Shown here: one piece after another, positions 1 to 27,384 of the stretch | Layout: every line of letters starts with the position of its first letter | How positions within the stretch are numbered: position 1 is the first letter of the stretch | NCBI GenBank assembly: GCA_017963165.1 | Contig: JAGCTZ010000027.1 | Span: 1 to 27,384, forward strand | Direction of reading: 5' to 3' | Length of the DNA stretch: 27,384 bases | Origin: Treponema sp. | GTDB lineage: Bacteria > Spirochaetota > Spirochaetia > Treponematales > Treponemataceae | Program-made: the position numbers and the translations under genes | The notes under the pieces: model-generated | What the model saw: only the letters and a program-made list of their open reading frames with translations | What the model was told of the DNA's origin: nothing | Database searches by the model: none

Positions 1-1098
1 TTATTTACTCAATTTGAAAAAATCATGGGATATGCAGAACAACTCAAGATTACAAATACCTATAGGAATTCGCAAGAAGTCATCGATATTGCAGGTAATT
101 TTATTCAGAAAAATACAGCACAAATTCAAAAGTCATTGAAATCCCCGAAAGTAATAACAGATCCTGTAATTATTTATACATATGATTCAAGAACTAAGAA
201 ATTTGGTGGTAATGCAAACTATAATCTTGCAAAAGCAGTTGAAACTTCTCTAGAGCAAATTATAGAATTTAATAATAAAGAAGGAAAAGATTCTAAAAAA
301 CAAGAGATTTTATTATTAGGTCGTTTTGGTTTTGATGGAAAAAATCTAGAGAAGTCAGGCTTGTTTGAATTTAAGGATTTTGGAAATAAAGTAAAAAGTC
401 TTAAATATCCATATTTAAAAATTACTTTCATGACGGCTCATGCTTCCAAAGGATTGGGATATGATAATGTAATAGTTATAAATGGAAAAAATGAAACATA
501 TGGTTTTCCTTCTAAAATTGAAAATGATCCTGTGTTGAATTTCGTTATAAAGCGAGATGATTTTATAGAATCTGCGGAAGAAAGACGTCTTTTTTATGTG
601 GCCATGACGCGAACAAAAAATCGTGTTTATTTTATTGCACCTGAATCGAATCCATCAGAATTTTTACTTGAGATAAAACATGATTATAAAAATGTTGTTT
701 TAAAAGGAAAATGGAATGAAGAAATTTCAGAGTCGATAAACTATAAAAAAATATGTCCTATGTGTGGTTATCCATTACAGAAGAAAGTGAAAAATGCCTA
801 TGGCTTACGTTTATGGATTTGTATGAATGATCCAGAAATTTGCGATTTTATGACAAATGAAATTGCAGCTGGTAAACTTTCTATCCAAAAATGTGATAAA
901 TGTGACGGTTATTTAATTGCAAAACCAAACGGGGATAGAACCGATTACTTTTTGGGATGTACAAATTTTAAATCAAATAAAACAGGCTGTAATAATACTA
1001 TAAGTAAAACTGATTATTATAAAATGAACAATTTATCGCCAGAACCAGCACCTAAAAAAGAAATTCCAAAGGGTTATAATCCAGTTAAGAAAAATTAA
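1..1098 (+). CDS. UvrD/Rep-type DNA helicase, C-terminal part, with zinc ribbons
   Basis: The reading frame is open from base 1, so the gene starts upstream of the window; the ATG at 25 is probably internal. Superfamily 1 helicase motifs are visible in order: TYRNSQEVIDIA (about 58-93), the motif V-like MTAHASKGLGYD (about 430-465), and motif VI EERRLFYVAMTRTKNR (about 577-625). These belong to the 2A/2B ATPase half of UvrD/Rep helicases, which unwind DNA in repair and recombination. The tail carries two C4 zinc-ribbon-like units, CPMCGYP...C...C and CDKCDGY...C...C (about 754-1000), resembling those at topoisomerase I C-termini. Such tails occur in some helicase IV-like proteins. The gene is clearly more A/T-rich than pta next door, which hints at acquisition. 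Family is confident; the exact subfamily and the ATP-binding half cannot be seen. Confidence 0.9.
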   Translation, partial: LFTQFEKIMGYAEQLKITNTYRNSQEVIDIAGNFIQKNTAQIQKSLKSPKVITDPVIIYTYDSRTKKFGGNANYNLAKAVETSLEQIIEFNNKEGKDSKKQEILLLGRFGFDGKNLEKSGLFEFKDFGNKVKSLKYPYLKITFMTAHASKGLGYDNVIVINGKNETYGFPSKIENDPVLNFVIKRDDFIESAEERRLFYVAMTRTKNRVYFIAPESNPSEFLLEIKHDYKNVVLKGKWNEEISESINYKKICPMCGYPLQKKVKNAYGLRLWICMNDPEICDFMTNEIAAGKLSIQKCDKCDGYLIAKPNGDRTDYFLGCTNFKSNKTGCNNTISKTDYYKMNNLSPEPAPKKEIPKGYNPVKKN

Positions 1099-1193
1099 AA
1101 AGCGGGGGCGTTACGGGGGTGTCCCCCCGTTGGAAGGGGTAGCCCGCAACGAAGTGCGGGCGAGGGGGAGACTTCCCCCTCTTTATTATTTTT
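1099..1193 (+). repeat. Structured intergenic repeat, family 1, copy 1a (3' part)
   Basis: Three perfect hairpins follow one another: ACGGGGG/CCCCCGT (1113-1119 with 1124-1130), GCCCGCA/TGCGGGC (1142-1148 with 1155-1161) and GAGGGGGA/TTCCCCCT plus C (1162-1169 with 1174-1181). The segment from about 1103 to 1144 matches, with few changes, the reverse complement of 10910-10951 (copy 1c), and more loosely 6496-6537 (copy 1b). The last hairpin doubles as a terminator. It sits between convergent genes. Confidence 0.85.
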
Positions 1194-1195
1194 TT
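1162..1195 (+). terminator. Rho-independent terminator after the helicase gene
   Basis: An 8-bp G/C-rich stem (1162-1169 with 1174-1181, loop GACT) is followed by TTTATTATTTTTTT. It is oriented for the upstream helicase gene. In the other direction, for pta, no T tract follows the stem directly, so it would be a weaker stop there. Confidence 0.8.
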
Positions 1196-2225
1196 ATGCC
1201 TGTAATGCTGTTACAGCAACAGTTGCAACAATATCATCCACATTACAGCCGCGGCTAAGGTCGTTCAGAGGTTTTGCAAAGCCCTGGCAAACTGGACCAA
1301 TGGCCATCCAACCGCCCATGCGCTCGCAGATTTTGTAGCCGATGTTTCCGGCGTTGATGTTAGGGAAGATAAAGGTGTTTGCGTGGCCTGCAACCTTGCT
1401 GCCTGGAGCTTTGAGTTCTCCAACTTTTGGAGCAACTGCGGCGTCAAACTGGAATTCTCCGTCGAGTGCCAGATCTGGAGCGGCTGCTTTTGCAAGTTCT
1501 GTAGCCTGCTGAACCTTTGTAACTGTATCGTAGAACTTGGCGTCGTTTCCGCTTCCTTTTGTAGAGAAAGAAAGCATTGCTACGCGTGGTTCAATTCCTG
1601 CAATTTTCTTTGCTGTGTCTGCAGAAGCAAGAGCAATGTCGCAAAGTTCTTCTGCACTTGGTTCAATGTTGATTGCGCAGTCACCAAATACTGCAACTCC
1701 CTCTGGAACATATTTGTTTCCGCCTTCTGGAGCAACCATGATAAAGCAGCTTGAAACTGTCTTAAATCCAGGAGCGGTTTTGATAACCTGCAAGCCTGGG
1801 CGCAATGTGTTTGCTGTAGAGTGGCATGCGCCGCTTACAAATCCGTCTGCGTCGCCAGCTTTCAAAATGAGTGCGCCGTACATTGTGTGATCCTTAAGGA
1901 TTGCGGCCTTAGCTGCTGCAACGTCTGCGTATTCAGGTGCACCAGTCTTCTTGTTGATTTTTCCTTCGCGGGCTTTGAAAAGAAGCTCTGCATATTTGTC
2001 TGCGTTTGCGTCCTTTGCCGGGTCAACGATTGTAACTCCGCTAAGGTCTGCGTCGCTTCTGCTTGCTTTAATGTCTTCGTCGCTTCCAATCAAAATGATT
2101 TTTGCGATTCCTTCTTTTGTGATTTTAGAAGCTGCTTCAACAACACGTTTGTCTTCACCTTCGCAAAGTACGATTGTTTTTCCAGCAGTCTTTGCCTTAT
2201 TCAATAATTCATCTACGAATGCCAT
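1194..2225 (-). CDS. pta: Phosphate acetyltransferase
   Basis: Interconverts acetyl-CoA plus phosphate and acetyl phosphate plus CoA, a cytosolic step of acetate production in fermenters. The 343-residue product matches the short, single-domain Pta class. It runs from FVDELLNKAKTAGKTIVLCEGEDKR at the N-terminus, where the CEGED...R segment is typical, to a C-terminal substrate-binding region containing GHANTFIFPNINAGNIGYK and GPVCQGFAKPLNDLSRG. The start is set at the ATG at 2225 because GGAGG lies 6 nt upstream; an in-frame TTG at 2237 overlaps that ribosome binding site and is not used. No acetate kinase gene is in the window. It is divergent from the C_GCAxxG_C_C gene. Confidence 0.95.
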   Translation of the reverse strand: MAFVDELLNKAKTAGKTIVLCEGEDKRVVEAASKITKEGIAKIILIGSDEDIKASRSDADLSGVTIVDPAKDANADKYAELLFKAREGKINKKTGAPEYADVAAAKAAILKDHTMYGALILKAGDADGFVSGACHSTANTLRPGLQVIKTAPGFKTVSSCFIMVAPEGGNKYVPEGVAVFGDCAINIEPSAEELCDIALASADTAKKIAGIEPRVAMLSFSTKGSGNDAKFYDTVTKVQQATELAKAAAPDLALDGEFQFDAAVAPKVGELKAPGSKVAGHANTFIFPNINAGNIGYKICERMGGWMAIGPVCQGFAKPLNDLSRGCNVDDIVATVAVTALQA

Positions 2226-2247
2226 TTGTGCCTCCAATAATATTTAT

Positions 2248-2276
2248 AAAATAACGTAAAAAAACGTTTTTTTCAA
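2248..2276 (-). promoter_or_regulatory. Probable pta promoter with palindromic spacer
   Basis: On the minus strand TTGAAA (2276-2271), a 17-nt spacer and TATTTT (2253-2248) precede the pta ribosome binding site. The spacer contains most of a 16-bp perfect palindrome, A7-CG-T7 (2258-2273), which could bend DNA or bind a dimeric regulator. The -10 match is moderate. Confidence 0.5.
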
Positions 2277-2318
2277 TGACAGAAAATAATTATAGTAGTA
2301 ATCTAAAACTTAAAAATG

Positions 2319-2327
2319 TGTTATAAT
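2319..2327 (+). promoter_or_regulatory. Extended -10 promoter for the 2345-4779 genes
   Basis: TGT-TATAAT is a consensus -10 hexamer with the TGn extension. No good -35 is seen, which is usual for extended -10 promoters. The expected transcript start near 2334 leaves room for the GAGGAAGG ribosome binding site (2334-2341) ahead of the ATG at 2345. Confidence 0.6.
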
Positions 2328-2344
2328 GCTAGTGAGGAAGGTGT

Positions 2345-2749
2345 ATGAGTAAATATCTTGAACGTGCAAAAGAAATTCGTGCTATTGTGGAACCTCATCA
2401 TAACTGTGCGCAGTCGGTTTTGATGACTTTTAATAAAGATGCTGGTGTGAGTGATGAACTTGCCTATAAGATGGGTGCCTGCTTTGGACTTGGTATGAAA
2501 ACAGGCGGAACCTGTGGAGTAATTACTGGCGCTCTTATGGCACTTGGTCTTTTTGGTGTAGACGACGTTCCTACAACCAAGCGAGTTGTAGAATTTGTTA
2601 AAGAAAAACACGAAGGAATGATTTATTGTGCAGATCTTTTGCGTGTAAATGCCGAGCGTGGTGGTGAACGCAAACCTCATTGTGATGCAATGGTTTATGA
2701 GATGGTAGAATTCATAGAGGGAATTTTAAGGGAAAACGGGAAAATATAA
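2345..2749 (+). CDS. C_GCAxxG_C_C family protein
   Basis: A 134-residue cytosolic protein of the C_GCAxxG_C_C family, recognised by its spaced cysteines: HNCAQSVL, then GACFGLGMKTGGTCGVITGAL, then CADLL and HCDAM near the end. The conserved cysteines suggest redox or metal/cofactor chemistry, but the family has no settled reaction, so no function is claimed. The start follows a GGAAGG ribosome binding site. The stop is 2 nt before the next start, so it is almost certainly cotranscribed and translationally coupled with the esterase-like gene. The link between the two products is unclear. Confidence 0.85.
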   Translation: MSKYLERAKEIRAIVEPHHNCAQSVLMTFNKDAGVSDELAYKMGACFGLGMKTGGTCGVITGALMALGLFGVDDVPTTKRVVEFVKEKHEGMIYCADLLRVNAERGGERKPHCDAMVYEMVEFIEGILRENGKI

Positions 2750-2751
2750 TA

Positions 2752-4779
2752 ATGGCAGGTAAAAATTTCAAAGTTTTAGGAATCTATGCAGACGGGATGG
2801 TTCTGCAGCGCAATACTGTAAACTGTATTTTTGGGAAAGGGGAGTGTGGCGCAAAGGTTGATTTGACCTTCCGAGAGGTCACAGCTTCTGCAACTGTAGA
2901 CGCCGACGGCAATTGGAAAATTGAATATAATCCCGGTCAGGCTGGCGGTCCTTTTGAATTGCATCTTACCAGTGGCAGTGACTCCATTACATTCAAAGAT
3001 GTCTGGGTTGGCGAGGTTTGGGTAACTTCCGGACAGTCTAATGCTCAACTTCCAATGGATCGGCTTCGTTACAGTTATCCGTATGAAATGAAGCTTCCAA
3101 AAGACAACAATATCCGCATGATTACAATTCCAATTACTTATTCCTATGACGGCGAAAAGAACACAGTAGAAAATCCAACCTGGATTCCTGCCAGTCCTGA
3201 AACAATCGCCCTTATGAGTGGTACCGGATATTTCTTTGCAAAAAATCTTTCTACCGAACTTGGTGTACCTGTAGGAATTATAAATGCAAGCCAGGGTGGA
3301 TCTCCAATTACTTCCTGGATGAGCGAAGAATCTCTTAAAGAGTTAGATAAAACTAACTATTTGCAACAGTTAAAAAAATGGCGCCAACCGGATGCAGTAA
3401 AAAATCAGCAGGAACAAGAAATGCGTGCCGGAATGGAATGGCAGAAAAATCTTGATTCATCTGATACAGGTTTGCGTGAGCATTGGGAACAGCTTTCGTT
3501 CGAAGAAATAGCCGATGACAGCTACTGGCAAAACTGCTTTATTCCAAATAATTTTTATGACTTAAAAGAAGCTGGCGTCTGCTGGTTCAAAAAAGAAGTA
3601 GATATTTCTGCTGCAGATTTAGCTGCTCTTACTTATTCGCGTGAAGATATCCGCTTGTGGCTTGGTGTAATTGTAGAATCAGACCGTGTATGGGTAAACG
3701 GAGTTTATTGTGGTGAAACAGGCTACTGCTATCCTCCACGCCGTTACATAATTCCGCGTGATGTTTTGCACGAAGGAAAAAATACAATCACAGTTCGAGT
3801 TGTAAAAACTAATCAGACTCCAATTCGCTTTTACGAAGATAAAACTTATGCAATCTTTACTTCGAATCAGCGTCTGAGTCTTGATGGTGAATGGAAAAAA
3901 CGTGTTGCCTGTGATGCACCAAATCGTCCGGGTTCAACTTTCTTTGAATGGCAGCCTACTGCACTTTATAACGCAATGCTTGCTCCTGCTTTTAATTATG
4001 CTGTTGCAGGTGCCCTTTGGTATCAGGGAGAATCAAATACCTGGGACGCTTTTGAATACGCAGAGCTTCTTAAAAAAATGATAGAACTTTGGCGCAGTAA
4101 ATTTGTTTATGCGCCAAAGAATATGCCTGTTGTTGTTGTTCAGCTTCCAAAATGGGGCGACGGCTATAAGGACGAACAACGCAATTTTCCTGATGATTGG
4201 GCCTGGTTAAGACAAGCTCAGTTTGATGGGGTCGCTGCCGCAGGTAATGCCGCTCTTGCTCCGATGATAGACGCCGGCGAATGGAATGATCTTCATCCGG
4301 AAGATAAAATAGTGGTAGGTGAACGTGCCGCTCGCGAAGCTTTAAGAATTGCTTATGGTCACGAAAATACAACTGCACCTCTTATGAAATCCTACAAGGT
4401 TGATGGCGATAAAATTACGATCAAGTTTGACCAGGAAGTCATAATGAACAATTCCGAACTGGTTGGAATTCAGGGCCTGTATTTTGTTTGTATGCATGAT
4501 GATAAAAACGCCCCGTTCAGTTTTGACAAAAACACTTCATATGCCGGAGGGGATCATAACAGTGTCCCATTCCACTTTACAGGAAAAGACAGCTTCCACG
4601 TAAAAGTCAAGGGTACTGTCACAGGTCCCGACACCATAGAAGTAGAAATTCCTTCCCAAATAAAAGAAAGCGGATACCCTATAAAAGAGCTCCGCTATCT
4701 GTGGACTAACTGTCCAGAATTTGTAACGTTGTATTCTAAGTCTGGGCTGCCGGCTATGCCGTTTATTGTACGAGTTTAA
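2752..4779 (+). CDS. Sialate O-acetylesterase-like carbohydrate esterase
   Basis: A 675-residue SGNH-type esterase of the sialate 9-O-acetylesterase (SASA) family, which removes acetyl groups from sialic acids or other acetylated sugars. Key motifs are the nucleophile block SGQSNAQLPM (Ser96), INASQGGSPITSWM near residue 180, the WYQGESN block (423-429) and the DLH catalytic pair (Asp513, His515). Between residues about 270 and 360 lies a beta-rich insert resembling a galactose-binding/jelly-roll domain (WLGVIVESDRVWVNG), as in other family members. There is no signal peptide or lipobox, so it appears cytoplasmic. That would imply action on imported oligosaccharides. It follows the C_GCAxxG_C_C gene by 2 nt. 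Confidence 0.88.
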   Translation: MAGKNFKVLGIYADGMVLQRNTVNCIFGKGECGAKVDLTFREVTASATVDADGNWKIEYNPGQAGGPFELHLTSGSDSITFKDVWVGEVWVTSGQSNAQLPMDRLRYSYPYEMKLPKDNNIRMITIPITYSYDGEKNTVENPTWIPASPETIALMSGTGYFFAKNLSTELGVPVGIINASQGGSPITSWMSEESLKELDKTNYLQQLKKWRQPDAVKNQQEQEMRAGMEWQKNLDSSDTGLREHWEQLSFEEIADDSYWQNCFIPNNFYDLKEAGVCWFKKEVDISAADLAALTYSREDIRLWLGVIVESDRVWVNGVYCGETGYCYPPRRYIIPRDVLHEGKNTITVRVVKTNQTPIRFYEDKTYAIFTSNQRLSLDGEWKKRVACDAPNRPGSTFFEWQPTALYNAMLAPAFNYAVAGALWYQGESNTWDAFEYAELLKKMIELWRSKFVYAPKNMPVVVVQLPKWGDGYKDEQRNFPDDWAWLRQAQFDGVAAAGNAALAPMIDAGEWNDLHPEDKIVVGERAAREALRIAYGHENTTAPLMKSYKVDGDKITIKFDQEVIMNNSELVGIQGLYFVCMHDDKNAPFSFDKNTSYAGGDHNSVPFHFTGKDSFHVKVKGTVTGPDTIEVEIPSQIKESGYPIKELRYLWTNCPEFVTLYSKSGLPAMPFIVRV

Positions 4780-4784
4780 CTGAT

Positions 4785-4849
4785 GGCCCTTCGAGAACCT
4801 CAGGGACCATAAAGTTATTGCCGGGGTCCCTGAGGCTCTCGAAGGGACC
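4785..4849. terminator. Long imperfect palindrome between convergent genes
   Basis: CCTCAGGGACC (4798-4808) pairs with GGTCCCTGAGG (4825-4835), and CCCTTCGAGA (4787-4796) with TCTCGAAGGG (4837-4846). This gives 21 bp with a single A/C mismatch and a 16-nt loop. There is no clear T tract, but the position between two convergent stops suggests transcription blocking in both directions. The CCTTCGA..CTCAGGGACC pattern resembles a palindrome I recall as dispersed in many bacterial genomes. Confidence 0.7.
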
Positions 4850-4856
4850 CCTTTAC

Positions 4857-6272
4857 CTATTCCCTTCCATCCCAACAATAAGTACACAACTTGCAGTGGT
4901 CGAGACCTGTGCTGTCGAGCATGTCATCAAGGCGGTGATAGCGCAGGCTTGTAAAGTGCAGCTGCTTTCTTATTTCTTCGAGCATTGCAGCGTATTTAGG
5001 GCTGTCTGGATTTGCGTATTCGCGCAGAACTTCATCGGTAACATTGTCGCCTTCGAACTGCTTGATGATGCGGCGGGTAATCAAATCCATTTCTGACTTT
5101 GAGCGGCTAAAGTTGAGATACTTACAGCCAAAAAGCAGCGGCGGACATGCAGGACGAACATGAACTTCCTTTGCACCTGAGTTATAAAGAAATTCTGTAG
5201 TTTCACGAAGCTGCGTTCCGCGGACAATTGAATCATCAATTAAAAGAATTTTTTTACCTTTAATAAGCGACTGAACAGGAATAAGCTTCATGTGTGCAAT
5301 AAGGTTTCTCTGTTCCTGATTTGTAGGCATGAAGGAACGAGGCCATGTAGGTGTATATTTAATGAACGGACGTGCAAACGGAATATTGCTTTCGTTTGCA
5401 TAGCCGATGGCGTGTGCAGTTCCAGAGTCAGGTACACCTGCAATGATGTCCGGTTCAACAGAACCCTTGTCGCGCTTTGCAAGATATTTTCCGCAGTTGT
5501 AGCGCATTGATTCAACATTTACGCCTTCGTAGCTTGCAGTAGGGTAGCCGTAGTAAATCCACAGAAAGGTACAGATTTTCATTTCTTTTCCAGGCTGCTG
5601 AAGAACTTCATAACCATTTGCTGTAAGCTTTACAATTTCGGCAGGGCCGAGCTCGTGACAGTCTGTGTAGCCAAGATTTACATAAGCAAAGTTTTCAAAA
5701 GAAAAACAGTAGGCACCATCTTTTTTACCAATCTGAAGCGGAGTTCTTCCAAGCTTATCGCGTGCACCATAAATGCAGTCCTTTGTAAGGATAAGCATTG
5801 TGATTGAACCTTTTATTTTTTCCTGAACGTATTTAATTCCGTCAACAATTGTTTTTTCGTGGTTTATAAGTGCAACAATAAGTTCTGTCTGATTGATTTC
5901 GCCGCCAGACATTTCAAGGAAGTGTGTATAGCCTGAATCAAGAACTTCCTTTACAAGCTCGTCCTTGTTTGTAACAATTCCGACAGTTGTAATTGCCCAG
6001 CTTCCAAGATGAGAGTTTACAAGCAGAGGCTGTGGTTCATAATCGCTGATACAGCCTATTCCAAGCTTGCCGTGCATTTCTTCAATGTCGTGCTCAAACT
6101 TTGTTCTGAACGGTGAATTCTGAATATTATGAATTGAGCGTTCAAAACGGCCTTCATCGGAATAAACGGCAATACCACCACGTCTTGTGCCCAAGTGTGA
6201 ATGATAGTCAACACCAAAAAATAAATCTAACGAACAGTCTGTTTTTGAAGCAACACCAAAAATGCCACCCAT
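4857..6272 (-). CDS. PurF-like phosphoribosyltransferase with altered glutaminase domain
   Basis: A 471-residue homologue of amidophosphoribosyltransferase, which in classic form makes phosphoribosylamine from PRPP and glutamine, the first step of purine synthesis. The C-terminal half is well kept: PRPP motif KKILLIDDSIVRGTQLRET (340-358), GVPDSGTAHAIGYA (279-292), and cysteines C234, C376/C383 and CKLCTYC (460-466), similar in placement to the Fe-S ligands of the Bacillus-type enzyme. The N-terminal Ntn domain is altered. The protein begins MGGIFG instead of MCGIFG, so the nucleophile Cys is Gly. HRGQE-like and HNGN-like segments are replaced by TRRGG and TTVGIVTN. The start at 6272 is fixed by GGAGG 7 nt upstream; an earlier in-frame codon at 6299 lacks one. 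It may use ammonia or have another role, so the symbol is left blank. Confidence 0.85.
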   Translation of the reverse strand: MGGIFGVASKTDCSLDLFFGVDYHSHLGTRRGGIAVYSDEGRFERSIHNIQNSPFRTKFEHDIEEMHGKLGIGCISDYEPQPLLVNSHLGSWAITTVGIVTNKDELVKEVLDSGYTHFLEMSGGEINQTELIVALINHEKTIVDGIKYVQEKIKGSITMLILTKDCIYGARDKLGRTPLQIGKKDGAYCFSFENFAYVNLGYTDCHELGPAEIVKLTANGYEVLQQPGKEMKICTFLWIYYGYPTASYEGVNVESMRYNCGKYLAKRDKGSVEPDIIAGVPDSGTAHAIGYANESNIPFARPFIKYTPTWPRSFMPTNQEQRNLIAHMKLIPVQSLIKGKKILLIDDSIVRGTQLRETTEFLYNSGAKEVHVRPACPPLLFGCKYLNFSRSKSEMDLITRRIIKQFEGDNVTDEVLREYANPDSPKYAAMLEEIRKQLHFTSLRYHRLDDMLDSTGLDHCKLCTYCWDGRE

Positions 6273-6300
6273 AAAATGCCTCCGAATCTCCGAAAGCAAT

Positions 6301-6329
6301 AGTATATCGAAAACAAAAAGAATTTGCTA
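6301..6329 (-). promoter_or_regulatory. Possible promoter of the purF-like gene
   Basis: TATACT (6306-6301, minus strand) lies 28 nt upstream of the start codon. A weak TAGCAA (6329-6324) sits 17 nt further up. The -10 is good and the -35 poor. Confidence 0.4.
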
Positions 6330-6401
6330 GAATTTACCAGTATTTATTTGAGAATTACGGAGTAAACGCATTGTAAATAATAAGCATGTGCGGGACGCAG
6401 G

Positions 6402-6599
6402 AAAAAGAAATTAAGGTGTGTAAGGTCGCTGGCGACCGGTGTTTTATAGCAGACCGTTAAAAAAATTGCAAAAGCAATTTTTAGGTCTACTTATTTACGG
6501 GGTTTTAGGGGCAGAGCCCCTAGGAGAAGGGGTGGCGGAAGACCGCTTTGGCGGGCTGGAGACAGGGGAAGGCTTTCCCCTCCGTCGCTGGGACCCGCT
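6402..6599 (+). repeat. Structured intergenic repeat, family 1, copy 1b
   Basis: Five hairpins occur in order. H1 is GGTCGC/GCGACC (6424-6429, 6432-6437). H2 is AGACC/GGTCT (6451-6455, 6484-6488) enclosing AAAAATTGC/GCAATTTTT (6461-6469, 6474-6482). H3 is TAGGGGC/GCCCCTA (6506-6512, 6516-6522). H4 is CCGC/GCGG (6543-6546, 6551-6554). H5 is AGGGGAA/TTCCCCT (6564-6570, 6575-6581). GCGGG at 6551-6555 can alternatively pair with CCCGC at 6594-6598. The same string, with different stem bases, occurs reversed at 10791-11066. A 70-codon ORF across it (6439-6651) is judged spurious. It fills the gap between the divergent purF-like and wzz-like genes. Confidence 0.85.
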
Positions 6600-6668
6600 A
6601 ATACAATTGTTCGTTACAAAGTGTTTGCTCTGTTTGATAAGTGATAAGTAGAAGTTTTGTAAAATATG

Positions 6669-6677
6669 TGGTAAAAT
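6669..6677 (+). promoter_or_regulatory. Extended -10 promoter of the wzz-like gene, probably leaderless
   Basis: TGG-TAAAAT ends 7 nt before the ATG at 6685, so transcription should start at or next to the start codon. No Shine-Dalgarno sequence is present in the gap. Confidence 0.55.
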
Positions 6678-6684
6678 ATTTGTT

Positions 6685-7704
6685 ATGAGTGACGAAGTAA
6701 TTCAGCAGAAAGATAAAGATGATGAAATCAGTTTAATAGATTTATTCGCAGTGCTCTTGCGTTGGAAATGGCTTATAATGATTGTTACAGGTCTTGCCTG
6801 TGTAGCCGTTGTAATTGTATGTATTGTTTCTCTTAAGCTGCCTCCGGAAAAATCATTTTTGCCAAATAAGTATACACCTAGAGCGCAGATGCTTATAAAT
6901 GACAAGGATTCTTCGGGAAGTTCTTTATCAAGTGTACTCAGTTCCAGTGGTCTTGGAAGTCTTGCAAGTATGGCTGGTGTAAATGTTTCTGGCGGTGGCG
7001 TGACTTATAGTGCTCTTGCTTCTTATCTTGTCGGTTCACATACTATTCAGGATGCTGTTGTTCAGGAATTTAATTTGATTGATCGTTATAAAATTGAAAA
7101 ATATCCTATTGCTTCAAGCCGCAAGGCTCTTTCGAAAAACCTTTCTGCTTCCTTTGATGATAAAACCGGAGTATTTACAGTAAGCTTTACAGATAGAGAT
7201 CCAGTTTTTGCTCAGGCAGTTGTTAATTACGTTGTTGATTTACTTGAAAAAAGATTTATTGAAATTGGCGTTGATCAGAACAAACTTGCAGCTTCTAATC
7301 TTGAAGAAAATATAAATACAGCTTACAAGAATATGCTCGATTTGCAGCAGCAGATTAATGACCTGGAACGAAAATCTCTTTACGGATATGATGCAGGCAG
7401 CGGTTCAATTGTTATGGATTCAAAAATGCTTCAGCTTGAATTTAATGTTCAGCAGCAGATTTATTCAGGACTTAAAGCTCAGTACGAAAGTCTTAAAGTA
7501 ACAATGGCAAGTGAACAGCCTATTTTCCAGATTCTGGAATATGCAGAAGTTCCTGATCAGAAATCGGGTCCTAGCCGCGGAAAATTGTGTATTATTGTTG
7601 CCTTTGCAGCTTTCTTTATGAGTGTGTTCTTTGCCTTCTTATTAAATGCCATTCAGAATATCAAAAAAGATCCTGAAGCTATGGCAAAATTAAGAGGAAG
7701 ATAA
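6685..7704 (+). CDS. Wzz-type chain-length determinant / polysaccharide co-polymerase
   Basis: A 339-residue inner-membrane protein with the Wzz layout. There is a short cytosolic N-terminus (EISLIDLFAVLLRWKWLI, the typical entry to the domain) and a first membrane segment at about residues 29-51. A long outer region follows, with a Ser/Gly-rich patch (about 77-105) and a helical, probably coiled-coil stretch (about 205-275). A second membrane segment lies at about 303-325, with a basic tail. Just before it, EVPDQKSGPSRGK matches the proline-rich motif of the family. Such proteins control polymer length or export of surface polysaccharide. No tyrosine-kinase domain or polysaccharide gene cluster is adjacent, so the substrate is unknown. 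It is convergent with the NAGPA gene, 15 nt apart. Confidence 0.85.
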   Translation: MSDEVIQQKDKDDEISLIDLFAVLLRWKWLIMIVTGLACVAVVIVCIVSLKLPPEKSFLPNKYTPRAQMLINDKDSSGSSLSSVLSSSGLGSLASMAGVNVSGGGVTYSALASYLVGSHTIQDAVVQEFNLIDRYKIEKYPIASSRKALSKNLSASFDDKTGVFTVSFTDRDPVFAQAVVNYVVDLLEKRFIEIGVDQNKLAASNLEENINTAYKNMLDLQQQINDLERKSLYGYDAGSGSIVMDSKMLQLEFNVQQQIYSGLKAQYESLKVTMASEQPIFQILEYAEVPDQKSGPSRGKLCIIVAFAAFFMSVFFAFLLNAIQNIKKDPEAMAKLRGR

Positions 7705-7719
7705 TTTAATACGCTTGAA

Positions 7720-8658
7720 TTAATTTAACTTAAAGCCAAAGCTGTTAGCCTGATAGCGAAAGTTTTTATAAGATAAGATTGATTTTCCGTTTATACAAAG
7801 TTCGCTTGAACCTCCGCCGTCAAGTTCCATTGCATTATAGCAGCCCATGGCCTTAAAAATTTGTCCGCATTGAGGGTAGGAAAGTCCTTCGCTTTTTGAA
7901 GGGTTTTCTCCTTCGGCAACCAGTAAATAAAGAATTGTACCGTCTTCTGAAATTCCTACGCCGCTTCGGGAGTCGTGATTTATTAATGAAAAATTTTTTA
8001 CGATACCTTGTTCGAGCACTGTACTAAAGCCGCTGAATGCAAAATCCCATTCTTCAATATTTTTTGTATTTTGGGTTGATTCAATTTTGGCGAGCCAGGA
8101 ACTTGAGCCGTCTTCATGTGTTTCTTTTTTGAAACATAATACTGAATAGTTGGCACGTGGGGTTGAAATAATGATTCCATCAGCTTTATGTACGCCTGCA
8201 ATTAGTCTTGTCGAAGTGATTTTTGCTTTTGTATCCCATTTTCCATTTTTACCGCCAAAGTTAGAAGCATTAATTGCTATGATACAGTCATATTTTTTTG
8301 CGAATTTACGGGTTGTAATGCTTTTAAAAATAAAAGGTTGTGGAATCTCTTGTTGAACTGTTCCATTTTTTGTCTGTAGTGTTGAAGCATCTGGAAAACA
8401 AACTATCTGGAGCCCTGGTTGTGTAAGGTCAATTCTGACTGCGTGATAAATAATTGGAAATTCTGAATTTTGAAAATCAAAACGTGAAATGCCTGGAGCA
8501 ATATGTTCCCAATAGAACTCCTGCGGCAAATATGATTCCGATGGATATAGAAATTGTTCATCTTGTGGATTGATAGCAGGATGACTTACGCAGGATGTTA
8601 ATAAAAGAATAACAAAAAGAAAACGAATCATGACAGCAGATTTAATTCTTTTATTCAT
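7720..8658 (-). CDS. Lipoprotein with phosphodiester glycosidase (NAGPA) domain
   Basis: A 312-residue protein with a lipoprotein signal peptide: basic n-region, FLFVILLLTSC core, lipid-bearing Cys23. The C-terminal half fits the NAGPA/exopolysaccharide-associated domain: AINASNFG, DSRSGVGISEDGTILYLLVAEG, then GCYNAMELDGGGSSELCINGK, with the conserved DGGGS near the end. Members cleave or bind phosphodiester-linked sugars, often of exopolysaccharide, and this one would face the periplasm or surface. The start is placed at the ATG at 8658, which has GGAG 6 nt upstream. The in-frame ATG at 8670 directly abuts the T tract of the pckA terminator. It follows pckA on the same strand but is separated by that terminator. 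Confidence 0.82.
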   Translation of the reverse strand: MNKRIKSAVMIRFLFVILLLTSCVSHPAINPQDEQFLYPSESYLPQEFYWEHIAPGISRFDFQNSEFPIIYHAVRIDLTQPGLQIVCFPDASTLQTKNGTVQQEIPQPFIFKSITTRKFAKKYDCIIAINASNFGGKNGKWDTKAKITSTRLIAGVHKADGIIISTPRANYSVLCFKKETHEDGSSSWLAKIESTQNTKNIEEWDFAFSGFSTVLEQGIVKNFSLINHDSRSGVGISEDGTILYLLVAEGENPSKSEGLSYPQCGQIFKAMGCYNAMELDGGGSSELCINGKSILSYKNFRYQANSFGFKLN

Positions 8659-8670
8659 AGATGACTCCAT

Positions 8671-8703
8671 AAAAAATCCCGCCCAGAATAATTGAGCGGG
8701 ATT
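8671..8703 (-). terminator. Rho-independent terminator of pckA
   Basis: On the minus strand AATCCCGC (8703-8696) pairs with GCGGGATT (8682-8675), a perfect 8-bp stem that runs into a TTTTTT tract (8676-8671). A second, weaker imperfect hairpin (about 8708-8758, GGGG/CCCC core with TGAAT/ATTCA at its base) lies between it and the pckA stop. Confidence 0.85.
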
Positions 8704-8761
8704 GTATGAATGGGGTCCCAGAGCTAGCTTGTGCTGAGAAAGGGCCCCTTAGTATTCATTT

Positions 8762-10612
8762 TTATGCCTTATTCAAGCGGCTTTCGAGGTCGTCAAGAAT
8801 AGCATTAAGTTCTTTTGGAAGATGCTTTCCGAACTTAGGATAGTGGTTTTCACGAATATCCTTAACTTCTTTCTTCCAGCCTTCAACATCAACCTTGAGA
8901 ATTTCTGGGAGAGTCTTCTTGTAGTAGTCAGCAAGACCGTCTGTATTGAGTGCTCCGTCCTTTGGCATAAGACCAATTGGAGTATCAACAGCATTGTCAA
9001 CACCGTCACAGCGGTCGAAGATCCAGGCGAGTACACGGCTGTTATCACCGTAGCCTGGCCACATGAATCCACCAGGAAGATCTGGGTTGTTTTCATCCTT
9101 GCGGAACCAGTTAACGTAGAAGATCTTAGGAAGCTTGTCCTGATCTGCCTTAGCACCTACGTCTACCCAGTGCTGGAAATAGTCTCCCATGTTGTATCCA
9201 CAGAATGGAATGATTGCAAATGGGTCACGGCGGATCTTACCAACTTCTTCTGGATTGATTGTAGAAGCAGCAGTGATTTCTGAACCTACGATAGATCCAA
9301 GGAATACACCGTGGTTCCAGTTGCGTGCCTGATGTACGAGAGGTACAGTAGAAGGGCGGCGTCCACCAAAGAGGATAGCAGAAATTGGTACACCTTCTGG
9401 GTTTTCCCATTCTGGAGCAATACATGGACACTGCTTAGCAGGAGCTGTAAAGCGTGCATTTGGATGAGCAAATTCTTCGCCCTTAGGAGACTTGTCTTTT
9501 GGAAGTGCATCACGTGTGTTGCCTTTCCAGTCAACAAGCTTGCCCTTTGCAGGATAACCAATGCCTTCCCACCAGATGTCTCCATCTTCTGTGAGGGCAC
9601 AGTTTGTATAGATTGTATTCTTTTCTGCAGAAATAAGAGCGTTCTTGTTAGATTCAGCAGAAGTTCCAGGAGCAACTCCAAAGAATCCTGCTTCTGGGTT
9701 AATAGCGTAGAGGCGACCGTCTTTTCCGAACTTCATCCATGCAATATCATCACCTACTGTTTCTACCTTCCATCCAGGAATTGTAGGAATAAGCATAGCA
9801 AGGTTTGTCTTACCACAAGCACTTGGGAAAGCACCTGTAACATATTTAACTTCGCCCTTAGGATTTGTAAGTTTAAGGATAAGCATGTGTTCTGCAAGCC
9901 ATCCCTCTTCGCGAGCGATAACTGTTGCAATACGAAGTGCGAAACACTTCTTTCCAAGAAGAGCGTTTCCACCGTATCCAGAACCATAAGACCAGATCAA
10001 ATGTTCTTCTGGGAACTGTGAAATATATTTGTGTTCAACATCAGCACAAGGCCAGATTCCACCATCTGTTTCGCCATTGTTAAGTGGTTTACCTACAGAG
10101 TGAAGACATGGTACCCAGTCACCGTCTGTTCCAACGTACTGCCATACTTTTTCTCCGGCACGTGTCATGATGTCCATGTTCAAAACTACGTATTCAGAGT
10201 CTGTAAGCTCAATACCATATTTTGCAATTGGAGATCCAAGTGGACCCATGCAGAATGGAATTACATACATTGTACGACCATGCATACAACCTGTGTAAAG
10301 TCCTTTCATTGTAGCCTTGAGTTCTACAGGATCAATCCAGTGGTTTGTTGGACCAGCATCTTCTTCCTTCTTAGAAGAGATGAATGTACGTGATTCAACA
10401 CGTGCAACATCACTTGGAAGAGAACGGAACAAGAAGCAGTTCTCTTTTGCCTTGAGTGGTGTAGCAAGACCTGCGTCTACACACTTTTTCATAAGGCGGT
10501 CATATTCAGCTGTGGATCCGTCAACAACTACAACATTGTCTGGTTCGCACATCTTAACACATTCTTCTACCCATGCCTTAATGCCGGCATGCTTAATGTC
10601 AGAAACGTTCAT
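8762..10612 (-). CDS. pckA: Phosphoenolpyruvate carboxykinase (GTP)
   Basis: Interconverts oxaloacetate and PEP using GTP/GDP. In fermenting gut bacteria it often runs toward oxaloacetate for succinate formation. The 616-residue product is the normal length for the GTP class. The hallmark [10 protein letters not shown]-loop with its reactive Cys (Cys266) lies at 262-270. Other conserved blocks are [37 protein letters not shown] and [13 protein letters not shown]. The start is at the ATG at 10612, with AAGGAG about 6 nt upstream; the open frame continues upstream to 10750 as a hydrophobic stretch that crosses the likely promoter and is not coding. It has its own terminator downstream. Confidence 0.96.
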
Positions 10613-10688
10613 TAAAAACTCCTTATATATGTTAGCCTTTTCTAATAAGCGGGTGCCGCCAAAAAAGACCCAAAATATACCAAATATA

Positions 10689-10717
10689 AATATAATGATT
10701 TTTTTGATATAAAGCAA
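10689..10717 (-). promoter_or_regulatory. Possible pckA promoter
   Basis: TTGCTT (10717-10712), 17 nt, TATATT (10694-10689) on the minus strand. This would give a leader of about 70 nt that contains GGCGGCACCCGC, a short G/C-rich hairpin-prone patch. Other A/T-rich -10 choices exist nearby. Confidence 0.4.
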
Positions 10718-10790
10718 TAATTCAAGCGAGAATTCATACAGTGCTTTCACATTATAAAAAAAAATTAAATTTAAAAGTATGAAAAAAATA

Positions 10791-11066
10791 CTCCCGCGGA
10801 GAACGCGGAGGGGAAATTATTGATTGTACAAATCAGAAAAAACAGTCCAGTGGACTATTTTTTCTGATTTGTACGATAATAAATCCCTCGCTACAAACCT
10901 TCGGTTTTCCGCTACCCTTTCCAACGGGGGACACCCCCGTAACGCCCCCGTCAAGTAAGTAGACCTAAAAAACGCATTGCGTTTTTTTAACGGTCTGCTA
11001 TACAACACCGGCCGCCAGCGGCCTTACACACCTTCGCACCTTTTTTTCATGATTTCTTTTTCTTCG
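10791..11066 (-). repeat. Structured intergenic repeat, family 1, copy 1c (longest)
   Basis: Read on the minus strand, it has the same hairpin order as copy 1b. H1 is GGCCGC/GCGGCC (11010-11023). H2 is AGACC/GGTCT (10961-10996) enclosing AAAAAACGC/GCGTTTTTT (10967-10987). H3 is ACGGGGG/CCCCCGT (10924-10940). H4 is AAACC/GGTTT (10895-10907). A very long hairpin follows at 10826-10874. A last stem CCGCG/CGCGG (10794-10808) runs into a T7 tract on the minus strand and so looks like a terminator. The 63-codon ORF at 10817-11008 is part of the repeat and judged spurious. The repeat fills the gap between the divergent pckA and 11185 genes. Confidence 0.85.
10826..10874. repeat. 49-bp near-perfect inverted repeat inside copy 1c
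   Basis: GTACAAATCAGAAAAAA (10826-10842) pairs perfectly over 17 bp with 10858-10874. One C/A mismatch and a further AGTCC/GGACT stem with loop AGT follow. Copies 1a and 1b do not have this sequence at the matching place; they carry a shorter hairpin there. Confidence 0.9.
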
Positions 11067-11097
11067 CCATTTTTTTTCATAATGCCTATTTAGGTTT

Positions 11098-11103
11098 TAT
11101 AAT
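11098..11103 (+). promoter_or_regulatory. Possible -10 of the 11185 gene
   Basis: A consensus TATAAT lies about 80 nt upstream of the start codon. The -35 region is T-rich without a good match. Confidence 0.4.
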
Positions 11104-11184
11104 GCGGAAGCCCTGCGAATTCATATAGAAAAAAATCCTTATATTTCCTTTTTTATGCCCGATAATCATAATGGAGGCAGGAAG

Positions 11185-11553
11185 ATGACTTCTATTATAC
11201 CTGGATTATCTAGTTTCTCTTATGGCAGTACTGCTGCTGTTGCGGGAAAAATGTATGTTCCTGTAAGCAAGTCGGCACTTCTTTACTCTCATTTTGACCA
11301 CGTTTCAGGGGTCGCAGCTGGTAACGGACAGAACGGGGTTTCAATCAGCAAGCTCCGCATACTGAATTCTCTCATAGAACGCGTTTCGGCAATAAAAAAT
11401 GAACCTGTTAAGGCTGTTAAGGATATTTCTCCGGAACAGGCAGACGCACTTATCAAAAATTATCAACAGCAGATTCAGCAGGCACTTAAGACTCCATACA
11501 TCTTAAACGGCGCTCAGCCAATGGCTGGTGATTTATTCTCACTTCTTGCATAA
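11185..11553 (+). CDS. Small protein of unknown function
   Basis: I do not recognise this 122-residue protein. The start at 11185 is supported by GGAGG (11172-11176) and AGGAAG just upstream; the in-frame ATG at 11155 has no such site. There is no clear signal peptide or membrane segment. The N-terminal part is Ser/Gly/Ala-rich and possibly flexible (ITG-like ends, SGVAAGNGQNG near residue 45). The C-terminal half looks helical: KLRILNSLIERVSAI, then SPEQADALIKNYQQQIQQAL. It ends FSLLA. It stands alone upstream of the aminotransferase gene, which has its own promoter. Codon use and the ribosome binding site support that it is real. Confidence 0.65.
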   Translation: MTSIIPGLSSFSYGSTAAVAGKMYVPVSKSALLYSHFDHVSGVAAGNGQNGVSISKLRILNSLIERVSAIKNEPVKAVKDISPEQADALIKNYQQQIQQALKTPYILNGAQPMAGDLFSLLA

Positions 11554-11586
11554 ATATACAAAAAAGACGCATATTATTGCATAATA

Positions 11587-11615
11587 TTGACATTCTTATT
11601 CAAATTTACAATAAT
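11587..11615 (+). promoter_or_regulatory. Promoter of the aminotransferase gene, near-leaderless
   Basis: TTGACA (11587-11592), exactly 17 nt, AATAAT (11610-11615). The -10 ends 9 nt before the ATG at 11625, so the transcript would begin about 2-3 nt before the start codon. No Shine-Dalgarno sequence is present. Confidence 0.65.
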
Positions 11616-11624
11616 CTAGACATT

Positions 11625-12911
11625 ATGAATAAACTGGCAATTGAATTAAATGAAACCTTAAAGGGTTCGGTTGTTGATTCTCTTTTGTCTGATATGGGCA
11701 AGAGACTTTATTTTCCTAACGGCATTATTTCTCAGGGTGCAGAAGCTGCTAAAGATGCTTATCTTGCAAACGGTACAATTGGTATGGCAGTTGCAAATGG
11801 TACTCCAATTGAGCTTGATTCTTATAAAAAATCTATGCCGTCTTTTAATCCGCGCGAAACAGTTGCTTATGCAAAAACTGCAGGTAATCCGGAGCTTCGT
11901 GCTTTGTGGAAAGAAAAAATCATACAAAAAAATCCTTCTCTTGCCGGTAAGAATATTTCGCTGCCGATTCTTGTGCCTGGCTTGACTGCTGTTCTTTCTT
12001 ATGTTGCAGATCTTTTTATTGATGAAACAAAGCCTCTGCTTGCGGCTGATCCTTGCTGGGATAATTACGAACTTATTTGTGCTGCCCGCCGTGGTGCAGA
12101 ATTCCATCAGTTCAAATGTTTTGACGGTAATTCTTTTAATATTGCTGCTCTTGAGGAAGCAATGAAAGCCGATGCTGCTAAATATGGTTCGGTTCGTGTT
12201 ATTCTGAACTTCCCGCAGAATCCTAGCGGTTATAGTCCAACTAAAGCAGAAGCTGCCGAAATCTGCCGTATTGTAAAGGGAATTGCAGAGAGTGGTGTAA
12301 AGGTTCTTGTTCTTAGCGATGATGCTTACTTTGGTCTTAACTACGAAGATGATATTGAACCTCAGTCGCTTTTTGCATACTTTGCAGATCTTCACGAAAA
12401 TATTCTTGCAATTAAGGCCGATGGTCCAACAAAAGAAGATTTTGCATGGGGCTTTAGAACTGGTTTTGTAACATTTGCTTCTAAGGGACTTACAGATGAA
12501 CAGATTACAGCTCTTCAGATTAAGTTTATGGCTGCTATCCGTTCTTCGGTTTCCTGTTCTTCTACACCTTCTCAGGCACTTGTTCTGCATGCTCTTGATG
12601 ATGAGGCTCATAATGAACAGAAAAAGGAACTTCGCAAAATGCTTAAGCGCCGTTACGATGCTGTACGTGCTTTTGTAAATACACATAAATCTTCTGTGCT
12701 TGAACCGTTGCCTTTTAATTCCGGCTATTTTATGAGCTTTAATGTTAAGACTGGTAATGCAGAAGATATCCGCAAAAAGCTGCTTGCCGAAAAAGGTATT
12801 GGAATTATTCAGATTGATCCTAATACTCTGCGTGTTGCTTTCTCTAGTATTGACGAAGAAAAGATTGAAGAAGTTTATTCTGCCATATATAATGTAGCTG
12901 AGGCTATGTAA
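11625..12911 (+). CDS. Class I/II PLP-dependent aminotransferase
   Basis: A 428-residue fold-type I aminotransferase. Visible landmarks are FPQNPSGYSPT (the NPSG cofactor segment), LSDDAYFGL (the D-x-A-Y segment) and GPTKEDFAWGFRTGFV, in which Lys270 is the likely Schiff-base lysine and Arg278 follows as in the family. The C-terminal domain ends with a short catalytic-arm region (NSGYFMSFNVKTG). The amino-acid substrate cannot be read from the sequence. The start at 11625 fits the promoter just upstream; the in-frame TTG at 11577 would lie within the promoter. The stop is 3 nt before the GTG of the next gene, which implies cotranscription. Confidence 0.88.
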   Translation: MNKLAIELNETLKGSVVDSLLSDMGKRLYFPNGIISQGAEAAKDAYLANGTIGMAVANGTPIELDSYKKSMPSFNPRETVAYAKTAGNPELRALWKEKIIQKNPSLAGKNISLPILVPGLTAVLSYVADLFIDETKPLLAADPCWDNYELICAARRGAEFHQFKCFDGNSFNIAALEEAMKADAAKYGSVRVILNFPQNPSGYSPTKAEAAEICRIVKGIAESGVKVLVLSDDAYFGLNYEDDIEPQSLFAYFADLHENILAIKADGPTKEDFAWGFRTGFVTFASKGLTDEQITALQIKFMAAIRSSVSCSSTPSQALVLHALDDEAHNEQKKELRKMLKRRYDAVRAFVNTHKSSVLEPLPFNSGYFMSFNVKTGNAEDIRKKLLAEKGIGIIQIDPNTLRVAFSSIDEEKIEEVYSAIYNVAEAM

Positions 12912-12914
12912 TTG

Positions 12915-14171
12915 GTGAAAAAAATCTTTTTGAGCATTGCTGTTCTTTTTGCTACCGGATTTTTATTGACTTCTTGTGGCGAAAAGGAACAGCGCCGGAT
13001 TGTAATCTGGACTTCGTGTGCTGAATTTGCTCAATATACAGAACTTTTTAATAATACTCATCCCGGTAGTAATGCTGTTATTGTTTATAAATCAAATCCT
13101 GCACAGGAACTGCCGCCTGCCAAGGATGAATTGCCTCCTGATATTGTAATTGGCTCCTGGCTTAGAACTGATAAAACTCAAAAACAGTTTAAATCTCTTG
13201 ATTACCTTTTTGACAGACAGACTGTTTCTTCTTCTATGTTTTACGAGCAGCTTCTGGAAGCTGGTAAAGTAAGAAAGACTCAGTACCTTTTGCCGGTAAG
13301 CTTTAACCTTCCTGCAATTATTTTTTCAAATTCTAATAGTGAATATATAAGCGAAAATTATATGATGTCGCTTGACCAGATAAAATCTGCCGGAATGAGC
13401 TTTAATGAAAAAAATAAGAAGGGCAGCTTTAGCAGAATTGGTTTTATTCCATCTGCAAGTGATGATTTTCTTTATCTTGCTACTAAGCTTTATGGTGCAG
13501 ATTTTAGGGAAGAAAAAGGTCAGATTGTCTGGAATGATTTAAGGCTTAGAAATGCGGTTAATTATATGCGTGACTGGATTTCAGGCACGAATGAATCTGT
13601 TCAGGAAGAGCAGGATTTTGCTTACAAATATCTTTTTATGCCTGATTACCGTCAGGTTACTTCCGGACGAACACTGCTTGCCTATACTACAAGTGACAAA
13701 ATGTTTGGAAATATGAAATCTCAGGAGCTTGATATTGATTACCGCTGGGTAACAGGTGACGGCTTTATTCCTATAGAAGATTCCTTTACGATGATGGGAA
13801 TTTATAAAAAAGCAAGAAACGAGCAGGGTGCTACAGAGTTCCTTTCCTGGTTCTTTGATTCTGACAATCAGGAAGCAATTATTGAACGTAAAATTGATAT
13901 GAATCTTAATAACGAAATGTTTGGTATTGCAGATGGTTTTTCTGCTTTACGTGATGTTACCGAGCATGTTCTTCCTATCTATTATAATCAACTTCTTACA
14001 AACCTTCCGCCGGCAAATCAGCTTAAGGTTCCGCAAAAGCTCCCGGCCCGCTGGGATTCGTACAAGTCGGTTGTTGTTGAACCATATTTGAGCGAAGCAA
14101 TTACAACGGATAATAAGGTTTCCATTTCTGAATACGAAGCAGAGTGGCGTAAGAAAGTTTTCGACAATTAG
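12915..14171 (+). CDS. Lipoprotein, extracellular solute-binding protein family 1-like
   Basis: A 418-residue lipoprotein with a typical signal: KKIFLSIAVLFATGF followed by LLTSC, lipid-bearing Cys21. The mature part resembles sugar-type ABC solute-binding proteins: IVIWTSCAEFAQYTELFNNTHPG near the start, a PDIVIGSWL hinge segment, and FTMMGIYKKARNEQGATEFLSWFFD, typical of the family's C-lobe. No permease or ATPase genes are adjacent, so it is an orphan binding protein or one that works with a distant transporter. The start is taken as GTG at 12915, with GAGG about 11 nt upstream inside the aminotransferase gene; TTG at 12912 is possible. It is likely cotranscribed with the aminotransferase. 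Confidence 0.78.
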   Translation: MKKIFLSIAVLFATGFLLTSCGEKEQRRIVIWTSCAEFAQYTELFNNTHPGSNAVIVYKSNPAQELPPAKDELPPDIVIGSWLRTDKTQKQFKSLDYLFDRQTVSSSMFYEQLLEAGKVRKTQYLLPVSFNLPAIIFSNSNSEYISENYMMSLDQIKSAGMSFNEKNKKGSFSRIGFIPSASDDFLYLATKLYGADFREEKGQIVWNDLRLRNAVNYMRDWISGTNESVQEEQDFAYKYLFMPDYRQVTSGRTLLAYTTSDKMFGNMKSQELDIDYRWVTGDGFIPIEDSFTMMGIYKKARNEQGATEFLSWFFDSDNQEAIIERKIDMNLNNEMFGIADGFSALRDVTEHVLPIYYNQLLTNLPPANQLKVPQKLPARWDSYKSVVVEPYLSEAITTDNKVSISEYEAEWRKKVFDN

Positions 14172-14182
14172 AAATTTAATAT

Positions 14183-14348
14183 AAAAAATTGATGCTACTC
14201 CCGTGGGAATCGGTGTGTGTCTGCGGGCTGAGCTTGTTATCGTAGAAATCCTGCGGTTTACTTCGTAAATCCTCGGATTTCTTCTATGCCTCCGGCACAA
14301 CTCAGATGCAGCCACCCACCGATTCCCACTCCGTAGCATCAATTTTTT
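14183..14348 (-). repeat. Structured intergenic repeat, family 2, copy 2a
   Basis: A 166-bp element that folds on itself. The outer stem is 16 bp and perfect (14183-14198 with 14333-14348), with A6/T6 ends. The second stem is 13 bp and perfect (14203-14215 with 14317-14329). Inner stems include CTGAG/CTCAG (14228-14232, 14301-14305), TTGT/ACAA, GAAATCC/GGATTTC (14245-14251, 14275-14281) and a terminal GGTTTAC hairpin. Read on the minus strand, the joint between the first two stems is GGAG on one side and CGGGA on the other, as in copies 2b and 2c. The T6 after the stem could terminate the lipoprotein transcript. Confidence 0.88.
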
Positions 14349-14384
14349 ACGCTTAGATTTAAAGTATTCATTTCTTACGCAATA

Positions 14385-14393
14385 TGTTATAGT
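14385..14393 (+). promoter_or_regulatory. Extended -10 promoter of the Bat operon, probably leaderless
   Basis: TGT-TATAGT ends 6 nt before the moxR ATG at 14400, so the transcript should start at the ATG. No ribosome binding site and no strong -35 are present. Confidence 0.55.
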
Positions 14394-14399
14394 TTCATT

Positions 14400-15401
14400 A
14401 TGGAAACCAAATACGTAAACCTGATTGAAAAGTGTAAATCTGAATGTGCCAAACGACTTGTGGGGCAGGAGGCACTTGTTACTGATATCCTTACGGCCTT
14501 TATTGCAGATGGTCATGTGCTTCTGGAAGGTGTGCCGGGACTCGCAAAAACTCTTACCATTAAAACTGTTGCCCAGATTCTGGGACTTGATTTTAAACGT
14601 ATACAGTTTACGCCGGATCTTCTTCCTGCTGATGTTACGGGAACTCTTATTTATGAACAGAACAAGGGAACCTTTAGTGTAAGAAAAGGACCTGTCTTTG
14701 CAAATGTAATTCTTGCGGATGAAATAAACCGTGCGCCTGCAAAGGTTCAGTCTGCAATGCTCGAAGCAATGGAAGAACGTCAGGTTACAATCGGCGAAGA
14801 AACGTATAGTCTTCCATCTCCATTTTTTGTACTTGCAACTCAAAACCCTGTTGAGCAGGAAGGTACTTACAATCTGCCAGAAGCAGAACTTGATCGTTTT
14901 ATAATGAAGCTTGTTGTAAATTATCCTGCAGCCGAAAATGAAAAGCTTATTGTAAAAACCGGCGGAAAGGCTCCGACGGTTCCTGTAAAAACAATTGTTT
15001 CTGCCAATGATATTCAGGATATGCGTACTGCTGCAGATAAAATAAATTGCGATGATAAAATTGTTGATTATATAGTAAATATTCTTTCGGTTACCAGACC
15101 AGCTGCTGCTCAGGAAAAAACTTCTCATAGAATGGATAACCTTCATCGCGATAACAAATCTAATGATATAACCCGCTACATTCATTTTGGTGCTTCGCCT
15201 CGTGCGGGTATTGCAATGCTTCAGTGTGCAAAAGTTCATGCACTTTTTGCGGGGCGTGATTTTGTTCTTCCAGAGGATGTAAAGGCGGTTGCGCTGAATG
15301 TTCTTCGTCATCGTCTTGTGCTTTCGTACGAGGCTGCTGCAGACAACGTTTCTTCTGACGAAATAATTTCAAGAATATTGGATTTTATTCCGGTTCCGTA
15401 A
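14400..15401 (+). CDS. moxR: MoxR-type AAA+ ATPase
   Basis: A 333-residue cytosolic AAA+ ATPase of the MoxR group, thought to act as a chaperone for vWA-domain partners. Walker A is EGVPGLAKT (the usual MoxR variant) and Walker B is ILADEINRAPAKVQSAMLEAM. Sensor 1 lies at FVLATQNPVEQEGTYNLPEAELDRF, and the C-terminal lid contains GASPRAGIAMLQCAKVHAL and FVLPEDVKAVALNVLRHRL. It is the first gene of a five-gene operon: its stop codon is directly followed by the next ATG. This moxR-DUF58-Bat order is well known in Bacteroidetes and spirochaetes. Confidence 0.93.
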   Translation: METKYVNLIEKCKSECAKRLVGQEALVTDILTAFIADGHVLLEGVPGLAKTLTIKTVAQILGLDFKRIQFTPDLLPADVTGTLIYEQNKGTFSVRKGPVFANVILADEINRAPAKVQSAMLEAMEERQVTIGEETYSLPSPFFVLATQNPVEQEGTYNLPEAELDRFIMKLVVNYPAAENEKLIVKTGGKAPTVPVKTIVSANDIQDMRTAADKINCDDKIVDYIVNILSVTRPAAAQEKTSHRMDNLHRDNKSNDITRYIHFGASPRAGIAMLQCAKVHALFAGRDFVLPEDVKAVALNVLRHRLVLSYEAAADNVSSDEIISRILDFIPVP

Positions 15402-16286
15402 ATGGGATATATAGACAGTGATTCCTTAGTAAAAAAAGCCTCTTTTCTGCGGATTCAAGCACGTTCTGTTGCCGAAAGTATGAAATCTGGTAATTTCCGC
15501 TCGCTTTATCGCGGGCAGGGAATTGAATTTTCCGGCGTTCGTGATTATATTCGCGGCGATGATATCCGTTCAATTGACTGGAACGTTACTGCAAGAATGG
15601 GTCGCCCTTATGTTAAGATTTTCGAAGAGGAACGCGAGCTTCAGATTCTGATTATTCTTGATACCTCTGCTTCTATGCTTCTTGACTGCGGTTCAAGACT
15701 GCCGAATAAATATACTGCCGGTGCAAATATTGCTGCCCTTATAGCTCTTGCCTCCGAAATGAACGGCTGTTCTGTAGGCGCTGTTCTTTTTGACGGACGC
15801 ATTCATTTTTCCTGCAAACCGCAGACAGGCAAAGAACAGACAATGCTTATTCTTACAAGACTTGATAAGCTTCCTGAAAATAAAACGACAGGCTCGGTGC
15901 TTGCAAATGCCCTGATTGGTGCAGATAAAATATTGCGTAAGCGTTCACTTGTTTTTGTCCTGTCAGATTTCCGAAGTGCAAATTGGGAAAATCCTTTGAT
16001 TCAGCTTGCACAAAAAAATGATGTTGTAGCATTTCGTATTACAGATGAATTTGACAGGGCGCTTCCGTCTGTCGGCTCTGTAGTTTTTAAAGATGTAGAA
16101 AGCGACTTAAAAATGGTTCTTCCAACCTCGTCTTCAAAGCTCAAGGAAGAATGGAAAAATAGAAACGAAAGCATGCAGTGGCGCTGGCAGGAAACATGTT
16201 TAAAGCATGGAATAATGCCGTATCTGATGAATGTATCTGATGATCCGCTGCAGGTGCTTAGTGCGGTGTTTGAGGCAAAAAAATGA
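15402..16286 (+). CDS. DUF58 / vWA-like protein of the Bat operon
   Basis: A 294-residue DUF58 protein. The diagnostic GIEFSGVRDYIRGDDIRSIDWNVTAR block is at about residues 46-71, followed by FEEERELQILIILDTSASML, where DTSAS is a vWA-type metal-binding (MIDAS) DxSxS motif. The remainder, with LVFVLSDFRS, completes the vWA-like fold. No membrane segment is seen, so it is cytosolic and a likely MoxR partner. There is no gap from moxR, and the end overlaps the next start by 4 nt (ATGA), so translation is coupled. Confidence 0.9.
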   Translation: MGYIDSDSLVKKASFLRIQARSVAESMKSGNFRSLYRGQGIEFSGVRDYIRGDDIRSIDWNVTARMGRPYVKIFEEERELQILIILDTSASMLLDCGSRLPNKYTAGANIAALIALASEMNGCSVGAVLFDGRIHFSCKPQTGKEQTMLILTRLDKLPENKTTGSVLANALIGADKILRKRSLVFVLSDFRSANWENPLIQLAQKNDVVAFRITDEFDRALPSVGSVVFKDVESDLKMVLPTSSSKLKEEWKNRNESMQWRWQETCLKHGIMPYLMNVSDDPLQVLSAVFEAKK

Positions 16287-17191
16287 TTTATGTTCAGACA
16301 AAGCAGTCAGTTTTTCCAAGGGCAGTATATATAGGCGATAGGGCAGAGCTGCGTTGTTCTTTTAAAAGTGAAGCTGTCCTTACTGCGGGTTCTGTTCCTT
16401 CCGAAGCGTTTGCCGATTCTCTTGATTTTTCTGTTTATGATATAAAAGACATTTCAATTCAGGTTGTGCAGCCGGCTCCTTCTTCTGATGCGGATAATTA
16501 TACACTTGTAATAAGCTTTATTCCGTGGCGTACTGGAGTTATTCAGTTGCCTGATTTAGAAATTGACGGAATAGGAACCTTTCATTTTGAAGGAATCCAG
16601 GTTTTGTCACTTGTAGAACAAGAAAATGTTTCGGGGCTTAGAACTTATTCATCACCTTTGCTGCTGCCTGGAACTGCATACAAAATCTATGGTGGAATTG
16701 CAGTTATTGTAATTCTGATTGTGCTGCTTATAAGACTGATTGTAAAATGGCGTTCTGTAGTTTTCTGGTTCAAAAACACTAAGCTGCAAAGACGCTATGC
16801 ACGCAGTAGAAAAAATACAATTCGCGCTCTTCAGGATTGTCAGACAAGTGATGAAAGTGATGCACAGCTTTGTACCCATATACAAAAAATAATGCGTGAA
16901 TATCTGGAATTAAGACTTGATTATCCTTTTACAAAAACGCTTTCTTCGGAGCTTAGTCTTGCATTTGAAAAAGCAACTTACGGACTTGCCGATGAAAAAA
17001 GATATTCAGCTTTTGAAAATATAATTACTGTTTTTGTCCGCACAGATTTTATACGATTTTCTGATTCGTCTGCTGCCTGTTTTGAAAAAGGCGAACTTGA
17101 AAAACTAATTTCAGATTTAATAGAAGCAATTGATGTAATCGAAACTAAGCCGGAAGAAAAAACTGTAGAAGAAGGAGGTGACAATGCTTGA
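16283..17191 (+). CDS. Small BatD-like membrane protein (DUF4381-like)
   Basis: A 302-residue protein with a beta-rich N-terminal part (about 1-125, resembling the Ig-like section of BatD proteins). One strong membrane segment follows at about residues 133-153 (YGGIAVIVILIVLLIRLIVKW), then a helical cytosolic part (RRYARSRKNTIRALQDC...IQKIMREYLELRLDYPF) similar to the DUF4381 tail found beside moxR/DUF58 genes. No cleavable signal peptide is evident, which is unusual if the N-terminal domain faces the periplasm. It overlaps both neighbours: 4 nt upstream and 8 nt downstream. The family call is by layout and context. Confidence 0.7.
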   Translation: MIYVQTKQSVFPRAVYIGDRAELRCSFKSEAVLTAGSVPSEAFADSLDFSVYDIKDISIQVVQPAPSSDADNYTLVISFIPWRTGVIQLPDLEIDGIGTFHFEGIQVLSLVEQENVSGLRTYSSPLLLPGTAYKIYGGIAVIVILIVLLIRLIVKWRSVVFWFKNTKLQRRYARSRKNTIRALQDCQTSDESDAQLCTHIQKIMREYLELRLDYPFTKTLSSELSLAFEKATYGLADEKRYSAFENIITVFVRTDFIRFSDSSAACFEKGELEKLISDLIEAIDVIETKPEEKTVEEGGDNA

Positions 17192-19658
17192 TTTTCAAAA
17201 CCCAACAGCCTTCCTCTTTTTGCTGCTGATTCCGCTGCTTTATCTTTTAAGATATTTTAAGATTTTCAAACAAGTAACTTTTTCTGCTGTTCTTGCGGAT
17301 TGGAATGGAAAGGCTTTTGCCTGGAATGGACATATACGAAAGCTGCTTTCAATTATAGCAAAAGTTGTAATGTTTGCGGGTTTTGTAATTGCAATAGCGG
17401 TACTTGCGGATCCTGTAATAACCAGACAGGAAAAGGTTTATACATCTCTTGGAGCAGATATTGTTTTTGCAATTGATACATCTCCCTCTATGGCTGCAAA
17501 AGATATAGGCGGTATGTCCCGACTTGATTCTGCAAAAAGTACAATCCGAAATGTTGCTGTTGAACATGACGGCTGCCGCTTTGGAATTGTTGTATTTGGA
17601 AATGAGGCTTCTGTATTTGTTCCTCCAACTGCCGATTTGATTTCGTTTGCAAAAAGAATTGATGATATACAGGTTGGTATGCTTGGTAACGGCTCTGCAA
17701 TTGGCGATGGATTAAGTACCGCCGTTTGTCATCTTGTTTCCTCTTCTGCGCAGAAAAAAGCAATTATCCTTTTTACAGATGGCGAAAACAATGCTGGTCA
17801 GATTCATCCGGAAACTGCGGCAGCACTTGCAGCAGATAATAATATTTCAATTTATGTTGTTGGAATAGGAACAAAAGGAACTGTACCTATTGAATATGTT
17901 GATCCGCTTACAGGAAAACTTTATTCCGGTTATCTTGATTCCAATTTTAATTCAACTTCTCTTAGGCGCATAACTTCTCTTGCAAACGGAAGATATTTTG
18001 AAGTAACAAGTCTGGAAGAATTTTCGCGGATGTTCGAAGCTGTAGCCAGGTCAGAAAATGTAATTCAAAATTATACCTACAGAACTGTAACTCAAAGTTT
18101 ATATAGAAAGGTTCTTTTGTATGCAATTATTCTTTTTGCAGTCGGCTGGTTTTTAAAACGAATTGTGCTTCGCGAAATGATGAGCTTCCGTTATAAAAAA
18201 AGTCTGATTGTGCGTTCTATGTTTATTGCTGCAAGTTTTATAATGCTGCTGCTTGCTCATGCAGATATTCACTGGGGAACCTATCTTGTGCCCGTTCAGA
18301 AAAGTGGTGCTGCTGTTAGTCTTGTTTATGATATTTCAAACAGCATGCTGGCTGAGGATTGTGAGGGTGGACTAACAAGATTAAAAGCTGCCTGTGAATA
18401 TACAAAAGCGCTGCTTTCAAAAATGGAAGGGGTAAGTGTTTCTGTTGTTTTGGCGAAGGGTGATGGTGTGGCGGCAATTCCTATCACCGATGATTATATG
18501 ATGATAGAATCCCTGCTTGATGTAATGTCGCCGCGGCTTATGACAGTTCCGGGGTCAAGTATAGGAAAGGGAATATTAAAAGCAAAAGAAACGTTCCCGA
18601 CAAATTATTCAAATGCCGGCAGAATCTGGGTTTTTACAGATGGAGAAGAAACTGATAATCATTTAAAGTCTGCTTTGAGTGAATGTATAAAGGCGGGAAT
18701 CCCTGTTTCAATAATTGGTTTTGGAAGTGAAACAGAAAGTCCAGTGCTTGCCGGCGACGGACAGACTCTTGTGAATTCTGCGCTTCGTTCACAGACTATA
18801 ATTTCGACTATCGAAGATGCCAAAAAGAATCTTGGTTTTTATAAAAATCAAACAGATGTAATTTTTATTAACTCTACAGAAAAAGGTTCGGCTGTACGAC
18901 TTCTTAATCAGCTTAAGGAAAGTGAACTGCTGCCAGTTGCTTATGAAGCAAAACCTGTACCAAGATTTAAACTTTTCCTTTTACTTGCCGTTTTGTTTTT
19001 CAGCTTTAGTTATATTTTTACAGAGTTTGATTTTTCACGAATTAAGGCTGTCGCAAAATTTACAGCGACTGCCTCTTGCATTTTACTGGTACTTACATTT
19101 ACCGGCTGTTCTGATTCTACAAGTGATATTCTTAAAGGAACCTTTGCCTTTGCAAAGAAGCAATATTCACAGGCTGTTGCATATTTTAATTCTGCAAATG
19201 AAACTGCACATCAAAAAGAAAATGAACAGGCAATTCAATATGCGCTTTATGATTTAGGAACTGCTTATTCTCTTCTTGGCGAAGACGAAGCAGCAATGGA
19301 AAAATATTCAGAACTTGCAGAAGATGCTCCAGATACAATTCGTTATGGTGCATATTATAATGCAGGAATTATTGCCCATAAAAATGAAGATTACGAACAT
19401 GCTATTGAATATTTTAAAAAGGCGCTGGAAGCCGACAGTACACGTGTTGATGCAAAAATAAATCTTGAGCTTTCTATTCAAAGTGTCGAGGTGAATGTTC
19501 AGCATAATCAGAGTAATGCAGTTCCGTCTACCGAAGATAACACGGCAGATAATCATGATATGGAAAAGGCAGTTTTTGAACGAATAAAGGAGAATGACCA
19601 GAAGCAATGGAAAAACAGCGAAAGCAACCAGAGTCAGAGTCTTGCAGACGATTATTAA
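17184..19658 (+). CDS. BatA-BatB-BatC fusion: two vWA domains and TPR repeats
   Basis: An 824-residue protein that joins three usually separate Bat proteins. The BatA part (about 1-330) has N-terminal membrane segments (about 7-22 and 55-76), a vWA domain with MIDAS DTSPS (Asp98, Ser100, Ser102) and LFTDGEN, then a membrane segment near 310. The BatB part (about 332-615) has another membrane segment, a second vWA with DISNS (Asp383, Ser385, Ser387) and FTDGEE, and a closing membrane segment. The BatC part has a lipobox-like LTFTGC (Cys642), then about three TPR units and a polar tail rich in Asn and Gln. The start at ATG 17184 follows AGGAGGTGA; an in-frame GTG at 17178 lies inside that site. 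Bat proteins are linked to aerotolerance and envelope stress. Confidence 0.9.
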   Translation: MLDFQNPTAFLFLLLIPLLYLLRYFKIFKQVTFSAVLADWNGKAFAWNGHIRKLLSIIAKVVMFAGFVIAIAVLADPVITRQEKVYTSLGADIVFAIDTSPSMAAKDIGGMSRLDSAKSTIRNVAVEHDGCRFGIVVFGNEASVFVPPTADLISFAKRIDDIQVGMLGNGSAIGDGLSTAVCHLVSSSAQKKAIILFTDGENNAGQIHPETAAALAADNNISIYVVGIGTKGTVPIEYVDPLTGKLYSGYLDSNFNSTSLRRITSLANGRYFEVTSLEEFSRMFEAVARSENVIQNYTYRTVTQSLYRKVLLYAIILFAVGWFLKRIVLREMMSFRYKKSLIVRSMFIAASFIMLLLAHADIHWGTYLVPVQKSGAAVSLVYDISNSMLAEDCEGGLTRLKAACEYTKALLSKMEGVSVSVVLAKGDGVAAIPITDDYMMIESLLDVMSPRLMTVPGSSIGKGILKAKETFPTNYSNAGRIWVFTDGEETDNHLKSALSECIKAGIPVSIIGFGSETESPVLAGDGQTLVNSALRSQTIISTIEDAKKNLGFYKNQTDVIFINSTEKGSAVRLLNQLKESELLPVAYEAKPVPRFKLFLLLAVLFFSFSYIFTEFDFSRIKAVAKFTATASCILLVLTFTGCSDSTSDILKGTFAFAKKQYSQAVAYFNSANETAHQKENEQAIQYALYDLGTAYSLLGEDEAAMEKYSELAEDAPDTIRYGAYYNAGIIAHKNEDYEHAIEYFKKALEADSTRVDAKINLELSIQSVEVNVQHNQSNAVPSTEDNTADNHDMEKAVFERIKENDQKQWKNSESNQSQSLADDY

Positions 19659-20980
19659 AAAGATTTGTAATGGCAGTGCTCGTTTATATTTTTGCTGCCG
19701 GTACAACTTCAGTTTTTTCTCAGACTCTTACAAACGCATTAATAAGGGAACTCAGAATTGCACCAGTGCAGGATCAGCAGCTTGCAGTTAATACTGATAT
19801 AAAATTTGAAGTAATAATTCCTTATACTTTGCCGGGACAGATTGATATTACTATGCCCGAAGAACCGGAGAACGTTCAATTTAAAACCTTGCGCAAGGTT
19901 GAATCAGGCGAAGCAGGCGGTGGAACAAAAATTGAATTGTGGTTTTCGTTTTCAAAAACAGGCTTGTATGTGCTTTCTCCGCTGGTTGTGAAAATTAAAA
20001 ACAGCAGGCGACAGATTTCGTTTATGCCTGTAACAATCGGAATAAATCCGAAGGAGCAGCCTCCTATTTGTGTTATTGTTACCGAATCTGGAATGAATAA
20101 AAATTTAACTGTTGCAGCGGGCCAGCCGCTTAAGTTCAGACTTTGTCTTCAATATGCGGTTCAGCTTGTCCAGTTCAGCTGGGAGCTTCCAAAGGATTCG
20201 CTTTTTGTTCAGACAAAGGTTTATGAATTTACAGTGATTAAACAGCGCGAAAAAGTCGTAAGTGATGCTCTTATTCCTGTAAGTGATTTTGAATGGACTC
20301 CACTTGTAACAGGTGTAATGGATTTTCCAACCTTTAATATTCAGGCAATAACATATAACGGCGATAAGGTTACTGTGAAAGTTCCGCAGATAAAAGTAAA
20401 TGTTGTAAAGGCACGCAGCAGCAAAAATACTGATGATAATTCATATTTTGCACAGGCGTTTGAGCTTGATGATTTGGATGACCTTGAAGGAAAAAAACTT
20501 TCTATTACAAAAGAAGACGCTGGAAAACTCGCTGAACTTCGAAGCCGTGAACGTCATTCTTTTTCTGCTAAAGCCCGGAAACAGCGTATCGAGTTTGAAA
20601 AAATGTTTGGTCTTCCTTACAACCAGAAGGAATTTAAGATTGTCTGGATTTATATCTGCTCTGTAATTGCTGCGGCATTAATAGTTCTTATGATTATTTT
20701 TATAAGGAAAAAACGTGCCGGCTTAAATATCATTACGGGAATTGCTCTTGTTTGTATGCTTGTTCTTGTTATTTACTGTTCTGTCTGTGGCGGCAGAAAA
20801 TATGCTGTTTCTACGGGCGGACACATCTGTTCTATTCCCGAAGCTTCTGCTTCTATAAAATCAGAGCTTCCGGCTGGAAACAGGGTTCAGCTTTTGGAGC
20901 AATCAGGCGAATGGTATCTTTTACGCTTTGGTGAAACAGAAGGCTGGTGCGAAAAGAGTTCTGTGGCAGTTATAAAATAA
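19607..20980 (+). CDS. BatD-like protein with C-terminal SH3-like domain
   Basis: A 457-residue protein. The N-terminus has a basic stretch (CRRLLKRF), a hydrophobic signal core (VMAVLVYIFAAGTTSVFSQ) and then a beta-rich periplasmic region with typical BatD features (LWFSFSKTGLYVLSPLVVKIKNSRRQI; WELPKDSLFVQ). Two membrane segments lie at about residues 345-365 and 373-392. The last 60 residues (GHICSIPEASASIKSELPAG ... GEWYLLRFGETEGWCEKS) fit a bacterial SH3 domain. The gene overlaps the fusion gene by 52 nt. AAGGAG lies 14 nt before the ATG at 19607, a long spacing; the ATG at 19670 is the alternative and would leave a shorter signal peptide. Confidence 0.82.
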   Translation: MEKQRKQPESESCRRLLKRFVMAVLVYIFAAGTTSVFSQTLTNALIRELRIAPVQDQQLAVNTDIKFEVIIPYTLPGQIDITMPEEPENVQFKTLRKVESGEAGGGTKIELWFSFSKTGLYVLSPLVVKIKNSRRQISFMPVTIGINPKEQPPICVIVTESGMNKNLTVAAGQPLKFRLCLQYAVQLVQFSWELPKDSLFVQTKVYEFTVIKQREKVVSDALIPVSDFEWTPLVTGVMDFPTFNIQAITYNGDKVTVKVPQIKVNVVKARSSKNTDDNSYFAQAFELDDLDDLEGKKLSITKEDAGKLAELRSRERHSFSAKARKQRIEFEKMFGLPYNQKEFKIVWIYICSVIAAALIVLMIIFIRKKRAGLNIITGIALVCMLVLVIYCSVCGGRKYAVSTGGHICSIPEASASIKSELPAGNRVQLLEQSGEWYLLRFGETEGWCEKSSVAVIK

Positions 20981-21004
20981 AAGGGCTTCGGGTGGGGCAG
21001 AGTA

Positions 21005-21559
21005 TTACTTTAGAATAATCCAGGTTGCGCCAGTTCCACCTTCCGATTTATTTTTTGGATGTCCGGAGGTTCCGCAGCGGGAATCAGATTCAATAAAGCG
21101 GCGGACAACTTCTCCCAATACGGGATCTGTCCCGCTTGTATGAATGCCTTTTCCATGAATTATCATTACTTTTCTGAATCCGCGTCTTTTACAGTCCGAA
21201 ATAAAAGAATCTAGTCTAATACGTGCTTCATCCTGATGTAAGCCATGAAGATCAAGATAAGCTTCGGGTTTCATATTAAGCACATATTGTCTGTCCTGCT
21301 GCTTTGTGCGTTCAACAGTTTCTTCGGCAATTTTATCCTTGTCTACAGTGCCATAACGGTTGAGCCAGTATTCCATAGGGTTGATTTTTTGACTGTTCTG
21401 GATAGTCTGCGAAGAAGCTTTTCTGGCCTGCGCAAGCTCCTTTTCTTCCTGTGTAGGCGCATTAGCCTTTTTATGAGATACCTGCGTCTGCTTCTTTACA
21501 GCAGCTTTTTCCTTTTTCTTAATATCATCCCATTGCGCAAGAATGTCACCCATGTCCAT
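21005..21559 (-). CDS. Smr-domain protein
   Basis: A 184-residue protein. The first 60 residues are polar and lysine-rich, probably a coiled or disordered arm (WDDIKKKEKAAVKKQ). The C-terminal half is an Smr domain with its two signatures YLDLHGL (101-107) and IIHGKG (134-138), as in the tails of MutS2 and stand-alone Smr nucleases that act on branched DNA or RNA. The start is placed at the ATG at 21559, with GGGGG about 7 nt upstream; the frame extends to 21649 but runs into repeat 2b. It is convergent with the BatD gene, 24 nt apart. Confidence 0.87.
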   Translation of the reverse strand: MDMGDILAQWDDIKKKEKAAVKKQTQVSHKKANAPTQEEKELAQARKASSQTIQNSQKINPMEYWLNRYGTVDKDKIAEETVERTKQQDRQYVLNMKPEAYLDLHGLHQDEARIRLDSFISDCKRRGFRKVMIIHGKGIHTSGTDPVLGEVVRRFIESDSRCGTSGHPKNKSEGGTGATWIILK

Positions 21560-21606
21560 ATGCAACCCCCGAGTAAGGCATAGTATATTATATATAATTA
21601 AGTTGG

Positions 21607-21762
21607 AAAAGTATGTTTGCGGAGCGGGGGTTCTGGCTTTGCGGAGCATTGAACGCGGGAAGTGCGGGGCTGCCGCAGGCAGGTCTGCACTTCGGAATAA
21701 TTTCCTATCCGCGTTCTCGGCGGAGTCAAAGTCAGGTTCCCCGCGGGAGCAGACATACTTTT
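21607..21762 (+). repeat. Structured intergenic repeat, family 2, copy 2b
   Basis: Outer stem 21607-21620 with 21749-21762 (14 bp, one G-T wobble, A4/T4 ends). Then GGAG (21621-21624) faces CGGGA (21744-21748). Second stem CGGGG/CCCCG (21625-21629, 21739-21743). Inner stems are CTG/CAG, CTTTG/CAAAG (21637-21641, 21727-21731), GAACGCGG/CCGCGTTC (21651-21658, 21709-21716), GAAGTGC/GCACTTC (21659-21665, 21687-21693) and CTGCC/GGCAG (21670-21674, 21678-21682). Nearly the whole 156 bp can fold as one branched hairpin. It lies between the divergent smr and J-domain genes. Confidence 0.88.
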
Positions 21763-21790
21763 CTAGATGAATTCATATTATAACAATAAA

Positions 21791-21819
21791 TTTACTTTTC
21801 TTTTTTGTAATTATATATT
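21791..21819 (+). promoter_or_regulatory. Promoter of the J-domain gene, near-leaderless
   Basis: TTTACT (21791-21796), 17 nt, TATATT (21814-21819). The -10 ends 11 nt before the ATG at 21831, which leaves a leader of about 5 nt with no ribosome binding site. Confidence 0.5.
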
Positions 21820-21830
21820 ATTTTTAAACT

Positions 21831-22478
21831 ATGACTGATTATTATGAAGTTCTAGGCGTCCCTAAGAACGCATCTGCAGATGACATCAAAAAAGCATACC
21901 GTAAACTTGCATTCAAATATCATCCGGATCAGAATCCCGGCGATAAGGTTGCAGAGGAAAAATTTAAACAGGTAACGGCCGCTTACGATATTCTTGGCGA
22001 TGAAGCTAAACGCCGCGATTACGATAATGCCGGCTATAATCCTTTTGCAAATGCATCATACGGCGAATATGGTCAGCAGTCTCAGGGCTCATATCAGTCT
22101 CAGTGGTCAAATACATACGAAAATCCATTTGGTCAGGGTGGCGACTTCTGGAGCTGGTTTACAAATGCAAGTGCTGCACAGCAGAAGCAGGAAGAAAATC
22201 AGACAGAAGACTGGTATGGCAACTACGCAAATGCTTCTCAAAATAATCAGAGTAACGAACACAAATATACACGTAAAACTTACAGACGCTATTATACAAA
22301 AAGCGGCTATTTGAATATGCTTCTTCTTAAAATACTTCAGACTGCTGCTGGTATGTGGCTTTTAAGATTTTCGTGGTTTATTATTCCGTTTGGCCCGCTT
22401 ATTTGTCTGGGCATAATAATAGGAGGCTTTACAGGCGTTGTCCGCGCTATAAGAGGCCTCTTGTTTAATCGGGGTTAA
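21831..22478 (+). CDS. J-domain protein with C-terminal membrane anchor
   Basis: A 215-residue DnaJ-type co-chaperone. Residues 3-67 form a full J domain ([20 protein letters not shown]), with the HPD tripeptide at 31-33 that stimulates DnaK ATPase. There follows a Gly/Gln/Asn/Ser/Tyr-rich low-complexity section (about 70-150) with repeated Asn-Ala-Ser steps. A hydrophobic end then forms about two membrane segments (about 162-180 and 182-205). It lacks the DnaJ zinc centre and substrate domain, so it is not DnaJ itself but a membrane-tethered J protein, likely recruiting DnaK to the inner membrane. Confidence 0.88.
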
Positions 22479-22516
22479 AAAGCAAAATATTATTCAGGTT
22501 TATTTAAAGGTATATG

Positions 22517-22606
22517 AAAAATGCCGGATGCGGAGTAGAAAATGGGCGAGAACAACATCATCCCCGTTGGCCGAGTACATTTTCTACGGGAGCGTCCGGC
22601 ATTTTT
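22517..22606. repeat. Structured intergenic repeat, family 2, copy 2c; bidirectional terminator
   Basis: Outer stem AAAAATGCCGGA (22517-22528) with TCCGGCATTTTT (22595-22606), extended by a wobble and GC/GC. Then GGAG (22532-22535) faces CGGGA (22587-22591). Second stem TAGAAAATG/CATTTTCTA (22536-22544, 22578-22586). A small CAAC/GTTG inner hairpin is also possible. With A/T ends on both sides it can stop transcripts from both the J-domain gene and the convergent tyrS. Confidence 0.88.
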
Positions 22607-22616
22607 TCCTTATTGA

Positions 22617-23849
22617 TTAAAGTTCGCCTAAATAATACTTTTTCTTTCCGCGGCGGAAGATGATTACTTTGCCTTCCAATGCAATATCCTTCTTGATAAC
22701 CGCAGTTTCATCATTAATAACTTCGCCGTTTACGCTGATTGCATTATTCTTTATAAACTCGCGTGCTTCACGTTTTGAACTTGCCATTCCGTTGTTTACA
22801 AGAACATCAACAAGTGGAGCATCTTCGGTAAACTTAAAGGTTGGAACACCTTTCATTCCAGTGAGGATATCTTTTACTGCAAGGCCTTTGAAGTCTCCTG
22901 CAAAAAGCTTTTCGCTAACCTGAACAGCGTTGTCTGCTTCTTCTTTGCCGTGAAGATCTTTTACAATTTCCCATGCAAGTGTTTTCTGAGCAATACGCTT
23001 TTCAGGAGCAGCCATGTGCTGTGCGTATACATCTTCAATCTGCTCTTTTGAAAGGAATGTAAATACCTTAAGATATTCCAGAACCTTAGAGTCATCAGAG
23101 TTAATGAGGTACTGGTAGATTGCGTAAGGAGCAGTTTTTTCTTTGTCCAGCCAGAGGGCATTTCCTTCTGACTTACCAAACTTCTTTCCTGTTGCATCCA
23201 GAATAAGTGGCATTGTAAAGGCATATGCCTGTCCGTCCAGCATTTTTTTAATGAGGTCTACACCTGTTGTGATGTTTCCCCACTGGTCGCTGCCGGCAAC
23301 CTGCATAAGACATTTCTTTTCCTGGAAAAGATGAACAAAGTCAAAGCCCTGTAAAAGCATGTATGAAAATTCTGCGTATGTAATTCCAGTTTCAAGACGG
23401 CGTCGGATAATATCTTTGTCGAGCATGTAATTGAGGCTTACGTATTTTCCAATATCGCGAAGTGTGTCAAGGAAGCTCTTGCCTTTCCACCAGTCGTAGT
23501 TGTCTACAAGTTCTGCAGTTGGGACAAGGCGCTGAACCTGTTCTCTGATTCCTTTGATATTATTGTTTACAGCTTCTTCAGAAATAATTTCGCGCTCTGC
23601 TGTTGGGCGTGGGTCTCCAATACGACCTGTTGCTCCACCACAAAGAAGAATAGGGTGATGACCTGCATTGGCAAGGCGCTTAGCCATACACAAAGAAGAA
23701 TAATGACCAATATGAAGTGAATCTGCTGTAGGGTCTGTTCCCCAATAAAAAGCGAATGGTTTTCCGTCCAAAACCTTCTGTAAATCTGATTCTTCTCCGG
23801 CAACATCCTTAATGAGGCCACGCCATTTAAGATCTTCAAACAATGTCAT
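22617..23849 (-). CDS. tyrS: Tyrosyl-tRNA synthetase
   Basis: Charges tRNA-Tyr with tyrosine in the cytosol. The 410-residue class I synthetase has the HIGH motif at 46-49 (ADSLHIGHYS), the KMSKS equivalent KFGKS at 223-227, and the tyrosine/tRNA region (YAEFSYMLLQGFDFVHLF, GSDQWGNI). A C-terminal S4 RNA-binding domain runs from about 353 (MASSKREAREFIKNNAISVNGEVI). The start at 23849 has AAGGAG 10 nt upstream. It is preceded by a terminator and a Tyr-rich leader ORF, so it is probably controlled by attenuation. infA lies upstream on the same strand. Confidence 0.96.
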   Translation of the reverse strand: MTLFEDLKWRGLIKDVAGEESDLQKVLDGKPFAFYWGTDPTADSLHIGHYSSLCMAKRLANAGHHPILLCGGATGRIGDPRPTAEREIISEEAVNNNIKGIREQVQRLVPTAELVDNYDWWKGKSFLDTLRDIGKYVSLNYMLDKDIIRRRLETGITYAEFSYMLLQGFDFVHLFQEKKCLMQVAGSDQWGNITTGVDLIKKMLDGQAYAFTMPLILDATGKKFGKSEGNALWLDKEKTAPYAIYQYLINSDDSKVLEYLKVFTFLSKEQIEDVYAQHMAAPEKRIAQKTLAWEIVKDLHGKEEADNAVQVSEKLFAGDFKGLAVKDILTGMKGVPTFKFTEDAPLVDVLVNNGMASSKREAREFIKNNAISVNGEVINDETAVIKKDIALEGKVIIFRRGKKKYYLGEL

Positions 23850-23894
23850 TTTTCAATGTCTCCTTAATAAAATATATAAAATATAAATGAATAT

Positions 23895-23924
23895 AAAAAA
23901 AGCCTCCCGTAAATGCGGAAGGCT
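23895..23924 (-). terminator. Intrinsic terminator in the tyrS leader (attenuator)
   Basis: On the minus strand AGCCTTCCG (23924-23916) pairs with CGGGAGGCT (23909-23901), nine pairs with one wobble and a six-base loop, followed by T6 (23900-23895). It lies between promoter and gene, 46 nt before the tyrS start. Its 5' arm can instead pair with the leader segment TGCGGAA (23974-23968). Confidence 0.85.
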
Positions 23925-23953
23925 GTAATTACCATTATCAAAAAACACAAATA

Positions 23954-24058
23954 CTATTGTGCACCGTTTCCGCAGGCAGAGAGAAAATTATAGCTATAAT
24001 AAAGGTAAGCCAACGTTGAGGAATTAATTTTCTGTGCCCATCGGATAATATTTTTCAT
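23954..24058 (-). CDS. Putative tyrosine-rich leader peptide of tyrS
   Basis: A 34-residue ORF (ATG at 24058, TAG at 23956-23954) too short for usual gene callers. Residues 17-23 read AYLYYSY, four Tyr codons within six (TAC, TAT, TAT, TAT). The stop lies 30 nt before the terminator stem. No Shine-Dalgarno sequence precedes the ATG; the predicted transcript start is only about 2 nt upstream, so translation would be of the leaderless type. The remaining sequence shows no other domain and the peptide is presumably unimportant in itself. Tyr density, position ahead of tyrS and the competing hairpins are the grounds for the call. Confidence 0.65.
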   Translation of the reverse strand: MKNIIRWAQKINSSTLAYLYYSYNFLSACGNGAQ

Positions 24059-24066
24059 ACTCGCAA

Positions 24067-24095
24067 ACTCTAACAGAATATGATTTTTGTGTCAA
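24067..24095 (-). promoter_or_regulatory. Promoter of the tyrS leader
   Basis: A perfect TTGACA (24095-24090), exactly 17 nt, TAGAGT (24072-24067) on the minus strand, between infA and tyrS. It ends 8 nt before the leader-peptide ATG. Confidence 0.7.
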
Positions 24096-24139
24096 TGCAA
24101 ACTGCATGATGTCAGATGTGAATAAATATAACCGTCCTG

Positions 24140-24358
24140 TTATTTCTGACGGAAAATAATTCTTCCTTTGTTCAAATCATAAGGAGAAAGGGCTACTTTT
24201 ACGCTGTCGCCCGGTACGATTCTAATGTAGTGCTTGCGCATTTTTCCAGAAAGATGTGCAAGAATCATGTGTCCGTTCTGTAATTCAACACGGAAAGTTG
24301 TGTTTGGAAGTGCTTCTTTTACTACGCCTTCTACTTCAATTGCTTCTTCTTTAGCCAT
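24140..24358 (-). CDS. infA: Translation initiation factor IF-1
   Basis: The 72-residue product has the normal length and sequence of bacterial IF-1, a single OB-fold that binds the ribosomal A site during initiation: [40 protein letters not shown], and [19 protein letters not shown] near the end. It has a leader of about 80 nt from a promoter that overlaps the divergent promoter of the DksA-like gene. A GAGG lies about 16 nt before the ATG, further than usual. tyrS follows on the same strand but has its own promoter. Confidence 0.96.
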
Positions 24359-24443
24359 ACGGTATTTCTAAAATCCTCTTTGTAAAAAAATTTAATAAAA
24401 TGCAAAAAAAGTGTTTGTGTTTTTGCGATTTTGCATTTATATT

Positions 24444-24472
24444 AGTATATACAAAACATTTGAACTTGACAA
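24444..24472 (-). promoter_or_regulatory. infA promoter, sharing its -35 with the divergent gene
   Basis: On the minus strand TTGTCA (24472-24467), 17 nt, TATACT (24449-24444). Its -35 hexamer overlaps the plus-strand TTGACA at 24466-24471 by five bases. Confidence 0.65.
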
Positions 24473-24494
24473 CACAGGTAAAAAAGTAAATTAT
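24466..24494 (+). promoter_or_regulatory. Promoter of the DksA-like gene
   Basis: TTGACA (24466-24471), 17 nt, AATTAT (24489-24494). The expected transcript start near 24501 leaves a short leader with the strong AGGGGGA site at 24512-24518. Confidence 0.6.
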
Positions 24495-24527
24495 CGGGTG
24501 TTAAAAATATTCAGGGGGAATAATAAA

Positions 24528-24884
24528 ATGGATCAAGCGTTTATCGAAAAAATGAAGAAGGAGCTCCTTAAACAACGGAAAACTATTCTTGAGTCTCTTG
24601 CGGGACAAAGTGATGATATGCGCGAACTTGTAAAAACTGTTGAATCTGGAGACGAAGCTGATGTAGCCGCAGATGCTATTGACCGCACTCTTCTTACTGC
24701 TCTTGGCTCTCAGGATGCAAAACGTCTTCAGCAGATTGATAATTGTCTGGACAGAATCTATCAGAATAAATACGGACGCTGTATTAAGTGTGGAAAAGAA
24801 ATTCCAAAAGGCAGACTCGAAGCTGTACCTTGGGCTTTAATGTGTGTTCCTTGTGCCAGCGAAGAAGAACGCAAACACAGATAA
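24528..24884 (+). CDS. TraR/DksA-type C4 zinc finger protein
   Basis: A 118-residue protein with an N-terminal helical part (QAFIEKMKKELLKQRKTILE; EADVAADAIDRTLL) and a C-terminal zinc finger C85-x2-C88-x17-C106-x2-C109 (CIKCGKEIPKGRLEAVPWAL). This is the layout of DksA/TraR proteins, which bind RNA polymerase through the secondary channel and, with ppGpp in some bacteria, tune promoters of translation genes. The acidic tip residues are present in modified form, so DksA-like activity is plausible but unproven. The start at 24528 follows AGGGGGA by about 9 nt; an in-frame ATG at 24411 lies upstream of the promoter. It is divergent from infA. Confidence 0.85.
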   Translation: MDQAFIEKMKKELLKQRKTILESLAGQSDDMRELVKTVESGDEADVAADAIDRTLLTALGSQDAKRLQQIDNCLDRIYQNKYGRCIKCGKEIPKGRLEAVPWALMCVPCASEEERKHR

Positions 24885-24929
24885 AGCGGCGTCCTTCAAC
24901 AAGCTCAGAAATCACAACGTTATTGTGAG
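24885..24929. other. Short convergent intergenic region with small hairpins
   Basis: Contains CACAA/TTGTG (24913-24917, 24923-24927) and the alternative GCTCA/TGAGC (24903-24907, 24926-24930). CCTTCAACAAGCTCAG (24893-24908) looks like a worn single arm of the palindrome type seen at 4785-4849. There is no T tract and no convincing terminator. Confidence 0.45.
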
Positions 24930-25823
24930 CTATAATTCAATATGTATTAATTTTCCATCAATAGGGTAGGTTATTTCTTTATAACCTGCCCTTCGTGCTT
25001 TTTCGGCAGCATAATCAAAACTTGCATCTAGGAATTCTGTTTTATGGGCATCAGAGTTTATGCAGACAGGCACGTTCTGTGCTTTAAGATATTCCAGAAA
25101 CTGTGAAGAAGGATATACATCATTCATAAGTCCACGGGCAATTGCGCCAGTATTGATTTCTGCAATAACTCCGGCTTTAGCTGCTTCCTTTGCTGTAAGA
25201 AGAAGCTGCTCTTTATACCAGCTGTCATTTTCATCACAATACTTGAGCGCCCCATTCCTCAATCTTATTAAGTCTGAATGACCAAGTATTTCAAACTTAC
25301 CTTTACGCAGCATTTCACGCTCTGCTTCAAAATAAGCGCACACAACAGACTTACCGTCTATACCACCTTTTCCATCAGAAAAAAGCTTGAGCATACCTTT
25401 CTGAACTTCTTCGACCTTGTTATCAACAGAAAAGAAACCATCAGGTTTATTCAAAAAATGAACTGAACCAATTAAATAGTCAGGTGCAAATTCTTTATAA
25501 GCGTTTTTGTCCGGAAATGCCAGACCAATTTTTTCGGAATAAAAATAATCGGCTTCAAAGCCAAGCAGAATCTTTATGCGGTCGGAATACTTTTCTTTCA
25601 GAGCCTTTATTGCAGCAACATATTCTGGAAAAGTCTGTGGCAGCATATGCCAGTTAGAATCAAATGGAGAATAAAACGCCGGATCAAGCGGATAAATGCT
25701 GTGTTCTGAAAATCCAAGAACAGTAAAGCCCTTGTCAATTGCAGCAAGAATATGCTCTTCGGCAGTGTTTTTTCCATCACTGAAGGTTGAATGAGTATGA
25801 AGGTTAATTTTTTGTTTTGTCAT
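24930..25823 (-). CDS. PHP-family phosphatase, histidinol-phosphatase-like
   Basis: A 297-residue PHP-domain protein, close in layout to the HisK/HisJ histidinol-phosphatases, which release histidinol from its phosphate using a metal centre. Metal-binding motifs are visible: NLHTHSTFSDG (His9, His11), FSEHS (about 38-42), a Glu in LLGFEADYF (about 90), IGSVHFL (about 117) and SDAH near residue 260. It lies 2 nt after the double-REC gene and is surely cotranscribed with it. No other his genes are nearby, so a different phosphate ester could be the substrate. Confidence 0.8.
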   Translation of the reverse strand: MTKQKINLHTHSTFSDGKNTAEEHILAAIDKGFTVLGFSEHSIYPLDPAFYSPFDSNWHMLPQTFPEYVAAIKALKEKYSDRIKILLGFEADYFYSEKIGLAFPDKNAYKEFAPDYLIGSVHFLNKPDGFFSVDNKVEEVQKGMLKLFSDGKGGIDGKSVVCAYFEAEREMLRKGKFEILGHSDLIRLRNGALKYCDENDSWYKEQLLLTAKEAAKAGVIAEINTGAIARGLMNDVYPSSQFLEYLKAQNVPVCINSDAHKTEFLDASFDYAAEKARRAGYKEITYPIDGKLIHIEL

Positions 25824-25825
25824 GA

Positions 25826-27079
25826 TTAGAATTCGCCTTTAAGTAAAGCCAGTGATTTTTGAACAAGCACGTTTGGCTTTTGAGGTTTAACTATATAACT
25901 TTTTGCACCAGAGCTAAGGATTTTTACAACCCAGTCACGCTGAAGACTTTGTGAATAAACAATTACAGGCGGAGCATCATAACGATTCTTAAGACTATTA
26001 AGAATATTAAAGCCCATATTGTCTGTAAGAATTACATCAAGAACAACAAGATTGAATTTTTCAGGAGAATAATCCTTTAAGAAGGCTGCACCATTTGGAT
26101 ATGCATAACACGTTGCGCCAAAACTTTCAAAAGCAGCCTTTGACATTGCAAGCGAACGGATATCGCTGTCGACAAGCGCAATTTTAAGAACTGTTCCGTC
26201 ATTTTCTTTAAGCGCTTCCGGATCAGAGTTTGTATCAGAAAAGAATCTTGTTTCAACAGAGCTGGAATCTGTGTCAAGATAAGAAGATGTAAGGATTCTG
26301 TCGGTGATAAGGTCAGAAACGCTCGAAGTGATTGTTGTATCAATGAGCGAGTTAAGAACCTTTGGCAGGTTATTAGACATTTCAATTCCGCTGTAGGTTT
26401 TATGACCATCAAGAAAATCCTTAAGGAAAGGACTAAGCGAAAGAATCTTAACATGCTTTGTATGAACCTTAGGACAAGCCAGAATATTATCAAGCAGGAA
26501 CTCCAGGTTGTAGCCGTCAACAAAGGTAAGATCAAGGTTTGTAAGCATGATGAGAATCTTTGGAGAATCAATTTCTTCTGTTTCAATCATTTCTGTAAGC
26601 TTATACTGAAGAAGCGCAAGCTTTTCGCGGTTTAAGCCAACTGCAAGCTCAATAAAGATGATGCTGTTGTTACGGTGAAGGTCAAGAACACTTGGAGTCG
26701 TGTCCATAGAAAGTGGATTGTGAAGAACTTTACCGATAGCTTCAAAGAATACGTCAAACTGAATCGGTTTTGAAAAATATTTGATTACACCATATTTTGC
26801 AAGAGCCGCAATGCTGCTTTTTTCTGCCGAAGGTCCGGTGATGATTACCGGAATACTTGCAGTGTTAGGGTCATTAAGTTTCTTTTCCAAAAATGCCATT
26901 TCTTCCATTCTGTCTTCACCCATATCAAGGATGATGAGGTTTGGAAGGACAGTAAGCATCTTAGGATACGAGTCTCTGTTTTCCTGAGTGAGTACAACTT
27001 CAATCTGGTCCACAGAAAGCTTCTGCTTTAAGAAATCCCTGAAAAGCTGATGACTATCAATTATTAAAACCTTTTTCAT
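25826..27079 (-). CDS. Double receiver protein with STAS-like middle domain
   Basis: A 417-residue signalling protein with three parts. REC1 (about 1-120) has Asp8, phospho-acceptor Asp52, Thr81 and Lys104, although the usual second acidic residue is Ser9. A middle section (about 128-225; IIFIELAVGLNREKLALLQY, ILIMLTNLDLTFVDGYNLEFLL, KHVKILSLSP) looks like a STAS domain. A Ser/Thr/Asp-rich linker follows (about 250-295), then REC2 (about 298-417) with Asp304, Asp306, Asp348, Ser376 and Lys398. There is no DNA-binding, GGDEF or other output domain, so it probably acts by protein contacts. Its ATG lies 10 nt after TATAAT (27095-27090). The PHP gene follows after 2 nt. Confidence 0.8.
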   Translation of the reverse strand: MKKVLIIDSHQLFRDFLKQKLSVDQIEVVLTQENRDSYPKMLTVLPNLIILDMGEDRMEEMAFLEKKLNDPNTASIPVIITGPSAEKSSIAALAKYGVIKYFSKPIQFDVFFEAIGKVLHNPLSMDTTPSVLDLHRNNSIIFIELAVGLNREKLALLQYKLTEMIETEEIDSPKILIMLTNLDLTFVDGYNLEFLLDNILACPKVHTKHVKILSLSPFLKDFLDGHKTYSGIEMSNNLPKVLNSLIDTTITSSVSDLITDRILTSSYLDTDSSSVETRFFSDTNSDPEALKENDGTVLKIALVDSDIRSLAMSKAAFESFGATCYAYPNGAAFLKDYSPEKFNLVVLDVILTDNMGFNILNSLKNRYDAPPVIVYSQSLQRDWVVKILSSGAKSYIVKPQKPNVLVQKSLALLKGEF

Positions 27080-27089
27080 CTTACCTAAA

Positions 27090-27095
27090 ATTATA
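27090..27095 (-). promoter_or_regulatory. -10 of the double-receiver gene
   Basis: A consensus TATAAT (minus strand) ends 10 nt before the ATG at 27079. The leader would be about 3-4 nt. No clear -35 was found. Confidence 0.45.
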
Positions 27096-27127
27096 CTACA
27101 GTGTTTGAAAAATATCTACAAAAAATT

Positions 27128-27169
27128 AGGTGCCAGGTTCCAGGTTTTAGGTTCCAGGATTTAGGAGAC
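27128..27169 (+). repeat. Six-unit heptamer tandem repeat
   Basis: Units start exactly every 7 nt at 27128, 27135, 27142, 27149, 27156 and 27163: AGGTGCC, AGGTTCC, AGGTTTT, AGGTTCC, AGGATTT, AGGAGAC. It directly abuts the presumed left part of the IS110 element. Confidence 0.8.
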
Positions 27170-27274
27170 AATATGTTGTGTCTCCATTTTGCAAAAACGT
27201 GGATTTAGCTGCAAAATGGAAATAAATAAAACCCCAAATGTAACATTACCAAAATGCAAAAGGAGACACAACAT
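27163..27274 (+). promoter_or_regulatory. Self-complementary leader upstream of the IS110 transposase
   Basis: ATGTTGTGTCTCC (27173-27185) pairs with GGAGACACAACAT (27262-27274), which holds the ribosome binding site GGAG and the first two bases of the start codon. One bulge later, TTTTGCA (27187-27193) pairs with TGCAAAA (27255-27261). Two competing hairpins exist: GGAGACA (27164-27170) with TGTCTCC (27179-27185), and CCATTTTGCA (27184-27193) with TGCAAAATGG (27210-27219). This region could hide the start site, and is also where IS110-group elements encode their bridge RNA. Confidence 0.7.
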
Positions 27275-27384
27275 GGAAATTATAATTTATGTAGGGATGG
27301 ATGTCCACAAGGATAGTTTTGTAGTCTGCTGTTATGATGCAAATAATGACAGATTTCTGTATGAAAAAAGTTTGAAAGCAACAA
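27273..27384 (+). CDS. IS110-family transposase, N-terminal fragment cut by window end
   Basis: The first 37 codons are visible and remain open at the edge. YVGMDVHKDSFVVCCYD matches the start of IS110/IS1111 (DEDD) transposases, with Asp10 as the first catalytic acidic residue. AGGAG lies about 7 nt before the ATG. This family lacks long terminal inverted repeats and, in the IS110 group, uses a bridge RNA from the upstream noncoding end to choose its target. The rest of the element lies beyond the window, so intactness is unknown. Confidence 0.85.
   Translation, partial: MEIIIYVGMDVHKDSFVVCCYDANNDRFLYEKSLKAT

Follow-up and report, generated by a model that had tools for sequence, protein, structure and literature searches.

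Transcription attenuators of aminoacyl-tRNA synthetase genes have been described for pheST in gamma-proteobacteria and predicted for trpS and leuS in Streptomyces (PMC1262725). According to the same paper, no such structure for tyrosine was found in Actinobacteria, T-boxes are named for tyrosine elsewhere, and the mycobacterial cys leaders have no conserved terminator hairpin. Leader ORFs without a 5' untranslated region are also on record. The trpL leader of Sinorhizobium meliloti is a leaderless attenuator ORF (PMC7298713), and leaderless polycysteine ORFs are reported from mycobacteria (Canestrari 2020, as cited in PMC9031893). In front of aroF, the uORFC-13-1 motif of Acholeplasma and environmental sequences, which is thought to sense Phe, has a ribosome binding site (RBS) and a U run coding for at least one Phe; Treponema is not named in the main text of that paper (PMC8632094). 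In the accessible parts of the mainly open-access literature searched, no leader-peptide attenuator was found for tyrS, and none in spirochaetes.

Here we analyze a leader in front of tyrS in a 27,384-nucleotide stretch of Treponema DNA (hereafter the window). An earlier note, made from the letters of this stretch, had proposed a tyrosine-codon attenuator with trp/his-type logic at this position. Comparison with related leaders argues that a ribosome-mediated transcription attenuator, responding to scarce charged Tyr-tRNA, very probably controls tyrS.

The leader between infA and tyrS

The promoter, the leader ORF and the terminator all lie on the minus strand between infA (IF-1; 24138..24358, TIGR00008), the upstream neighbour, and tyrS (22617..23849), which encodes a tyrosyl-tRNA synthetase of 410 aa (TIGR00234, 358.7 bits; cut-off 113.8). 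The -35 hexamer TTGACA (24090..24095) and the -10 hexamer TAGAGT (24067..24072), the latter with a TG in front, are separated by 17 nt and match the consensus at 10 of 12 positions; the -10 hexamer ends 8 nt 5' of the leader ATG. The leader ORF (23954..24058) runs from the ATG at 24058-24056 over 34 codons to a TAG at 23956-23954, and its translation is MKNIIRWAQKINSSTLAYLYYSYNFLSACGNGAQ. Codons 18-23 (23990..24007) are TAC CTT TAT TAT AGC TAT, with Tyr at codons 18, 20, 21 and 23. At a Tyr frequency of 3.7%, taken from 19 window ORFs treated as genes, four Tyr codons in one given six-codon stretch have a probability of about 3e-5, a value uncorrected for how many such stretches there are. Both the promoter and the Tyr-rich ORF are present where the earlier note had read them.

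The remaining elements of the leader are defined by base pairing. The protector arm (region 1; 24025..24045) was taken from the minimum-energy fold, in which it pairs with the surroundings of the antiterminator arm when the leader is untranslated. The core of this antiterminator arm (region 2), TGCGGAA at 23968..23974, lies within the ORF, 11 nt 5' of the stop codon. It is complementary to region 3, TTCCGCA at 23914..23920, whose alternative partners are region 2, giving the antiterminator, and the 3' arm of the terminator. The intrinsic terminator (23895..23924) comprises a stem-loop of nine pairs (23924-23901) and a T6 run (23900-23895), so that this complementarity and the terminator are as had been claimed. 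In predicted folds the stop codon is placed in the loop of a small hairpin (23945..23962). An AAGGAG at 23860..23865 is the likely ribosome binding site of tyrS. The fold of the leader RNA has a z of -3.8 and beats 200 of 200 shuffles.

A spirochaete origin of the window, which had been considered probable, is supported by the names attached to its tyrS relatives. Those with at least 67% identity are named Treponema, Spirochaetaceae or Spirochaetales, and many of the closest genes come from rumen genomes. Two other features of the window may be mentioned. A long hairpin at 22518-22605, between the convergent tyrS and DnaJ-domain genes, is perhaps a two-way terminator (-45.4 kcal/mol, z -6.4 for RNA of the plus strand; -37.0 kcal/mol, z -4.2 for RNA of the minus strand). 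A gene for a DksA/TraR-type zinc-finger protein (PF01258; 24411-24884) is divergent from infA-tyrS.

Related leaders before tyrS and DAHP synthase

We compared 63 TyrS loci, 60 of which were examinable upstream; L040, L050 and L060 begin inside tyrS and were left out. Of these 60 loci, 22 have a homologous leader 5' of tyrS. When 146 genomes from the genus were scanned with a sequence pattern, a second leader set (e.g. MSNTTRWAQIINFSMLAYFYFSFYWFS) came to light 5' of the gene for DAHP synthase, which catalyses the first step in making aromatic amino acids. A profile built from both sets matched 74 times, in 68 of the 274 genomes of the family; 40 matches stood before tyrS, 30 before the DAHP synthase gene (aroF), 3 at contig ends and 1 elsewhere, with gene identity judged from 5-mers in common with a reference. 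One DAHP synthase was checked against NCBIfam (PRK08673, 453.6 bits; cut-off 335). Seven leaders precede a much diverged TyrS with only 8-13 5-mers in common with the window TyrS, and the one of these that was run against NCBIfam was recognized as TIGR00234. The match at L184 (E 0.0098) had neither tyrS nor DAHP synthase downstream by 5-mers. With L184 and the three leaders cut by contig ends left out, 69 distinct leaders (40 tyrS, 29 aroF) were analyzed. Profile searches of 390 genomes of the order and 392 of the phylum, which are samples of larger groups, gave nothing convincing beyond the genomes of the family search. A match in genome G735 (E 9.8e-4) was treated as chance, its locus (L206) having no LAYxY stretch on inspection of the motif.

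The homologous leaders before DAHP synthase are rich in Tyr, Phe and Trp; examples are L080, L083, L085, L098, L103, L105, L107, L108 and L115, each of which has its own terminator and a promoter that stops 6-10 nt short of the ATG. Some aroF loci have a prephenate dehydrogenase-like frame downstream (one piece, E 8e-8, below the curated cut-off). Strains of T. bryantii (L010, L030, L032) carry the homologous leader, which is therefore testable in culture.

The leader codons follow the downstream gene, Tyr for tyrS and Tyr, Phe and Trp for aroF. The mean numbers of Tyr/Phe/Trp in codons 18-27 were 3.20/1.02/0.10 in tyrS leaders (n=40) and 3.41/2.93/0.52 in aroF leaders (n=29), and at least two Phe or Trp codons in this stretch were present in 11 of 40 tyrS leaders versus 28 of 29 aroF leaders. 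By the earlier note, an attenuator would be contradicted if relatives had broken leader ORFs or ORFs lacking Tyr codons. This was not the case: the frame was open in all 40 distinct tyrS leaders, and 37 of them had at least three Tyr in codons 18-27. As a separate observation, codon 18 (24007-24005 in the window), the first Tyr, is TAC in 67 of the 68 leaders with Tyr at this place; the 19 window ORFs prefer TAT (TAT 212 versus TAC 78).

The leader ATG had been suspected to be leaderless, and this had been counted as an objection to such control. Promoters were accepted at a spacing of 16-18 nt with at least 8 of 12 consensus matches. Such a promoter, with its end 6-10 nt 5' of the ATG, was present in 22/40 tyrS and 28/29 aroF leaders, or 23/40 and 29/29 (52/69 overall) once the starts of L179 and L182, which stand too far upstream in the pairing, constraint, fold and geometry analyses, had been corrected for the promoter and codon counts. 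Shuffled upstream DNA yields 1.3 (tyrS) and 1.0 (aroF) such promoters. A leaderless start therefore appears to be the rule, and transcription in the window is expected to begin on the ATG or a few nt from it, judging from the promoter spacing. This spacing is conserved among the leaders. The remaining 17 tyrS leaders lie directly behind infA, as judged by eye, and seven of them have an AGGA-type site.

Because the homologous leaders had been found by their own sequence, a search starting from the genes was also run. The core pattern was absent from 38 TyrS loci; at one of these (L031) tyrS is preceded by a Tyr-rich ORF. This leader, MRYTYYCRYYYYYYS, lies 149 nt before tyrS and has nine Tyr in 15 codons, a terminator, and a promoter (TTGACT-17-TAATCT) whose end is 6 nt from the ATG. 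A DAHP synthase was identified in 213 of the 274 family genomes. Among the best 30 loci by score, 25 had a leader of the described kind and 5 had none; one of the 25, L227 (AYLYYYY), is without RWAQ. Twenty further aroF loci were hand-picked as unflagged by the leader profile: 14 have an ORF with at least six aromatic codons in ten (shuffled expectation 0.42), and in the other 6 an aromatic-rich leader is absent. In all 14 a terminator hairpin follows the ORF, and in 12 a promoter stands 6-9 nt before the ATG, a count biased by a choice of starts that favoured promoter-bearing ATGs. Several unrelated-looking aromatic-rich leaders precede DAHP synthase at L241, L243-L246 and L249-L257, for example MKNITYAYYYYWYSHKACRVLAK, the aroF leader of other sequence in the T. 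bryantii genome G010, and MKANLNFTSQTSQKYGTKLAYFYYYWYYFFSS. The aromatic run, the terminator and the close promoter are general; the remaining peptide is not.

Within the homologous class the peptide is conserved, with W7 in 62, I11 in 63, S14 in 64, L16 in 66, and A17 and Y20 in all of the 69 leaders. Over all pairs of tyrS leaders, the single-base differences in codons 6-22 are silent in 2325 cases and replacing in 901 (0.11 of neutral), as against 265 and 1373 in codons 24-30 (1.62 of neutral); the corresponding values for aroF leaders are 0.28 and 0.32 of neutral. Non-overlapping nearest pairs point in the same direction, more weakly (36 silent/55 replacing versus 4/96 for tyrS; 26/63 versus 6/56 for aroF). 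It should be noted that this class was found by patterns and profiles of the conserved stretch, so that its conservation was partly selected for.

The homologous leader is patchily distributed. In a quick tree of 51 tyrS genes, its presence needs 10 changes, 7 of which are forced by well-supported branches. The tree holds the window and 50 of the 63 TyrS loci, with partial and distant genes omitted (among them those of the leader-bearing L053 and L058), and codes the homologous leader only, so that L031 is scored as without. The nearest relative of the window, L001, has no homologous leader. Of 18 close loci without the leader, 12 have an infA-tyrS gap of 11-60 nt and no terminator, and two (L013, L028) have longer gaps, again with no terminator; in L031 the end of infA was not found in the upstream stretch. 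The other three of the 18 (L022, L025, L062) have a terminator-like hairpin before tyrS and no leader ORF, and are possible losses of the switch. Upstream of tyrS in two Bacilli/Bacillales MAGs (L051, L054), there are what we take to be T-box-like ends (GGTGGTACCGCG).

Pairing, spacing and predicted folds of the leaders

A terminator hairpin (-11.4 to -24.0 kcal/mol) with a T run is present in 69 of 69 leaders, a count made without a shuffled comparison. The pairing between arm 2, which lies towards the 3' end of the ORF, and arm 3, the 5' arm of the terminator, beats shuffled sequence (p ≤ 0.05) in 52 of 69. To the left of an invariant GG core the arms co-vary; one pair, for example, is GC in 23 leaders, AT in 13, GT in 12, TA in 2 and CG in 1. 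The left flank forms 162 standard pairs, versus 140.0 ± 3.8 after permutation (0/1000) and 142.2 ± 3.6 after permutation within the gene class (0/1000); 30 thinned rows give 71 versus 56.6 ± 3.2 (1/2000). Co-variation of the right flank is weak (108 versus 99.1 ± 3.4, 10/1000; thinned rows 235/2000). Since a register chosen on the observed pairing only would favour the observed value, the register was re-chosen for every permuted pair. When 22 leaders were aligned with MAFFT and the plain alignment was given to RNAalifold, six pairs resulted, without any compensatory change. The terminators were out of register in that alignment, and the per-sequence register analysis was therefore used instead. 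The antiterminator pairing proposed for the window thus recurs in relatives with compensatory changes, which lie mainly in the left flank. By eye, a conserved TTACC may also pair with a conserved GGTAA before the terminator.

The co-variation, geometry and folding analyses cover 66 of the 69 leaders; L138, L147 and L152 are without the GGRN core of the arm, and two of these still pair, L152 being the exception. For the geometry, ribosome footprint limits of 14-17 nt on either side were assumed. All 38 testable tyrS leaders have the arm at least 15 nt past the A site of a ribosome stalled on any Tyr codon, and 26 of 28 aroF leaders have it there for a stall on the last Tyr codon. If the stall is placed on the last aromatic codon within codons 18-27, the arm is 15 nt clear in only 12/38 tyrS and 10/28 aroF leaders. 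The arm core stands at most 17 nt before the stop codon, within the footprint of a ribosome at the stop, in 34/38 tyrS and 19/28 aroF leaders. The stop placement pointed out in the window, by which a terminating ribosome would cover the arm and a ribosome stalled on Tyr codons would leave it free, is accordingly found in tyrS relatives as well. The spacing of codons, stop and arms suits trp/his-type attenuation, and suits it best for the Tyr codons. A ribosome at the stop codon masks about 26 nt, according to PMC13236596.

Folds were predicted for the RNA that a ribosome stalled at codon 20 leaves free and that still lacks region 4; here the antiterminator formed in 58 of 66 leaders. With the ribosome at the stop codon, the terminator formed in 66 of 66. 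Without translation, 65 of 66 leaders were predicted to form the terminator, and 49 of 66 the 1:2 protector hairpin. When the complete leader was folded with the ribosome stalled, the antiterminator had the lowest energy in only 9 of 66. The decision must therefore fall during transcription, as in a kinetic switch, and a kinetic decision of this kind is assumed for known attenuators.

Proposed mechanism, rival readings and known systems

The trp/his-type logic proposed for tyrS is supported by the Tyr codons, the co-variation and the spacing in relatives, and the following course of events is suggested. RNA polymerase would begin the transcript on the leader ATG or only a few bases away, and a ribosome would load on the 5'-terminal AUG of the 34-codon leader. 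When charged Tyr-tRNA is ample, the ribosome would reach the stop codon and cover region 2; regions 3 and 4 would then pair, and transcription would end before tyrS. When charged Tyr-tRNA is scarce, the ribosome would halt on codons 18-23, opening the 1:2 hairpin and leaving region 2 free. Region 2 could then capture region 3 while region 4 is being made, so that the terminator is bypassed and tyrS is transcribed. In a leader that is not translated, the 1:2 and 3:4 hairpins would form and transcription would stop. The gene is thus probably switched on when tyrosine is short. Leaders with Tyr, Phe and Trp codons would act likewise on DAHP synthase.

It is worth noting that the conserved peptide allows another interpretation. 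A nascent RWAQxINxSxLAY in the exit tunnel might make or sensitise the stall at the Tyr/Phe codons, as an arrest peptide for which TnaC is the model. Residues 6-17, mostly not control codons, are conserved in the homologous class, where codons 6-22 evolve at the low rate given above, and the SD-led leaders behind infA retain the conserved residues. The constraint is, however, weaker in the non-overlapping pairs, and the conserved stretch partly forms the 1:2 hairpin. Moreover, the conserved peptide is missing from L227, L031 and the 14 further aroF leaders, all of which possess the aromatic run. These leaders stand before the same genes, which lowers the arrest-peptide reading, and only the codon run is common to leaders so unlike each other, which favours codon sensing. 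We therefore consider an arrest peptide unlikely. A ligand-binding riboswitch or T-box whose core merely resembles an ORF, which the earlier note had named as a refuting finding, could account for the near-invariance of some silent sites such as TAC at codon 18. It is highly improbable, however, because the codon content switches with the gene and the unlike leaders have only the codon run in common; an Rfam scan of the leader gave only sub-threshold matches, no family reaching its gathering score and no T-box appearing even when E values up to 5 were allowed.

The position directly downstream of infA raises the question of whether the terminator merely ends infA transcription, the ORF being incidental. 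The terminator-like hairpins kept without a leader at L022, L025 and L062 would fit such a role. We give this reading hardly any credence, since the same leader and terminator occur before aroF, arm 2 and arm 3 co-vary, and 12 of the 18 close loci without the device have no terminator in their short infA-tyrS gap. The released leader RNA or peptide might in addition act in trans, like rnTrpL/peTrpL of S. meliloti. In favour of this, termination would yield a short mRNA that is leaderless, which rnTrpL may also be (PMC7298713). The patchiness of the homologous leader on the tyrS tree argues against an action in trans, and we regard it as very unlikely.

Returning to codon-dependent attenuation, we propose, so far tentatively, that in Treponemataceae both the charging of aromatic amino acids (tyrS) and their synthesis (DAHP synthase) are generally controlled by leaderless aromatic-codon attenuators, which have been renewed repeatedly; the peptide outside the run would be free, and initiation at a 5' AUG would be functional. 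If this is true, the 5'-terminal AUG would let a ribosome load without delay on the emerging RNA and translate in step with the polymerase. The 69 distinct homologous leaders in two codon classes form a natural set for asking why attenuator ORFs are leaderless; the set also includes SD-led and leaderless versions, unlike leaders, and close pairs with and without a leader.

In comparison with known systems, the Treponema leaders resemble the trp/his/phe-type attenuators in having a short ORF with control codons, a terminator, an antiterminator and a stop codon placed to mask the antiterminator arm, and they resemble the pheST, trpS and leuS attenuators in preceding a synthetase gene. They differ in that the gene is tyrS with Tyr codons, in spirochaetes, that most of them appear leaderless by promoter spacing, and that a homologue also stands before DAHP synthase. 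The aromatic leader-peptide logic is that of Phe_leader (RF01859), of which the window leader is not a member (18.7 bits, E 0.89, versus a gathering score of 55). With S. meliloti trpL and the polycysteine ORFs, they would have in common codon-dependent control and a leader AUG at the 5' end of the RNA, whereas the phylum, amino acids and targets are different. Like uORFC-13-1, they place an upstream ORF and a terminator before DAHP synthase, but that motif has an RBS and a Phe-coding U run. The T-box of Firmicutes tyrS has the same target gene and probably the same signal, tRNA charging. Unlike the T-box, for which the Rfam model gives no match here, the Treponema leader uses a translated ORF, and the task of the T-box, control of tyrS by charging, would be done by another device.
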